Assembly (NCBI GenBank): GCA_017632945.1
Contig: JAGBQH010000007.1
Location: 1-64,000 of the forward strand
Reading direction: 5' to 3'
From: Aeriscardovia sp.
Lineage (GTDB): Bacteria > Actinomycetota > Actinomycetes > Actinomycetales > Bifidobacteriaceae
Length of the DNA stretch: 64,000 bases
The notes below the pieces were generated by a model, which did no database searches, was not told the DNA's origin, and saw only the letters and a list, made by a program, of their open reading frames with translations. A program made the position numbers and the translations under genes. Each line of letters opens with the position of its first letter. Position 1 is the stretch's first letter. Below are positions 1 to 64,000 of this stretch, piece after piece.

Positions 1-186
1 ATTTGCATGCCGGAGGGCTGATGCACGATCAACGCTTTTGAGTTCTCAACCTGCTAACTGTGCGGAGGCGTCCTCCGCAAGTGACTTATAGATGATAAGC
101 AGTGGGGGGAAGGGGAAACAAATGTCGGCGTGTCGGAAATTAAGTATCATTTACGGTTTTTTAAAGCCTTTGCTTAATCTTTATAC
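1..186. other. Intergenic leader region with hairpin
   Basis: No gene is visible. The stretch TTGAG-TT-CTCAA lies near 38-50. A perfect 8-bp hairpin (TGCGGAGG, loop CGT, CCTCCGCA) lies at 61-79. Motifs like TTGAGTTCTCAA are common near actinobacterial rRNA operons, so this could flank an RNA gene outside the window. That is only a weak inference. Confidence 0.3.
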
Positions 187-606
187 GTGTTTAAAAAAGA
201 GGGAAAAAAGGATCGGAAAAATATAGCCGTCGTTTCTACGCTTTCTAACTCAAAAAGCGCAGGAATCGCACTCATCGATCCCGGTCCCATAAAGGAACAG
301 CTCAAGAAAATTAACTCTCTTATAGATAAAAAGAGGGAGAGTCTGCAAAGAAAGGAAAAGGATATGGCATCTGAAGACAAGACTCCTGTTTCATCAAAAT
401 TCTTAATAGCTTTTTTTGCTTTTTTAGGGGGGGAAATATTTAAATTCCTTTGGAAAAGGTTTAATCACAAGAAAACAGTACCCGACGTAGCATCAAAAAA
501 TGTTTCTTTTGGCCATATCGTTTTCTACTCCCTGCTCTCCTCTCTCGTTTCTACCCTTTTTTCCTTCTTCGGCTACAAGATCTTTGGTAAAAAAAAGAAA
601 AAATAA
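187..606 (+). CDS. DUF4235-type membrane protein
   Basis: A small membrane protein of unknown role (139 aa from the GTG at 187). Residues about 37-60 are charged and helical. The rest resembles the actinobacterial DUF4235 family: a first hydrophobic segment (FLIAFFAFLGGEIFKFLWKR), a basic linker, then a second (IVFYSLLSSLVSTLFSFFGY) with a lysine-rich tail. The start is uncertain. An ATG at 364 has an AGGAAAAGG ribosome site and would leave only the DUF4235 core (80 aa). The gene is convergent with rplA across a shared terminator. The family call rests on remembered pattern similarity, not a search. Confidence 0.6.
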   Translation: MFKKEGKKDRKNIAVVSTLSNSKSAGIALIDPGPIKEQLKKINSLIDKKRESLQRKEKDMASEDKTPVSSKFLIAFFAFLGGEIFKFLWKRFNHKKTVPDVASKNVSFGHIVFYSLLSSLVSTLFSFFGYKIFGKKKKK

Positions 607-615
607 GACGAATAA

Positions 616-652
616 AAAAATCCCCGGCACTAAACCGGGGCTTTTTTATTTT
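616..652. terminator. Bidirectional terminator between DUF4235 gene and rplA
   Basis: The stem CCCCGG/CCGGGG (622-627 with 635-640) is followed by CTTTTTTATTTTT on the plus strand. It is preceded by seven A residues, which give a U-run on the minus strand. It can therefore end both convergent transcripts. Confidence 0.85.
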
Positions 653-656
653 TGAT

Positions 657-1343
657 TTAAAGAGTGTTTAGATCCACGGAGATGCCAGGGCTCATAGTGG
701 TGGAGAACGCCATATGAGTTATGTATTTACCCTTCACAGTAGAAGGACGCAAGTGATTTATCTCAGTAGCTACAGCTTTGTAGTTGTCCAAAAGATCGTC
801 GGCAGAGAAGCTCTTTTTGCCTATTAGGCAGCAAAGATTGCCGTCTTTATCCACTCGGAAGGCAATTTTTCCACCCTTTATTTCCTTTACGGCTTTTGCG
901 GTATCGGTGGTTACAGTTCCAGTCCTAGGATTTGGCATCAGCCCCCTAGGTCCGAGAATTCTTCCCAGTCTTCCAACCTTACCCATAAGTTCAGGAGTGG
1001 CGATGGCTACATCGAAATCAATGTTTCCTTTGGAGACTGACTCTACCAAGTCGTCATCGCCTACTATATCGGCTCCGGCCTGCCTGGCCGCCTCTGCTTG
1101 AGGTCCCTTGGCAAAGACCGCCACCCTTACAGTCTTTCCGGTTCCATGAGGCAAAGTAACAGTTCCTCTTATCAGCTGATCGGCCTTTCGCGGGTCAACC
1201 GACAGCTTCCAGTCAGCCTCTACGGACTCGTCAAACTTTCTATCTGGCAGACTCTTCAGTACTTCCAGAGCAGTTTTAGGAGAATAGGCGACAGACCTGT
1301 CGATCCTTTCTTCCTCCTGGCGATATGTTTTAGAACGCTTCAT
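657..1343 (-). CDS. rplA: 50S ribosomal protein L1
   Basis: L1 binds 23S rRNA in the mobile L1 stalk of the large subunit and acts in E-site tRNA release. In many bacteria it also represses its own operon by binding the mRNA. At 228 aa it has the usual length. The family signature GRILGPRGLMPNPRTGTVT is present at about residues 127-145, followed by the lysine-rich RNA-binding part. It is the last gene of nusG-rplK-rplA, 24 bp after rplK, and ends at the shared terminator. Confidence 0.97.
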   Translation of the reverse strand: MKRSKTYRQEEERIDRSVAYSPKTALEVLKSLPDRKFDESVEADWKLSVDPRKADQLIRGTVTLPHGTGKTVRVAVFAKGPQAEAARQAGADIVGDDDLVESVSKGNIDFDVAIATPELMGKVGRLGRILGPRGLMPNPRTGTVTTDTAKAVKEIKGGKIAFRVDKDGNLCCLIGKKSFSADDLLDNYKAVATEINHLRPSTVKGKYITHMAFSTTMSPGISVDLNTL

Positions 1344-1367
1344 TTGTGTTTTCTCTCTTTAAGCCGA

Positions 1368-1799
1368 TTACTCTGTTACGTTTATTCCCATGGATCTTGC
1401 CGTGCCCGCTATTATCTTGGCTCCCGATTCCACATCCTTTGCGGAAAGATCGGCAAGCTTGTCGGCGGCTATCTTCTTGCACTGATCCCATGTCACAGAT
1501 CCCACTTTATTAGTCAGGGGATTATTAGAACCCTTCTTAATTCCGGCTGCCTGCTTCAAAAGATCGGAAGCCGGGGGAGTCTTGAGCACAAATGTAAAGC
1601 TGTGATCTTCGTAGACAGTGATTTCTACAGGTATTACCTGCCCCATTTTGTCTTTGGTGGCCTCATTATAGGCCTGGGTGAACTGCATTATGTTCACACC
1701 GTGCGAACCCAAAGCCGGACCTATAGGAGGAGCCGGGTTAGCTTTACCCGCAGGTATTTGAAGCTTTATGAGAGCAGCAACTTTTTTCTTGCCTGCCAT
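1368..1799 (-). CDS. rplK: 50S ribosomal protein L11
   Basis: L11 forms part of the GTPase-associated centre of the large subunit and is needed for RelA-type sensing in other bacteria. The protein has the family pattern: [21 protein letters not shown] at the N-terminus, then the C-terminal rRNA-binding domain ending in [10 protein letters not shown]. The ATG at 1799 (MAGKKK) is chosen because it matches family N-termini. An in-frame GTG at 1808 would add three residues. It sits between nusG and rplA in the conserved order. Confidence 0.96.
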
Positions 1800-1855
1800 T
1801 TTTCTCACTTTCTTATCGGTTTAGCGATGCCAAAGCATCTCCCGTCAAGGCCGGT

Positions 1856-2596
1856 TCAGGCCTCTTCTATTTTTTGGACCTGATCAAAGCCCAGATCTAT
1901 CGGCGTATCTCTGCCAAAAGCTGAGATTATGACCTTAAGCTTTTGAATCTCAGGGTATACCTCAGAGATAACGCCGTGAAATCCTGCAAATGCATCGGTA
2001 ATTATATTAACATTCTCCCCGACCTTGTACTTGACTTCCATGACCTTGTCGGGGGAATTTAGTTTCGCAGCTTTTATTGCTTCACGCCTGATGTAGGAAG
2101 TCATCATATCCATAACTTCCTTCTTAGTCAGCGCTACAGGCTGCTGGTTTACCCCAGCAAAACTTGTCACGCCTTCTGTTTCCTGGACAAATTTAAAAAT
2201 GCGCTTATCTTTATCAGGGTTTATGCATATGAGAACATATCCGGGAATTCTCACTCTTCCCTCTATATTCTTCTTGCCTTTTTCGGTATGCTGCTCCACA
2301 TCTTCCAAAGGAACTTCTACATCCCTTATATATTCGGAAGGATCGAAATTGTCTTCACGGTAATTTCTCGTCCTGCCTTCTATATTGTGTTTTACCCGTT
2401 TTTCATAACCGGAATAGGTGTTGAGGGCATACCATTTGCATCCCTGTTCCGCATTGTCATCAAAAGTTTTTTCAAACTCTTCTACGGCCTTATCTGCAAT
2501 TCTTTTGGCGATTTCTTCTGCGCTTTCGGCGCTCTCGCCTAAAGAAGTCTCCTCGTCCCTTATTTTTTCGGCCTCATCTTTTGACTCTTCATCCAT
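1856..2596 (-). CDS. nusG: Transcription termination/antitermination factor NusG
   Basis: NusG binds RNA polymerase, supports processive elongation and links it to Rho or the ribosome. The 246-aa protein has an acidic N-terminal extension (about residues 1-50), typical of actinobacterial NusG. An NGN domain follows, starting at WYALNTYSGYEKRV, and then a C-terminal KOW domain (VGENVNIITDAFAGFHGVI). It lies 31 bp after secE and upstream of rplK, the conserved secE-nusG-rplKA order. Confidence 0.96.
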   Translation of the reverse strand: MDEESKDEAEKIRDEETSLGESAESAEEIAKRIADKAVEEFEKTFDDNAEQGCKWYALNTYSGYEKRVKHNIEGRTRNYREDNFDPSEYIRDVEVPLEDVEQHTEKGKKNIEGRVRIPGYVLICINPDKDKRIFKFVQETEGVTSFAGVNQQPVALTKKEVMDMMTSYIRREAIKAAKLNSPDKVMEVKYKVGENVNIITDAFAGFHGVISEVYPEIQKLKVIISAFGRDTPIDLGFDQVQKIEEA

Positions 2597-2627
2597 GCTT
2601 TCTCCCTTTCAAATCTTTACTTCGGGC

Positions 2628-2855
2628 CTATCCAAACACCAGGAAAACTAATTTGCCTAGCCCAAAGTCCAAGGCAGTTATAGCTACCATAAGCAAAACT
2701 ACAAAAATCAAAACGGCTATAAACCAATAAAACAGACTTTTTCGGGTGGGAGTAAGAACTTTTCTAAGCTCGGCTATTATCTGCCGAATGAACAATCCTA
2801 TGGCTGCAAAAATATTAATTTTAGATTTTTTCGCCTCTTTTGCCTTGTCAGCCAT
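2628..2855 (-). CDS. secE: Preprotein translocase subunit SecE
   Basis: SecE is the small clamp subunit of the SecYEG channel. The protein is about 75 aa, with a short basic N-terminus and the conserved amphipathic stretch (FIRQIIAELRKVLTPTRK). One transmembrane helix follows (FYWFIAVLIFVVLLMVAITAL). The ATG at 2855 (MADKAKEAKK) is preferred over the GTG at 2873, because that GTG is part of the GTGAGG ribosome site. It lies directly downstream of tRNA-Trp, a common arrangement. Confidence 0.93.
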   Translation of the reverse strand: MADKAKEAKKSKINIFAAIGLFIRQIIAELRKVLTPTRKSLFYWFIAVLIFVVLLMVAITALDFGLGKLVFLVFG

Positions 2856-2887
2856 ATTAGATTGATTCCTCACTTGATTTTACTAAG

Positions 2888-2960
2888 TAGGGAAGGCGGG
2901 ACTCGAACCCACAACCTACGGTTTTGGAGACCGTTGCGCTACCAGTTGTGCCACTTCCCT
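2888..2960 (-). tRNA. tRNA-Trp (CCA anticodon)
   Basis: On the minus strand a full cloverleaf can be folded. The acceptor is AGGGAAG/CTTCCCT, and the anticodon stem ACGGT/ACCGT has loop CTCCAAA (anticodon CCA). The T-arm contains GGTTCGAGTCC, and the discriminator is A. The 3' CCA is not encoded. It is upstream of secE and probably co-transcribed with it. Confidence 0.96.
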
Positions 2961-2982
2961 ATGTGTCACAGACACGTCAAAG

Positions 2983-3011
2983 ATCTTACTTTAAATCTTC
3001 GTCTTAGTCTA
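2983..3011 (-). promoter_or_regulatory. Putative promoter of tRNA-Trp-secE-nusG-rplKA
   Basis: On the minus strand TAGACT and TAAGAT are separated by 17 bp, each matching 4 of 6 sigma-70 consensus bases. They start at the obgE stop codon and end about 22 bp before the tRNA. The placement is good but the hexamers are only fair. Confidence 0.4.
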
Positions 3012-4448
3012 CCTTTTGCGCTCTCGACGCCTTTGGGTATTAGTCCGCCGGGTCCTTGAAAGACTCTCCAGCCTTTCATCGCTTCCTCGAGCAGAAGAGG
3101 GGGAAGCTCCCATGTGCCCCCGGCCTGCAAGCAGAGACGGGTTCCAGTTGAAGATTACAGCTTCATCAGGCTTTCCAAGGCGCACTTCTTCTCCGGGTTT
3201 TATACCGGCTTTGACTAAGAGGTCTTCTACCCCTAATGCAGCCAACCTGTCGGAAAGGTAGCCTATGGCCTCATCATTAGAAAAGTCGGTCTGTTCGATG
3301 AAGGTGCGTATTATATTTCCATCTACTCCGTACCAAATCTGTCCCTGGGAGTCAGACTCAATTTTTACCGAAAAGTCCCTAGAATCTCTCTTCTTCAAGG
3401 GGTTTAGGACGGGAGTTTCAGGAGATGGCTGCATCTCTTCTTCTCTGGATTTTTCCACAAGATTTAAGAGATCGAACTTAAGATCTTTTATCCCTTCATG
3501 TGTAGATGCTGACACCCCTATGGTTAGCTCGCCTTCAAATTCACTTCTAAATCTTTCCAGCTCTTCTTTTCCATAGAGGTCTGCCTTGCTTAACACTATA
3601 ATTCTTGGCCGATCTGAAAATGGCTTAGCGTTCTCCAGAAGGCGCCCAGCGTAACTTTTAAGCTCCCCCACAAGGCTTTTGTAGGTGGAAAGAGGATCTT
3701 GCTGCGTGGGATCTATTACAAAGGCCAATACGGGGATTCTTTCGATGTGCCGCAAAAATTCAAGGCCAAGGCCCTTTCCAGAAGCCGCCCCCTCTATCAG
3801 TCCCGGGACATCCTCTAAGGTAAAGGAAGTTTCTCCGGCTTTCACGGCTCCAAGATTGGGAGAGAGGGTTGTAAAAGCCCAGTCTCCGACTTGGGGCCTG
3901 GCATTGGAGAGGGCTGCCAGAAGGCTGGACTTGCCGGCGTTTGGAAAGCCTATAAGGGCACACGAAGCGCTGAGTTTCAACTCCAGAGTTATTTGTTTCT
4001 CTTCACCCTTTGTGCCCTTCAAGGCAAATCCGGGGGCCCGCCTGGAGGGAGTGGAGAGGGCAAAATTGCCCTTTCCTCCTCTCCCACCTTTTGCGACCAC
4101 AACCTGCTGCCCGGGGGAAGCCAGATCCGCCAGTACTTCTCCCGTCGAACTGTCTTCAACTACGGTGCCCACCGGAACGCTTAGAACAAAGTCCTGCCCG
4201 TCAGAGCCGCTGTGCATGGAGCCTTTGCCGCATTCTCCGGTTTTGGCCTTAGCCCAAAACCCGGGTTTTATGGAAGAGAGGTCCGCCAGGTTTTCTACAC
4301 ACCTTATTACGACAGAACCGCCGTCCCCCCCGTTTCCTCCGGAGGCTCCCGCAAAAGGTTTTCCCTTCATGCGGCGGACGGCGGTCTCTCCATTTCCACC
4401 ATCTCCCGCGCTACAGCGCAGGGAAACTTTATCTACAAGTCCTGTCAA
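3009..4448 (-). CDS. obgE: GTPase Obg/CgtA
   Basis: Obg is an essential ribosome-associated GTPase involved in 50S maturation and stress signalling. The 479-aa protein has the glycine-rich Obg fold (about residues 2-158). The G domain has P-loop GFPNAGKSS at 167-175, DVPG at 213-216 and an LSKADL specificity motif. A C-terminal OCT domain is followed by an Arg-rich tail. This three-domain form is usual for actinobacteria. The start is 6 bp after rpmA, so rplU-rpmA-obgE is probably one operon. Confidence 0.96.
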   Translation of the reverse strand: MTGLVDKVSLRCSAGDGGNGETAVRRMKGKPFAGASGGNGGDGGSVVIRCVENLADLSSIKPGFWAKAKTGECGKGSMHSGSDGQDFVLSVPVGTVVEDSSTGEVLADLASPGQQVVVAKGGRGGKGNFALSTPSRRAPGFALKGTKGEEKQITLELKLSASCALIGFPNAGKSSLLAALSNARPQVGDWAFTTLSPNLGAVKAGETSFTLEDVPGLIEGAASGKGLGLEFLRHIERIPVLAFVIDPTQQDPLSTYKSLVGELKSYAGRLLENAKPFSDRPRIIVLSKADLYGKEELERFRSEFEGELTIGVSASTHEGIKDLKFDLLNLVEKSREEEMQPSPETPVLNPLKKRDSRDFSVKIESDSQGQIWYGVDGNIIRTFIEQTDFSNDEAIGYLSDRLAALGVEDLLVKAGIKPGEEVRLGKPDEAVIFNWNPSLLAGRGHMGASPSSARGSDERLESLSRTRRTNTQRRRERKR

Positions 4449-4454
4449 AGCCCT

Positions 4455-4715
4455 TTATGCCAGCTCTTTTTGGGTAACGTCAATTACTCTTCTTTGCCTG
4501 CGGGTGCCGAACCTTACGATTCCGGCCTGCAGGGCGTAAAGGGTGTCATCTTTTCCGCGACCCACGTTAAGGCCTGGATAGAACTTGGTGCCCCTCTGGC
4601 GAATGAGAATTTCTCCTGCCTGCACGCTCTGTCCGCCAAACCTTTTTACTCCTAAGTATTGGGCCAGTGAATCGCGGCCGTTACGGGAACTGGAGGCTCC
4701 TTTTTTGTGTGCCAT
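4455..4715 (-). CDS. rpmA: 50S ribosomal protein L27
   Basis: L27 reaches toward the peptidyl transferase centre. At 86 aa it has the usual length and begins [16 protein letters not shown], followed by the conserved LGVKRFGGQ and [16 protein letters not shown] blocks. There is no Firmicute-type N-terminal cleavage extension. It is 12 bp downstream of rplU. Confidence 0.97.
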
Positions 4716-4727
4716 TAAATCCTCCTC

Positions 4728-5021
4728 TTACTCGATGCTGGTAATCTTCACAACTGAAAGCTTCTGGCGGTGCCCCTGCCTGCGAGCGCCCCCGGTTTTG
4801 TTGTGAAACTTTTGAATCACTATCTTCTCGCCCAGTTTGTCATCCTGGAGCACTTCGCCCTTTGCGGAACCGGAGGTGGAAACGGCCTTGGAGTCGTCGA
4901 CTTTCAGGACCACGGGGAATTGCACTTCCTCGCCCTGCTTTTCGCCAAGCCTGTTGACGGTTATCACACTTCCGACGCTCACCTTTTCCTGGTGTCCGCC
5001 GGCCTTGACTATTGCGTACAT
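4728..5021 (-). CDS. rplU: 50S ribosomal protein L21
   Basis: L21 is a large-subunit protein that binds 23S rRNA. The 97-aa product starts [17 protein letters not shown] and carries the family C-terminal pattern [18 protein letters not shown]. The 59-bp gap before it contains a perfect 10-bp palindrome TCTCGCGAGA (5043-5052) and a TAGAAT hexamer, so a separate promoter or leader element is possible. Confidence 0.96.
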
Positions 5022-5080
5022 AAAAAAACCTTACTGTGTTCTTCTCGCGAGAGAACTTGAATTAAACGTACTAATGTATT

Positions 5081-6565
5081 CTACACTTGAGGCTCTGGCC
5101 GCTCTTGCGTGTCAGCTGCTTTAACAGGTTCACGAGAAATTATAAGGCCCCTGCCATGACAGTTTTCGCACTCATGGGAAAAAGATTCCACCAGCCCCTG
5201 GCCCAACTTTTTGCGAGTTATTTCAACCAGCCCAAGGCTGCTCATCCCCTCTATGGCATGCTTGCTTCTGTCGCCTTCCATGGATTTTTGGAGGGTAGAG
5301 AGGACTAACTGCTTATCAGATTCTAACTGCATATTGATAAAGTCGACTATAACCATGCCGCCAATATCGCGGAGCCGCAGCTGCCTTCCTATTTCTTTTG
5401 CGGCCTCAATATTGCACTGAGTGGCCGTATTTTCCATTTCCGCGCTGCGCGCTGAGAATTTTGCGCTGTTCACGTCTATCGCGGTCAAAGCTTCCGTCTT
5501 GTCTATTACCAGAGTTCCCCCGTTTGGCAGTTCCACAATTCTTTCAAGCCCCAGATTTAGCTGGTTTTCAATGCCATAGTGATCGAATATATCCTCTTTT
5601 TCGAGTGCAGGATCCCATCTTTGCACCTTAGCCAGCAGTTCCGGATTTGTTTCCCCCACATAGCTTCTGACTTTTTCAAAGTCGCGCCCTTGAACTTGGA
5701 GGGCTGTAAATGAATCGTTAAAAACATCCCGGGTGAGCTTTAAAGCCAGATCGGAATCGCTTTTCAAAAGTGCAGGATAGCGTCCGGTGGTGGCGAACCT
5801 TGCATATTGCATTTCAATTTCCTGCCAACGCTTCTTTAACGCCTCGTAGTCGCTTTCAAGAGATTCTTCAGAGCAGCCGGCTGCTGCAGTGCGGGCTATG
5901 GCCCCCTCCCCTTGCGGGAGAATTTCTCTGAGCATTTTGCGTAGGCGCGCCCTTTCCCTTCCTTCCAGCTTGGAAGAAGCTCCAACGACATTGGCGAAAG
6001 GCATAAAGACCAAAAATCTTCCAGAAAGGGAAATCTTAGAGGAAAGATCAGGCCCTTTATGCCCTCTCGGATCTTTTGTGACCTGTACTAGAACGGGGTC
6101 TCCATAGCGGAGCCTCTGACCGTTCCTATTGTTTGGTGAAGGAAGTTTTAAAATTCCCGCCTTTTCTTCCCCTATGTCCACAAAGGCCGATCCGATTCCC
6201 GGAAGGACGCCACAGATCTTGCCGGCATAGATATTGCCCACGGAAGTATCGGTGATTCCGGATGCATAGTGCTCCACGAGGATTCCGTCTTCCAATACGG
6301 AAGCCTGCACATGCCCCCCTCTAGACTTTATGAGGAGCTTTTTATCCTTTTTTAAAGTTCTGGGAGCGCACGAAGTCGAAATAGGGCGGGGAGGTTCGGG
6401 CAAGGGCGGATTTGGCATCCCGTTTTCAGTTTCCTCTTGGTCAAAAGATGAAAAATTGCGAGACGCTACAAACACCCGAACTTCCCCGACTTTACTTAAA
6501 ATTCCCCTTCTTTTTTGAAGCTTTGAAGTTATTTTTCTCTTCTGTGCGCTGCCAAAAAGCTGCAT
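5081..6565 (-). CDS. rne: Ribonuclease E/G family endoribonuclease
   Basis: This enzyme cleaves single-stranded RNA in rRNA maturation and mRNA decay. The 494-aa protein has an N-terminal extension, an S1-like RNA-binding region (GNIYAGKICGVLPGIGSAFVDIGEEKAGIL) and the DNase I-like catalytic core. The two metal-binding aspartates lie in DKTEALTAIDVNSA and GGMVIVDFINM. The zinc-link cysteines are in CENCHGRG near the C-terminus. It lacks the long disordered N- and C-terminal parts usual in large actinobacterial RNase E, so it is nearer RNase G in size. The start has a GGAAGGATAGA ribosome site. It precedes rplU, as in many actinobacteria. Confidence 0.93.
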   Translation of the reverse strand: MQLFGSAQKRKITSKLQKRRGILSKVGEVRVFVASRNFSSFDQEETENGMPNPPLPEPPRPISTSCAPRTLKKDKKLLIKSRGGHVQASVLEDGILVEHYASGITDTSVGNIYAGKICGVLPGIGSAFVDIGEEKAGILKLPSPNNRNGQRLRYGDPVLVQVTKDPRGHKGPDLSSKISLSGRFLVFMPFANVVGASSKLEGRERARLRKMLREILPQGEGAIARTAAAGCSEESLESDYEALKKRWQEIEMQYARFATTGRYPALLKSDSDLALKLTRDVFNDSFTALQVQGRDFEKVRSYVGETNPELLAKVQRWDPALEKEDIFDHYGIENQLNLGLERIVELPNGGTLVIDKTEALTAIDVNSAKFSARSAEMENTATQCNIEAAKEIGRQLRLRDIGGMVIVDFINMQLESDKQLVLSTLQKSMEGDRSKHAIEGMSSLGLVEITRKKLGQGLVESFSHECENCHGRGLIISREPVKAADTQERPEPQV

Positions 6566-6600
6566 TCTATCCTTCCATACATTTCCCCGTCAAGAGGCGG

Positions 6601-8352
6601 CTACATCACTTTTGGAGCGCTGACCCCCAAAAGTCCTAAGCCGTTTTCTATTACCTGTTTTACGGCTTCCGTGAGCTTAAGTCTCGCATCTGCCCTCTCA
6701 GGGCTGGGGGCTTTGTCAATTTCCAGCTCTTTTCCGCCCTTTGCTTTTTCCTCTTCACTAAGGTGGGATGGGATTACTCTCTCTACTCCATACCATGCAT
6801 GGAAGCACCCCGCAAGGTCTTCCAGGTAATGAGCTATGCGGTGGGGCTCCCTTAAGTCTCCTGCAGCCTGCACTACGGAAGGGTAAAGAGCCAGCATGGA
6901 TACGAGCCTCTCATCGAGAGGGGTATCCAAAAGCGATAGATCGGCTTTTGAGCCGTCCATGCCCATGTCCTTCGCCATTCCTTCGACGCTGCAGCATCTG
7001 GCGTGGGCGTACTGAACGTAGTAAATGGGATTGTCGTTGCTGTGGGAAGAAAGAAGCGCCAAGTCTATATCTATGCTCTGATTATAGCTGCTTCTCTCTA
7101 GAGCATAGCGGGCCGCATCCACTCCCACGGCATCTACCAAGTCCTCCAAGGTAACTACCGTCCCGGCCCTTTTGCTCATCCTAACGGGCTTTCCGTCTGA
7201 AGAGACGGTGACCATTTGCCCCAAAAGGACCTGAAGGGCCTTCTGGGGCTCGTCCCCATAGGCCGCACACACCGACATAAGCCTGCCTATATAGCCCGAG
7301 TGGTCGGCTCCAAGCATATAGATCGCCACATCGGCGGGATCTTTTTCCCTGTGGCGCTTGTCAAAGTAATAGGCGACGTCGGGAGCAAAATAAGTCAGAT
7401 TCCCGTCAGACTTTATAATCACCCTGTCTTTGTCGTCGCCGTACTTGGTGGAAGCAAACCAGGTAGCGCCGTCCTTTTCGTAGATGTCGCCCTTCTGGCG
7501 CAAAACGTCTATCGCCCTTTGGGTAGAACCGCTGTCATGAAGGCTCTGCTCGTGGAACCAGACGTCAAAATCCGATCCGAAATCGTGAAGGGAGTCCTTG
7601 ATTTCGTCAAACATCATGGGGACGGCCCTTTTCCTAAATTCCTCCAGCTGGCCGCCTTCCCCTTCAACCTTGGGAAGGGAAAGAATGTCGATTCCATCCT
7701 TCTTAGCTTGTTCTATGACTTTGGAAGCGATTTCTCCAATATAAGCTCCCTTGTAGCCATCTTCGGGAGTGGGTTCCCCATTTGCCCAGGCCATAAGAGA
7801 CTTTGCAAACCTGTCTATCTGCTTTCCGTGATCATTGAAGTAGTACTCCCTTACTACCTTCGCCCCATTGGCGGTCAAAATTCTAGAGAGGGAGTCTCCT
7901 ATAGCAGCCCAGCGGGCTCCCCCTATATGTATAGGACCGGTCGGGTTTGCCGAAACATATTCAAGATTTATAGTGATGCCTTTGAGGTGATCGTTTCTAC
8001 CGAACTTCCCCTTCTCGTCAAGGATCCCTTCCACCACCTGGTTAGCGCTCTCAGGGCTAAGGGTGATATTAACAAATCCCTTGCCTGCGACCTGGGCATC
8101 CTCTATTCCTTTGATATTTTTTAGCCTCTCGGCTATGAGGGCTGCCACATCCAGTGCCGGCAGTTTAGCCTTTGACGCCAACTGCATTGCTATAGGAGTA
8201 GCCCAGGTGCCGAAAGCTGAATTTTTCGGTCTTTTTACCGCGATCTTATCTGCTGAAGGAACTTGCGCCGCTTCAAGCTCTCCTAGTTTCCCTTCAGAGG
8301 CAAGCTTTAGGCATATCTCGCGTATTTTTTCCCCTAGTAGCTCAGGACTCAT
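6601..8352 (-). CDS. argS: Arginyl-tRNA synthetase
   Basis: It charges tRNA-Arg with arginine (class I synthetase). The protein is about 583 aa. It has an N-terminal ArgS-specific domain, the HIGH-type motif HIGG in NPTGPIHIGGARWAAIGDS, a KMSK-type motif RMSKR, and the C-terminal DALR anticodon-binding domain. The ATG at 8352 is chosen because the ribosome site GGACGGGGAAG lies just ahead of it. An upstream in-frame TTG at 8373 would place that site inside the gene. Confidence 0.96.
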   Translation of the reverse strand: MSPELLGEKIREICLKLASEGKLGELEAAQVPSADKIAVKRPKNSAFGTWATPIAMQLASKAKLPALDVAALIAERLKNIKGIEDAQVAGKGFVNITLSPESANQVVEGILDEKGKFGRNDHLKGITINLEYVSANPTGPIHIGGARWAAIGDSLSRILTANGAKVVREYYFNDHGKQIDRFAKSLMAWANGEPTPEDGYKGAYIGEIASKVIEQAKKDGIDILSLPKVEGEGGQLEEFRKRAVPMMFDEIKDSLHDFGSDFDVWFHEQSLHDSGSTQRAIDVLRQKGDIYEKDGATWFASTKYGDDKDRVIIKSDGNLTYFAPDVAYYFDKRHREKDPADVAIYMLGADHSGYIGRLMSVCAAYGDEPQKALQVLLGQMVTVSSDGKPVRMSKRAGTVVTLEDLVDAVGVDAARYALERSSYNQSIDIDLALLSSHSNDNPIYYVQYAHARCCSVEGMAKDMGMDGSKADLSLLDTPLDERLVSMLALYPSVVQAAGDLREPHRIAHYLEDLAGCFHAWYGVERVIPSHLSEEEKAKGGKELEIDKAPSPERADARLKLTEAVKQVIENGLGLLGVSAPKVM

Positions 8353-8594
8353 ATTTCTTCCCCGTCCTAACAAACTTCTGCGGCCTTATCCGCAGCTCGT
8401 ACTGTTTACTAATTATAAATTTGCCGGAAAAACTGCTTTTCAATTTTGAAGATTGCATCTAAAAAGAAACATGCGGAAGATAGACTAATACTCTGCCCTA
8501 TAAGGGAGGCAATTTCTAATTTCATACTGTGTAAATTCAATAACAAGCTCTAAAATGAGATAACAGTATTCCAGTCAAATCTGAAAGGAGTGGA

Positions 8595-10192
8595 ATGGAA
8601 GGCCATCAAGAGAGAGAGAGAGAGTCAATTCCTCCATCTGGAAGATCGCAGATGATCTTCGGGGAACTGTAGACGGATGGGACTTTAAGCAATACGTATT
8701 GGGAGCCCTATTCTATCGCTTCCTGTCTGAGAGTCTTGAAGAAAGAATAAATTCAAATGAGCGTAATGCCGGTAATGAAGATTTTCATTACAGGGATCTA
8801 GATGACGCGTTAGTAAGTGGAGAAGTAAGGGAGGAGCTAATAGATGAAAACGGTTTTTGCATCCTCCCCAGCCAGCTTTTCTGCAATGTGGCAGAAAGCG
8901 CTAAAACAAACTGCCAAGACCTCAACCTCAAACTAAAACAGATTTTTAAGGCGATAACGGATTCCACCCTGGGGCGCCCCTCCGAGAAGGCCTTCAGAGG
9001 GCTTTTCGACGATTTCGATGTCTCCAGCAATAAACTGGGAAGCACTCTTGAAAAGAAATGTGAGACTCTAAGAAAACTCCTCTTGGGAATTGAAGGCTTT
9101 CAGCTTTCCGACGTCCCCGGATCTTCAAGGGATACTTTCGGAGACGCCTACGAGTTCCTCATCACTATGTACGCATCCGGAGCTGGAAGAAGCGGGGGCG
9201 AGTTCTTCACTCCTCCCGAGGTGGGAAAACTCCTGGCCAAAATATCTTTGCAAGATCCGGAGCGCAAAGACGGGTATAAAAAGGCTGTAGGCAAAGTCTA
9301 CGATCCTACCTGCGGAAGCGGGGGGCTGCTGCTGAAGTTTGCTAAGATACTCGGCAAAGGGAACGTGGACCACTTTTACGGGCAGGATGTAAACCTCACG
9401 GTTTACAACTTGTCCCGCATGAATATGATTCTGCACGGCATTCCCTTTGAAAAATTCGACATCGTCTGCGAAGACACCCTGTTGAAGCCCGCTTTTCTTC
9501 CTTCGGCTCCCGATTCAGTGGGCGACAGGGTCGAGTGCATAGTCTCAAATCCCCCCTATTCCATTAAGTGGAAAGGCGATGCCGATCCCACCCTGATAAA
9601 TGATCCCAGGTTCAGGAAGGCCGGAAAGCTTGCCCCCCAAAAAAAGGCGGACTGGGCATTTGCGGAGCACGCCCTTTACTGCCTGCAAGAAGACGGGTGC
9701 GCTGCTATAGTCTGCTTCCCCGGGATTTTCTACAGGTCCGGCGCAGAGGGGCAGATTAGGAAGTGGATGGCAAAAAGCAATTATGTAGATGCCGTCATAG
9801 CCCTTCCCGACAACCTCTTCTTTGGAACTGCCATTTCGACCTGCATTCTGGTGCTCAGGAAAAATAAGAAAGATTCCAAAGTGCTCTTTGTGGACGCTTC
9901 GGATGAATTTAAGCACGAGGGAAACAAAAACAAACTCACCGACGAAAATATAGGCCATATCCTCGCCTTGTTGCAGAAAAGGGAAACAAAATCCGAGAAA
10001 TCGTATTTGGCTTCCATGAAAGAAATAGAAGCTCAAAACTGGAGCTTTGCCGTAAACCTGTACGTGCAAAAGGGAAACAGCAAAGAAAAGGTAGACATAA
10101 GGGCCCTCAATCAGGAAATATCACAGACAGTAAAACGAGAGGAAAAAACCCGGGGAGAACTGGATGAACTTATAAAGGGGTTGGGATTCTAA
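8595..10192 (+). CDS. hsdM: Type I restriction-modification DNA methyltransferase HsdM, out of phase
   Basis: HsdM adds adenine methyl groups and is needed for both modification and restriction. Motif I appears as DPTCGSGG and motif IV as NPPY. The open frame starts with a TTG at 8699. However, the same frame upstream, back to 8627, encodes the typical HsdM N-terminus (NSSIWKIADDLRGTVDGWDF) with no start codon. The ATG at 8595, 4 bp after AAAGGAG, is out of frame and stops at 8670 because of the (AG)8 tract. With seven AG units it would join the frame and give about 531 aa. The hsdM stop overlaps the hsdS start (TAATG). The present state therefore looks OFF, unless reads or slippage say otherwise. 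Confidence 0.9.
8609..8624 (+). repeat. (AG)8 dinucleotide repeat in the hsdM start region
   Basis: Eight perfect AG units lie 14 bp downstream of the A of the best hsdM ATG (8595). Unit number decides the frame: 4, 7 or 10 units connect the ATG to the methyltransferase frame, and 8 do not. Slipped-strand change at such tracts is a known cause of phase variation. Confidence 0.95.
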
Positions 10193-11304
10193 TGAGCAAT
10201 TTAAAAGATCTATTGGAATCCGTCCCAGACAAAGACACGACATGGGAAACCATAGGATCGCTTTCCACTATAGTGGCTACTGACCATATTGACAAAAGTA
10301 ATTATCGGCCCCAAGGTAAATATCCCGTAATTTCTCAGGCTAGCGAGTTTATTAGCGGTTTTACAGATCAAGGCAACGCTATGCCTAAGGATGAATATAT
10401 ATGTTTTGGCGATCATACGCTTTGCGTAAAATTTATAGACTTTAGCTTTGTACAAGGGGCTGACGGTCTAAAAATTCTCAAGGTTAGAGATAAGCAAACT
10501 ATATATCCTAAGTATTTTTATTACTGTGTACAAATTGCCGCTTCTAATTTGCCATCTGGATATGAACGCCATTGGAAATTATTAAGGCAATTCTCACTCC
10601 CCATTCCGCCTCTCGAAGTGCAGAAAAGGATCGCAGACACTTTGGACAAGTTCACGGAGTTGGAGACCGAGTTGGAGACCGAGTTGGAGGAAAGAAATAG
10701 GCAATACGGCTATTACAGGGGGAAGCTTATACATAACGGAGCCCCAGAAGTCCCCCTCAAAGATTTTGTCGCGATCACAAAAGGAAAGCAGCTCAACAAG
10801 GAGCTTTGTTCAAAAGTCCAAACCGAAAAAACTCCTTTCCCTGTTATTAACGGAGGAATGATGCCCTCTGGGTTTTGGAATGAATTCAACTTCGACAAGG
10901 GTAAAATCACAATTGCCCAGGGAGGGAAATCTGGTGGATTTGTAAGTTGGCAAACTTTGCCATTTTGGGCTGGAGCACATTGCTTTGTAGTGAGCAACTT
11001 TGATAACAAAAAATTAAATTACAGGTACCTTTACTACTTCCTTAAAGAAAAGCAAGCAGATCTTCAGTCTCAAAAGCAAGGCGCCACAATTCCAAGTCTC
11101 TCAGCCGACGCTCTCCTTTTGCTGAACATCCCCCTTCCCCCTCTTGAAACTCAAAAAGAGATCGCAGACGTCTTAGATAAGTTCACCTCCCTTACATCCT
11201 CTGTGAAGGTAGGGATTCCCGCTGAAATTTCTCTGAGGCGAAAACAGATGGAGTGGTACAGAGACGCGATGTTCAAGGCACTTTACAGCGAGGAAGAAAA
11301 ATAA
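10192..11304 (+). CDS. hsdS: Type I restriction-modification specificity subunit HsdS
   Basis: HsdS carries the two target recognition domains that define the bipartite DNA site. In the 370-aa protein, TRD1 covers about residues 1-140 and TRD2 about 190-315. Each is followed by a conserved helical part: PIPPLEVQKRIADTLDKFTELE... and PLPPLETQKEIADVLDKFTSL. The first helical spacer contains a 12-bp tandem repeat giving TELETELETELE. The start overlaps the hsdM stop by one base, so translation is probably coupled to hsdM. TRD1 is AT-richer than its surroundings, as is common for exchanged specificity domains. Confidence 0.95.
   Translation: MSNLKDLLESVPDKDTTWETIGSLSTIVATDHIDKSNYRPQGKYPVISQASEFISGFTDQGNAMPKDEYICFGDHTLCVKFIDFSFVQGADGLKILKVRDKQTIYPKYFYYCVQIAASNLPSGYERHWKLLRQFSLPIPPLEVQKRIADTLDKFTELETELETELEERNRQYGYYRGKLIHNGAPEVPLKDFVAITKGKQLNKELCSKVQTEKTPFPVINGGMMPSGFWNEFNFDKGKITIAQGGKSGGFVSWQTLPFWAGAHCFVVSNFDNKKLNYRYLYYFLKEKQADLQSQKQGATIPSLSADALLLLNIPLPPLETQKEIADVLDKFTSLTSSVKVGIPAEISLRRKQMEWYRDAMFKALYSEEEK
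10657..10689 (+). repeat. 12-bp tandem repeat in the HsdS central spacer
   Basis: GAGTTGGAGACC occurs twice and is followed by a 9-bp partial third copy. The unit adds four residues (ELET) in frame. In EcoR124-type HsdS, gain or loss of a four-residue repeat at this place changes the spacing of the recognised half-sites. Confidence 0.9.
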
Positions 11305-14199
11305 ATGGGAACTTTCAACATTGTAAGCCAAGGGGAGTTTTCCACCGTCCTTGCAAATAAAGACGAGCTTAAAAAATCCCCCAAGAGCCGCGAGTACCAA
11401 TCAGAAGGGGATCTTGAAAAAGAATTTATAAATTCCCTTCGCGATCTTGGCTACGAGTACAAAGACTTTCATCTCGAGAAGGGCCTGGAAGCCAACTTAA
11501 GAGAGCAGATCGGAAAGTTGAACAGATACAGTTTTTCGGACGCCGACTGGGACAGATTCTGCAATGAAAAGCTGTCGGACTTAGACATGGAAAAGGCCAC
11601 TTGGATTATCCAGGAAAACAGCACCCTGGATTTTACGGACGAAAAGGGAGAACTTCACAATATAAAGCTCGTTGACAAAGACAACCTCTCCCGCAATTCC
11701 TGCCAGGTAATCGAGCAGTTTATAGACGAGGCGGATAACGGAAGGCAGAAAAACAGGTATGACGTAACAATCCTTATAAACGGCCTCCCCCTCGTACACT
11801 GCGAGCTGAAAAGAAGGGACCGACCCCTCCAAGACGCCTTCAACCAGATAGACCGTTACAAGGCGACTTCCTTTCCCGACGGGATGGGCCTTTTCAACTT
11901 CATACAAATCTTTGTGATAAGCAACGGAGGAGACACCAGGTACTACTCCAACACCGTAGAGAAAAACCGCAGAGCCGACGAGGACAACTTCAAGTTCGCC
12001 TGCAGATGGACGGATCAGAAAAACAGTCCGATAAGGGATTTGAACGATTTTTCACAGGCCTTCTTCAACAAGCGCACCCTTCTTAGCATTCTGACCCGCT
12101 ACTGCGTGTTTACGGCAAAAAATGAAGAAGGGGAAAGGCGCCTTCTTGTAATGCGCCCGTACCAGATAACTGCGACGGAAAAAGTGCTGGAAAAAATAAA
12201 CCAGGCGCATCTTAACGGCAAATTCGGGACTGAACGGCAGGGCGGATACGTCTGGCACACCACAGGCTCAGGCAAAACCCTGACTTCTTTCAAGACTGCA
12301 ACGTTGGCTTCCAAAATGAAGGGGGTAGACAAGGTGCTTGTCGTAGTCGACAGGCAAGACCTCGATTACCAAACCATAAAGGAATACAACAAGTACAGCG
12401 AGGGATGTGTGGACTTTACCAATAACTCAAGGAATCTGGAAGAGCAGCTTGAAAATGACAACATAAAACTTATTGTCACCACCATTCAAAAGCTAAACGC
12501 CTTGTGCCGGAGGAAGAAAATCTCCGAAAAAGTCCGGAACCTCAACTGCGTATTCATATTCGACGAGTGCCACAGATCTCAGGCCGGCATAATGCATTCC
12601 AACATCGTGAATAACTTTAAAAAGTACCTGCTTTTCGGATTTAGCGGAACCCCTATTTTCGAGTCCGACAAAAAAACCTCCAGCGAAGGCAGGGAAATCG
12701 AGGCTACCACCCCCAATATCTTCGGAGATCCCCTGCACGAGTATACGATAGTGCACGCAATCAACGACGAAACGGTGCTCCCTTTTCAGTATTCGCTTGT
12801 AGGATGCGCTGACAAAACTTTCAGGTCTCCAGAAAATTTGCAGGTGCGGGCAAATGCGGACTATATTGCCCGAAACTTCAACTTTTATACGCATAAAGGA
12901 CGCTACAACTCCATCCTGGCCGCAGAAAGCATCGAAGCCGCAAAAGAATACTGGAGGGCCTTCAAGGGCTTAGAGAAAGAAGGCCTTGGAGACTTTAAGA
13001 TGGCCATAGTCTATTCTTCTCAGGGAGGAGAGGAAGATGAAATGGATCCGGGCGCAGAAAAAGCGGAAAACAGAATCTTCTTAAAGGAGGCGATCTCAGA
13101 CTACAACCGAGAGTTTGGTTGCAATTTCTTCATGGAAAACGCTCAAAGTTTCCAGGAATACTACAGAGATGTTTCAGAAAAGATGAAAGAGCGAGAGCTC
13201 GATCTTTTGATAGTGGTGAATATGTTTCTGACGGGATTCGATTCCAAGCGTCTAAGCACTTTGTGGGTGGATAAGAACCTTGAAAAACACAACCTCCTAC
13301 AGGCGTTTTCGAGGACAAACCGGATCTTTGATTCCACAAAGGACAAGGGCATAATCGTCTCTTTCAGGGATCTGGAGGAAAAACTGGATGAATCCCTAGC
13401 CATATACGGATCTGACGCCAAGGCGGACAAGGGCCTGATATTCGGCCGCTCCTACGAAGATCTTATGGAAGGCTGGGAGGATAAAGACGGGAAACACAAA
13501 GGCTACAGGCAGGTTGTACAAGATTTTCAGGGCGAATTTCCCGTTGGCGTGGAACCGGTGGGGGAAAGAGGGAAGAGAAAATTTGCGGAAGATTGGAACG
13601 AAATACTGAAAAGATCCAACCTCCTCTCCACTTTCCCTGAATTTGAAATAGAAGATCCCATTACCCCGAGAGACAGGCAAACCTACAACGGCACCTATCT
13701 CAATCTTCGCGACCGCTTCAGGGCCTGCCCGGAAGAGAATCCCGATCTCACGGAAGTGGTTTGGGAAGTCAAACTTTTGAGCCAAAAGGAAATTGACGTC
13801 GACTATATCCTGAACCTGTGCGCCAAGGGTGACACCATGGATGATGTGGACAGGGCGATAAATTCGAGCCTGGTTTTGCGCCCTCAAAAGGAGGTCATCT
13901 TAAAATACCTCAGCGATCCCGGGACAGCGGATGGAAAAGAAGATTTTCCGGATTTTCGGCGAAGAGAACGGGAAAAGTCCTTGGATCACATCATAAAAGA
14001 CGCCCATCTTGAACCTGAAAAAACCCGGAAGTTTTGCAAAGAATGGATCCGCACTCAAAATCGTGACCCCTTCGTAGGCCGCGCCTTTGCAGGCATACTT
14101 CCCCCCTTGTCCTTATTCGATAAAGAAAGGGCAAAGAAAAAAGAGGAAGTTAGGAATGCGCTTTGCAAGTGGGCAGAAAAGTACGCAATCTTAGGATGA
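11305..14199 (+). CDS. hsdR: Type I restriction enzyme HsdR subunit
   Basis: HsdR is the ATP-driven translocase and endonuclease of the complex. The 964-aa protein has an N-terminal PD-(D/E)xK-like nuclease with DVTILINGLPLVHCELKRRD at about residues 152-171. The Walker A motif TTGSGKT is near 319 and the DECH box (DECHRSQ) near 420. Helicase domain 2 includes MFLTGFDSKRLSTLWVDK and QAFSRTNR. The frame is intact and the ATG directly follows the hsdS stop. Restriction needs HsdM and HsdS, so an OFF hsdM should also silence cleavage. Confidence 0.96.
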   Translation: MGTFNIVSQGEFSTVLANKDELKKSPKSREYQSEGDLEKEFINSLRDLGYEYKDFHLEKGLEANLREQIGKLNRYSFSDADWDRFCNEKLSDLDMEKATWIIQENSTLDFTDEKGELHNIKLVDKDNLSRNSCQVIEQFIDEADNGRQKNRYDVTILINGLPLVHCELKRRDRPLQDAFNQIDRYKATSFPDGMGLFNFIQIFVISNGGDTRYYSNTVEKNRRADEDNFKFACRWTDQKNSPIRDLNDFSQAFFNKRTLLSILTRYCVFTAKNEEGERRLLVMRPYQITATEKVLEKINQAHLNGKFGTERQGGYVWHTTGSGKTLTSFKTATLASKMKGVDKVLVVVDRQDLDYQTIKEYNKYSEGCVDFTNNSRNLEEQLENDNIKLIVTTIQKLNALCRRKKISEKVRNLNCVFIFDECHRSQAGIMHSNIVNNFKKYLLFGFSGTPIFESDKKTSSEGREIEATTPNIFGDPLHEYTIVHAINDETVLPFQYSLVGCADKTFRSPENLQVRANADYIARNFNFYTHKGRYNSILAAESIEAAKEYWRAFKGLEKEGLGDFKMAIVYSSQGGEEDEMDPGAEKAENRIFLKEAISDYNREFGCNFFMENAQSFQEYYRDVSEKMKERELDLLIVVNMFLTGFDSKRLSTLWVDKNLEKHNLLQAFSRTNRIFDSTKDKGIIVSFRDLEEKLDESLAIYGSDAKADKGLIFGRSYEDLMEGWEDKDGKHKGYRQVVQDFQGEFPVGVEPVGERGKRKFAEDWNEILKRSNLLSTFPEFEIEDPITPRDRQTYNGTYLNLRDRFRACPEENPDLTEVVWEVKLLSQKEIDVDYILNLCAKGDTMDDVDRAINSSLVLRPQKEVILKYLSDPGTADGKEDFPDFRRREREKSLDHIIKDAHLEPEKTRKFCKEWIRTQNRDPFVGRAFAGILPPLSLFDKERAKKKEEVRNALCKWAEKYAILG

Positions 14200-14765
14200 C
14201 CTCGGGCTCCTTGCCGCCTATAAGCTCTCCTGCGGCGGATCCGATTTTGCCGTCCCGACTGCGCCCCTTAAGAATTTCAAACTCCTTCTACTTTTGACAG
14301 GTCGGAATGAAAAGTGGGAAATTGCCAGCTCTTAACTGGGGCGATAACTACTAAGAAGGAAAAAGCTTCGGAAAAAAGAGGGATTTTAAGAAGGGGTTTA
14401 AATAGGCGCCTCCAAAACTCCGCCATTCACTTTCGGAAGGGATCTTGCGAACAGGAAATGGAGCTGTGAAGACTGCGCCAGCCAAAGACAGGTTTTTGCG
14501 TTTAACCCAAACCCAAAAGAAGGGGGGGCTTATAAATTCCAGCCCGTCCTTTTCCTTCCGCTTTTTTAAATTCAAAAAATATCTCCCGAAACCCGCGCGA
14601 ACCCAGAGACTTAAATGCCCTCCGCAAGTTCTCTTGCAGGGCCAAAAGAAAGCCAAAGGCGGCCTCTCGGGCTCCCCATAAGCTGCAAGCAAAACTCATC
14701 CCGGCCGATTTGTTCATCTGTGGGAATATATTTTTTCTAAAGTTTCCATACAAAAGGAGAAACAA
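14200..14765 (+). other. 566-bp region without a recognised gene
   Basis: A weak hairpin (GCCGC/GCGGC at 14213-14236) follows hsdR and may act as a terminator. The rest is purine- and pyrimidine-biased. Open frames on either strand lack convincing composition. The last 60 bp must hold the promoter of the following surface-protein gene (AT-rich, AATATATTTTTTC), but I cannot fix hexamers. Confidence 0.5.
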
Positions 14766-17618
14766 GTGTTAAGGAAACGTCCTACTAAAGCCGGTAAGGC
14801 AGACAGAAAATTAAGCATAGCAATAGTTGCGGGAGTGACGGGGCTGGGGACCATGCTCGCCATGGCGCCCGCTTCTTTTGCAAGTACTCTGCCCGCGCGT
14901 ACTGGAAACCAAGATACTTCAAGCCTGAGCGCATCCGCCCTGAAAATTTCTGAGCTGCAAAAAGCGAAGGGCGTGCTGGACTCGATCTCCCAGGCAGCTC
15001 TCCCCTCCTCTTCCCTGGATACTGCTTCCTACCAGACCCAGGAAAAGCAGCAGGAGCTGGCTAAAAGCCTGCTTAGCCTGACAAAAAATTTGGAAGGCGT
15101 GCTGCATGGAACGCCCAGCGCATCAGAGCTGCAATCCGTCCAAAGCGGGTTAAATCAAGTGGAGGACGTGCTTAACACCCCCAACCTCCCCACTTCCCAG
15201 CTCGAAGGGGCTGCAAACACCCAAGGCAAACTTCAAAGCCTTGTAGAGCAGCTTCAGAGCATAATAAACGATGCGTCCTCCCAATACGAGGCGCAGCTTA
15301 AGAATGCGGTGGATGATTTTAACAATTCCGAACTTCCTGCCATAGAGGCGGCAGTAAGCAAGGCCATCCAAGCCTCGCAAAGCGTATACGGAATGGCAAA
15401 CAGCGCAAACAACCCCACACTTTCTTCCGCCCTCAGCACTTTTTCATCTGATGCCAGCAGCGCCGCCAGCGAGGCGGGAAGCTCTTCGGATTCTTCCAGC
15501 CTGATCGGCGAAGCCGAGCTGATAGAACAAAACGCCAACGCCCAGCTCGCCAATATCCAAAACGAATCCAAGGGCTTCTACGATTCTTCATCTTCTTCGC
15601 CCCAAGGAAGCCTGGTTATGGAGGCCAAAAACTTTGATACTTGGGCAAAGACATGGATTGAAGATGCCAATGGGGGGCAAAACTCCGCCACCCATTACGG
15701 CTACACCAGTTTCTTAAATGCCATCAATACGGCGCTTAGCGACGTATCCGCCTGGCAGGCCGACCACACTCTTACAGTCAGCGACCAGGCCGACGCCGCC
15801 ACGGTGGAAAATAACTTGAAAATAATGAAGGCAGCAGTAGAAACGCTTCAAAACCTCATGGAAAACAGCGATGCAGCTTCCCTCTCTGCAGATGATGCGT
15901 ATTCTACGGCTTGGCAGGAGGCTTTGAGCGGGTCCTCTTCCACATTTGCAACGTTGCAAAGCTTTATTACGATGCCCTTCACCCCGGCGGCTCAGGGAGG
16001 CGCTTCTGGAACCGTTCCGGAAAGCGTAAGCACCTATGGGGGGCAGACTTTTAACGTATGGCCTAAAGACAACCCCTTCAGCGGTTCCAATGCGTCTCAA
16101 CTTTGGACAGACCTTTCCACTCTTCAAAGCGATGCTTTAGGAAACCTTCCAAAGATGGATTTGGGAGAATCGGGAAGCATAAACTCGGTGCGGGAAACTT
16201 GGGAAAGGGACTGGTCCAATTACGAGTACCTCCAGGCCCTGAACCGTTACGCCGAGCCGATTCTTTACGATTCACGCCAAGTCCTTTCCCTCGCCCAGCA
16301 AGCTTCGGCAAAGATAACTTCCGCCCTTCAGCTGGCAAAGCAGGCTACCGATGCAAACTCAGAGCTGGCAGAAGAAAACTCCTCTCAAGGCGCCTCTTTG
16401 GCTAAAGAGGCCGGGGAGGATCTTGAAGATGCACTGGCGGATGTAAACAACGCGGAGAGCTACGGAGCTTCAGTGACGCAGGATATGGGGGGAGCGTACT
16501 CCCAATACGTCAGCGCCACAAGTTCCACCCCCAGCATCACCGTTCTAAAGCAACTGGCCACCTACGGCAAATCCGTTATCGTAAAGGTAGACCTTCCCGT
16601 TCAAACTACCGAGGATGCCCTCTATACCCAGTCCCAGATAAGCCAGACCGAGTCCAATCTCACCGGCGCCATAAACCAGGCTTATGAAGATCTAACGGGA
16701 TCTGCCGCCGGCACCGGCAAAGGGGGTCTTTTAGGAGACGGGGCGGCTTGGCAGAGGGCCCTGGTGACCCAGGGCGTTTTCAATGAGGCACAAAAGTCCT
16801 ATGACAACATCGGGAAGGTGCAGCAGGACCTTGAGGGCGTCAAATCCGCTTCCAATCCGGCAGATGCCACAGAAAGCCTAAACAATCTGCAGGCCGATCT
16901 TCCCGTCCTCATAAGCAGCGCCCAGAACGCGCTTGAAAGCATGAGCAGCGGATCGCAAACTTTGCAGGGATTAAACCAAAGTTCCCCCTACAGCCAAAGC
17001 GACATCTCAAGCGCCAATGCGGATCTGACCCAGGCACTCCCCCTAGCCTCCGCTTCCAACGCCTCCAACCCCATTCAAAAGGCCATAGGCGACGCAAACT
17101 CCTATAACTCGGGGAACCCCATCGTATCGGGAATAAAGAACCTTCAACCTGCAATTTCTTCCCTAATCGGCCAGGACGGCCAGCAGGGGGAAGCGCAAAA
17201 GGTTTTGTCCCTTCCCTTCCAAGCGACCCCAGCTTCAACTTCTTCCAGCTCTGCCCCTTCGCCCCAGTCCTCCCCAAGCGTTAAAAGCGCCGTTCAAACC
17301 GAGCCTGCAGAAAAGCAGGCTCCCGCTAAGATCGCAAAGCCGCAAACTCCCCACCTCGCATCCGGTCAGGCGGTTCCCTCCTCATCGGTTTCCCCAAGCT
17401 CTGCCCCTTCGCCCCAGTCCTCCCCAAGCGTTAAAAGCGCCGTTCAAACCGAGCCTGCAGAAAAGCAGGCTCCCGCTAAGATCGCAAAGCCGCAAACTCC
17501 CCACCTCGCATCTACCGGTTCGGATGTTGACGCTGCGGCCTTGGGGGCTGCAATTCTCTTAACCGTGGGAGTAGTGGCGGAACTTTTGAAAAACAAAAAG
17601 AGAAGGAAAAACAGATAA
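14766..17618 (+). CDS. Large cell-wall-anchored surface protein with LASTG sorting signal (paralog 1)
   Basis: A 950-aa secreted protein of unknown function. A basic N-terminus and hydrophobic stretch (IAIVAGVTGLGTMLAMAP) form a signal peptide, probably cut after SFA (residue 39). The long middle is rich in Ala, Ser, Gln and Asn, probably helical, and lacks cysteines. The C-terminus has a Ser/Pro/Ala stalk, LASTG at 914-918, a hydrophobic segment and a KNKKRRKNR tail. LAxTG is the recognition motif of class E sortases in actinobacteria, so wall anchoring is inferred. GTG start with ribosome site AAAAGGAG. The stalk has an exact 116-bp repeat. It is homologous to the next gene along most of its length. 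Adhesion is plausible but not shown. Confidence 0.85.
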   Translation: MLRKRPTKAGKADRKLSIAIVAGVTGLGTMLAMAPASFASTLPARTGNQDTSSLSASALKISELQKAKGVLDSISQAALPSSSLDTASYQTQEKQQELAKSLLSLTKNLEGVLHGTPSASELQSVQSGLNQVEDVLNTPNLPTSQLEGAANTQGKLQSLVEQLQSIINDASSQYEAQLKNAVDDFNNSELPAIEAAVSKAIQASQSVYGMANSANNPTLSSALSTFSSDASSAASEAGSSSDSSSLIGEAELIEQNANAQLANIQNESKGFYDSSSSSPQGSLVMEAKNFDTWAKTWIEDANGGQNSATHYGYTSFLNAINTALSDVSAWQADHTLTVSDQADAATVENNLKIMKAAVETLQNLMENSDAASLSADDAYSTAWQEALSGSSSTFATLQSFITMPFTPAAQGGASGTVPESVSTYGGQTFNVWPKDNPFSGSNASQLWTDLSTLQSDALGNLPKMDLGESGSINSVRETWERDWSNYEYLQALNRYAEPILYDSRQVLSLAQQASAKITSALQLAKQATDANSELAEENSSQGASLAKEAGEDLEDALADVNNAESYGASVTQDMGGAYSQYVSATSSTPSITVLKQLATYGKSVIVKVDLPVQTTEDALYTQSQISQTESNLTGAINQAYEDLTGSAAGTGKGGLLGDGAAWQRALVTQGVFNEAQKSYDNIGKVQQDLEGVKSASNPADATESLNNLQADLPVLISSAQNALESMSSGSQTLQGLNQSSPYSQSDISSANADLTQALPLASASNASNPIQKAIGDANSYNSGNPIVSGIKNLQPAISSLIGQDGQQGEAQKVLSLPFQATPASTSSSSAPSPQSSPSVKSAVQTEPAEKQAPAKIAKPQTPHLASGQAVPSSSVSPSSAPSPQSSPSVKSAVQTEPAEKQAPAKIAKPQTPHLASTGSDVDAAALGAAILLTVGVVAELLKNKKRRKNR
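17247..17512 (+). repeat. Exact 116-bp direct repeat in the stalk of surface protein 1
   Basis: 17247-17362 and 17397-17512 are identical, with a 150-bp period (50 codons). Each copy encodes the segment from SSAPSPQSSPSVKSAVQ through KIAKPQTPHLAS. The second copy leads into the LASTG sorting motif, while the first reads LASGQ. This points to a recent in-frame duplication that lengthened the wall-spanning part. Confidence 0.95.
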
Positions 17619-18256
17619 GTTTTTGACCGCTTAAGAAGGAAGGGAATGGGGTTTCCCGATTAAAGGGAGATCCGGATTCAGGGCGAAATTTATCCCTTCC
17701 CCTAGCACCCCGGAAAACCTTTATGAATGCAGCCTGAAACCCTGCCCCCTTAAAGAGGGTTAGCAGAACTTTTATTGGCGCGCTCTTTTGCTTTCAACGC
17801 GCCCCTGCCCCTTGGGGCGCTTCCATTTTGCCGGAGGCTTGCTTAGGGCTTTCAATCTCCAACGACTAACCAATCTGCAAGGCGCCCCTCTATACTCTTC
17901 ACCGCTTTTCTGACAGGCGAAAAACTGCCCCCGGCGCCTTTTTGAGCGCAATCTCATCTTCCGAAATTGCATTAAGCGTCTTAATTTTGGGGGGCACTCT
18001 TCGCTTTCTTCCAAGGGAATTTCTGGCAAGGCTTGGCGGCAAAATGAACCGAGCCGGAAAATCAAAAACAGGCTCCTCCGCCCTCAAAAAGACCCTGCAC
18101 CGAATTTGTCCTCCATAAGGGAGCAAAAGGCAAAATCCTTTACTTGGCAAAATAAAAATTTGACTATCGGTAAATTCTTTATGGCATAGTGACATGGTGT
18201 CGATTAGCATTGATACATGTAGATTTAAATTCTCACCAATATAAGAGGAAGGCAAA
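17619..18256 (+). other. 638-bp region between the two surface-protein genes
   Basis: No credible gene. A short GGGAA/TTCCC hairpin lies near 17646. The final about 100 bp are AT-rich and carry the likely promoter and ribosome site of the second surface protein. Open frames on the minus strand lack a convincing ribosome site or family pattern. Confidence 0.5.
18160..18190 (+). promoter_or_regulatory. Possible promoter of surface protein 2
   Basis: TTGACT (18160-18165) is a good -35 box. The best -10 is CATAGT (18185-18190) at a wide 19-bp spacing. A short inverted repeat GACA-TGG-TGTC follows directly. The -35 is convincing and the -10 is weak. Confidence 0.3.
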
Positions 18257-20908
18257 ATGACACGAGGACGTCATGCCAAACCCAGTAAGATAAACCAAAA
18301 AATAAGCGTAGCGGTAGTCGCAGGAGTGACGGGACTGGGAACCATGCTCTCCATGGTGCCCGCCTCCTTTGCAGATACGCTTCCCACCAACAATGAGAGC
18401 CAAAATACGTCAAGCAAGGCTGTTTCTTCAGCTTTAAAGCTTTCAAAATTGGATCAGGCCCAGTCTTCTCTAAATTCCATAAGCCTGGCAGTCACTTCCA
18501 TTGGATCTTTAGGCTTGCAGACCGCGGGATACCAGACTCAGGCCAAGCAGCAGGCCGTGGCTGAAAATCTTTTGACCCTGACCCAGAACCTGGAGGGGAT
18601 ACTTCACGACACCCCCTATATGTCCCAGCTTTCTACCGTTCAAAGCGCGCTTGAAAGCGTTGAAAACACCCTCAAGACCCCTAACCTTGCAAACTCCGAC
18701 CTGCAGGGGGACACAAAGACCCAGGGCCAGCTTCAAAACCTGGTAAAGCAGCTCCAGACCATCATAAACGACGCTTCCACTCAATACGGCACCGAACTCA
18801 AGAACGCCGTAGACGATTACAACAAGACCAACCTCCCCGCCACGGAAGCGGGGGTAAACGACGCCATCAAGGCCGCCCAGAACGTCTACAACACGGCAAA
18901 TACGGCAAATAACCCCGATCTTGCCAGTGCCAACAACACTTTCTCCACCAATGCCGGCTCCGCCGCAAATACGGCCGGAAGCACTTCCGATTCTTCTACC
19001 ATCCTTGGCAAGGCCGAGGCTTTGCAGCAGAACGCGGAAAACCAGCTAAACAACATCAATACCGAGATTAAGAGCTACTACAACGACAGCGCCTCTCCCG
19101 CCACCGGCACCCTGCTTACAGATGCCAAGAATTTGGACGCCTGGCTTCAAACCTGGTGGAGCCAGCGCGCACCGGACGGCGTTAACGGCGACAACAACGC
19201 CGGCGGCACCCAATATGGGTACACTCAAACATTTCTGCCCCTGGTAAAGCAGTTGATCACCGAAGTAAGCGGCGCGACAATTGCCCCCGGTAAAAGCGCA
19301 GATGCCGCAACCGTGCTGAAAAATCTTAAGATAATGGAAGCCTGCGTAGAAGAGCTGCAGAGCATAACGGAAAATTCCGATCTGGCTTCCCTGCCTCCCG
19401 ACGAGGCGTTTTCCCAGGCTACCCAGCGCGTCTTTGGCAACAACCAGCTAGGGGCTGGGAGCGATCGGAGCCTGTTGGTGAACTTCATACTGAATTTTAC
19501 CGGCCTTGGAGGGGGAGCCGGGACCGTTCCTTCGTGCGTGCCAAATTACGGCGGCCAGAGTGTAGACTCCATGCCTACTACCAATCCCTTCACCGGAACT
19601 GAGGGCGCGGAGATATGGAGTAAGATCACCGGCACCAAACTTCAGCAGTACAATGGCTCGATGCCGGAAATTGGGGGCCACAAATATGAAGCTATAGAGG
19701 AGCAGTGGGATCAGGACTATGCCAACTACAAGTACCTGCAGTCCGTGCAGCCCTACGCCCAGACGATTGCCAGTGAGGCCCAGACGGCGCTGAGCAAGGC
19801 TCAGGACGCCGCAAACAAGATCGCTGAAGCCAAGCAGCTGGCGGATCAAAATACCGGCGCCTCCGCTTCCGATGCCGCTGCCGCGGCCCAGGCCAAGGCT
19901 GATATTCAGTCCGCCCTGCAAGACGTCGCTGCCGCAAACAGCGCGGGAGAGGCAATAAAAACGGCTATGAGCAGCGCCGCCAGCCAGTATTCCGACGCCA
20001 AGGGTTCGACTCCTACCGTCACAATCAACGGAAAGACCGTAACCCTGCCCGAGGCTACCAATGAGGACCCCCTCTACTCTTCCTCGGACATGAATGCGAT
20101 AAACAGCGATTTTAGCAACTACGTAAACCAGGCCAACAATCTGCTTTCCGGATCCGACTCCGGAACAGGGACCGGAGGTCTGCTGGGTGATGCTACGGCA
20201 TGGCAAAAAGCCATCGTCACCCAGGGCGTCTTTAACGATGCTCAAAAGGCTTACAATGCCATCCAAGGCGTCCAGCAGGATTTGAAGGACGTAGAGTCGG
20301 CCGCCAATCCGGGAGCCGCCATCAACAGCCTAAACAAGCTGCAAAGCGACCTCACCCCCCTGATTAACAACACCCAAAGCGCCGTAACCGGCATGCAGAA
20401 CGGAAACCAGACAATTCAGGGCCTGGGGCTTGCGGCCCCCTACAGCCAAAGCGACATTTCCAACGCCCAGACTCCCCTGACTTCCGCTTTGCCCCTCGCC
20501 TCCGCTTCCAATGCCTCTAATCCCATTCAGAAGGCCATCGCCAATGGGAACAGCTACAACTTCGCCCACCCGATTGTGGTAGGCATGACCAACCTTCAGC
20601 CCGATATCCAGAGCCTTATAGGCCAGGGAAGCGAGCCCGGAAGCGCCCAGAAGATTTTGGCCCTGCCCTTCCAGGCTATGCCCGCAGCTTCCATGCCTTC
20701 AGGCACTGCAAACTCTGGGCAGGCATCTTCCATGAGCCAGATGCCTTCCCAAGGCCAGGTCCAGGTCCAGCAGGCAAAGCCTTCAAGCTCTAACCTCGCT
20801 TCTACCGGTGCCAGCATTGAAGCCGCTTCGATCGGCGCAGGCGTCCTTCTTGCTGCAGGCATAGCTGCCGAGCTTTTGAAAAAGAAGAAAACTGAGAGGA
20901 ATAAATAG
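18257..20908 (+). CDS. Large cell-wall-anchored surface protein with LASTG sorting signal (paralog 2)
   Basis: An 883-aa secreted protein of unknown function, paralogous to the preceding gene. The signal peptide (VAVVAGVTGLGTMLSMVPASFA, cut near residue 39) is nearly the same. A helical Ala/Asn/Gln-rich body includes the shared block PYSQSDIS...LASASNASNPIQKAI. A short Met/Ser/Gln-rich stalk precedes LASTG at 847-851, a hydrophobic segment and a KKKKTERNK tail. The part after LASTG is 32 residues in both paralogs. It lacks the 50-residue stalk repeat. ATG start with AAGAGGAAGG ribosome site. No sortase gene is in the window. A strong terminator follows. Confidence 0.87.
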   Translation: MTRGRHAKPSKINQKISVAVVAGVTGLGTMLSMVPASFADTLPTNNESQNTSSKAVSSALKLSKLDQAQSSLNSISLAVTSIGSLGLQTAGYQTQAKQQAVAENLLTLTQNLEGILHDTPYMSQLSTVQSALESVENTLKTPNLANSDLQGDTKTQGQLQNLVKQLQTIINDASTQYGTELKNAVDDYNKTNLPATEAGVNDAIKAAQNVYNTANTANNPDLASANNTFSTNAGSAANTAGSTSDSSTILGKAEALQQNAENQLNNINTEIKSYYNDSASPATGTLLTDAKNLDAWLQTWWSQRAPDGVNGDNNAGGTQYGYTQTFLPLVKQLITEVSGATIAPGKSADAATVLKNLKIMEACVEELQSITENSDLASLPPDEAFSQATQRVFGNNQLGAGSDRSLLVNFILNFTGLGGGAGTVPSCVPNYGGQSVDSMPTTNPFTGTEGAEIWSKITGTKLQQYNGSMPEIGGHKYEAIEEQWDQDYANYKYLQSVQPYAQTIASEAQTALSKAQDAANKIAEAKQLADQNTGASASDAAAAAQAKADIQSALQDVAAANSAGEAIKTAMSSAASQYSDAKGSTPTVTINGKTVTLPEATNEDPLYSSSDMNAINSDFSNYVNQANNLLSGSDSGTGTGGLLGDATAWQKAIVTQGVFNDAQKAYNAIQGVQQDLKDVESAANPGAAINSLNKLQSDLTPLINNTQSAVTGMQNGNQTIQGLGLAAPYSQSDISNAQTPLTSALPLASASNASNPIQKAIANGNSYNFAHPIVVGMTNLQPDIQSLIGQGSEPGSAQKILALPFQAMPAASMPSGTANSGQASSMSQMPSQGQVQVQQAKPSSSNLASTGASIEAASIGAGVLLAAGIAAELLKKKKTERNK

Positions 20909-20922
20909 CCTTTAAAGTTCCT

Positions 20923-20950
20923 ACCGGCCGAAAGGCCGGTTTTTTATTTT
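20923..20950 (+). terminator. Rho-independent terminator of surface protein 2
   Basis: ACCGGCC-GAAA-GGCCGGT, followed by TTTTTATTTTT, 15 bp after the stop codon. Confidence 0.93.
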
Positions 20951-21028
20951 TAAGGGAGATGGGAAACCTAATCCCGGATTAAATCAAGATATGAAAATGG
21001 GGCAGGCGGGAGTTAAAAACTTAACCCG

Positions 21029-21101
21029 TGGGCTTGAGGGGAATTGAACCCCCAACCTCCTGTTCCGGAGACAGGCGCTCTATCCATTGAGCTACAAACC
21101 C
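21029..21101 (-). tRNA. tRNA-Arg (CCG anticodon)
   Basis: The cloverleaf has acceptor GGGTTTG/CAAGCCC with one G-U pair. The anticodon stem CCTGT/ACAGG has loop CTCCGGA (anticodon CCG). The T-loop contains GTTCAATTC, and the discriminator is A. The 3' CCA is not encoded. It lies 12 bp upstream of the thioredoxin/TPR gene. Confidence 0.95.
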
Positions 21102-21113
21102 GCTTCTAACATT

Positions 21114-22079
21114 CTAATACAGCAGGTTTGCAAGCCTCATTCTGGCCCTTTTTGCCCTGGGATCCGACGAGGGGAGCATGGCTATGAAGGACAAAACTCT
21201 ATCCTTTGCCTTCCCCTCTTCGTCCTTGTAGTTTGCGATATAGTCTAAAAGACGATCTATGCCATCTTGGATATGGCCGTCGTATGCGTCCAAATCCGCC
21301 ACTTCGAGCTGTGAAGAGAGATCGGATGGGCCTTCTGCCGCTTTCTTTCTGGCCAGGGCGGCATCGGCTATCTTTTTTACCCTGGCTATTAAAGCCGCCC
21401 TCTTGGCTAAAGAAACCGCTTTCGGATCGTCAGGGTTCTCCTCTGCGATCTTTTCATAGGCCTTCGCGGCCTGGTCAAACTCTCCCAGGGAAGAAAGTTT
21501 TTCGGCTTCAGAGTAAATGCTTTTTTCTTCGGAGGGCTCTTTTACCTCTTCCTTCTTCCCTTTGCCCATCATCGGGGCGGTTCCATTGACCCCTTCTTCT
21601 GCCGCCGCTTCCAGCGCAGCTTCCACGCTGCCCTGGGCAAGTTCCAAAGATTGTGACGGATCCAAATTGAGGGGTCCCTCAAAGAGGGGAAGCAGCTTCC
21701 CTTTTATCATGGCAAAGAGCGCCGGAAGGGTGGAAAGATCCACTGCGGCCGCCTCATTAGTATCCTTTGAAACATCTATCCTCAAAAGTTGCAGTTTCCC
21801 GTTTTCCTTTTCTACGCTCCTGGCCAGGTCGTCTGCAAATTCCTGGCTGTCTGAAGCGTAGATCAAAAGGAGGATGGGGTAGGTGGCAGAAGCTGGCGCA
21901 TAAGACTCGACGGATGCGAAGGATACGTCCAGAACATACGAAAAGTCCTCTTTTTTACCTTTACCTTCACCGCCCTCCGCCTTTTTTGAAGCCTTCGCCT
22001 TCAGAGCTGACAAATCCACGGCCCCGGCCAGAGATATCCCTATTTGTTCATTTCGCCTGTTTTCTTCGCTTTCATTCAT
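21114..22079 (-). CDS. Thioredoxin-fold protein with TPR region, CnoX/YbbN-like
   Basis: A 321-aa cytoplasmic protein resembling actinobacterial YbbN (CnoX), which in E. coli is a holdase or co-chaperone. A short N-terminal region (ISLAGAVDLSALKAK) is followed by a charged linker. The thioredoxin-like domain (about residues 48-155) has the family LLRIDVSKDTNEAAAVDLSTLPALFAMIKGK pattern. The helical C-terminal half (AEKLSSLGEFDQAAKAYEKI...) is TPR-like. No CxxC motif is present; the protein appears to contain no cysteine, so it cannot act as a classical redox thioredoxin. It lies upstream of tRNA-Arg and after a lipoprotein gene on the same strand. Confidence 0.75.
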   Translation of the reverse strand: MNESEENRRNEQIGISLAGAVDLSALKAKASKKAEGGEGKGKKEDFSYVLDVSFASVESYAPASATYPILLLIYASDSQEFADDLARSVEKENGKLQLLRIDVSKDTNEAAAVDLSTLPALFAMIKGKLLPLFEGPLNLDPSQSLELAQGSVEAALEAAAEEGVNGTAPMMGKGKKEEVKEPSEEKSIYSEAEKLSSLGEFDQAAKAYEKIAEENPDDPKAVSLAKRAALIARVKKIADAALARKKAAEGPSDLSSQLEVADLDAYDGHIQDGIDRLLDYIANYKDEEGKAKDRVLSFIAMLPSSDPRAKRARMRLANLLY

Positions 22080-22088
22080 AAAATTCCT

Positions 22089-23081
22089 TTAACTCGCTTT
22101 TACGGAGACAGGCTCTCTTTCTGCCCCCAACACTTCAATTTTCGTACCTTTTGAGGAAGAAGGTATAAAGAAAGCCACCACGTTTACGTATTGCGCCGTA
22201 AGGGACTGGGAGGGCTTGGAAGAAAAGAGCGCTTTTTCCGCGCTCGTGGCGGGCTTTGCCGTTCCGCCCTTTCCGGCATTTCTCGTCCATACCGAGTTTA
22301 TCTGGGCAATTACCAGGTCGCCGTTTTCAAGCTTCAAAATTTTGGCAGAAGAGTACTGAGGGGTAAACGATTCGCTTTGGCTGCCCTTGGAGGCGGCTAG
22401 GGCGGAGGAGAGGTCGGATCTTAATTCCTGAAGTTCCAAGTAAAGGTCTCCAGTTTCAAAAGACTGCAAATGGGCAGACTTTTCCCCTTCCTCCAATACG
22501 TTGGCGTACCAGGAAATGGCCTCCTGGGGAGTGGCGATAAGGCCCGCATCCAACTGGTCTCCGGATTTGACATTTTCAACCCCCGAGGCGCTGAAGGGGA
22601 TTTGGGCCCCCGGAAATAGCACGACTTCTGACCAGAGTTTGTAGTTTGAGCGGGGGGAGGCCTGGGTAAAGGTCAAAATTCTTTGCGAGTACTGGTTTCC
22701 CGTGGGCTCAGTAAGCACGGTAATGGATCTTGGCCACGAGCAGGAAGAAGGGAGGAATACGGCGGAAGCGGGGTAGGGAATGGCCATATCCTCGTTTGCC
22801 TGCCCCGTAGCGGCTGCCACCTTCATCTGGCTCTCCCTGATTGAAAGCTCGGGGCCCGAAAGGAGGGAGGGAAGAACAGAAAAATTGGAGTTTCCTGCAG
22901 AATCCAGGCCTGAAATTATGCGCTCTTCCGCGTTTTTCCTCGTGCTCTCCGTCACGCACGCTTCCTCCCCCGCTTTTGGCGGCACCGGCTCTTCCACCAT
23001 AGAGTCGCCGCAGCCGGCAAGAAGGGAGCAAAGTAGCAGGGAAAGAAGGAGGGCGAGGAGGGCTTTAGGCTTTCTTTTCAT
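22089..23081 (-). CDS. Putative lipoprotein of unknown function
   Basis: A 330-aa protein with a lipoprotein signal peptide: the basic start MKRKPK, a Leu-rich core, and lipobox LLAGC near residue 24, which would be lipidated and held on the outer face of the membrane. The rest has no motif I recognise. The start overlaps the end of the upstream membrane-protein gene by 17 bp, so the two are translated from one message and may work together. The ribosome site GAAGGAAGAAGAG lies inside the upstream gene. Confidence 0.75.
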   Translation of the reverse strand: MKRKPKALLALLLSLLLCSLLAGCGDSMVEEPVPPKAGEEACVTESTRKNAEERIISGLDSAGNSNFSVLPSLLSGPELSIRESQMKVAAATGQANEDMAIPYPASAVFLPSSCSWPRSITVLTEPTGNQYSQRILTFTQASPRSNYKLWSEVVLFPGAQIPFSASGVENVKSGDQLDAGLIATPQEAISWYANVLEEGEKSAHLQSFETGDLYLELQELRSDLSSALAASKGSQSESFTPQYSSAKILKLENGDLVIAQINSVWTRNAGKGGTAKPATSAEKALFSSKPSQSLTAQYVNVVAFFIPSSSKGTKIEVLGAEREPVSVKAS

Positions 23082-24252
23082 GCTTCTCTTCTTCCTTCTT
23101 TTCCTCCCTCAGCCTCTTAAAGTAAGCTCCCAAGTCCTCGCTTTTGGGGTGAAGCTGCAAGGGGTCGCTCTCCCCCGCCTTCGCCAAAAGGTTCACGCTC
23201 GACTTGTCTATTATCACCGGGCCCTTCTTCTTTGAAGTTAGGTCGCTTTCCTTGGAGGAGGTTACGGAAAAGACGGTGCCTGCCGCGATCGGCGAAGAGG
23301 CCACGGGAAACGAAGGGGGCTCGGATCCAAAGAGGGAGGGCTTTAGGGCCTTAGGATCGTCGTCTGCGATCTGAAGGCCCCTGAGGGCGGACAGATCCAT
23401 GACCTGGGTGCTGACCTCGTCTTCCTCACTCTTTTCCCTTATCTTAAACACCTTCGTGCTTTTTACCGTGCGGGGGATAACTCTGGATTTGCGCTTTTCA
23501 AGGGCGAGCTGGTCTTTGGCCCAGCGGGGGGTTGCTGAAGCAGACGGGGAGGGCGTCTCATCTTCTTTAGGTTTAAAGGCTGCTATCTTTCTAAGCCTTG
23601 AAAATTCAAAACTGATTCCTGCCAAAAGCACGCACACGCACCCGAAAAACGCATAGGGGGCGGCAAGATCGGCGCTTTTTACCCTCTTCCAGCCAAGGCT
23701 CAAAATCACTGCGCTTTTAGACGGGTTGAAAACGATGAGGGACTGATCGGGGCCCGGATTCCACTCAAAGCCCATCGTCTTTCCGCATTCCACTTTTTCC
23801 CACATATCGCTGTCCTGGAAGGGGACGGAATCTTCTTGGGGGTAACTTTGCTGCCCCTGGTCCTCTCGGATGCGAAGCTGCCTCCAGGTGGAAAGGCCGT
23901 TTATCTGGGTATAGGGGGAAGATCCTATCCACCCCTGGGCATCTGCGCTCTGGCCCACGGCTACGCAGACGGAGGAAGGGGAAGTGGCGGTTACTTGTAC
24001 CGGGCTTCCCGTGAGGGACAAAAGCCCGGGAACGGAGAGGAGGTAGGTGCTGGAAGAAGAAAGAGAGGCCGAAATTTCGCTCCTGGACTTCCAGAGGATG
24101 GAGGAAGTTGCGGAAAGAACGAAAAAAACAACAGCCAGGACTGAAAAAAGGGAGCCAAAGGCGATTTTGGCTACTTTGAATGCCTTTTGCCGTGACCAAG
24201 ACGCTTTTCCGAAAAAATGGGAATGTCTGTCCACGGCCGCCTTCGCTCTCAA
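23065..24252 (-). CDS. Membrane protein of unknown function with cytoplasmic tail
   Basis: A 395-aa protein with two clear membrane helices, at about residues 29-52 (FGSLFSVLAVVFFVLSATSSIL) and 200-218 (APYAFFGCVCVLLAGISFEF). A serine-rich extracytoplasmic domain of about 145 residues lies between them and contains two cysteines. A long, charged C-terminal tail of about 175 residues follows. The lipoprotein gene downstream overlaps it by 17 bp. It is divergent from the FKBP lipoprotein gene, with about 30 bp between starts. The family is not recognised. Confidence 0.7.
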   Translation of the reverse strand: MRAKAAVDRHSHFFGKASWSRQKAFKVAKIAFGSLFSVLAVVFFVLSATSSILWKSRSEISASLSSSSTYLLSVPGLLSLTGSPVQVTATSPSSVCVAVGQSADAQGWIGSSPYTQINGLSTWRQLRIREDQGQQSYPQEDSVPFQDSDMWEKVECGKTMGFEWNPGPDQSLIVFNPSKSAVILSLGWKRVKSADLAAPYAFFGCVCVLLAGISFEFSRLRKIAAFKPKEDETPSPSASATPRWAKDQLALEKRKSRVIPRTVKSTKVFKIREKSEEDEVSTQVMDLSALRGLQIADDDPKALKPSLFGSEPPSFPVASSPIAAGTVFSVTSSKESDLTSKKKGPVIIDKSSVNLLAKAGESDPLQLHPKSEDLGAYFKRLREEKKEEEKHEKKA

Positions 24253-24282
24253 AAGTTTACATTACAGCTTATTATAAATCAG

Positions 24283-25263
24283 ATGTTTAACCTACATATT
24301 CGCAAGTCCAGGTGGGCAAAGCTTGCAGGCGCCTTCCTGGCAGCCGTAGGCCTGTGCGCGGCCCTGGCCGCCTGCGGCAACTCTTCTGGCTCTTCTTCCG
24401 CTTCCGCTTCCCTTCCCAAGCTGGAGGGAGTGAGCGCGACGGGAGAGAGCGGAAAACAGCCCGACCTGCACTTCAAATCCCCCCTCACTATCTCTCAAAA
24501 GTCCTATGCCGTGCTGATAGCGGGCACGGGGGCAAAGCTTAAAGAGGGAGACACCGTCTGCTACCAATACATGGTCTATAACGCCAGGACGGGAGCTCAA
24601 ATCGACTCCACCTGGAAGCAGACCCCCCTGTGCTCCCTTACCTTAAACAGCTCTTTGGATGCGGGCTATGAGCAGGTGCTCACCTCCCAAAACCTCGGGG
24701 CATCCATTGCCTTCGGAATCCCGGGGAGCCAGGAAAGTTCCTCCTCCTCTTCTTCCTCTTCAGCGGTTGCCAACAGCGGGGATGCGTATATTTCCGTGAT
24801 GACTTTAATCAGCACCGTAAAAACGCTTTCAAAGGCCGAGGGGACGCAAGTGACCAACATCCCATCCGACCTTCCCAAGGTAACTTCCAACTCTTCTACC
24901 GGACAGCCCAGCATTGACTTTAACAATTACAAGTCGAACGGACAGTTCGTGTCCCAGACCATCATCAAGGGGGACGGCCCTGTAGTTTCCTCTTCCGGAT
25001 CGGTTGTGGTCAAGTACTCCGGCTGGGTGCTTTCCACCAAAAAGCAGTTCCAGTCGACATGGAGCGAGGGAAACACCACCGCCTCCTTCTCTTTAGCAAA
25101 TACCATAGAGGGCTTTCAAAAGGGCCTTTCCGGCCAGACCGTAGGATCCCAGGTTCTTTTGATAATCCCTCCAAGCATGGGGTACGGCAGCAACGCCCAA
25201 AGCGGCATTCCGGCAAATTCTACCCTGGTCTTTGTGGTAGATATTCTGGGAACCAGCAACTAA
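24283..25263 (+). CDS. FKBP-type peptidyl-prolyl isomerase lipoprotein
   Basis: An exported prolyl isomerase or chaperone, about 326 aa from the ATG at 24283. Lipobox LAAC has Cys at residue 31, followed by a Ser/Gly linker. A degenerate FKBP-like half (about 70-190) precedes a more complete FKBP domain at the C-terminus: VVKYSGWVLSTKKQFQSTW, LLIIPPSMGYGS, STLVFVVDILG. A nine-serine tract lies between. The upstream ATG at 24217 is rejected because it would run into the divergent gene and spoil the signal peptide. A likely role is folding of secreted or wall proteins such as the surface pair upstream (inference). Confidence 0.87.
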   Translation: MFNLHIRKSRWAKLAGAFLAAVGLCAALAACGNSSGSSSASASLPKLEGVSATGESGKQPDLHFKSPLTISQKSYAVLIAGTGAKLKEGDTVCYQYMVYNARTGAQIDSTWKQTPLCSLTLNSSLDAGYEQVLTSQNLGASIAFGIPGSQESSSSSSSSSAVANSGDAYISVMTLISTVKTLSKAEGTQVTNIPSDLPKVTSNSSTGQPSIDFNNYKSNGQFVSQTIIKGDGPVVSSSGSVVVKYSGWVLSTKKQFQSTWSEGNTTASFSLANTIEGFQKGLSGQTVGSQVLLIIPPSMGYGSNAQSGIPANSTLVFVVDILGTSN

Positions 25264-25267
25264 GCCC

Positions 25268-25299
25268 ACAAAAAAACCGCCCCGAGGGGCGGATTTTTT
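25268..25299. terminator. Bidirectional terminator between FKBP gene and atp operon
   Basis: Stem CCGCCC/GGGCGG, followed by ATTTTTT on the plus strand and by a U-run from the A-stretch on the minus strand. It serves the convergent FKBP and atpC transcripts. Confidence 0.9.
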
Positions 25300-25578
25300 A
25301 TGCCTTTTTAGGCTTTAACTCTTCTTCTTCGCCGCTGTCTACGGCTATAACCATCTGGTTTTTTTCAAAGGAGGCAAAGCCGCCTTCTATAGAGAAGGCC
25401 AAGTCTTTTTCCCCGTTTATCTTTAAATCCCCTTTGGAGAGGAGGACGAAAGAGGAGGCGTGGCCGGGAAGGAAAGCAAGGCCCCCTCCCAAGGCGGGAA
25501 CCTGCACCTGGGAGGCTTTGCCCTGCCAAAGGGGCTTTTCCCTGGAGGCCACGGTGAGGTCGAAGGTTTTTGCCGCCA

Positions 25579-25579
<1 letters not shown>
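25298..25579 (-). CDS. atpC: F1Fo ATP synthase epsilon subunit
   Basis: Epsilon is the central-stalk subunit that couples rotation and restrains ATP hydrolysis. The 93-aa protein corresponds to the N-terminal beta-sandwich (FDLTVASREKPLWQGKASQVQVPA, PGHASSFVLLSKGDL). The C-terminal helical hairpin found in longer homologues is essentially absent, as in many actinobacteria. It overlaps the atpD stop by one base and is the last gene of the operon. Confidence 0.92.
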
Positions 25580-27918
<2,339 letters not shown>

Positions 27919-27919
<1 letters not shown>

Positions 27920-29538
27920 CAGGCCTGCCCCACTACCATCTTCTCCTGGTCAACCTCCCCCACGGGCCCCGCCTCCTTTGCAAGAGGCTGGCCGGTATGG
28001 GTGATAAACCTTCCTTTAAATTCCTCCACGGCCTTTTCGAGCTGCGCTTCGGTTTCCTTGGAAAAGTCCTTAGTCGACCTGATTTGTCCCAAAATCCCGG
28101 TCTCGTCTTCCAACCAGTCGCACAGCTGGTTTGCAAAGGGCAAAACGTCTATAAGGTCCAGCTCGTCGTACTTTCCATGGGTTCCGCACCAAACCTGCAC
28201 GACCTGCCTTTCCATCGACACCGGGTGGAACTGAGGCTGCTTTAAAAGCTCCATCAGCCTAGAACCGCGGGTCAGCTCTCCTTTTGTGGCAGGGTCCAGA
28301 TCGGAAGAGAACATGGCAAAGCCCTGAAGGTCGCGGTAGCGGGCGAGGGAAATTTTTAGGGTTCCCGAAACCTTTTTAAGCGCCTTCGTCTGGGCGGCTC
28401 CACCCACCCTTGAAACGGATCTTCCCACGTCTATTGCGGGCCTCTGTCCGGAATTGAAGAGATCGGACTGAAGGAAGATTTGTCCGTCCGTAATGGAGAT
28501 GACGTTGGTGGGAATGTAGGCGGAAATGTCGTTGGCCTTGGTCTCTACTATAGGAAGGCCAGTCATGGAACCGGCGCCTTTGTCGTCTGAAAGTTTCGCG
28601 CACCTTTCAAGAAGGCGAGAGTGCAGGTAGAAGACGTCACCCGGGTAGGCCTCCCTCCCCGGAGGGCGGCGCAAAAGAAGGGAAATGGCCCTGTAGGCTT
28701 CGGCCTGTTTGGAAAGATCGTCAAAGACTATAAGGACGTGCTTGCCCGAGTACATCCAGTGCTGGCCGATGGCAGATCCCGTGTAGGGCGCTATATATTT
28801 AAAGCCTGCCGAGTCGGATGCGCTGGCCGCCACGATCGTGGTGTATTCCATAGCGCCGTTTTCTTCAAGAGAAGCCTTCACTCCGGCTATGGTGGACCCT
28901 TTCTGGCCCACGGCCACGTAAATGCAACGCACCTGCTTTGTAGGGTCCCCGCTCTGCCAGTTCTTTCTCTGGTTTATTATGGCGTCGAGGGCGATCGCGG
29001 TTTTTCCGGTCTGCCTGTCTCCGATGATTAGCTGCCTTTGGCCCCTTCCTATGGGAACCATCGCATCTATCGCCTTTATCCCCGTCTGGAGGGGCTCGTG
29101 GACGCTTTTTCGGTGGATGACGTCCGGGGCCTGGGCTTCAAGAATTCTGCTTTCTTCGCACTTAATCTCTCCAAGGCCGTCTATGGGCCTGCCCAGAGGA
29201 TCTACCACCCTTCCCAGGTATGCATCCCCCACAGGGACCGAAAGGACCTTTCCAGTCCTTTTGACAGGCTGCCCCTCTTCGATTCCCGAAAAGTCGCCTA
29301 GGATCACGGCACCTATTTCCTGCTCGTCAAGGTTGAAGGCAAGGCCCTGCACCCCTCCTTCAAAGGCGAGCAGCTCGTTTGACATGCACCCGGGAAGGCC
29401 TGAAACCCTGGCTATTCCGTCTCCCGCATTCACTACTCTTCCCACCTGCTCGCTTGGCGGGCTCGATGGGGAATAGGATCCGGCAAACTCTTCCAGGGCC
29501 TGTCGTATCTTTCCCGGATCTATCGTTAAATCCGTCAT
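27919..29538 (-). CDS. atpA: F1Fo ATP synthase alpha subunit
   Basis: Alpha is the non-catalytic nucleotide-binding subunit of F1. The 539-aa protein has P-loop [13 protein letters not shown] near residue 172 and the family signature [17 protein letters not shown]. It has a C-terminal extension ending in [20 protein letters not shown], beyond the usual core. It lies 9 bp after atpH. Confidence 0.98.
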
Positions 29539-29547
29539 TTGGTTTCC

Positions 29548-30381
29548 TTAAATTTTGATGGAAAAAGCCATTTTCTTTTTCATGGCTCCCGAAAGGGCCC
29601 TAAGCTGGGCCTCAGCGCTCATATCCGTAACTTCAGCCCCGCATCTGACGCTAAATCCTCCCACTAGCGACGGATCCAAGATTTGGCGGATGTGCACGGG
29701 CTTTTTCATCTTTTTAAAGTAGGCGTCCTTCAAAGATTCTTCCTGAGCCTTGGAAAGAGGCGAGGCGCACCTCACTTCAATCCCCACTTCTCCCAAAAAG
29801 GAAGTTATTTTTTCCGTTTCCCTAAGGAGCTTTTCAGAGTACCTTCCCCCCTCTTTCTGGGCGCATCTTTTGCAAAAGGCTCTGCTTTCAGGCTCAAAAG
29901 CTTCAGGCAGGATCTTTTGGCAAAGATCTGTGCGCTTTGAAAAAGAAGCTAATTTATCTGAAAGGCAGCGATCTAGAAGAGGGTTTGAAAGGGCAACAGA
30001 TTGGAAGGATTCCATTTCCCCCCTCACCTTTTGCAAACTCCCCTTCTTTTTCGCTCCTTCCATCAGGCACTCTTTTCCCATTTCATCTGCCGCCCAGGCC
30101 ACGTCTTCCCTCCGGCTCCAAAGAAGGGAGGAAAGAAGGGAAGAGATGCGAGAAGCCAAGGGGGAAGGGGAAGGCAGGAGGGAGGAAGCGAGAACCTCCT
30201 TTTCCTGGGGAGTGCGAGAGGAATCCAAAAACGCCTCCAGGACCTTGTCGTGGGAGGAAAGAAGGGAGGAGAGGAAGAAAAGCGCCTCGGCATCTGAAAC
30301 CGGATCTGCGCTTTTTAAGATTTCCTCCGCGGATTTTTCTTTCGCGTTTTTTAAAGACAATCTGGAAGTTTGGCCCCTCAA
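29548..30381 (-). CDS. atpH: F1Fo ATP synthase delta subunit
   Basis: Delta joins the peripheral stalk to the top of F1. The 277-aa protein is longer than the E. coli subunit (177 aa), in line with the larger actinobacterial delta. The C-terminal part carries the family pattern (EVGIEVRCASPLSKAQEESL, ILDPSLVGGFSVRCGAEVTDMS). It is Lys/Glu-rich and poorly conserved in the N-terminal half. It overlaps atpF by 4 bp. Confidence 0.92.
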   Translation of the reverse strand: MRGQTSRLSLKNAKEKSAEEILKSADPVSDAEALFFLSSLLSSHDKVLEAFLDSSRTPQEKEVLASSLLPSPSPLASRISSLLSSLLWSRREDVAWAADEMGKECLMEGAKKKGSLQKVRGEMESFQSVALSNPLLDRCLSDKLASFSKRTDLCQKILPEAFEPESRAFCKRCAQKEGGRYSEKLLRETEKITSFLGEVGIEVRCASPLSKAQEESLKDAYFKKMKKPVHIRQILDPSLVGGFSVRCGAEVTDMSAEAQLRALSGAMKKKMAFSIKI

Positions 30382-30914
30382 GACTGCTTGCCCCCTTCAG
30401 AGCCGATTTTGTTCACGGCAAGATCTGCCATAGAAGAGCGCACGGCGGGATCCTTAAGCTCGGTCCCCAAGATCTTGGAGGCCATGGCCAAAGCCATATT
30501 CCCCACTTCCTGGCTCAAGTCCGACATAGCTTTGGCCTTTTGAGCTTCGAGATCGGCCTTCGCATCCTGCCTGATCTTTTCGGCTTCAGCCTTTGCCTCA
30601 GCTTTCGCCCGGCCTACAATCTGCTCGGCTTGCTCTCTTGCATCCTGCCTGATCTTTTCGGCTTCAGCCTTTGCCGAGCCCAAAAGCTCGTCATACTGCT
30701 CCTTTAAGCTTGCAGCATCCTTTTTCATGGCCGTAGCTTCGTCTATCTGGCCCTTGATTTTTTTGGCCCGCTCGTCCATCACCTTGTTGAATTTGGGCAT
30801 TACAAATTTGGCAAAGACTATAAGCAGGACGATCAACACGACCGAAGACCAGATGAGATCGTAAACCTTTGGGAAAAACAGGCTGGATCCTGAGCCTGCT
30901 GCTAACACCAACAT
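30378..30914 (-). CDS. atpF: F1Fo ATP synthase b subunit
   Basis: Subunit b is the peripheral stalk. The 178-aa protein has one N-terminal membrane helix (LIWSSVVLIVLLIVFAKFVMPKF), followed by a long charged coiled coil rich in Ala, Glu, Lys and Asp. A 36-bp exact repeat in the coil codes twice for KAEAEKIRQDA. It is not fused to delta, unlike in mycobacteria. The spacing to atpE is 18 bp. Confidence 0.95.
   Translation of the reverse strand: MLVLAAGSGSSLFFPKVYDLIWSSVVLIVLLIVFAKFVMPKFNKVMDERAKKIKGQIDEATAMKKDAASLKEQYDELLGSAKAEAEKIRQDAREQAEQIVGRAKAEAKAEAEKIRQDAKADLEAQKAKAMSDLSQEVGNMALAMASKILGTELKDPAVRSSMADLAVNKIGSEGGKQS
30562..30675 (-). repeat. 36-bp direct repeat within atpF
   Basis: 30562-30597 and 30640-30675 are identical. 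The 78-bp offset equals 26 codons. They encode the same KAEAEKIRQDA segment of the coiled coil. Identity at silent positions suggests a recent duplication or gene conversion. Confidence 0.9.
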
Positions 30915-30932
30915 CGGGTCCTCCCGGAGAAA

Positions 30933-32049
<1,117 letters not shown>

Positions 32050-32125
32050 TTTCTAGGATGGGCATTATCCCTCGCCTTCTACTCGATATCTCGTCGATTG
32101 CGCGCGATTCATCCAAAGTAAAATC

Positions 32126-32157
32126 GGCGTTATACGCCTTTAATCTATAGGTATCAC
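32126..32157 (-). promoter_or_regulatory. Putative atp operon promoter with -10 inside an inverted repeat
   Basis: On the minus strand GTGATA (32152-32157) and TATAAC (32129-32134) are 17 bp apart. The -10 lies inside the perfect inverted repeat GGCGT-ATA-ACGCC (32126-32138). It is about 80 bp before atpB. The palindrome could be an operator. Confidence 0.45.
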
Positions 32158-32186
32158 CAGACAAGGGGCGTGTTTTTTTGCCCCTA

Positions 32187-32215
32187 TTGCGTATATCTTT
32201 TTTGCCTGTTAGAAT
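32187..32215 (+). promoter_or_regulatory. Promoter of initiator tRNA
   Basis: TTGCGT (32187-32192) and TAGAAT (32210-32215) have an optimal 17-bp spacing. The predicted transcript start is about 6 bp before the mature tRNA. Confidence 0.7.
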
Positions 32216-32227
32216 TGCATATACCGA

Positions 32228-32301
32228 CGCGGGGTGGAGCAGCTCGGTAGCTCGCTGGGCTCATAACCCAGAGGTCTCAGGTTCAAATCCTGACCCCGCT
32301 A
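32228..32301 (+). tRNA. Initiator tRNA-fMet (CAT anticodon)
   Basis: The 74-nt cloverleaf starts CGCGGGG and ends CCCCGCT plus A. The first acceptor pair is C-T, that is unpaired, the hallmark of initiator tRNA. The anticodon stem has the GGG/CCC run (CTGGG-CTCATAA-CCCAG) with anticodon CAT. CCA is not encoded. Confidence 0.96.
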
Positions 32302-32310
32302 CGAAGAAGA

Positions 32311-32338
32311 TGAAAGAGCCCCCATGGGGGCTCTTTCA
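32311..32338. terminator. Hairpin terminator shared by tRNA-fMet and yfdE-like gene
   Basis: The sequence is a perfect 28-bp palindrome with arms TGAAAGAGCCCCCA and TGGGGGCTCTTTCA. It lies between the plus-strand tRNA and the end of the minus-strand CoA-transferase gene. U-runs are weak on both sides, so it may also act as a 3' stabiliser. Confidence 0.75.
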
Positions 32339-32362
32339 TTATCAAGAATGTAGAAAAAAGAG

Positions 32363-33574
32363 TTAATTTTCAAACTCTTTGCGGATTTCATCCCCGTTTT
32401 CGTTGTAAGATGGGGCATCCTTTTTGGCGCCATAGGAGTTCCACGTTCCGTACTTGAAGGGATCTCCCAAAACGAGCTGTCCGTCAGGCATCTGCTTTAC
32501 CATTCCCCTTGAAACTATTTGGGGCATGCGGCGAGTGTCATCCACGTTCAAGCAAAGTCCGCATGGCACTCCCGCTTCGGAAATCTTCTTTTGCCATTCG
32601 GAGGCAGGGGCGGTGGAGAGCACCTCTTCCATAAGGGACTTTGCCTTCCTCCAGTTCTTCTCCCTCAGGTCGTTTGTGGCCATATCAGGATCCGAGGCCC
32701 ACTCGGGGTGCCCAAGGCACGAACTTAAAAGACCCCACAGCCTGTCGTTTCCGCAGCAAATAGCCACCATTTCATCTGCACACATGAAAGTGTCGAAAGG
32801 ATACATGTAGGGATGGCGGTTTCCGATCCTCTTGGGCCTTTGCCCGAGGCCAAGGGAACTCATAAGGCCCTGGGCCATGAGGGAGAAAGAGGTGTCTAGC
32901 ATGGAGATGTCTACAGTAGTTCCCTTTCCGGTCTTTTCCCTCGCATAGAGAGCGGTAACTATACCGGCATAGCCGTGAATGCCCGCCACGATGTCTGAAA
33001 TGGAAGTTCCAACCCTGGTAGGGAGCCCTCCTTCATCTTTAGGCTGGCCCGTTAAGTCCATAAGGCCGCTCCAGGCCTGGATAACGGTGTCGTAAGCTGC
33101 GGCCTGGGACATCGGCCCCCACTGTCCAAAGCCTGAAATGGAGCAGACTATGAGGCGCGGGAACTTTTTTACCAAATCCTCGGGATCCAATCCGTTTTTA
33201 GCCATTACTCCGGGCCTGAAGTTTTCCACTACCACATCGGCTTTGGAAATCATCTTCATGAGAAAATCGTGATCCGCGGGGTCTTTGAAATCCAGGGCTA
33301 TAGATTCCTTTCCCACATTTGCAATGCGGAAGTAATCGGAAGATCCGTCAGCTACGTAAGGGCCCATGCTTCGGGTGTCGTCTCCCTTTGGGGGCCTTTC
33401 TACGTGTATCACCCTCGCTCCCGCATCTGCCAGCATCCTGGTGCAGGTGGGGCCTGAGAGCACGCGCGTAAGATCTACCACCAATACTCCCTCCAGGGGG
33501 TAGGGTTTTGAAGGATCTAGATGCGGATTTTCCTCCGCAGCTTTCTTATAGTCCGGATTATCGTTCTCGGTCAT
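32363..33574 (-). CDS. yfdE: CoA-transferase family III, YfdE-like (acetyl-CoA:oxalate CoA-transferase)
   Basis: It likely moves CoA from acetyl-CoA to oxalate, giving oxalyl-CoA for the decarboxylase. The 403-aa CaiB/BaiF-fold protein has the catalytic aspartate at 194 (RVGTSISDIVAG). It shows strong YfdE-type blocks: GDDTR, GPYVADGSSDY, GKESIALDFK, ENFRPGVM, GNRHPYMYPFD, ICCGND. These match my memory of E. coli YfdE better than formyl-CoA transferase. It is the last gene of the oxc-frc-AEC-yfdE set, with its own 218-bp upstream gap holding a terminator-like hairpin. The N-terminal 25 residues are an extension. Confidence 0.85.
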   Translation of the reverse strand: MTENDNPDYKKAAEENPHLDPSKPYPLEGVLVVDLTRVLSGPTCTRMLADAGARVIHVERPPKGDDTRSMGPYVADGSSDYFRIANVGKESIALDFKDPADHDFLMKMISKADVVVENFRPGVMAKNGLDPEDLVKKFPRLIVCSISGFGQWGPMSQAAAYDTVIQAWSGLMDLTGQPKDEGGLPTRVGTSISDIVAGIHGYAGIVTALYAREKTGKGTTVDISMLDTSFSLMAQGLMSSLGLGQRPKRIGNRHPYMYPFDTFMCADEMVAICCGNDRLWGLLSSCLGHPEWASDPDMATNDLREKNWRKAKSLMEEVLSTAPASEWQKKISEAGVPCGLCLNVDDTRRMPQIVSRGMVKQMPDGQLVLGDPFKYGTWNSYGAKKDAPSYNENGDEIRKEFEN

Positions 33575-33597
33575 TTTCTTTTCTTACTTTCATGTCA

Positions 33598-33637
33598 CGA
33601 AAAACGGGAGCCCCGGGTTTAACCAGAAAGCTCCCGC
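33598..33637 (-). promoter_or_regulatory. Terminator-like leader hairpin before yfdE
   Basis: On the minus strand GCGGGAGC ... GCTCCCG is followed by TTTTT, about 25 nt before the ATG. A TATAAG hexamer lies just upstream of the hairpin. The layout (possible -10, hairpin with U-run, short gap, start codon) resembles those before oxc and frc. Confidence 0.5.
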
Positions 33638-33792
33638 AAAATCTTATACCCTTTCTACCCTTTTTGGGCGAAGGGCATTTCTCTCCCGGCCCCAGAGGGG
33701 GCTTCCTTCAGACTTTTGACAAAGCAGCTATCCAATGGATAAGGGAAGAGTATGGGTACCACTCAAAAACTGCGGCACAAGCTTCCCTCGCG

Positions 33793-34833
33793 CTATAGGG
33801 CGTGAGAGATGAGTGGTATCAGCCAAATCCACAGCACGCATGTACCTGCGAAACAGACTGTGGAAATAGCCAGCGTACTTGTGCCTTCCTTGACGTAAAT
33901 ATTATTTTGACTGGAAATTATGACGCCGCTCATTGCAGGGGGCAGGCCGGTGCCAAGGGCCAACATCTCAAGAAGGATGAGGCTGTTGCCGCCCCTCCAC
34001 ATTTGGCAAAGGAATCCTATGAATACCAAGATTCCGGGCATGAGGAGCAGACGGTAGAAGACGTTCCAGATAATTTCCCAGCTGAAAGCGAAGGTTCCGG
34101 TGGCAGCCAGGGCGACGCCTGCCGCGAGAACTGCAACGCCGGAGTTAGCCTTGGCTATCAGCTCGAAGTTCGGGGTGAGCCAAGAGGGCCACGGAATTCC
34201 GATCAAAACCCAGATCACTGCGAGGATAGGTGCAGCGGCAACGGGCTTGCAGCAGGCGCGAAGGATGGACCATCCTGCGCCGCGGTGAATCTTCTTGCCC
34301 TTTTCATTTACCGTCTTGAGCGTACCGGCCTTAGCCGCTTGCTCATTTAGGTAAGACTCCACCAGAGATACGCCGATAGGTATGGTGATAGCGTTTACAA
34401 CTATGGATATAATGCCTATGACTAGGTTGGTGTTAGTGGTGTCTCCGAAGATTGGGTCAAGCACTGCAAATCCCAGGAAGCCGATGGTGGGCGATCCTGC
34501 TATTAGGGCGCAGATGGCGGCTTCGGCCTTGTTGCGCTTGAACAGCCACTTGTCCAAGTAGTAGCAAACCATAAATAGCGCCGTAACGCCGATAAAGGAG
34601 ATAAGAGTCAAGACGCCGTCTTGAATAAAGAGCTTTCTTGAAGCCTTGGCGATGGAGGCAAACAGGGCGGCAGGAAGGGCTACATCCAACACGAAGTAGT
34701 TCAGAGCTTTTCGTCCGTCGTTGTCTATGAAGGGTTTCTTCTGTCCCTTCCATTTCCAGCCCAGGCACCAACCTAGGGCCATGATGACCAGGATTGGGAC
34801 CAGGTCATCTACAATAATCTTCCCAATATTCAT
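33793..34833 (-). CDS. AEC family transporter, YfdV-like
   Basis: A 346-aa integral membrane protein with about ten hydrophobic segments (first: ILVIMALGWCLGW). It shows the auxin-efflux-carrier family pattern: KALNYFVLDVALPAALF, AICALIAGSPTIGFLG and a C-terminal MLALGTGLPPAMSGVIISSQ. It sits between frc and yfdE, the position of yfdV in E. coli. Transport of oxalate or formate is therefore the natural guess, but the substrate is inferred from context. The start has a TGAGGAC ribosome site. Confidence 0.88.
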   Translation of the reverse strand: MNIGKIIVDDLVPILVIMALGWCLGWKWKGQKKPFIDNDGRKALNYFVLDVALPAALFASIAKASRKLFIQDGVLTLISFIGVTALFMVCYYLDKWLFKRNKAEAAICALIAGSPTIGFLGFAVLDPIFGDTTNTNLVIGIISIVVNAITIPIGVSLVESYLNEQAAKAGTLKTVNEKGKKIHRGAGWSILRACCKPVAAAPILAVIWVLIGIPWPSWLTPNFELIAKANSGVAVLAAGVALAATGTFAFSWEIIWNVFYRLLLMPGILVFIGFLCQMWRGGNSLILLEMLALGTGLPPAMSGVIISSQNNIYVKEGTSTLAISTVCFAGTCVLWIWLIPLISHAL

Positions 34834-34858
34834 TGGAAGTCCTCAGTACATAGCTAGA

Positions 34859-34891
34859 GGGGAAGCAAATTTTGACTTCCCCCCTTTTTTT
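34859..34891 (+). terminator. Hairpin with T-run, antisense to the oxalate cluster
   Basis: GGGGAAG (34859-34865) pairs with CTTCCCC (34876-34882) and a seven-T run follows on the plus strand. On the minus strand, between frc and the AEC gene, the hairpin has no U-run, so it may block antisense transcription or mark an mRNA processing point. Confidence 0.55.
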
Positions 34892-34906
34892 ATATCTTTA
34901 CTTTGC

Positions 34907-36235
34907 CTACTTGATCACTTCCGGCGCGGCGTTCTTCGGCCCACGGGCCTCAGAAATCGTTCCGTCGGCGAGCATACCCTGAATGTCGCTCTCAGAGAAG
35001 CCGAGACCCGTGAGGATCTCCTTGTTGTTCTCTCCGAGATCAGGAGCGCGCTTGTAGTCGGGCTTGTAGTTAGACATAGTCCAAGGAAGGCCGATGGTCT
35101 TGAAGTTTCCGCGGTTTCCGCCCTCGTCGATGGTGACGATGGTGCCGTCGGAGTTGAGATCAGGATCGTGTTCGAGCTCGTACCAATCCATGATGGGCCC
35201 GCAGGGAAGGCCTGCCTTGCTGAACATCTCGGTAAGGGTGAACTTGTCGTAGTTCTTGGTGAAGTCTTCGATTTCGGCGTAAAGCTCGTCTTTGTGGAGC
35301 TGGCGGTGCTGCCAGGTGTCGAAACGGGGATCGTTTATGAGCTGGGGCTTTCCTATGGTGTTGCACATAGCCTCCCAGCTGGACTTGGGATCCTGGATGA
35401 CGATATAGACGTAATCGTTAGGATCGGTGTCCCAGCCCTTGGCCTTGTAGCACCAGCCGATGACCTGTCCGCCTTCGGTGTTTTCGGCCCTGGGGATGGC
35501 CTTGCCCCACTTGAAGCCGGTGTTGTATACGGCGTAGTGGGGAAGGGCGCCCAGGTTGTCGAGCATGAGCTGGTCGCGGAGCTTGATGCGGCAGAGGTTG
35601 ATGGTGGCGTTGACCATGGACTGGTAAACGAAGCAGCCCTCGTGCTTGGGATCGTGGTCGCGCTGGACCAGGGCGGCCAGGAGGCCCATGACGAGGTGCA
35701 TTCCGGAGTTGGAATCGCCCAGGGCGGCGGCGGACTGGGTAGGAACGTTGAACTTTCCTTCGTTCCAGCCGGTGGCGGAAGCGGCTCCGCCTGCAGACTG
35801 GGCCACAGGCTCGTAGGCCTTCACGTCTTCAAAGCGGGAGCCCTTGTTGAAGCCCTTGATGCTGCCCATGATGAGGCTGGGGTTGAGCTTGTGTACGTCT
35901 TCCCATCCGAAGCCGAGCTTGTCGACGCCGCCGGGCTTGATGTTCTCTACGAAGATGTCGGCCTTCTTGAGGAGCTCGGTAAGGACTTTCTTTCCGCTCT
36001 CGGTGCGAACGTCGAGGGTCAGCGACTTCTTGTTGGCGTTAAGCTGCAGGAAGTAAAGGCCCCAGGAGTCGGCGATGTCTAGAAGTTGGTTACGGGTGGG
36101 GTCGCCGGATCCCGGCTTTTCGATCTTGATTACGTCGGCTCCGAGCCATGCAAGAATCTGAGTGCAGGAGGGGCCGGACTGGACCTGGGTCCAGTCAACT
36201 ACCGTGATACCTTTTAGCGGTGCAAATTCATTCAT
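34907..36235 (-). CDS. frc: Formyl-CoA:oxalate CoA-transferase
   Basis: It transfers CoA from formyl-CoA to oxalate, giving oxalyl-CoA and formate. The 442-aa protein has the full Frc pattern: VVDWTQVQSGPSCTQILAWLGADVIKIE, the catalytic Asp174 in ALGDSNSGMHL, and GWCYKAKGWDTDPNDYVY. Start at MNEFAPLKG with ribosome site AGAAAGGTG. A terminator-like hairpin almost identical to the one before oxc lies about 45 nt upstream. It works with oxc in oxalate catabolism and acid tolerance. Codon use is strongly biased, with long GC-rich runs, as expected for high expression. Confidence 0.96.
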   Translation of the reverse strand: MNEFAPLKGITVVDWTQVQSGPSCTQILAWLGADVIKIEKPGSGDPTRNQLLDIADSWGLYFLQLNANKKSLTLDVRTESGKKVLTELLKKADIFVENIKPGGVDKLGFGWEDVHKLNPSLIMGSIKGFNKGSRFEDVKAYEPVAQSAGGAASATGWNEGKFNVPTQSAAALGDSNSGMHLVMGLLAALVQRDHDPKHEGCFVYQSMVNATINLCRIKLRDQLMLDNLGALPHYAVYNTGFKWGKAIPRAENTEGGQVIGWCYKAKGWDTDPNDYVYIVIQDPKSSWEAMCNTIGKPQLINDPRFDTWQHRQLHKDELYAEIEDFTKNYDKFTLTEMFSKAGLPCGPIMDWYELEHDPDLNSDGTIVTIDEGGNRGNFKTIGLPWTMSNYKPDYKRAPDLGENNKEILTGLGFSESDIQGMLADGTISEARGPKNAAPEVIK

Positions 36236-36277
36236 AAATAAACACCTTTCTTGTGTTATTTGTGAAAGCCAATCTAA

Positions 36278-36336
36278 AAAGAAAACGGGCGCCTTTCCTC
36301 ACGCACTCGCGTTGGGAAAGCGCCCGCAATGATTAA
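36278..36336 (-). promoter_or_regulatory. Terminator/attenuator hairpin between oxc and frc (copy 1)
   Basis: On the minus strand a long stem is followed by TTTTCTTTTT. Its outer part is GCGGGCGC/GCGCCCG, its middle TTTCC/GGAAA, and its inner part ACGC-GAGT-GCGT. The block 36286-36336 matches 38147-38197 at 50 of 51 positions. A TACAAT hexamer lies upstream near the oxc stop. It can act as the oxc terminator, the frc attenuator, or both. Confidence 0.8.
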
Positions 36337-36384
36337 CTTTCTAATCGATTTTTATTGTATATCCCAACATGCCGAATGGAAAGA

Positions 36385-38109
36385 CTATTTCTCATTGGGC
36401 ATGTTTACCGGCCCGTCTTCATGGAAGATGACGGGGTTGAGGTGGCCTATGTGCCCGCTCTCCTTGCCCATGGAGGTGGAAAGCACGGCGTTGATGATAG
36501 AGGGCTCCTTGGAGTCGTAGGCCTCGTTCAAGGCGTCTTCCATCTCCTGGTATGTGCGCACGTCGTAGGCCCTTCCGCCAAATGCGCGGGCGAGCAAATC
36601 GTACTGTCCGGCAGGATCGAGGTAGGTGGGGGAGACCATTCCGTTAATCTCGGGCTTTTCGCCGTTGTAGATTCCGCCGTTGTTGCAGATTACCACGGTA
36701 ATGGGCAGGTGGTACCTGCACATGGTCTCCGCTTCCATTCCGTCAAAGCCGAAGGCAGAGTCTCCGGCGAGGTCTATTACGGGCCTTCCGGTTTCTACTG
36801 CGGTGGCGATGGCGTAGGGCAGGCCTACGCCCATAACGCCCCAGGTTCCGGTGTCAAGGCGGTGGCGGGGCTGGAAGATGTTGATGACGTCCCTTCCGAT
36901 GTCGAGGGTGTTAGCTCCCTCGGAAACCAGATAGGTATCCGGATTCTTCGCGATGAGGTCGCGAATCGGGAGCATGGCTCCGTAGAAGCCCATGGGAACC
37001 TTGCCCTTTCCGGCCTCTTCCGCTTTGCTCATCTTTTCTACGTTGGATGCCTTCTTGGCGGCGATCTGATCTAGCCACTCCTGAGGCGCCTTGTATCCGG
37101 TTGCCTTTACGGCGGGAACGAACTTGCTGAGAACCGAGACCATGTCTCCTACGAGGGGGGCGGCGATATGGCGGTTGGAATCTATCTCTTGTCCGTCGAT
37201 ATCTACCTGGATGAACTTTACGTCCTCAGCGAAGGGCTTGGGAGAAGCGCCGTTGCTAAGCAGCCAGTTGAGCCTGGCTCCCAAAAGCACTACCACATCC
37301 GCGCTTCCCAAAGACAGCGACCTTGCGGCAGCCGCGCTGTGCTCGCTTCCGTCAGGGATGATTCCCTTGGCCATGCTCATGGGCAGGAAGGGAATGGAAG
37401 TGGAATCTACGAGATCTCTAATCTGGTTTTCCGCCTTGGCGTAAGCGGCTCCCTTTCCAAGAAGGATGGTGGGCCTCTTGGCGGAGGTGAGGATGTCTAC
37501 AGCCCTCTTTACCGCTTCGTCGCTTGGGAACTGGGCGGGAGCGGGATCGACGGGAACGTGAATTGTGGAGGCGGGATCGATAGAGGGATCCAGCATTTGT
37601 CCCAGCATTTCTCCGGGAACATCCAAGTAAACGCCTCCGGGCCTTCCGCCCATGGCCGCCCTGAAGGCCCTGACTACTCCAAGGCCTACGTCTTCGGGCT
37701 TGTCAATTCTGAAAGCCGCCTTGCAGAAGGGCTTGGCCGCGTTGTACTGGTCCATTCCTTCGTACTCGCCCCTGTCCATATCGACAAGAGCCCTGTCGGA
37801 AGAACCGGAAATCATGATGACGGGCCAGCAGTTCTCCGTAGCTTCTTTGAGGGCTACAAGGCCGTTAAGAAATCCGGGGGCCGAAACGGTGAGGGCTATT
37901 CCGGGGCGCCCCGTGAGAAAGCCTGCGGCAGCTGCAGCTTCCACTGCCGCATCTTCCCTGCGGAAGGCGTAGAAGTGGATGCCTTCCATTTCCATCAAGC
38001 GGGATACGTCGGTGACGGGGATTCCGACGAGGCCGTAGACGTTTTTAACGCCGTTGGCCTTCAGCGCTTCCACCAAAAGATCGGCGCCGTTCATTTTTAC
38101 AGATGACAT
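36385..38109 (-). CDS. oxc: Oxalyl-CoA decarboxylase
   Basis: A thiamine-diphosphate enzyme that turns oxalyl-CoA into formyl-CoA and CO2, consuming a proton. It is about 574 aa from the ATG at 38109, which has a clean AAGGAG site. The ATG at 38136 would put that site inside the gene. The N-terminal ThDP-binding region has the glutamate motif YAFRREDAAVEAAAAAG. The C-terminal cofactor motif is DSAFGFDGMEAET...ICNNGGIYNG. The protein ends in SGHIGHLNPV plus a short tail. It is the first gene of the oxalate set, preceded by a promoter with a palindromic -10 and a terminator-like leader hairpin. Confidence 0.96.
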   Translation of the reverse strand: MSSVKMNGADLLVEALKANGVKNVYGLVGIPVTDVSRLMEMEGIHFYAFRREDAAVEAAAAAGFLTGRPGIALTVSAPGFLNGLVALKEATENCWPVIMISGSSDRALVDMDRGEYEGMDQYNAAKPFCKAAFRIDKPEDVGLGVVRAFRAAMGGRPGGVYLDVPGEMLGQMLDPSIDPASTIHVPVDPAPAQFPSDEAVKRAVDILTSAKRPTILLGKGAAYAKAENQIRDLVDSTSIPFLPMSMAKGIIPDGSEHSAAAARSLSLGSADVVVLLGARLNWLLSNGASPKPFAEDVKFIQVDIDGQEIDSNRHIAAPLVGDMVSVLSKFVPAVKATGYKAPQEWLDQIAAKKASNVEKMSKAEEAGKGKVPMGFYGAMLPIRDLIAKNPDTYLVSEGANTLDIGRDVINIFQPRHRLDTGTWGVMGVGLPYAIATAVETGRPVIDLAGDSAFGFDGMEAETMCRYHLPITVVICNNGGIYNGEKPEINGMVSPTYLDPAGQYDLLARAFGGRAYDVRTYQEMEDALNEAYDSKEPSIINAVLSTSMGKESGHIGHLNPVIFHEDGPVNMPNEK

Positions 38110-38139
38110 ATCGCTCCTTGTAATACAAAAAGCCATTTA

Positions 38140-38197
38140 AAAAAAGCGGGCGCCCTTCCTCACGCACTCGCGTTGGGAAAGCGCCCGCAATGATTAA
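38140..38197 (-). promoter_or_regulatory. Terminator/attenuator hairpin in the oxc leader (copy 2)
   Basis: The same 51-bp hairpin block as between oxc and frc (one mismatch), followed by CTTTTTTT on the minus strand. Only about 30 nt separate the U-run from the oxc start, too short for a promoter plus ribosome site. oxc messages must therefore read through it. It could also end hsp20 transcripts. Confidence 0.8.
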
Positions 38198-38209
38198 AAA
38201 CTTAATCTT

Positions 38210-38244
38210 GCCCCCTATTATAGGGGGCATTTTTGTGTTTGCAA
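38210..38244 (-). promoter_or_regulatory. oxc promoter with -10 inside a 19-bp palindrome
   Basis: On the minus strand TTGCAA (38239-38244) and a perfect TATAAT (38217-38222) are 16 bp apart. The -10 is the centre of GCCCCCTATAATAGGGGGC, with 9-bp perfect arms. It starts 8 bp after the hsp20 stop. The palindrome is a likely operator. Confidence 0.7.
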
Positions 38245-38251
38245 GTAAAGC

Positions 38252-38671
38252 CTACTCGCTTATCTCTATAAATTCCTCTCCCTTGGGGGTTTCGATTTCC
38301 TTGGGGATGGTGAGGGTCAAAACACCGTTGGAGAGCTTTGCCTTGATGTCGGTGGCCAAAAGCTCCTTGCCCACGTAGAAGGTGCGGGAGCAAGATTCTA
38401 CCGCCCTCTCGCGGCGCAGGTACTGCCTGCCGCTCTTGGGCTCTTCTTCGCTTTCGCTCTTCTTTGCAGAAACGATGAGGTAGCCGTCCTTGAGCTGAAG
38501 GTGAATGTCTTTCTTGGAAAAGCCGGGAAGCTCTATTTCAAGGCGGTAGTCCGTGGCGTTCTCGGAAATGTCGGTGCGCATGAGGCCGCCGGCAGGAGAA
38601 GCCTGGGCCGCCAGAAAGTCGCCCAGGGGGCCTGCAGCCAAATCGTTTATTACGTCAGGTAGGAATGCCAT
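38252..38671 (-). CDS. Small heat shock protein, Hsp20 family
   Basis: An ATP-independent holdase that binds unfolding proteins. About 139 aa from the ATG at 38671, which has a GAAAGGAAAC ribosome site. The alpha-crystallin domain covers about residues 30-130, with MRTDISENATDYRLEIELPGFSKKDIHLQLKDG and the A-x-x-x-N-G-V-L-T-L motif (AKLSNGVLTLTIPK). A C-terminal IEI motif (FIEISE) is used for oligomer assembly in the family. It lies immediately upstream of oxc on the same strand. No CIRCE or HAIR element was seen. Confidence 0.95.
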   Translation of the reverse strand: MAFLPDVINDLAAGPLGDFLAAQASPAGGLMRTDISENATDYRLEIELPGFSKKDIHLQLKDGYLIVSAKKSESEEEPKSGRQYLRRERAVESCSRTFYVGKELLATDIKAKLSNGVLTLTIPKEIETPKGEEFIEISE

Positions 38672-38805
38672 AATTTGTTTCCTTTCGTTGATTTCTATGC
38701 CTTTCAACATAAATTCGATAGGAATTATTCATTTTTACTCAGAGAAAAATCCATTTCTGGGGCCATACTTGTTAAAGTAAGTACCTCCAAAAGTTAGGAG
38801 TAGAT

Positions 38806-39300
38806 ATGAAAGAAGACATAGTCACCGTCCTTGTAGAAATCCCGAGAGGATCTCGCAACAAGTATGAGCTGGATCCCAAAAGCGGGAGAATGAAGCTGGA
38901 TAGGACCCTGTTTACGGCCATGGGCTACCCCGACGACTACGGATTTATAGAAGGTACCCTCGGTGAAGACGGAGATCCGTTGGACGCCCTGGTTATGGAC
39001 ATCATCCCCGTCTTTCCCGGCTGCCTTATAGAGTGCAGGGTTATAGGCATGTACCACATGGTCGACGAAGAAGGGGGAGACGACAAGATCATCCTCGTCC
39101 CCAACGATATAAGGTACGATGCCATAAGAGACATAGATGACATAGAGAAGTTCCACAAGGACGAAATCTGCCACTTCTTCGAGCAGTACAAAGCCCTCGA
39201 ACCCGGAAAGAAAGTGATGCCCGGGGCGCATATGGAAGACAAAGAGAAGGCTATGGAATGCCTAAAGGCCGCCCAGGCGAGGCTCAAGGAATCCCTTTAA
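38806..39300 (+). CDS. ppa: Inorganic pyrophosphatase
   Basis: It hydrolyses pyrophosphate and so pulls biosynthetic reactions forward. A soluble family I enzyme of 164 aa with the substrate and metal motifs [41 protein letters not shown] (signature aspartates) and DDKIILVP. The start has a TAGGAG ribosome site. Divergent from hsp20. A short inverted repeat TACTT-GTTA-AAGTA lies in the gap. Confidence 0.97.
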
Positions 39301-39301
39301 C

Positions 39302-39982
39302 TTAAATTCCCAAAGCGCAAAAGAAAGCCGGAAGCAGAGCGCCTAAAGCCAGCGGGATGGCGAGGGCCGGAGCGTAGACTAGGCCCTTTCCTTTGCGCTG
39401 CAAGTCTCCATCTTCCCTGACAAATTTTGATACGAGAGCAAAGCTGAGAGAAAAAAGCAAGAGCTCCCACAAAACCCCCACTATCATCAAAACGCCCCTT
39501 TCCCAGCCCCTGTTTTCCATCCAGAGTTCTGGGACAAATACCCAACCCATGAGGCTTATGGAAAGAAAGGCGTGGATGGAAAGGTCGGAGAGCGACCAGA
39601 CGGCATTGGGCCTCCTCTTCCTAAAGATTTGGAAAAGAAAAGAGAAAACCAAAGACAAGAGGAGCAAAATCAGGGCGCTTTCAAACCATGCGCGCGAAGA
39701 GGCCGGAAAAGACATATACAAAAAGCCCGCGCTTAAACCGAGGGAAATAAAGCCGCAGCAGAGTCCGAAATTTTTGGGAAGCCTCGGGGAGAGGGCATCG
39801 ACCCTTGGAAAAGTGAAATTTAAGAACGGGTTTAAAAGGGCTTCGAGAAAGAAGGCGATCGCGCATCCTGCCCACTTTCCTGCTTTGCCCCCCATATCCC
39901 AAACAGCGGGCAGAAGATACAAAACCGCCGTTAGAGCCGCCCAAGTCAGAGACATTCTCAAAAATCTGTTGGCAGCTTTCAT
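39302..39982 (-). CDS. Multi-pass membrane protein of unknown function
   Basis: About 226 aa with six or more hydrophobic segments, among them LTWAALTAVLYLLPAVW, CAIAFFLEALLNPFL, ALILLLLSLVFSFLF, VLMIVGVLWELLLFSLSFAL and YAPALAIPLALGALLPAFF. No family recognised. The ATG at 39982 is preferred over a TTG at 40009. It follows nth on the same strand, probably in one operon, and is convergent with ppa, one base apart. Confidence 0.65.
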   Translation of the reverse strand: MKAANRFLRMSLTWAALTAVLYLLPAVWDMGGKAGKWAGCAIAFFLEALLNPFLNFTFPRVDALSPRLPKNFGLCCGFISLGLSAGFLYMSFPASSRAWFESALILLLLSLVFSFLFQIFRKRRPNAVWSLSDLSIHAFLSISLMGWVFVPELWMENRGWERGVLMIVGVLWELLLFSLSFALVSKFVREDGDLQRKGKGLVYAPALAIPLALGALLPAFFCALGI

Positions 39983-40027
39983 TCTTCGTCCGCCCTTTGC
40001 AACTTTCAACTATGTAAATCTAGTACT

Positions 40028-40675
40028 TTAATCGCGCTTCACAAAGGGGCACAGATCTTTTAGGGGGCATGAGGCGCAGTCCGGATTTTTCGCATGGCAG
40101 ATTTCTCTGCCAAATTCTATTAGGGTGCAGGAAAGGACGCCCCAACTTTTTGGAGGAAAGATGGCGCAGAGCTCCCTTTCTATGATTGCAGGATCCGGAT
40201 GGGGGTTGTTCCACTGGCTGTGCCAGCGAAGGCGGGAGGTGACGCAGATGACGTGGGTGTCTACAGGAAAGCCGGGAACGGAAAAACCTTCGGCCAAAAC
40301 TACGTTGGCGGTCTTCCTTCCCACCCCCCTCAGCCGGGTCAACTCCTGCATGGAGCCCGGAACCTGCCATCCGGTCTCCTGCAACTGGGACGAAAGGGTT
40401 TTAATGCTTAGAGCCTTGCTTTTATACATCCCCAGGGGCTTTATTATTCTTTCAATTTCTTCCAGGGGCGCCTCCGCCATTTCTTTCGGCCCCGGGAAGG
40501 CGGAAAACAAGGCGGGGGAAACGAGGTTTACCCTCTTATCTGTAGTCTGAGCGCTTAAAACCGTACAAACCAGCAGCTCGAACCTGTTTTTGAAATTTAT
40601 GGTGCACTTTGCATCAGGAAAGCTGGATCTTAGTATTGCAGCTTCTTTTAGGATTTTTTCCCGCGGAGCCCTCAC
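40028..40675 (-). CDS. nth: Endonuclease III (DNA glycosylase/AP lyase)
   Basis: A base-excision repair enzyme acting on oxidised pyrimidines. The 215-aa protein has the helix-hairpin-helix and catalytic lysine in LRGVGRKTANVV and the catalytic aspartate in VDTHV. The iron-sulfur cluster loop is C-x6-C-x2-C-x5-C (CHAKNPDCASCPLKDLC). Length and order are standard. Confidence 0.96.
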   Translation of the reverse strand: MRAPREKILKEAAILRSSFPDAKCTINFKNRFELLVCTVLSAQTTDKRVNLVSPALFSAFPGPKEMAEAPLEEIERIIKPLGMYKSKALSIKTLSSQLQETGWQVPGSMQELTRLRGVGRKTANVVLAEGFSVPGFPVDTHVICVTSRLRWHSQWNNPHPDPAIIERELCAIFPPKSWGVLSCTLIEFGREICHAKNPDCASCPLKDLCPFVKRD

Positions 40676-40719
40676 TTATCCCTCCTATTTTGTTAGGTAG
40701 ATTCTATAAAGTCTAAAGT

Positions 40720-42207
40720 ATGAAAAAAAGAGAGGCCCGACAGGGGGACTACAGCGCCAAAAAATGGATTATGTTTTCATCGCTTATCGTAATCCTTTCC
40801 CTGATTTGCTGGGGGGTGTGGGCCGGAGTGGAAAAAATCTCCGACAGCGGCAGGCAGATAACTATAGGCCTTCAGGACATGCCAACTTCCCTTGACATGC
40901 GCACCACGTGGAATCCCAATGCGCAAAGGATTTTGCTTCAAAACGTCTATCAGGGGCTTCTCATAAGAAATGACCAAAACGAGGTGGCACCCGGGCTGGC
41001 GTCAGGATGGAATGAAAGCGACAACGGCCTTCTTTATACTTTCCAGTTGAGAAAAACCTACTTTTCAGACGGGCAGAGGGTAAACGCAGAAGACGCCATC
41101 TGGTCCATAGAAACCCTGGTAAGGGAAAAGTATCCGGGCTATATGGATTTTGCAGGCGTCAGCTCTTTTACGGCCCCCAGCCCCTACACCCTGCAAATCC
41201 ACCTCTCCCACCCGAACCCGGAGCTCCTTTGGTACTTGGCCGGCCCCTCTTCTATCATCATCGAGCCTAACAAATACAACTACCAGGGCCTCCCTGTGGG
41301 CGCCGGACCCTACGTCTTTTCTTCCCAGGGCCCCCAGTCAATTACCCTCACCCGCAACCGCTACTACTGGAACAAGCCCTACTACTCGACCGTGGTCTTT
41401 AAGTACTTCTCCTCTTCTTCGAGCGAGCTTTCCGCTTTAAAGGAGGGAAGCATCCAAGGAGCGCTGGATCTGTCCTCATCAGACGGGGTTCCTTCTTCAT
41501 ACGCCGTGAGCACCGGGCTGAGCAGCAAAATTGTGACTCTTGTCTTTAACGATCATCCTTCCAGCCTCATGAGCGACCTGAAGGCCAGGCAGTCTATGAG
41601 GCTGCTAATCGACAAAAACCAGGTGATCGCAGCTTCGGGGGGCCTGGGCCTTACAGTGGGAGGCCCCATTCCCAGGCTCGACCCCGGCTACGAAGATCTC
41701 ACATCCCAGTTTCCCTTCAACGTCCAGGAGGGAAAGAGCAGTATGGACTACTACTACAACAAAACTTTCACCCTGGCTTACAGAAATTCCCTTGTAAAAG
41801 AGGCGGCGGAATCTATAAAAAGCCAGCTGGCTGCAGTGGGGATAAACCTTCAAATCTACAAGCTCACCCCCGATCAGTGGACAAATGACGTTGTAAACAG
41901 CATGAAGTACGACATGGTCCTTTATATCAGCGGAGGAAGCCACACCCTTGGGACGTGGGTAAGCGGGCAAACCTGGTGGGGGTGGGATTCGCCCCAGGCC
42001 GACCAGGTTTACCACCAGTCCATACTTTCTCCCAATTACGGCACCTACACCCAGGGCATGAGCCAGACGGCCGAGCTGGTAGCCCAGGGGCAGCCCGCCG
42101 ACTGGCTTTACCAGATGCAGCTTTTGGGCGTGTGGAAGAAAGGGATATCGGGAGCACCCCAAAACCTTACGGACTACTGCGTGCCCGTCTTCAACTTGAA
42201 AGGGTGA
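40720..42207 (+). CDS. Extracellular solute-binding protein, family 5 (peptide/nickel type)
   Basis: A substrate-binding component of an oligopeptide-type ABC transporter, 495 aa. The N-terminus is basic with one membrane segment (WIMFSSLIVILSLICWGVWAG). Its cysteine lacks a proper lipobox (SLIC), so it may be membrane-anchored by the helix instead. The SBP_bac_5 pattern follows: TSLDMRTTWNPNAQRILLQNVYQGL, APGLASGWNESDNGLLYTFQLRKTYFSDGQRVNAEDAIWS. No permease or ATPase genes are adjacent; valS follows by 20 bp. The substrate is unknown. Confidence 0.88.
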   Translation: MKKREARQGDYSAKKWIMFSSLIVILSLICWGVWAGVEKISDSGRQITIGLQDMPTSLDMRTTWNPNAQRILLQNVYQGLLIRNDQNEVAPGLASGWNESDNGLLYTFQLRKTYFSDGQRVNAEDAIWSIETLVREKYPGYMDFAGVSSFTAPSPYTLQIHLSHPNPELLWYLAGPSSIIIEPNKYNYQGLPVGAGPYVFSSQGPQSITLTRNRYYWNKPYYSTVVFKYFSSSSSELSALKEGSIQGALDLSSSDGVPSSYAVSTGLSSKIVTLVFNDHPSSLMSDLKARQSMRLLIDKNQVIAASGGLGLTVGGPIPRLDPGYEDLTSQFPFNVQEGKSSMDYYYNKTFTLAYRNSLVKEAAESIKSQLAAVGINLQIYKLTPDQWTNDVVNSMKYDMVLYISGGSHTLGTWVSGQTWWGWDSPQADQVYHQSILSPNYGTYTQGMSQTAELVAQGQPADWLYQMQLLGVWKKGISGAPQNLTDYCVPVFNLKG

Positions 42208-42227
42208 GACCTGTTAAACTAGCAAGT

Positions 42228-44762
42228 ATGTCAGAAGAGGGCAAGAAAGAAGAGCCCACAAGGGCGAAGACCGTAGACGGTCTGGAAAAAAAATGGACGA
42301 AATGGTGGTCCAAAAAGGAAGTTTACAAGTACAGGGGTGAGAGCAGATCTTCTACCTACTCCATAGACACCCCTCCTCCGACCGTGTCGGGGCACCTGCA
42401 TGTCGGGCACGTCTTCAGTTACACCCACACCGACGTCATAGCCCGCTATAAGAGGATGAGGGGTTATGACGTCTTTTACCCGATGGGTTGGGATGACAAC
42501 GGGCTTCCCACCGAAAGAAGGGTGCAAAACTACTACGGGGTTTATGTAGACACCTCCCTAAAGTTCGACCCCTCGTTTAAAGCGCCCCTGGAAGGGGGAA
42601 AGGCTCCCAAAGACTTTAAAGCCGTACCCTGCTCAAGGGAAAACTTTATAGAGCTGTGTGAAACCTTAAGCCAAAAAGACGAGGAGCAGTTCAAAGACCT
42701 ATGGGTAGAGCTGGGCCTTAGCGTGGACTGGTCCAGAACCTACCACACCATAGGCGAAGAGTGCAGAAGGATTTCACAGTTCGCCTTCCTTGAAAACCTA
42801 AAGAGGGGGGAAGCTTATCAGAAAGTGGCCCCCGTGCTTTGGGACACTACCTTCCAGACCGCCGTCTCCCAGGCCGAGCTGGAAAGCAGAGAGTACCCGG
42901 GCTTTTACCACAAGCTTCTCTTCCACGCAGACGGGGAAGAAGTGGCGATTGAAACTACGAGGCCCGAGCTCCTTGCGGCCTGCGTCGCCCTCATCGCCAA
43001 CCCCAAGGACCCCAGGTACTTGCACTTAAAGGGCAAAAGCGTCAAAACCCCCCTCTTTGGAGTAAAAGTCCCAGTCCTCTTCCATGAAGCTGCGGAGATG
43101 GACAAGGGAGCCGGCATCGCCATGTGCTGCACTTTCGGAGACGTTACGGACGTAGAGTGGTGGAGGGAGCTTTCCCTTCCGGTCCGCTCCATCCTCACCA
43201 AATCCGGCAGAATCACCTCATCTGTGCCCGAATGGATCCAAAGCGAAGAGGGGAAGAGGGCCTTTGAAAAGCTTGAAAACCTCACCACCTTCAGCGCCAG
43301 AAAGGAAATAACTTCCCTTCTTAAAGAGAGCGGGGAAATGGAGGGCGAACCTATCCCTACTTCCCGAATGGCCAACTTCTATGAAAAGGGATCCAAACCC
43401 ATCGAAATTATCCCTTCCAGGCAGTGGTACATAGTCAACGGATCGCATGACGAAAAGCTAAAAAGCGATCTTTTGGCGTGCGGAGAGAAGATCTCTTTCC
43501 ACCCGGCCTTTATGAAAAGGCGCTACGACAACTGGGTGGAAGGCTTAAGCGAGGACTGGCTGATTTCGCGCCAGAGATTTTTCGGCATTCCCTTCCCCAT
43601 CTGGTACAGGGTAAAAGAAAACGGGGAAGTCGACTACGCCTCCCCTATCCTTCCCTCCGCAGAAGAGCTTCCCGTAGACCCTTCTTCCCACACGCCTAAA
43701 GGCTTTGAGGAGAAAATGCGCGGGAAGGCGGGAGGATTTGTAGCGGAGCCCGATGTTATGGACACCTGGGCCGCCAGCTCCCTTACCCCCCTTCTGGCCT
43801 CGGGCTGGAAAAGAGACGAAAGCCTGTTTAAAAACACCTTCCCGATGGATCTGCGCCCTCAAGGCCAGGACATCATCCGCACCTGGCTTTTCGACACAGT
43901 CCTGAGGTCCTGGCTTGAATTTAAAGAGCTCCCGTGGAAGGAAGCCACGCTCTCAGGCTGGATCTTGGACCCGGATCACAAAAAGATGAGCAAGTCCAAG
44001 GGGAACGTGGTGGTTCCAAAAGAGCCCATAGAGACTTACGGCCCGGACGCGGTGCGCTACTGGGCCGCCTCTGCAAGGCTCGGGGTAGACACCGCCTACG
44101 ACGAAGGGGAGATGAAGATAGGAAGAAGGCTTTCCAACAAGATCCTCAACGCTTCCAAATTCATCTTGGATCTCAAAGAGGGTGCGGGAGACATTTCAAA
44201 GGTCGCTTCCCCCTTGGATCTTTCCCTGCTTTCCTGCCTTTTTGAAGTTGAAAAAAAGGTCACTTTGGCCTTGGAATCTTTCGACCACGCTTCAGCCCTC
44301 CAGGAAACCGAGGCCTTCTTCTGGAGTTTTTGCGACGACTATATAGAACTTGTAAAAGACAGGGCCTACAAAGGCGACCAAAGCGCCCTAAACGCCCTAA
44401 AGATTGCCCTGGATGCAATCCTTGCCCTCTTTGCTCCCTTCCTTCCCTTTGTCACCGAAGAGGCCTGGCACTGGGCCCATCCGGAGGGGATCTCCATCCA
44501 CCTTTCTTCATGGCCTTCCCTGGTGGAAGCAAAAGAGAGCCCGGAAGGATTTAAAAAAGCGGCCCTGTTCCTCTCCCTTCTTCGCAAGGAAAAAAGCGAG
44601 AGGAAAGTGTCGCTTAAAACCGAGGTTGAAAAGGCGCTTCTTTTCGGGCCCGGATCTGAAGAAGCCAAGATTGCTTCTTCAGATCTTCTCTCAGCCGTTC
44701 ACGCCCGCCAAATCGAATTCGATCCCTCCCAGAAGGAGGCGGGGGCAAAGATAGAGTTTTAG
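42228..44762 (+). CDS. valS: Valyl-tRNA synthetase
   Basis: It charges tRNA-Val (class I). The protein is about 844 aa from the ATG at 42228. It has the HIGH-type HVGH in PPTVSGHLHVGHVFSYTHTD, the editing domain (VAIETTRPELLAACVALIANP), the KMSKS motif (KKMSKSKGNVV) and an anticodon-binding helix bundle. The MGWDDNGLPTERRVQNYYGV block belongs to the archaeal/actinobacterial-like ValS group. No clear ribosome site precedes the start, and the C-terminal coiled coil is short or missing. It overlaps the convergent rho gene by 4 bp. Confidence 0.95.
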   Translation: MSEEGKKEEPTRAKTVDGLEKKWTKWWSKKEVYKYRGESRSSTYSIDTPPPTVSGHLHVGHVFSYTHTDVIARYKRMRGYDVFYPMGWDDNGLPTERRVQNYYGVYVDTSLKFDPSFKAPLEGGKAPKDFKAVPCSRENFIELCETLSQKDEEQFKDLWVELGLSVDWSRTYHTIGEECRRISQFAFLENLKRGEAYQKVAPVLWDTTFQTAVSQAELESREYPGFYHKLLFHADGEEVAIETTRPELLAACVALIANPKDPRYLHLKGKSVKTPLFGVKVPVLFHEAAEMDKGAGIAMCCTFGDVTDVEWWRELSLPVRSILTKSGRITSSVPEWIQSEEGKRAFEKLENLTTFSARKEITSLLKESGEMEGEPIPTSRMANFYEKGSKPIEIIPSRQWYIVNGSHDEKLKSDLLACGEKISFHPAFMKRRYDNWVEGLSEDWLISRQRFFGIPFPIWYRVKENGEVDYASPILPSAEELPVDPSSHTPKGFEEKMRGKAGGFVAEPDVMDTWAASSLTPLLASGWKRDESLFKNTFPMDLRPQGQDIIRTWLFDTVLRSWLEFKELPWKEATLSGWILDPDHKKMSKSKGNVVVPKEPIETYGPDAVRYWAASARLGVDTAYDEGEMKIGRRLSNKILNASKFILDLKEGAGDISKVASPLDLSLLSCLFEVEKKVTLALESFDHASALQETEAFFWSFCDDYIELVKDRAYKGDQSALNALKIALDAILALFAPFLPFVTEEAWHWAHPEGISIHLSSWPSLVEAKESPEGFKKAALFLSLLRKEKSERKVSLKTEVEKALLFGPGSEEAKIASSDLLSAVHARQIEFDPSQKEAGAKIEF

Positions 44763-46330
44763 TCCTTTACCGACTTGGCTATAAGGTCTAGAAAGTCCCT
44801 GTTTGAAGGGGTCTGGCGGAGGCGGGGGACGATGGCCTGGTAGGCCTGTTCTACGTCCATCCCCCCCACGGCGCGCCTCAATTTGTAGATGAGGTTAAGG
44901 TCCGAAGAAGGGATTAAAAGCTCTTCTCTTCTAGTGCCCGAAGCGTTGATGTCTATCGCAGGGAACATCCTTTTTTCGGCCAGCTCCCTTGAGAGCTTTA
45001 TTTCCATATTGCCCGTTCCCTTGAACTCTTCGAAGATCACTTCATCCATCTTCGATCCCGTCTCTATGAGGGCCGTGGCGATTATGGTCAAAGATCCTCC
45101 CCCTTCTATATTTCTTGCCGCCCCGAAAAACTTTTTAGGGGGGTAGAGGGCCTGCGAATCTACTCCTCCGGAGAGCACCTTTCCGGAGAGGGGAAGGGAA
45201 AGGTTGTAGGCGCGGGCAAGGCGGGTAAGAGAATCTAGCAGGATTACCACATCCTGCCCCACTTCCACCAGCCTCTTGGCCCTTTCAATCGCAAGTTCGG
45301 CCACCATCGTGTGGTCGGATGCGGGCTTGTCGAAAGTTGAAGCGATAACTTCCCCGCTGACGGTTCGTTGCATGTCTGTAACCTCTTCGGGCCGCTCGTC
45401 TATCAAAACCACCATAAGGTGACACTCGGGGTTGTTGGTGTGGATGGCGTTGGCGATCCGTTGAAGCATTATGGTTTTGCCGGCCTTGGGGGGAGCTACT
45501 ATAAGGCCCCTCTGCCCTTTACCCACCGGGGCTACCAAATCGATTACGCGCCCCTCCAGGTTGTTTGGGGTGGTTTCCATGCGAAGCCTCTCATTGGGGT
45601 AGAGGGGGGTGAGCTGGGAAAAGTGCGGCCTGTTTTGGCTCTCTTCCGGACTTAGGCCGTTTATGGTTTCAATGCACTTAAGAGGGGTGTACTTTTTCCC
45701 CCTCCCTCCGCGCATTTCCATCCTCTCCGGCTGCACGAGGCCCGTTACCGCATCCCCTTCCCTTAGCCCGAAGTGCTTGACCATGGAAAGCGGCACGTAA
45801 ACGTCGTTTGGCCCCTCAAGGTAGCCGCTGGTTCTTATGAAGGCGTAGCTGTCGAAATTGTCTACGATTCCGGAAATGGGGATGGCTTCTTCTTCCTTTT
45901 CAACTTCATCGCTCCTCGTATACCTTTGGGGCTTAAATCCCCTGTAGGCGCCCTGGCTTTTAGTGAAGAATCTGCGATCCCCTTCGGATCTGTACCTGCT
46001 TATCTCATAAGAATCATCCACTGTTTTGTCTTTCTGCAAATCTGATTTTTTTGGAGGAAGAGATTCCATCACCGCCATAAAGGCCGAGCTTTTTTCAGCT
46101 GCCCTTCTTTGGGCCCTGGACGCATCTTCTTCGTCGGCCTCATGGGAGGAAGGGGAGGGGGAAACTTTTTCTTCTTTTTGCCCTGTCTCCTTTGCCAGGG
46201 CCTTGGAAAGAACGGCAATAAGGGGACCCTTTCTTAAGGCTGACACGCCTTTTACCCCAAGTTTTTTCGCCATATCCTGCAATTCGACCAGCTTTTTATT
46301 TGAAAGCTCATCGGTATCGAAGTTAAACAC
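44759..46330 (-). CDS. rho: Transcription termination factor Rho
   Basis: A hexameric RNA-dependent ATPase that ends transcription. The 523-aa protein has an N-terminal Rho_N helical domain (NKKLVELQDMAKKLGVKGVSALRKGPLIAVL), then a charged insert (about 55-140) as in actinobacteria. The RNA-binding cold-shock domain (ISGIVDNFDSYAFIRTSGYL) and the RecA-like domain follow, with P-loop PPKAGKT and LLDSLTRLARAYN. The C-terminus overlaps valS. The 120-bp leader has a strong promoter and a repeated GATCTTGAAA. Confidence 0.97.
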   Translation of the reverse strand: MFNFDTDELSNKKLVELQDMAKKLGVKGVSALRKGPLIAVLSKALAKETGQKEEKVSPSPSSHEADEEDASRAQRRAAEKSSAFMAVMESLPPKKSDLQKDKTVDDSYEISRYRSEGDRRFFTKSQGAYRGFKPQRYTRSDEVEKEEEAIPISGIVDNFDSYAFIRTSGYLEGPNDVYVPLSMVKHFGLREGDAVTGLVQPERMEMRGGRGKKYTPLKCIETINGLSPEESQNRPHFSQLTPLYPNERLRMETTPNNLEGRVIDLVAPVGKGQRGLIVAPPKAGKTIMLQRIANAIHTNNPECHLMVVLIDERPEEVTDMQRTVSGEVIASTFDKPASDHTMVAELAIERAKRLVEVGQDVVILLDSLTRLARAYNLSLPLSGKVLSGGVDSQALYPPKKFFGAARNIEGGGSLTIIATALIETGSKMDEVIFEEFKGTGNMEIKLSRELAEKRMFPAIDINASGTRREELLIPSSDLNLIYKLRRAVGGMDVEQAYQAIVPRLRQTPSNRDFLDLIAKSVKD

Positions 46331-46424
46331 GGATTGAGAACCTCTCAGATAATGAATAAATGAAGTCCAAATTAAGATCTTGAAAAGTGAGTGATCTTGA
46401 AATTATTCAGCTATTGTATTCCGT

Positions 46425-46453
46425 ATTCTACTATTACTGTTAAACCTATTCAA
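46425..46453 (-). promoter_or_regulatory. rho promoter
   Basis: On the minus strand TTGAAT and TAGAAT are 17 bp apart, each close to consensus. The -35 touches the pgi stop codon. The predicted leader of about 90 nt contains two copies of GATCTTGAAA (plus-strand reading, 46376-46385 and 46393-46402). Confidence 0.65.
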
Positions 46454-48100
46454 TCAGGATCTGTGCTCCCAGTACCACTCTATAAGGTGGCGGGTCGAAG
46501 AGTCCACCTGGGCAAGGTCCGAATCGGTGTCTGAAAGAAGCGAAAAGACCTTTTGGCTCAGCTTCTTTCCCAGTTCCACCCCGAACTGGTCGAAGGAGTT
46601 TATCCCCCACACTACGCCCTGGCAAAACACTATGTGCTCATAGATCGCTATGAGCTCTCCTAAGGTGTAGGCGGAGAGGGTGCGCCCGAAAATGGAAGTG
46701 GAGGGCCTGTTTCCGGGGCATCTTTTTTCTTCTGGCGTCCCTTCTTCCGTTCCAAATGCAAGAGCTGCGGTTTGGGCGATGAAGTTGGAAAGGAGCCTTT
46801 CTTGCATCTCTTCTTGCCCTGCTTCGAGCTGGTTTGAATTGTTGGCGAAAGCTATAAAGTCGGCAGGAATTAAGTGGGTGCCCTGGTGAAGAAGCTGGAA
46901 GAAAGAGTGCTGGGAATTTGTCCCCACCCCTCCCCAGTAGATTTCTCCTGTGGAAAGTTCCACTGCCTTGCCGCTTAGGTCCACCCTTTTGCCGTTAGAT
47001 TCCATGGTCAGCTGCTGGAGGTAGTCGGGAAGCTTCCTCAAGTAGTCGTTATAAGGGAGAATGGCGTGGGTTTCGGCCTTGAAAAAGTCCGTGTACCAGA
47101 TGTTTAGCATCGCCATCTGGATTATCGCGTTTTCTTCGGCGCTGGTAGAGAAGAAGTACTCGTCTACGGCCCTCATTCCCTCCAAAAACCTTTCAAAGAT
47201 GTCGGAGCCGAGGGAAAGCACCAAAGAAAGGCCTACGGAGCTGTCTACAGAGTAGCGGCCGCCCACAAAGGGGAACATCTCGAAAATGTTTTCGGGCCTT
47301 ATTCCAAATTCCTCAGCCTTCCCCTCCTTTTCCATGCTGCAAATCCCCACAAAGTGCCTGGCCACGGCCTCTTTTTCGCTATCCAAAAGATCCTTTTCGC
47401 CCAGGCCCTTTAAAAGCCAGCTTTTCGCTTCCAAGGCGTTTGAAAGGGTTTCCTGGGTTCCAAAGGACTTGGAAGCCACAAGGAAGAGGGTGGATGCGGG
47501 GTCCAGCCCCCTAACGGCTTCAATGAAGCTGGAAGGGTCGATATTGGAAACAAACCTCGCCTGCAAAGATCCGTCGCTTTTGTTCTGGAGGGCCCCGTAA
47601 ACCATTTCAGGCCCGAGATCGGATCCGCCGATGCCTATATTGACCACGGCCTTTATCTTTTTGCCGCCCTCCATGCGGATTTTTCCGCTCCTTACCTGGC
47701 GGGCGAAAGAGTACATCCTCTCCAAAACTTTTTGGATTTCCTCCATGGCGTTGATTCCTCCCGCCATAACCCCGCTCTGCATTCCGCGGGGGGCCCTGAG
47801 GAAGGTATGCAGGACGGCGCGCCCTTCGGTGGAGTTTATCTCTTCTCCCCTCACCATGGCGCTGGCCCTCTCCGGGATGGAGGCCTGGTTTGCAAGTTCT
47901 GCAAAGACTTTTGTGATGCCTGGGTCAATAAGGTTTTTTGACAGATCTATGCTGAAGTCCCCCACCGCAAAGGTCAGCTTTTCAGTCCTCTGCGGATCTT
48001 TAAACCAAGAAGAGAGGGTTTTTCCCTTCGCATCTTCAAAACAGCGCTCCAGTTTTTCCCATGCGGGCAAAGTCCTGGGGTTTTGGGGTGAGAGTGACAC
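46454..48100 (-). CDS. pgi: Glucose-6-phosphate isomerase
   Basis: It interconverts glucose 6-phosphate and fructose 6-phosphate. The 548-aa protein has the PGI signatures SKSFGTQETLSNA and the later GGVGTNSQHSFFQLLHQGTHLIPADFI. The catalytic glutamate lies in VGGRYSVDSSVGL/AVDEYF-type context, and the lysine is in the C-terminal NSFDQFGVELGK. GTG start with ribosome site GGAGG. Length is typical. Confidence 0.97.
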   Translation of the reverse strand: MSLSPQNPRTLPAWEKLERCFEDAKGKTLSSWFKDPQRTEKLTFAVGDFSIDLSKNLIDPGITKVFAELANQASIPERASAMVRGEEINSTEGRAVLHTFLRAPRGMQSGVMAGGINAMEEIQKVLERMYSFARQVRSGKIRMEGGKKIKAVVNIGIGGSDLGPEMVYGALQNKSDGSLQARFVSNIDPSSFIEAVRGLDPASTLFLVASKSFGTQETLSNALEAKSWLLKGLGEKDLLDSEKEAVARHFVGICSMEKEGKAEEFGIRPENIFEMFPFVGGRYSVDSSVGLSLVLSLGSDIFERFLEGMRAVDEYFFSTSAEENAIIQMAMLNIWYTDFFKAETHAILPYNDYLRKLPDYLQQLTMESNGKRVDLSGKAVELSTGEIYWGGVGTNSQHSFFQLLHQGTHLIPADFIAFANNSNQLEAGQEEMQERLLSNFIAQTAALAFGTEEGTPEEKRCPGNRPSTSIFGRTLSAYTLGELIAIYEHIVFCQGVVWGINSFDQFGVELGKKLSQKVFSLLSDTDSDLAQVDSSTRHLIEWYWEHRS

Positions 48101-48200
48101 TTTTCCTCCAGATTAAAATCGAGCACAAAAACGGATCTTCATCGATCTGTAAAAATGCTATCACCTGCATTAAATCGAAGAGGGGGGAAGGAACGGGGTT

Positions 48201-48232
48201 TTAAAAACTTTTTAAGGCCGTTTTGGCCTTTT
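48201..48232. terminator. Hairpin between pgi and the sensor kinase gene
   Basis: AAGGCC-GTTTT-GGCCTT (48214-48230), with short T-runs on either side. It lies downstream of the minus-strand kinase gene. Modest strength. Confidence 0.5.
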
Positions 48233-48267
48233 AGGCGCAGTTAAAAGTCGGAATTTTGCTAAAGATT

Positions 48268-49731
48268 CTAAATGGCCTCCACTGCCCCGTTCAAATTCAG
48301 TTCAATCCTCACCTCGGTCCCCCCTTCGGGCCCCGGGCTCCAGAAGATGGATCCCTGAAAGTCTACCTTTACAAAGGTCTGAACTATGTTCATCCCCAGG
48401 CTCCCCCCTTCCTCCGGCATTTCTTTGAGGCCCACTCCGTTGTCTAAGATGCGGATTGAAAGCGTCCTTCCCTTTCTTCTGGCGTCGATTGTGATTTCCC
48501 CTTCTTTTTCCCCCACAAATCCGTGCTCTACGGCGTTAGTGACAAGTTCAGACAAGATCAGGGCCAAAGGCGTGGCGTCGGAAGGGGCCAGAAGGCCGAA
48601 AGATCCCTGGTAGGAGATGGAAATTCTCTGGTCCCCCTCGCGCATGATGTCGACGTTGGTTTTTAAAAGCTTGGGAAGGGCGAAATCAAAATCGATCATC
48701 TCGTTTTTGCTCTGGGAGAGGGCATCGTGAAGGATGGAAATCGCCTGCACCCTCCTTTTGGCCGTCTGAAGGGCCTTTTTCACCTCTTCGTTTCCCGAGT
48801 CTCTAATCTGAAGGGCCAAAAGGGAGGCTACGGACTGGAGGTTGTTTTTTATCCGGTGGTTGATCTCGGAAATCGTGGCTTCTTTTATCTTCAGCTCGTT
48901 GTCGCGGCGCCGGATTTCGGTAATTTCCCTGCAAAGCACCACCGACCCGCAGTAGTCCCTCTCGCTCCACATGGGAAGAGATCTTAAGCTCACCGAAATG
49001 TTATTTATCGTCAAAACCGCATCAAGGGGGCTTTCTCCTGAAAGGAGGGCAGCCATGTCTTTTCCCACGCTTTTGGGGCGGGTGAGCGTCCCCACCACTT
49101 CCGCAAGATTTCTTCCTATAAGCGCCCCCCCGAATCCCAGTCGTTTAAAGCAGCTTATGGCGTTGGGGGAGGCGTCGGTCACCAAAGACATTTCATTTAA
49201 GATTACAAAGCCGTCGGGCACGTGGGCGTTGTGCCTCTGGGTGTTTACCGGAACTTTATAGGGGAACTGGCCGAAGGGAATCATGGAAAACAGCTTCCAG
49301 GCGGCATTTATCCCCATCTGTTCGTACCTTCCGGTATGGGGTGCCGGGTAGGACCTTTGCAGCACTACCCCTGCAGCCTCCCCCTCCCAGTTGGCGCTGA
49401 CGGCGCTTAGGGTCTTAAACTGAGGGTTTACCGGGCACAGGGGGCATTTTAAGCCTAAAGCCTGGGAGAGGAAGGGGGAAAGAGAAGGTGGGAATTTTTG
49501 GCCCACCACGTCTTCCGGGAAGCAGGAGGGCGCGGTGGCGGGCCTCACCTGGGCCGCGCATATAAAGCCCCCCTCCCCGTCTTTTACTGCCAGCTGAAGA
49601 TCGCAGTAGCCCAGATCCGCTATTATACCCCAGTCGGCTATGAGGGAGTGAAGGAAGTGCCTCGCTCCCTCCGACATCTTTGAACAGCTTAAGATCCTTT
49701 CAGGATCCTTTAGATTGCGGCACTCATCCAT
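48268..49731 (-). CDS. Sensor histidine kinase, PdtaS-like (HisKA_2)
   Basis: A soluble sensor kinase of about 487 aa with no membrane segments. The N-terminal GAF-like domain (about 1-140) has a Cys pair (CPLCP). A PAS-like domain follows (about 160-280). The HisKA_2 phosphoacceptor helix (ISEINHRIKNNLQSVASLLALQ) holds the target His. The HATPase domain has ALILSELVTNAVEHGF and ILDNGVGL. This matches actinobacterial PdtaS, whose partner PdtaR is an RNA-binding antiterminator; no pdtaR is in the window. The start at 49731 is preferred for its GGAAAG site. Confidence 0.9.
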   Translation of the reverse strand: MDECRNLKDPERILSCSKMSEGARHFLHSLIADWGIIADLGYCDLQLAVKDGEGGFICAAQVRPATAPSCFPEDVVGQKFPPSLSPFLSQALGLKCPLCPVNPQFKTLSAVSANWEGEAAGVVLQRSYPAPHTGRYEQMGINAAWKLFSMIPFGQFPYKVPVNTQRHNAHVPDGFVILNEMSLVTDASPNAISCFKRLGFGGALIGRNLAEVVGTLTRPKSVGKDMAALLSGESPLDAVLTINNISVSLRSLPMWSERDYCGSVVLCREITEIRRRDNELKIKEATISEINHRIKNNLQSVASLLALQIRDSGNEEVKKALQTAKRRVQAISILHDALSQSKNEMIDFDFALPKLLKTNVDIMREGDQRISISYQGSFGLLAPSDATPLALILSELVTNAVEHGFVGEKEGEITIDARRKGRTLSIRILDNGVGLKEMPEEGGSLGMNIVQTFVKVDFQGSIFWSPGPEGGTEVRIELNLNGAVEAI

Positions 49732-49794
49732 CTTTCCAATCCTAATGCAAAGCAAGTAAATTTAATTGTAATAAGCCCTGCGAAAGGAGAAGGC

Positions 49795-50508
49795 ATGCAA
49801 GCCGCGATCGGGGCGGGAGCCGGAAAAAGCGCCGCCATAGGCAAAAAAGCCAGGCTTGATGTTCACGGGAGGGCAAAACCCCTCACCCGGGGGTGGGTGC
49901 ACGCCATTTTTTCTCCTCTGGCCATGGCGGCGTGCATAGTGGCCATCTGCCTTGCCCCCATTAAAGGCCTGAAGGCAGCTTGCAGCGTGTATCTGGCTTC
50001 AAGCTGCCTTCTTTTTATAAATTCTGCCTGCTACCACATAGGAAACTGGGGAAAAAGGCTTACCGACGTTTTAAGGCGCATAGATCACGCCAATATTTTC
50101 CTCCTCATCGCCGGAACCTACACCCCCCTCTCCTTTGCCCTCCCCTTTATGGGAAGGGTGATAGTGATTTCGGTCATGTGGGGGACGGTGGCCCTGGCCC
50201 TGCTTGTAAACGTGCTCTGGATTTCAGCCCCCCGCTGGCTCTACACTTCCACCTACATCGTTATAGGGGTAGCAGGAGCTTCGATAATGCCGTTTTTGTG
50301 GCTCTCAAAGTGGGCCGGATTTATAGTGGTGATTTTAACGGCGTGCGGAGGGATCCTCTACATCGCAGGAGGCATTATTTACGGGGCTAAAAAACCCGAC
50401 CCGTGGCCCAAGGTCTTCGGCTTCCACGAGATTTTCCACGTCTTTACCGTGCTGGGATACGCCTGTGAAATCACGGCGGTGTTTTGGGTAATCTGCAAAA
50501 TGAGGTAA
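49795..50508 (+). CDS. Hemolysin III / PAQR family membrane protein
   Basis: A 237-aa protein with seven hydrophobic segments. The conserved metal-site residues of the family appear in FINSACYHIGNW, RRIDHANIFLLIAGTYTPL and FGFHEIFHVFTVLGY. The name hemolysin is historical; the bacterial role is not settled. Strong ribosome site AAAGGAGAAGGC. Convergent with greA (2 bp apart). Confidence 0.93.
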   Translation: MQAAIGAGAGKSAAIGKKARLDVHGRAKPLTRGWVHAIFSPLAMAACIVAICLAPIKGLKAACSVYLASSCLLFINSACYHIGNWGKRLTDVLRRIDHANIFLLIAGTYTPLSFALPFMGRVIVISVMWGTVALALLVNVLWISAPRWLYTSTYIVIGVAGASIMPFLWLSKWAGFIVVILTACGGILYIAGGIIYGAKKPDPWPKVFGFHEIFHVFTVLGYACEITAVFWVICKMR

Positions 50509-50510
50509 AG

Positions 50511-50990
50511 CTAGGCCAGAGGGGTGACTGAAATAATTTCTACCTGCATTTTTCTCCCCCCGGGTGCCTCGTAGTCTACCGTGTCTCCGGCCTTGTGCCC
50601 TAAAACGGCAGCCCCGATGGGACTCTTGGTGCTGATGATTTTTTTGTCAGTGGTGCAGGAAAGGTCTCTGGATCCCAAAAGAAATTCCGCCTCCGCATCT
50701 CCAATCTTCAGCCTTACCACGCTTCCTTCCTCGGCCCTCCCGTCGCTGGAGGTTTGAAGGATTTGGGCGTACCTCAGTTTGTGTGTGAGCTCGGCAATCC
50801 TGCCCTCGTTTTTGCCCTGGGCCTCTTTGGCGGCCTGGTACCCTCCGTTTTCGCTTAAGTCCCCTTCCGCCCTTGCCTCTTTTATCTTTTGGGCAATCTG
50901 GCTGCGAACTTCCCCTTTGAGATGCTCGAGCTCTTTTTTCATCTTGTCATAGGCGTCCTGGGTGAGGAAGATTGTTTCCTCTTCTGGCAT
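50511..50990 (-). CDS. greA: Transcription elongation factor GreA
   Basis: It rescues backtracked RNA polymerase by stimulating transcript cleavage. The 159-aa protein has an N-terminal coiled coil with the acidic tip (ARAEGDLSENGGYQAAKEAQG) and a C-terminal FKBP-like domain ending in the STKSPIGAAVLGHKAGD pattern. Six bp downstream of the FKBP gene, so co-transcribed. Confidence 0.96.
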   Translation of the reverse strand: MPEEETIFLTQDAYDKMKKELEHLKGEVRSQIAQKIKEARAEGDLSENGGYQAAKEAQGKNEGRIAELTHKLRYAQILQTSSDGRAEEGSVVRLKIGDAEAEFLLGSRDLSCTTDKKIISTKSPIGAAVLGHKAGDTVDYEAPGGRKMQVEIISVTPLA

Positions 50991-50996
50991 TTTTCC

Positions 50997-51416
50997 CTAC
51001 TTTCTGTCTTGGAGGATGTCTACAACGAAGACCAAGGTGTCTCCGCCCTTGATGCCTGCCTGTGGGACTCCCCTCTTTCCGTAGGCGTAGTCTGCAGGAG
51101 CGACGATTAGAAGCCTGGAGCCTACAGTCTTTCCGATCAGGGTCTCATCCCATGCCCTAATCAGCATGCCTTCCCCAATGGGGAAGCTGGCCGCTTCTCC
51201 TCTTTCAAAGCTAGAGTCGAAGGGATCTTTCTTTCCCCACACTACCCCGCTGTAGTGCACGCTTATGGTGTCTCCCTTTTGCACTACCGCTCCGTCTCCG
51301 TGCACAAGCTCTTTGCAGACGAGCTCGGGCTTTTCCAGATCCCCAAGTCCGTCAAAAGTAATGGAGGCGTCCCCTCCAAATTTTGCTTCTACTTTAGGCA
51401 GTTTTTCTTCTTCCAT
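50997..51416 (-). CDS. FKBP-type peptidyl-prolyl isomerase (cytoplasmic)
   Basis: A prolyl isomerase of 139 aa without signal peptide. FKBP fold residues include GDTISVHYSGVVWGKKDPFDSSFERGE, PIGEGMLIRAWDETLIGKTVGSRLLIVAP, YAYGKRG and DTLVFVVDILQ. The ATG at 51416 with AAGGAGAAACC is chosen over an upstream ATG at 51446, which would absorb that site. It is in an operon with greA. Confidence 0.94.
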   Translation of the reverse strand: MEEEKLPKVEAKFGGDASITFDGLGDLEKPELVCKELVHGDGAVVQKGDTISVHYSGVVWGKKDPFDSSFERGEAASFPIGEGMLIRAWDETLIGKTVGSRLLIVAPADYAYGKRGVPQAGIKGGDTLVFVVDILQDRK

Positions 51417-51499
51417 GGTTTCTCCTTGCTTGAAAAGGGTTTTCAAAAATCAAAATAGGCGTGTAAATATATAACTATAGCGTACAAGAGGAGGAATTG

Positions 51500-52276
51500 T
51501 TGTCAAGAAACAGGGAACCGGCTGAAATCATCAGGCTCAGGGAAGCCGAAAGGGCTTTTCAGGATGCCCAAAACTCTTATAACCAGAGGGTAAAGCAGGG
51601 AGAAAAGCAGCTAAAACAGGCTCAAAAGGCGCACGAAAAAGCCATTGAAAGCGCTCAAGGCCAGCTGGAAGGGGAGAAAGAAGCTTTCGCAGCCCCTTTG
51701 GACTCTTTTGAGGGAGCCACTCTTTACAGGACCAGGCTTGAATACGGCGATCAAACCTTGAAGCTGGACCCCGCCTTGGGATGCGAAGTGGAAGTGACAG
51801 GGGGGCTTTACACTCCTCCCTCGGGAGAGGAGGAGGCCAAAGACACAAGGCAGGTTCTTTTGCACTTCTTTTCCCCCTCAGGCCAACTCGACATCCGCGC
51901 CCCTTACGAAAAGGAAAAGCAGGCGCACGAGTTTGCAAACGAAGTCACTTCTGCCGCCAGGGACTCCATCAGGGCAAAAGAGGAATACGAGAAAAACGTG
52001 GCGCTTTTGGAGCAGGGGGTAAAGGAGACCATGGAAAACACCCATGCCATAGACATGGCCGCTTCCTCCCTCGCCCAGGACAAGGCCGCCACCCAGTCAG
52101 TGGAAGCTGCAAAAGACTACCTTGAAAAGATAAAGTCCCAGACTCCTAAGGAAATGCTCAAAACTTACAAGAGGGGGAAGGCCCAAAAAAAGCTCGTGGC
52201 CTGGAGCGTAATAATAATTTTGTGCGTAATAGTGATTGCGCTTCTAATCACATGGGCCAGCGGAGGCTTCAAGTAA
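51500..52276 (+). CDS. Coiled-coil protein with C-terminal membrane anchor
   Basis: A 258-aa protein of unknown family. Residues about 8-65 form a charged coiled coil, then a beta-like stretch (ATLYRTRLEYGDQTLKLDPALGCEVEVTGGLY). A second helical part (about 130-225) leads to one membrane helix near the end (SVIIILCVIVIALLITWASGG), so most of it faces the cytoplasm. It starts with TTG TTG; the second TTG is 5 bp from AGAGGAGG and is preferred. Divergent from the FKBP gene. Confidence 0.75.
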   Translation: MSRNREPAEIIRLREAERAFQDAQNSYNQRVKQGEKQLKQAQKAHEKAIESAQGQLEGEKEAFAAPLDSFEGATLYRTRLEYGDQTLKLDPALGCEVEVTGGLYTPPSGEEEAKDTRQVLLHFFSPSGQLDIRAPYEKEKQAHEFANEVTSAARDSIRAKEEYEKNVALLEQGVKETMENTHAIDMAASSLAQDKAATQSVEAAKDYLEKIKSQTPKEMLKTYKRGKAQKKLVAWSVIIILCVIVIALLITWASGGFK

Positions 52277-52278
52277 GG

Positions 52279-52359
52279 TGCCCCCGGCGGGGATCGAACC
52301 CGCACGCCAAAAGGCGATGGATTTTAAGTCCACTGCGTCTGCCATTCCGCCACGGGGGC
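52279..52359 (-). tRNA. tRNA-Leu (TAA anticodon)
   Basis: An 81-nt class II tRNA. The acceptor is GCCCCCG/CGGGGGC, and the anticodon stem TGGA/TCCA has loop CTTAAAA (anticodon TAA). The variable arm is CGCCTTTTGGCG, the T-loop contains GGTTCGATCC, and the discriminator is A. CC but not a full CCA follows. It lies 11 bp downstream of ppx on the same strand. Confidence 0.95.
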
Positions 52360-52370
52360 GCACTTAGATT

Positions 52371-53294
52371 TTAACACTCCAACTTGCGGGCTTCATCGAG
52401 TATCACCCCGTCCAACAGGGCGGCGTCCGAAAAGAGGTAGGAGGGGAGGGGGGAGGAAATCAAAATCTGCTTCCAGATTAAGGCCCCCGCCCTTATGACT
52501 TTGCGTCTGAGGGGAGGGATGAGGGGGTAGCCTTCCATCTCTTCTTCGCTCATTTTCATCAGCTTTTCGCAGGTCTCTATCCCCTTTCCCCTCTCTATCT
52601 CCAGTTTTGTGGAGGGGATAAATTCCTTCCCTCCTATGGCCATAAAGCTAACGATTGCGACGGATCCGGAAATTCCGATAAGGCGCCTGGCGGAAGATAT
52701 GGGCACTTCTTCCATCTTGTTTTCCACAAAGGCTTCGGCCCTTTTGCGCTTTTCAATAGAGATCGGTTCGGATCCGAATTCGAATTTTTCGGCAATCCTT
52801 ACGCATCCGATGTCTAAAGACCTCACAAAGGAGGGAACTTCCCCCTCCCCCATGGAAAACTCAGTAGAGCCTCCCCCCAGGTCTACCAAAAGCTTCCTTT
52901 TGCCGCTCATGCTAAGGCATGCCGCTTCAAAGCCCAGCCTCCCCTCTTCTTTTCCGGTAAGGATTTGGGGCCGGACGCCTAAAATTTCTTCTACGATCCG
53001 CTCGAACTCGTCTGAATTTTTGGCGTCCCTCACCGCGCTGGTGGCCACAAACCTTATCTGTTCGGCTTCAGAAGAGAGGATCTCTTCTTTGAAGCTTTCC
53101 AGGGCGACTCTTAGCCTTTTTAAGGCGAAAAAGGAGAGCAAGTGGGTCTTGTCTACCCCTTCCCCCATCCTTATTGTCCACACCTTTCTGGGGACAAGCA
53201 TCTCTATTTTTGGGCCGGAAGGCGAAAAGGAGACGTCTGCTATTTCCATCTTTATAGAGTTGGTTCCGCAGTCTATGCCGGCAACTCTTACCAT
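52371..53294 (-). CDS. ppx: Exopolyphosphatase (Ppx/GppA family)
   Basis: It degrades polyphosphate or pppGpp. The 307-aa single-core protein has the ASKHA motifs GIDCGTNSIKMEI (phosphate 1) and LVDLGGGSTEFSMG (phosphate 2). It lacks the C-terminal HD-like domain of E. coli Ppx, as is usual for the short actinobacterial form. The ATG at 53294 has AGTAGGAG. The longer frame upstream is a shadow of the DUF501 gene. It overlaps DUF501 by 7 bp. Confidence 0.92.
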   Translation of the reverse strand: MVRVAGIDCGTNSIKMEIADVSFSPSGPKIEMLVPRKVWTIRMGEGVDKTHLLSFFALKRLRVALESFKEEILSSEAEQIRFVATSAVRDAKNSDEFERIVEEILGVRPQILTGKEEGRLGFEAACLSMSGKRKLLVDLGGGSTEFSMGEGEVPSFVRSLDIGCVRIAEKFEFGSEPISIEKRKRAEAFVENKMEEVPISSARRLIGISGSVAIVSFMAIGGKEFIPSTKLEIERGKGIETCEKLMKMSEEEMEGYPLIPPLRRKVIRAGALIWKQILISSPLPSYLFSDAALLDGVILDEARKLEC

Positions 53295-53851
53295 GCTCCT
53301 ACTTCCTTTGCCGTCTCGTCTCCTATCGGGTTGATGTTTGGCCCCATAACAAGGCTCTGGGCCAAAAGCGAATGCAGACACTTTACCCGCTCTGGCATTC
53401 CTCCCGCGCTGATCGGGGAGGGATATGGGGGAAGGCCCGTTATCTTCGCCACTTCCCGCCTGAAGCAGAGGTACATTAGGTGCGCCCTCCTGTAAGCGGT
53501 TTTGAGATCTTCGTCCCTTTCCAGCCTTTGGCTCCAGCCTTTCATGCATCCGGCAGATTCCAACTGCGAAGTCCTCCTGCAAAGATCTTTGTCTGTAAGG
53601 TAAAAGACCGTGGGAAAAGGGCAGCCCCTCACAAGGGGCTTTACTACCACAGCTAAAACCTTTTCGCCTTTTCTGGCCCCCACCGCAGCCATGCCTTCTG
53701 GGTAGCGGCCCAAGCTCTTTTCCACTTCCCGCCTTTCTTCCTCGCTTGCGGGGGCCGACAGGAGCCTTAGAGCCAGATCCCGGCAAAAGGCCGCGTCGGT
53801 TTTAGAAAGGCTAGAACTTGGAAGCGCGCTTGAAGGCGGATTTGCCTGCAT
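53288..53851 (-). CDS. DUF501 family protein
   Basis: A 187-aa actinobacterial protein of unknown function. The family pattern is seen as [30 protein letters not shown] and [17 protein letters not shown]...NPIGDE. Cysteines and histidines in the C-terminal half could bind metal. The conserved order eno-DUF501-ppx is common in actinobacteria and suggests a linked role. Its start lies inside the end of eno (41-bp overlap), so translation is probably coupled. Confidence 0.9.
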
Positions 53852-55100
53852 ACTCCCCGCTCTCGCCTAGCATCATCTCAATCTTGAGAAGCCTGTTGTA
53901 CTTTGCTACCCTCTCTCCTCTGGCGGGGGCGCCGGTCTTGATCTGGCAGGCGTTCCTGGCGACTGCAAGATCTGCTATGAAAGTGTCCATAGTCTCTCCG
54001 GAGCGGTGGGAAACCATGGTGGCAAAGCCGTGCCTGAAGGCAATGCGCATGGCATCTAGGGTTTCAGACACCGTCCCTATCTGGTTAGGCTTTACAAGGA
54101 GGGCATTGCAGGCTTTGAGGCTGATGGCCTTTGAAATTCTGGAAGAGTTAGTGGTGAGCAGGTCGTCTCCCACAATCTGGATCTCAGATCCCATTTTTTC
54201 TTCCATTTCGCTCCACCCTTCCCAGTCATCTTGGGCGAAGGGGTCTTCAATGGAAACCACCGGGTAGGCCTCTACCAGCCTCTGCCAGTAGTCCATCATC
54301 CATTCGCGGCTGCGGGCCGAGCCCTCGAACATGTAAGAAGCGCTCTCTTCGTCGTAAAACTCGCTGCTGGCGGCGTCGATTCCGATTCCGATTTCTTTTC
54401 CGGGTTCAAACCCTGCAGACCTTACCGCCTTTAAAAGCAGATCTATCGCATGGGCGTTGCTTTCAAGGTCGGGGGCAAACCCTCCTTCGTCCCCCACCGA
54501 AGAAGAAAGGCCCTCTTCCTTGAGGATGGACTTTAGGCTGGCGTAAGTCTCGCATCCAGCCTCCAGCGCCTCGTGGAAAGAATCAAATCCGTAGGGGATA
54601 ATCATGAACTCCTGGATGTCGATATTGTTGTCGGCGTGCACGCCCCCGTTTAGGATATTCATGCAGGGAACGGGGAGGATGTATCCGTTTACGCCCCCAA
54701 GGTACCTAAAGAGGGCGAGGTCTGCGCTCTGGGCGGCAGCCCTGAGGTTTGCCATCGACACCCCCAGTATCGCGTTGGCTCCAAGCTTGGACTTATTTTT
54801 GGTTCCGTCCAAATCTATCATGCGCTCGTCTATACCGCGCTGATCTATGGAGTCGAGCCCTATAAGGGCGGGGGCTATTACTTCCCTTACCGCCTTTATG
54901 GCTCCTGCCACTCCTTTTCCGTTGAAGTGTTTGCTGTCTCCGTCTCTTTTCTCCACGGCTTCATATATTCCCGTGGAGGCTCCCGAAGGAACGCAGGCTA
55001 CTCCTTCCGCGCCGTCGTCAGTTTCCAGGCTCACTTCCAAAGTGGGATTTCCCCTGGAATCCAAAATTTGCCTGGCATTTATTCTTTCTATCGCTGCCAC
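53811..55100 (-). CDS. eno: Enolase
   Basis: It converts 2-phosphoglycerate to phosphoenolpyruvate. The 429-aa protein has [25 protein letters not shown], the catalytic-region [10 protein letters not shown], and the signature [17 protein letters not shown] followed by [18 protein letters not shown]. The GTG at 55100 has AAGGGGGAATT and gives a normal N-terminus; an upstream start at 55148 is rejected. It is 10 bp after mfd. Confidence 0.97.
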
Positions 55101-55110
55101 AATTCCCCCT

Positions 55111-58100
55111 TCAGGTTGTGAAAAGTTGGCCAAGAGCGTCGAAAGCAAAACCTATTGCCCCGCCTTCACCTTGCTCTTTGTCTAAAGGAATTTTAAAACC
55201 CATCTCAGATTTGAGATAGAAAGATCCGGGAAACAGGCGCTTTAAGCGCAGCTGCATAAAGTCGGGGAAAGGGGAAGAGAGGGAAAAAAAGACGTTATCC
55301 CCCCTTTGGGTTATGCTTTTTACCCCGTCTTTTTCGGCCTCCCACTCAAGTCGCCTCTGGGAAAAGAGTGGAAGGAGGGAAGAGGGAAGATCGCCATAGC
55401 GGTCTTCCATTTCCCTTTTAACTTCCTCCAATTCCTTTTCCCCTTCAGCCTTAAAAATTGAAGAGTAGGCTTCCATTCTTAGCTTTTGGGAAGCAATGAA
55501 AGACTGAGGGATAAAGGACTTTCCGGGAAGGTTTATAAGGGGCCTCTCCTCTTCTTTTTTGCTCTCTCCCTTTTCTTTTTCTATCCCCTCCTTCATCATC
55601 CTCACAAAGTAGTCAAAGCCCACTCCTTTTATAAAGCCGCTCTGCTCTTCTCCCACGAGGTTTCCGATTCCCCTAAGTTCCAGATCCTTTAAAGCTATCT
55701 TGTAGCCCGAACCCAGAGAAGCGTTTTCTTCTATGGTTTCAAGCCTGGCCTGGGCGTCGGATGTGATGTTTTCAGGGTGGAGGAAATAGGCGTAGGCCCT
55801 CTGGGAAGATCTTCCCACCCTTCCTCGAAGCTGGTGAAGCTGGGCCAAACCAAAGTAGTCGGATCTTTCAACTATAAGGGTGTTGGCCCTTGGGATATCC
55901 AGGCCCAGCTCGATTATCGACGTCGAGACCAGCACATCCGTCTTTCCCTTCCAAAAGTCGTTTATGACCTTGTCCAGGCGGGCTGCAGGCATTTTTCCGT
56001 CCGCCACCTCCACCCTGCATCCCGGTACCGCCTCTCGGATGCGGGAAGCTGCTGTGTCTAAGTCCTCGATTCTCCCACACACGTAAAATACCTGGCCCGA
56101 TCTTAACAGCTCCCTTGAAATGGCGGCCGCCACCAATTCGAGGCTCCACTGCCCCACGTAGGTTAAAACGTCCATCCTCTCTTCGGGGGCGGTCATCAGG
56201 GTGGAAACTTCCCTCACCCCCACCAAACTCATCTCAAGGGTCCTTGGAATGGGGGTGGCCGAAAGAGAGAGGACATCAATCTCGGGCTTTAGCTTTTTCA
56301 AAAACTCCTTGTCTTTTACCCCGAACCTCTGCTCTTCGTCTACCACCACCAGGCCAAGGTCCTTAAATGAGACGGATGGGGAAAGGATCTTTTGGGTGCC
56401 TATAAGGATTTTTACGCTTCCGTCGGCTACGCCTTCGGAAATGGAGCGCGCCTCTTTTGCGCTTCTAAAGCGCGAGAGCGCCTCCACCCTTACCCCAAAA
56501 GGCTCAAAGCGGGAGCGGAATGTTTCCAAGTGCTGCTCGGAAAGAAGGGTGGTGGGGGCTAGAATTGCCACCTGCTTTCCCCCCTGCACGGCCTTAAATG
56601 CGGCCCTTATTGCAATCTCTGTCTTTCCAAATCCGACGTCGCCCGTAATAAGCCTGTCCATAGGAGAGGGGGACTCCATATCCTTTTTTACTTCCTCTAT
56701 CGCCTTTAACTGGTCGGGAGTTTCCCTGTAGGGAAAGGCCTCTTCCATGGCCTTTTGCTCCGGGCCATCCTTGGGAAAGGCGTGCCCTGGCATGCGCCTT
56801 CGTGTGGAGTAAAGCCTTACCAGCTCGGCTGAAACCTGTGCCGCGTGCTTTTTTGCCTTGGATCTGGTCAAATTCCAGTTAGGGGAACCCAAGCGGTCCA
56901 ACTTGGGGTTGTCAGATCCCATATACCTGCTTATTTGCGAAAGCTGGGAAGCGGGAAGGTAAAGCCGGTCCGGATCTTTTCCGGATGAAGAGGCATATTC
57001 AAGGACTACAAATTCCTTTTCCCCGTCCCGGGTCTCCCTCTTTTCAAGGCCTGAAAACCTGCCTATGCCGTACTGGGTGTGAACAATCAGGTCTCCCGGG
57101 TTTAAGTCGGGGATGTCTATGGCTTTTTCCCTAAACGAGAGCTTTTCAGAGGGGGCGCTGCTTGAAAAGCCGAAAAGATCGCTTTCCGTAAACAGGGCAA
57201 ATTTTGCTTCTTCGTCTTTAAAGCCAGATTCCATGTCGGATTGGACGGGGGTGAGGGAAAGACTAGGGAAGGCAGAACAGATCTGTTCTGCCCCTTCCCC
57301 CGGGGAAGAGACGAGCACCTTGAAGCCGGGAAGATCTAGCTCCTTTCTGATTTTTTCTTTCACCCCCTCACAGGAGGGAGATGCGGAAAGTGAAGCCAGA
57401 TCCTTGTTTTCCGCAAAGACCGCATCTTCCCCTTTCAGATCGTTTTTAAGTTCCTCCATGCTCATAAAGCCCGATGCGCAAAAGCGGGGAGAAATTTGCC
57501 CTTCCTCTTTTTGGGAAGCCAAAAACTTTTGGGAAGCCTCTTTTAAAAGCAGGGCCGTTTGCTCTATGGAGGAAAAATCTGAAAACAGGAAAAGCGAGCC
57601 TGAAAGAAGGGAGGAAAGGGGTAGGGGAGAAAGAAGAAGAGGGGAAAGAGCTTCCATGCCGTTTGGGCTTTTTCCCTCCGCAACCTTCTTTAAAAGGCGG
57701 CTAAAGGAGGGGAGGCGGGAGAGATCTTTCGCCCTTTCTTTTACTTCCTCTGTAACCAGAAAAGTGTGTACCGGCCCCAAATGGCACTCCTGCCGGGATG
57801 CAAAGGTAAGTTGGGAAAGGACGGAAAACTTTCTTATGTCCTTTATTTTTTCACCTTCCCAAAAAATTCTTACGGGTGAATCCATATTTGGAGCAAAGAC
57901 GTCCAGTATGTCTTTCCTTTTGGCCATTTGCCCTCGTAAAGACACCGCTTCAGCTTCCCTATAACCGAGGGAGGAAAGGCGCAGAAAAAGATCTTGCTGG
58001 CTTATATTTTCCAAAGCTTTTACAAAAAGGGGAGGCTCTCTAAAAAGGGGGGTCAAGGGCTGGAGGAGGGAGCGGATGGAACAGACCAGGACCTTGATTT

Positions 58101-58452
58101 CACCCCACCCTTCCTTTCTTTCAGGCCTGTAGAGGCGCCTTAAAACCCTGTACCTTTCAGATACCGTCTGAGGCCTTGGAGACAACTGCTCGAAAGGAAG
58201 GGTTTCGGGAGTGGGAAGGAGCGCCACTTGCTCCCTGTCCCCTCCCCACCAATCCAGGCACCCCTTCCATGCCTCTTCAGCTTCTTTCGGGGAAGGCAAA
58301 ACTAAAACGCAGATCTTTTCGGCCATGGAGCTGGCGGCAATCAGGGCCGAAGAGGGAAAGGAAAGGGTTTTATTTCCAGAGCACTTAAGGAGCCTTAGAA
58401 GGTCCGGGCTCTTTTCCAGATCTTTCCTGTAGGCTGCCAGGCTAGCGGGCAT
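55111..58452 (-). CDS. mfd: Transcription-repair coupling factor Mfd
   Basis: It removes RNA polymerase stalled at DNA damage and recruits UvrA. The 1113-aa protein is a little short for the family. It has the UvrB-like N-terminal region ([52 protein letters not shown]) and the RNA polymerase-interacting CarD-like domain ([18 protein letters not shown]). The translocase has [22 protein letters not shown] and [22 protein letters not shown]-terminal domain follows. It overlaps pth by 11 bp. Confidence 0.96.
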
Positions 58453-59020
58453 TGAATCTTTCCTGCGTTTTTGAAAGGCCTTCGCTGATTATGGAGTTTA
58501 CCGCCTCAATGGCCTTCTTTTCCCCCTCTTCCATCTTTTCCCTTTCTTCCGGCGAGAATTTGCCCAGCACCCACGGAATGTAGCCCCCAGGGCGGCTTGG
58601 ACGGCCAATGCCAATTCTCACCCTGTAGTAGGAGGGGGTTTGGAGGCTAGAATCTATGGATTTTATTCCATTGTGGCCGGCGGCAGATCCGCCCATCTTC
58701 ACTTTTACCCTCCCCACTTCCAGGTCCATGTCATCGTGCACCACTATGAGGCGGCAGGGATCTATGTCGTAATAGGAAAGCATGGACTGCACGCTCGCCC
58801 CCGAGCTGTTCATATAAGTTAAGGGTTTGTCCAAAAAGATTTTTAATCCGTCCTCCCTGCAGATTCTGGCAACTGAAGAAAGCCTGGAATCTCTAAAATC
58901 AACCCCCTCCTGTTTTGCCATGAGGTCTAAAGCCATAAACCCTGCGTTGTGCCTCGTCATTTCATAGCGGGGTTCCGGGTTTCCAAGCCCCGCTACCAGC
59001 CAAATCTTATTTTCGCTCAT
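58442..59020 (-). CDS. pth: Peptidyl-tRNA hydrolase
   Basis: It recycles tRNA from prematurely released peptidyl-tRNA. The 192-aa protein has the catalytic His in YEMTRHNAGFMALD, the Asp/Asn motif LIVVHDDMDLEVGRVKVK, and GGSAAGHNGIKSI. It overlaps ychF by 4 bp and mfd by 11 bp; the ychF-pth-mfd-eno run is a tight operon. Confidence 0.96.
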   Translation of the reverse strand: MSENKIWLVAGLGNPEPRYEMTRHNAGFMALDLMAKQEGVDFRDSRLSSVARICREDGLKIFLDKPLTYMNSSGASVQSMLSYYDIDPCRLIVVHDDMDLEVGRVKVKMGGSAAGHNGIKSIDSSLQTPSYYRVRIGIGRPSRPGGYIPWVLGKFSPEEREKMEEGEKKAIEAVNSIISEGLSKTQERFNAR

Positions 59021-60081
59021 ACGTTGAACCGAAATTCGACCACATCTCCTTCCTGCATCACGTAGTCCTTGCCTTCAAGGCGGATTTTGCCCTCTTTTTT
59101 CGCTTCCTCGTACCCTCCGGCTTCCAATAGGTCCTCGCAGGAAACCACGCTGGCCTTGATGAACCCTTTTTCAAAGTCGGAGTGAATTACACCCGCAGCC
59201 TCCGGGGCCCGGCTTCCCTTCTTTATGGTCCACGCCCTTACTTCTTTGGGTCCGGCAGTAAGGAAAGTCTGGAGGCCAAGAAGGGAAAAGCCGGCGGAGG
59301 CCAATTTGTCCAGGCCCGATTCTTCCAGAAATTCGTCAGCTTCTTCTTCGGGAAGCTGTGACACTTCCCTTTCAAGTTCGGCGTTTAAGAAGATGGCGGG
59401 GGCAGGGGAGACAAAGTCGGACAGATCCTTTTTAAGCGCCTCGTCTTCCAGGGATGCATCGTCTGCGTTGAAAACGTAGATAAAGGGCTTTAAGGTGAGG
59501 AGGTTTATCCCCTTTAAAAGTTCGTAATCTATATCTTTTGAAGTGTTGGAGAGAATCTTTCCTTCTTTTAGGGCTTCATATACTTTTTCCACTTCTTCCA
59601 GCTTTTTTTTGTCCTCCTTTCCACCCTTCACGTCTTTTTCCAATTTGGGGAGCATCTTTTCCAAAACCTGCATGTCCGAAAGTATGAGCTCGGTATTTAT
59701 GGTCTCTATATCGCTTTTGGGGTCTACCCTGTTTTCCACGTGCACTATGTCGTCGTCTTTAAATACCCTCACGACTTCGCATATCGCATCGGCTTCGCGA
59801 ATGTGGGAAAGAAACTGGTTTCCAAGCCCCTCTCCCTTGTAGGCCCCTTTTACTATGCCTGCAATGTCTACAAACTTCACTGTGGCAGGCACTAAAGTTT
59901 GCGTTCCCACCACTTTGGCGAGCTTTGAAAGCCTTTCATCCTTTAAAGGCACCACCCCCACATTGGGATCTATGGTGGCAAAGGGGTAGTTTGCGGCCAG
60001 GGCGTTGTTTCTCGTCAACGCATTGAACAGCGTGCTCTTTCCAACATTCGGAAGGCCTACTATTCCTATAGTTAAACTCAT
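59017..60081 (-). CDS. ychF: Redox-regulated ATPase YchF
   Basis: An Obg-like ATPase of 354 aa that binds ribosomes. The P-loop is GLPNVGKSTLFNAL and G3 is VDIAGIVKGAYKGEGLGNQFL. The coiled-coil insert (about 130-175) and the C-terminal TGS domain ending in EGDVVEFRFNV are present. It starts the minus-strand operon and is divergent from the SDR gene. Confidence 0.96.
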   Translation of the reverse strand: MSLTIGIVGLPNVGKSTLFNALTRNNALAANYPFATIDPNVGVVPLKDERLSKLAKVVGTQTLVPATVKFVDIAGIVKGAYKGEGLGNQFLSHIREADAICEVVRVFKDDDIVHVENRVDPKSDIETINTELILSDMQVLEKMLPKLEKDVKGGKEDKKKLEEVEKVYEALKEGKILSNTSKDIDYELLKGINLLTLKPFIYVFNADDASLEDEALKKDLSDFVSPAPAIFLNAELEREVSQLPEEEADEFLEESGLDKLASAGFSLLGLQTFLTAGPKEVRAWTIKKGSRAPEAAGVIHSDFEKGFIKASVVSCEDLLEAGGYEEAKKEGKIRLEGKDYVMQEGDVVEFRFNV

Positions 60082-60130
60082 ATACTAAAGTCTAATATTC
60101 CGTTAATTTCACCTGAAAGGGGCGGAGGAA

Positions 60131-60871
60131 ATGAAATCCAAGGTTGTAGTCATTACGGGCGCTTCCAGCGGCATAGGGGAAGCGTGCGCAAAACTGCTGG
60201 CTGAAAAGGGGCACAAAATAGTGATGTGCGCCAGAAGGGAAGAAAGGCTAAAGGAAATTGCCTCCTCCATAAGGGAAAAGGGGGGAGAAGATATCTACCT
60301 TAAAGCCGACGTTACCGACATACTGCAAATGGAAGAAGTCGCTCAGGCCGCCCTCACTGAATTTGGCAGGATTGACGTATGGGTAAACAACGCAGGCCTC
60401 ATGCCCGTTTCTGAAATAATCAAAGACAAGGTAGATGAGTGGGACAGGATGGTGGATGTAAACATTAAAGGCGTCCTGTACGGCACCCACGCCTGCCTGA
60501 AAATCATGAGGGAGCAGAAGGAAGGGCACATCATAAACATGGGGTCGGTTGCGGGCCACGTTTCAAATCCGGGATCCGCTGTTTACTCTGCCACAAAGTT
60601 TGCCGTCAGGGCCCTAAGCGATGCCCTTAGGAAAGAAGAAGCCCAGGCCAAAAGCGGGGTGAGGATCACGCTCATAGCGCCCGGAGCGATAGACACCGAG
60701 CTTCTAAGCACCATAACAGATCCGGATGCGCTTCAAAGCACCGGTTCCTTCTACGCTTCCACTGCCGTTCCTGCCTTGGACGTGGCGAAGTGCGTGGACT
60801 TTGCCATCGACATGCCTCCCGAGGCATGCGTAGACGAGCTGATTTTGAGGCCCACTCTTCAGGTGCATTAA
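60131..60871 (+). CDS. Short-chain dehydrogenase/reductase
   Basis: An NAD(P)-dependent oxidoreductase of 246 aa. The cofactor motif is TGASSGIG, with a CARREER-type basic stretch after strand 2 that favours NADPH. NNAG and the catalytic Ser...YSATK are present. It resembles the YdfG-like classical SDR group; the substrate is unknown. Ribosome site GGGGCGGAGG. Divergent from ychF. Confidence 0.92.
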   Translation: MKSKVVVITGASSGIGEACAKLLAEKGHKIVMCARREERLKEIASSIREKGGEDIYLKADVTDILQMEEVAQAALTEFGRIDVWVNNAGLMPVSEIIKDKVDEWDRMVDVNIKGVLYGTHACLKIMREQKEGHIINMGSVAGHVSNPGSAVYSATKFAVRALSDALRKEEAQAKSGVRITLIAPGAIDTELLSTITDPDALQSTGSFYASTAVPALDVAKCVDFAIDMPPEACVDELILRPTLQVH

Positions 60872-61184
60872 TCGGGAGGATTTGCCCCGTTTATTTATTG
60901 GGCGCCTTCGGATTCAACTCTCCCTTGCAAAAGGAAAAAACAGAAGTTGCGCCCCCATCTCCCTTGAGGCCACTTCTATTTCGGCTCTCTTCTTTTCCAT
61001 TAAAATTTCTATACCGCCGGGGGAACCGGATCTTTTGGGCGCCTTAAAAACGGCGGATTTGAAAATTTTCCTTCTTTTTAAGGGTTTCAAATACCTCCCC
61101 TCTAATAGGAAAATCTCTTTAAGCGGTTTAAAGGTAAAAAGGCGAGGGCCTGGTGGGGGGGGGAGTGCTCCTTGCGCGCGCCGT
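60872..61184. other. 313-bp gap with no recognised gene
   Basis: It lies between the convergent SDR and zinc-ribbon genes. It contains T-rich stretches that could end transcription and a run of nine G (61155-61163). No terminator with a clear stem was found. Confidence 0.5.
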
Positions 61185-61604
61185 TTAATTAGATCCGCTC
61201 TGAAGGTTTTGAATTACCTCTATCAACGCGTCTTTAATAGTTTCAATATGCACGGCGTTCACTATGGAGATGATTAGGGCTATCAGAGCGACAATTCCTA
61301 TCACAATCAGCCAAATTTCTATTGCAGACAGTTTCCTGTGAAGCCGTGGTGCACCCGGGCCGGGCATAGGGGCCCCCGCTCCGGCCGGAGGAAAGGGAGC
61401 GCCCTGGTCCATAGGTGGCTGTTGGGGCTGCTGAGAAAGTTGAGGAGAGGCGGGGGAAGGGGAGGGGCTTTCCTCCGGGTTTGCAGACGGCCCCGAGGCC
61501 GCATGGGGCTGCATGTTGTCTTCCGCCATTCTCATGGGGTAGCCGCAATAAGGACAGAAATTGCTTCCCTCTTCAATCTGGGAGTGGCAGTTAGGGCATA
61601 TCAT
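61185..61604 (-). CDS. Zinc-ribbon membrane protein (short)
   Basis: A 139-aa protein. The N-terminal double-CxxC zinc ribbon is CPNCHSQ...CPYCGY. A low-complexity Pro/Ser/Gln/Ala linker (about 30-95) is followed by one membrane helix (IWLIVIGIVALIALIISIVNAV) and a short tail. The function is unknown. The ribbon is nearly the same as in the gene at 62591, so the two are relatives. Ribosome site AGGAGG. Confidence 0.8.
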   Translation of the reverse strand: MICPNCHSQIEEGSNFCPYCGYPMRMAEDNMQPHAASGPSANPEESPSPSPASPQLSQQPQQPPMDQGAPFPPAGAGAPMPGPGAPRLHRKLSAIEIWLIVIGIVALIALIISIVNAVHIETIKDALIEVIQNLQSGSN

Positions 61605-61979
61605 TTTTTCACCTTTTCCTCCTGCCGGCTTTACGGCGCGGTTTTCGCCCCTCAGGGCCTTATGTACAGGTATAAGTTTAATTTGAGAGAATGGACGGCT
61701 ATAGATAACGGGCCTTCTTATGTCGCGTATGCAAAAAAGGAAATCCGCCTTAAATAAATCGGAAGTTGTTAAAAAAGAAAAGCCTTTCCCAACTTAACAA
61801 TTAAAAAAGGTGGAAAAGCGGCGCTGCAGTCTGTTTTGGACTTAATTTTTGGCCGCCCGGATCGCATGGGCTTTTTTGCTTTAAAGCCTTCGGGTGGCCT
61901 TTTTTTAGCATATAGTTTTCCGGCTTTTGGTTTTGCCTTCTAAAAACGGTGCTTTTTCTTGAATTTTTCCCACTCGGCT
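61605..61979. other. 375-bp gap with orphan structured element
   Basis: No protein gene recognised. An inverted repeat TTGTTAA/TTAACAA is near 61768-61800, and a plus-strand terminator-like double hairpin lies at 61851-61906, although no plus-strand gene precedes it. A small plus-strand RNA is possible but unproven. Confidence 0.4.
61851..61906 (+). terminator. Orphan plus-strand terminator-like hairpin
   Basis: GGCCGCCCG (61851-61859) pairs with CGGGTGGCC (61891-61899), with one G-T pair. An inner GGCTTT/AAAGCC stem is nested, and T7 follows. It faces against the neighbouring minus-strand genes. Confidence 0.55.
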
Positions 61980-62240
61980 TTAGCCTTTTTTGGGTGGATG
62001 AAAAAACCAGTCCGTCCCCTCTTTTCTCTTGTAACCCGATTTTTCAAGTTCGCCTTGAAAATCCTTTACAATTTGTTCGCTCACCCCAAATTCTCCGGCT
62101 CCCCATGCTTCCTGCTGACCGTTTTCGCTCGGAACAAAGTCAGAAGGCCAGTTTTCATAGCTGACGCGCGTCCAATTCGGATCTGAATCCAGTTCTGAAG
62201 CCGCCCCCTTGGAAGAGGGGAAAGAGTTTGTCTGTTCCAT
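61980..62240 (-). CDS. Small hypothetical protein (86 aa)
   Basis: No family recognised. Polar and acidic, with several Trp, no membrane segment and no signal peptide; it ends WFFHPPKKG. The main support is the good ribosome site AAAAGGAAGAAACG before the ATG, and a composition unlike noncoding DNA. It lies between two zinc-ribbon genes on the same strand. It could be a spurious frame. Confidence 0.5.
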   Translation of the reverse strand: MEQTNSFPSSKGAASELDSDPNWTRVSYENWPSDFVPSENGQQEAWGAGEFGVSEQIVKDFQGELEKSGYKRKEGTDWFFHPPKKG

Positions 62241-62401
62241 CGTTTCTTCCTTTTTTGTTATCCAAAATCTGCTTTTTCTTTTGCCTTGAGATTATACCTT
62301 CCGCAGTGCGCTCCCTAAACAAAGTTCATCGGGCTTCAAAAGGGGAAGGCAAAATCTGACCGGGGAAATGGTAGACTCTTACTTAAAGAAAAGGAGGGAA
62401 A

Positions 62402-62518
62402 TATGTGCCATATATCCAACATTCAAACCGCAAGCTCTGAACTTCCCGCTTTTATTTTCGTGGGCTCCGTCCCCCTCTACAGGCGCGGGCAGACCCCTGA
62501 GCAGAAAAAGCAGTACTA
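62402..62518 (+). CDS. Small ORF of 38 aa with own ribosome site and terminator
   Basis: ATG preceded by AAAGGAGGGAAAT, one of the strongest ribosome sites in the window. The peptide begins MCHISNIQTASSELPAF and ends QTPEQKKQY, with a short hydrophobic middle. A Rho-independent terminator follows 16 bp after the stop. A TAGACT hexamer with upstream G lies about 30 bp before it. The unit stands alone on the plus strand between minus-strand genes. The function is unknown; a leader peptide is unlikely as no gene follows. Confidence 0.5.
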
Positions 62519-62534
62519 GGCTTTAACTTACAAT

Positions 62535-62585
62535 CCCCGCTTCCCCTCCATAAAGACCCCGGGAAAGCGGGGGTTTATTTTTCCC
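62535..62585 (+). terminator. Terminator after the 38-aa ORF
   Basis: CCCCGCTTCCC pairs with GGGAAAGCGGGG (one bulge), followed by TTTATTTTT. Confidence 0.85.
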
Positions 62586-62590
62586 TTCTT

Positions 62591-63430
62591 TTACTGGCTG
62601 CTTGAAGAAGAAGAGGCGGACGAGGGAGCAGGGCTGACGTCATTAAAGTTTATGACCCACCCTCCGTTTCCGTTTAAGGGGGCGGAGAAGGTGGCAAAAA
62701 TGGAAGAACCGTCCTGCAGGTTCCACTTGATAGTGGAAGTGGTGGAGGAAGTGATTTGGGAAGTTACATCCTCATTGATAAGATTTTTAATCTTTGCCTG
62801 GATAGGAAGGGGCATATAGAGGTCCTGCGCCACGCACGTCATGATTCCTTCCCACCCCGACGTACCTGTCACGCTAAATTCATAGGAATTGTCGGCGTTT
62901 GTTTCATTTAGCGTATTTGCGCTGTTTACGTTTGAGCAGTTTTGGGCATCGGAAAGGTAAACCTGGGCGTCTGTCTGGGAAGAAGAACCCGAGGAAGAAG
63001 AATTGGAAGTGCCCGTAGAACTTCCGGAACCCGAAGAGCTTTGAAGGGACTGGGAGGCCGACTGGGCAATCTGGGCATTGCTGACGGTTGTGACAATTCC
63101 CAAAACTAAAGCGATAATGCAGATTATTATTATTACCACCATGCCCGCTATATAAATTCCCGGTATGCTTCCTTTTGGCTTTGCCGCCTGGCCTGCCTTA
63201 TAAGAGACGGATTTTTCATTGGGAGCCGGGGGAAAGGGAACGGGGGCGGCAAAAGCGGCGGCCGGTTTCTTTTGGGCCTCCCCCGGGTGCAAATTTTGAC
63301 CGGTTTTTTCAACCCGCCCAGGAGCGTTCTTTTCCTCGTCCTTTTCTTTTCCGGCCCTCAGATCATAACCGCACTGCGGACAGAAATTGCTTCCCCCCTC
63401 GATCTGGGCGTGACAGTTTGGGCATTCCAT
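62591..63430 (-). CDS. Zinc-ribbon membrane protein with extracytoplasmic domain
   Basis: A 279-aa protein. The zinc ribbon CPNCHAQ...CPQCGY is at residues 3-21. A charged and proline-rich linker follows, then one membrane helix (YIAGMVVIIIICIIALVLGIV) near 95-117. A Ser/Gly-rich outside region leads to a small domain with two cysteines (SDAQNCSN, GIMTCVAQDL) and a serine tail. The helix orientation puts the ribbon inside. The function is unknown. It is 26 bp after the membrane-protein gene at 63457 and probably in the same operon. Confidence 0.8.
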   Translation of the reverse strand: MECPNCHAQIEGGSNFCPQCGYDLRAGKEKDEEKNAPGRVEKTGQNLHPGEAQKKPAAAFAAPVPFPPAPNEKSVSYKAGQAAKPKGSIPGIYIAGMVVIIIICIIALVLGIVTTVSNAQIAQSASQSLQSSSGSGSSTGTSNSSSSGSSSQTDAQVYLSDAQNCSNVNSANTLNETNADNSYEFSVTGTSGWEGIMTCVAQDLYMPLPIQAKIKNLINEDVTSQITSSTTSTIKWNLQDGSSIFATFSAPLNGNGGWVINFNDVSPAPSSASSSSSSQ

Positions 63431-63456
63431 TTTTTGTCCTTCTTTGGGCTTTTGAT

Positions 63457-63987
63457 TTACCTGTACTTAAGGTCGCGGTATAAGTCGTTTACCAAAAGAA
63501 CCGCCTCAAGATCCCGGATGTCTCGCGTATTCTTTTCGGTTCTAAGCTGAGACTGAAGCTGAGCCTGCTGTATTGCTTCCACTTTTCTTCTGTGGCTTTC
63601 CTCATCCCAGCACTTTGTGGCCTGCACAAAGTTTTCAGCCCTGCCCATGCGAAGCATTTTAAGCATATAGTCGAGCGCGGCTGTAGAAGAATATCCTTCC
63701 GGAAGGAGATCTAAAACGGGATCCACGTTTTTTTCGACAGGCTCCAGCTTTGCTTCTTCTTCCTTCACTTCACTGATTATTTGGCGATTGTAGTAATCCT
63801 TTAGAGATATCGCATAAGCGCTTCTGCTCATGAGGATGATGAAGACTATCGAGAGGGCGATGAAAAAAAGGCAGTATATTCCCACGTAATAGCCCGTAAT
63901 AATTCCCACTATTCCGGAGGCAATTCCCAGTCCCATGTATATTCCGGCCACGGTTTTTTTGTGTGCGGCCCAGCCTTCCACCCTCAC
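63457..63987 (-). CDS. Membrane protein with helical cytoplasmic tail, possibly cut by the window edge
   Basis: A 176-aa reading from the GTG at 63987. Two membrane helices come first (IYMGLGIASGIVGIITGYYVG and IYCLFFIALSIVFIILM), then about 120 residues of charged helix (ending NDLYRDLKYR). The frame stays open to the window end, reading NGK before VRVEGW, so the real gene may start further out, perhaps with a zinc ribbon like its neighbours. No family recognised. Confidence 0.65.
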   Translation of the reverse strand: MRVEGWAAHKKTVAGIYMGLGIASGIVGIITGYYVGIYCLFFIALSIVFIILMSRSAYAISLKDYYNRQIISEVKEEEAKLEPVEKNVDPVLDLLPEGYSSTAALDYMLKMLRMGRAENFVQATKCWDEESHRRKVEAIQQAQLQSQLRTEKNTRDIRDLEAVLLVNDLYRDLKYR

Positions 63988-64000
63988 CTTTCCATTGCGG

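What the first reader, a model, noticed from the sequence alone, without database searches (positions are those of the whole stretch)
8595..8702. Phase-variable hsdM: (AG)8 tract disconnects the only good start codon
Seen: the ATG at 8595 sits 4 bp after AAAGGAG but reads into a stop at 8670. The hsdM frame upstream of its first usable start (TTG 8699) encodes the family N-terminus IWKIADDLRGTVDGWDFKQYV with no start codon. Removing one AG unit (8 to 7) joins them exactly and gives about 531 aa. Known: simple repeats at R-M genes drive on/off switching by slippage. Inferred: this copy is OFF; since hsdS overlaps hsdM, its translation would fall too, and restriction stops with modification, so the switch is safe. 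One of three repeat classes is ON.
Basis: partly seen in the sequence, partly recalled or inferred. Interest (0 to 1): 0.9.

Follow-up and report, generated by a model that had tools for sequence, protein, structure and literature searches.

The report
Repeat-switched start of restriction-modification gene hsdM
A run of eight AG repeats just after the start codon puts a DNA-modification gene out of frame in this small-genome gut actinobacterium, and because close relatives carry the same run at 8 or 10 units and similar runs sit in their other restriction-modification genes, it is almost certainly a slippage switch of a known type, here used across a whole genus that has lost all known mismatch repair.

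Summary
ATG 8595 (SD AAAGGAG) runs through (AG)8 at 8609-8624 to a stop at 8670. The hsdM frame has no start before TTG 8699; 7 (or 10) units join them into 531 (533) aa. Six of seven genomes of the genus (Aeriscardovia-like MAGs, ~0.8 Mb) carry the tract at this place: five have 8 units (OFF), one has 10 (ON). HsdM stays under purifying selection (dN/dS 0.05-0.19), so it is not a dead gene. In the whole 788-kb genome the only two dinucleotide runs of at least 6 units lie in R-M genes (hsdM and a Type ISP enzyme, both OFF). All 11 AG runs of at least 7 units in the genus lie in R-M genes. Poly-G tracts split further methyltransferases (one orthologue G8 ON; three G9-G10 OFF). The genus has neither MutS nor NucS. 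The hsdS linker has a 12-bp repeat at 3-7 copies, as in EcoR124. Best explanation: slipped-strand ON/OFF phase variation of a type IC-like R-M operon, one locus of a genus-wide switched R-M arsenal. Known kind (H. influenzae hsdM; Mycoplasma AG-tract mod). Not shown: within-strain variation or methylation change. Unexplained: five of six species at exactly 8.

The parts
8584..8590 (+). Shine-Dalgarno AAAGGAG; GAAAGG conserved in six species
8595..8597 (+). ATG start of hsdM (ATGGAA invariant in six species)
8609..8624 (+). (AG)8 slippage tract; ON at 7, 10, 13 units, OFF here
8670..8672 (+). TAG that ends the 25-codon OFF-frame reading
8636..10192 (+). hsdM frame from the conserved IWKIADDLRG to its stop (HsdM_N + N6_Mtase), intact, no start codon of its own before 8699
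10192..11304 (+). hsdS, start overlaps hsdM stop by 1 base (TAATG)
10657..10692 (+). 12-bp repeat x3 in hsdS (ELET ELET ELEE) in the linker between the two specificity domains; 3, 3, 4, 4, 7 copies in five species
11305..14199 (+). hsdR (HSDR_N, SWI2/SNF2, EcoR124_C), starts directly after the hsdS stop
6601..8373 (-). argS, divergent neighbour, same in the genus: locus is in its ancestral place

Best explanation
The (AG)n tract in codons 5-10 of hsdM is a contingency tract. Replication slippage adds or removes 2-bp units; 7, 10 or 13 units (n = 1 mod 3) join the ribosome-binding site and ATG to the HsdM frame (ON), while other lengths end translation after about 15-25 codons (OFF). HsdM, HsdS and HsdR are encoded in one close-packed operon, so an OFF cell has no M2S methyltransferase and therefore neither modification nor restriction; an ON cell has a complete type IC-like system. 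The assembled sequence is OFF. The switch is one of several: the same genome has a Type ISP enzyme broken at (CT)9, an Eco57I-type methyltransferase broken at G9 and an HSDR_N protein out of frame at C9, and sister species have further AG- or G-tract methyltransferases, ON or OFF. Absence of MutS and NucS leaves slippage errors uncorrected by any known mismatch repair. Shown: anatomy, frames, conservation, interspecies length differences, selection on the protein, missing repair genes, tract enrichment in R-M genes. Inferred: slippage within strains, effect on HsdS/HsdR, loss of methylation, benefit (bet-hedging between phage defence and DNA uptake, or regulation by methylation).
For: Frames and start sites in six species: 8, 8, 8, 8, 8 OFF; 10 ON; tract uninterrupted although synonymous sites are near saturation in most pairs (pS 0.28-0.70). 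hsdM dN/dS 0.05-0.19, hsdR 0.09-0.21, no internal stops. The 7-unit N-terminus aligns with family KEQERxELHxxIW, and its Met-to-W distance lies in the family range of mostly 14-18; none of the other HsdM loci scanned outside the genus has a dinucleotide or longer-unit repeat there. Genome census: only two dinucleotide runs of >=6 units in 787,826 bp, both in R-M genes that make up about 2% of the genome. All 11 AG runs of >=7 units in 7 genomes lie in R-M genes. An orthologous Eco57I-type gene is a single 659-aa frame at G8 but split at G9, G10 and G9. No MutS and no NucS, while controls ring. Replication-slippage switching is measured in Bifidobacterium breve (PMC9187656) and AG-tract mod switching in Mycoplasma mycoides (PMC3498834).
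Against: No reads or second strain of the same species could be examined, so within-strain variation is not shown. Five of six species have exactly 8 units, more uniform than free slippage would predict. Actinobacterial DnaE proofreading can suppress indels (PMC8228993), so lack of mismatch repair need not mean a high rate. No promoter match was found.
Confidence: 0.87

Rival explanations
1. (AG)8 is the fixed, working length and hsdM is decoded by recoding: one-unit transcriptional slippage or a +2 (net -1) ribosomal shift inside the repeat gives some full-length HsdM all the time.
For: Five of six species have exactly 8 units although the gene is under purifying selection. A +2 shift re-pairs GAG with GAG in the repeat. 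A faint band in the M. mycoides AG12 (OFF) clone leaves leaky expression possible.
Against: G004 has 10 units, plainly in frame. Other tracts in the genus vary freely (G8, G9, G10 in one orthologue), and AG is replaced by poly-G in another methyltransferase family. Productive +2 shifts are rarely described (own knowledge).
Confidence: 0.07
2. Sequencing or assembly slip: the true count is 7.
For: Single-genome view; repeat tracts are error-prone.
Against: The same 8 units appear in five separate assemblies of five species, at least two of which match named MAG records (L038, L050); one has 10. A 16-base dinucleotide run lies well inside read length.
Confidence: 0.03
3. hsdM is a recent pseudogene; the tract is a chance frameshift.
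For: No start codon in frame; OFF in five species.
Against: No stops in 518 codons in any of five full-length copies, dN/dS 0.05-0.19, intact hsdS and hsdR frames, in-frame 10-unit copy in G004.
Confidence: 0.02
4. The shorter protein from TTG 8699 (497 aa) is the real HsdM and the tract is upstream leader.
For: An open frame exists from 8699.
Against: No SD before TTG 8699; it removes the conserved IWKIADDLRGTVDGWDFKQYV, kept in all relatives; HsdM_N matches from residue 1 of the longer frame; ATG and SD are conserved upstream.
Confidence: 0.01

Closest known systems
Haemophilus influenzae phase-variable hsdM (pentanucleotide SSR, HI1287 locus)
   Same: SSR in the reading frame of a type I hsdM switches it ON/OFF (PMC2651432, PMC7394358)
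   Different: Unit is 5 bp and the host is a gammaproteobacterium; here a 2-bp unit in a small actinobacterium
Mycoplasma mycoides MmyCI mod with (AG)12/(AG)10
   Same: AG dinucleotide tract, OFF at 12 and ON at 10 with matching loss and gain of protein and activity; conserved across several Mycoplasma mod genes; reduced genome (PMC3498834)
   Different: Type III mod, tract from nucleotide 320; here type I hsdM, right after the start codon
Bifidobacterium breve G-tract pilus switch; Gardnerella homopolymer tracts
   Same: Same family; replication slippage in coding tracts, mixed populations, ON length enriched in vivo; Gardnerella list includes methyltransferases (PMC9187656, PMC11287997)
   Different: Pili and surface proteins, mononucleotide tracts; no dinucleotide R-M tract in the passages read
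EcoR124I / EcoR124II (type IC)
   Same: HsdR with EcoR124_C; 12-bp repeat in the HsdS linker whose copy number sets the gap of the target (PMC3874165)
   Different: EcoR124 has 2 or 3 TAEL repeats; here ELET/ELES repeats, 3 to 7 copies, and an added slippage tract in hsdM

Membership tests
SSR phase-variable type I hsdM | Perfect SSR with unit not a multiple of 3 in the 5' coding region, far beyond chance | tested here: met
   (AG)8; 0 of 100 shuffles, expected 0.0027 per genome
SSR phase-variable type I hsdM | Repeat number decides whether start and body share a frame | tested here: met
   7 and 10 join, 8 does not
SSR phase-variable type I hsdM | Tract length varies between relatives, with ON and OFF alleles | tested here: met
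   8 x5 OFF, 10 x1 ON; between species only
SSR phase-variable type I hsdM | Gene otherwise intact and selected | tested here: met
   dN/dS 0.05-0.19, no stops
SSR phase-variable type I hsdM | Length change within one strain, with change of expression or methylation | not testable with these tools
   no reads, one genome per species
Type I R-M, IC-like (EcoR124) | HsdM with HsdM_N and N6_Mtase; HsdS with two specificity domains; HsdR with HSDR_N, helicase, EcoR124_C | tested here: met
Type I R-M, IC-like (EcoR124) | Short repeat in the HsdS central linker with varying copy number | tested here: met
   3, 3, 4, 4, 7 copies of 12 bp
Type I R-M, IC-like (EcoR124) | Methylation of a split target and ATP-dependent cleavage | not testable with these tools
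   needs methylome or enzyme assay
Phasevarion | Switching changes expression of other genes | not testable with these tools
   needs ON/OFF clones and RNA data; not claimed

The most novel reading that the evidence does not exclude
A whole genus of ~0.8-Mb actinobacteria that has lost both MutSL and NucS keeps most of its restriction-modification enzymes (type I, type III, Type ISP, Eco57I-type) behind independent slippage tracts, so that each population is a mosaic of random R-M combinations; the near-constant 8 units at hsdM would then mark an OFF-biased resting state from which ON cells are selected during phage attack.
Probability: 0.45. Interest if true: 0.65.

Novelty: new member of a known kind. 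Interest (0 to 1): 0.5.

Why it matters
It extends repeat-driven switching of restriction-modification, best studied in pathogens, to a reduced-genome lineage of gut actinobacteria. Several unrelated R-M enzymes have acquired tracts there while no known mismatch repair was found. That makes it a natural system for asking whether losing repair of slippage errors is exploited as a defence strategy. It also warns that R-M genes with 'frameshifts' in such genomes are probably switches, not pseudogenes.

Tried and rejected
The genome-contig scan gave host names but no second strain of the same species. Metagenome contigs had no scans available, so within-species tract lengths could not be read. Promoter scan found nothing. 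Considered and rejected: pseudogene, TTG 8699 start, GTG 8590 start at 9 units, assembly slip; recoding kept as a weak rival. The -2 ribosomal shift favoured by the repeat gives the wrong frame. ON/OFF counts (1 of 6 ON) do not differ from the 1/3 expected by chance and were not used as evidence. No structure prediction was run because the family assignment is unambiguous.

Full report
What is in the sequence. One search shows AAAGGAG (8584-8590), ATG 8595, (AG)8 at 8609-8624 and, in the ATG frame, a stop at 8670. The frame that encodes HsdM has a TGA at 8582 and then no ATG, GTG or TTG until 8699, although it encodes the conserved N-terminus from 8636. Removing one AG joins ATG and body into 531 aa. 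Pfam gives HsdM_N and N6_Mtase for HsdM, Methylase_S (two stretches) for HsdS, and HSDR_N, SWI2/SNF2 and EcoR124_C for HsdR. hsdM and hsdS overlap as TAATG, and hsdR follows hsdS without a gap.

Relatives. The genome (G000, 787,826 bp, 12 contigs) belongs to a genus of small genomes; two sister genomes match records named Aeriscardovia sp. from water-buffalo abomasum. Six of the seven genomes held for the genus carry this hsdM next to argS; G003 lacks it. All six have the tract at the same place after ATGGAA: 8 units in G000, G005, G001, G006 and G002 (OFF), 10 in G004 (ON). More distant HsdM proteins, about 54% identical or less, have no dinucleotide or longer-unit repeat there; their N-terminus reads like KEQERAELHRTIW, and the 7-unit window product MEGHQERERVNSSIW lines up with it. 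The tract thus appears to have grown from an ancestral run of Glu-Arg codons (inference).

Selection. Among five full-length copies hsdM dN/dS is 0.05-0.19 with pS 0.28-0.70, and no stop occurs inside. A gene that stayed OFF would not look like this, so it must be read at least part of the time. The tract itself has no substitution in six species.

The wider pattern. All of G000 was read in stretches and searched for perfect short repeats. Only two dinucleotide runs of 6 or more units exist: hsdM (AG)8 and (CT)9 at C9:174455-174472. The second splits a Type ISP restriction-modification enzyme right after its Walker A motif (Mrr_cat_2, ResIII, ISP_coupler and Type_ISP_C); it would be in frame at 7 or 10 units, so at 9 it is OFF. 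The orthologue in G006 has no repeat and is one 1448-aa frame. Two of the six homopolymers of 9 in G000 also break R-M-type genes: G9 at C9:129233 splits an Eco57I-type methyltransferase (412 + 279 aa), and C9 at C9:89235 lies just after the ATG of an HSDR_N protein that is out of frame. R-M genes cover about 2% of the genome; four of eight such tracts in them has a nominal probability near 1e-5 (the classes were chosen after the fact).

Across the genus, every AG run of 7 or more units (11 runs in 7 genomes) lies in an R-M gene: hsdM in six, the Type ISP gene in G000, a type III mod in G005 (10, in frame), Eco57I-type methyltransferases in G001 (8, OFF), G003 (7, OFF) and G002 (9, in frame at a contig end). 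Poly-G tracts occur in more: one orthologous Eco57I-type gene is a single 659-aa frame at G8 in G001 but split at G9 in G000, G10 in G005 and G9 in G006; the family with AG runs in G001 and G003 has G10 in G006; type III mod genes of G005 and G004 have G9 in frame.

Repair. No MutS (PF00488) and no NucS (PF01939) was found in any of the seven genomes, while the same searches ring in the control genomes. NucS does not correct indels anyway, and DnaE proofreading may (PMC8228993), so a high slippage rate is plausible, not shown.

Mechanism. Slippage sets n; n = 1 mod 3 gives HsdM, otherwise translation stops early. Without HsdM no M2S forms, so HsdR cannot act; coupling through the TAATG overlap should also lower HsdS (established behaviour of type I enzymes plus inference). 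Switching back ON exposes unmodified DNA, which type I systems usually tolerate through restriction alleviation (own knowledge; not tested). In addition, the hsdS linker has 12-bp repeats at 3, 3, 4, 4 and 7 copies in five species. In EcoR124 this repeat sets the target gap (PMC3874165), so the operon probably varies in specificity too.

What does not fit yet. Five of six species have exactly 8 units. Either OFF is the common resting state with ON cells selected at times, as majority and minority tract lengths coexist in B. breve, or 8 allows some leaky full-length product. A one-unit transcript slip or a +2 ribosomal shift would be needed; neither was testable.

Known or new. SSR control of hsdM is known: about 2% of hsdM genes carry SSRs (PMC7394358), and switching is demonstrated in H. 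influenzae. AG-tract switching of a methyltransferase is known in Mycoplasma (PMC3498834). Slippage switching is known in the same family for pili and surface genes. New here, as far as the library shows, are the dinucleotide R-M tracts in Bifidobacteriaceae, their conservation across six species, their spread over several unrelated R-M enzymes in a reduced genome, and the absence of known mismatch repair. Family placement as Bifidobacteriaceae rests on the Aeriscardovia record titles.

Noticed in passing
L163:14455-14472 (G000:C9:174455-174472): (CT)9 splits a Type ISP R-M enzyme after its Walker A motif; OFF, would be ON at 7 or 10 units; orthologue in G006 has no tract.
   Followed up: yes
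L161:9233-9241 (G000:C9:129233-129241): G9 splits an Eco57I-type methyltransferase; orthologues: G8 intact in G001, G10 and G9 split in G005 and G006.
   Followed up: yes
L159:9235-9243 (G000:C9:89235-89243): C9 just after the ATG of an HSDR_N-domain protein, out of frame; would be in frame at 8. Same design as hsdM.
   Followed up: partly
L179:6208-6216 and L179:10343-10351 (G000:C5): C9 and G9 just upstream of two large (1046 and 1319 aa) secreted or surface-like proteins; possible promoter-spacing switches.
   Followed up: no
window 10657-10692: 12-bp repeat in the hsdS linker, 3 copies here, up to 7 in G001 (L004); probably changes target spacing as in EcoR124.
   Followed up: partly
L152:1382-1401 (G005:C6): (AG)10 in frame in a type III mod gene followed by res.
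   Followed up: yes
L153:5205-5220 (G001), L186:13526-13539 (G003), L221:3133-3142 (G006): The same Eco57I-type methyltransferase family carries an AG run in two species but a G10 run in the third, all OFF: the tract type differs while the switch is kept.
   Followed up: partly
L032, upstream of hsdM: G005 lacks about 130 bp between argS and hsdM that the other species have; if its hsdM is expressed, the promoter must lie in the conserved part next to argS.
   Followed up: no
window 14766-17618 and 18257-20908: Two paralogous ~900-aa cell-wall-anchored-looking proteins directly after the hsd operon.
   Followed up: no
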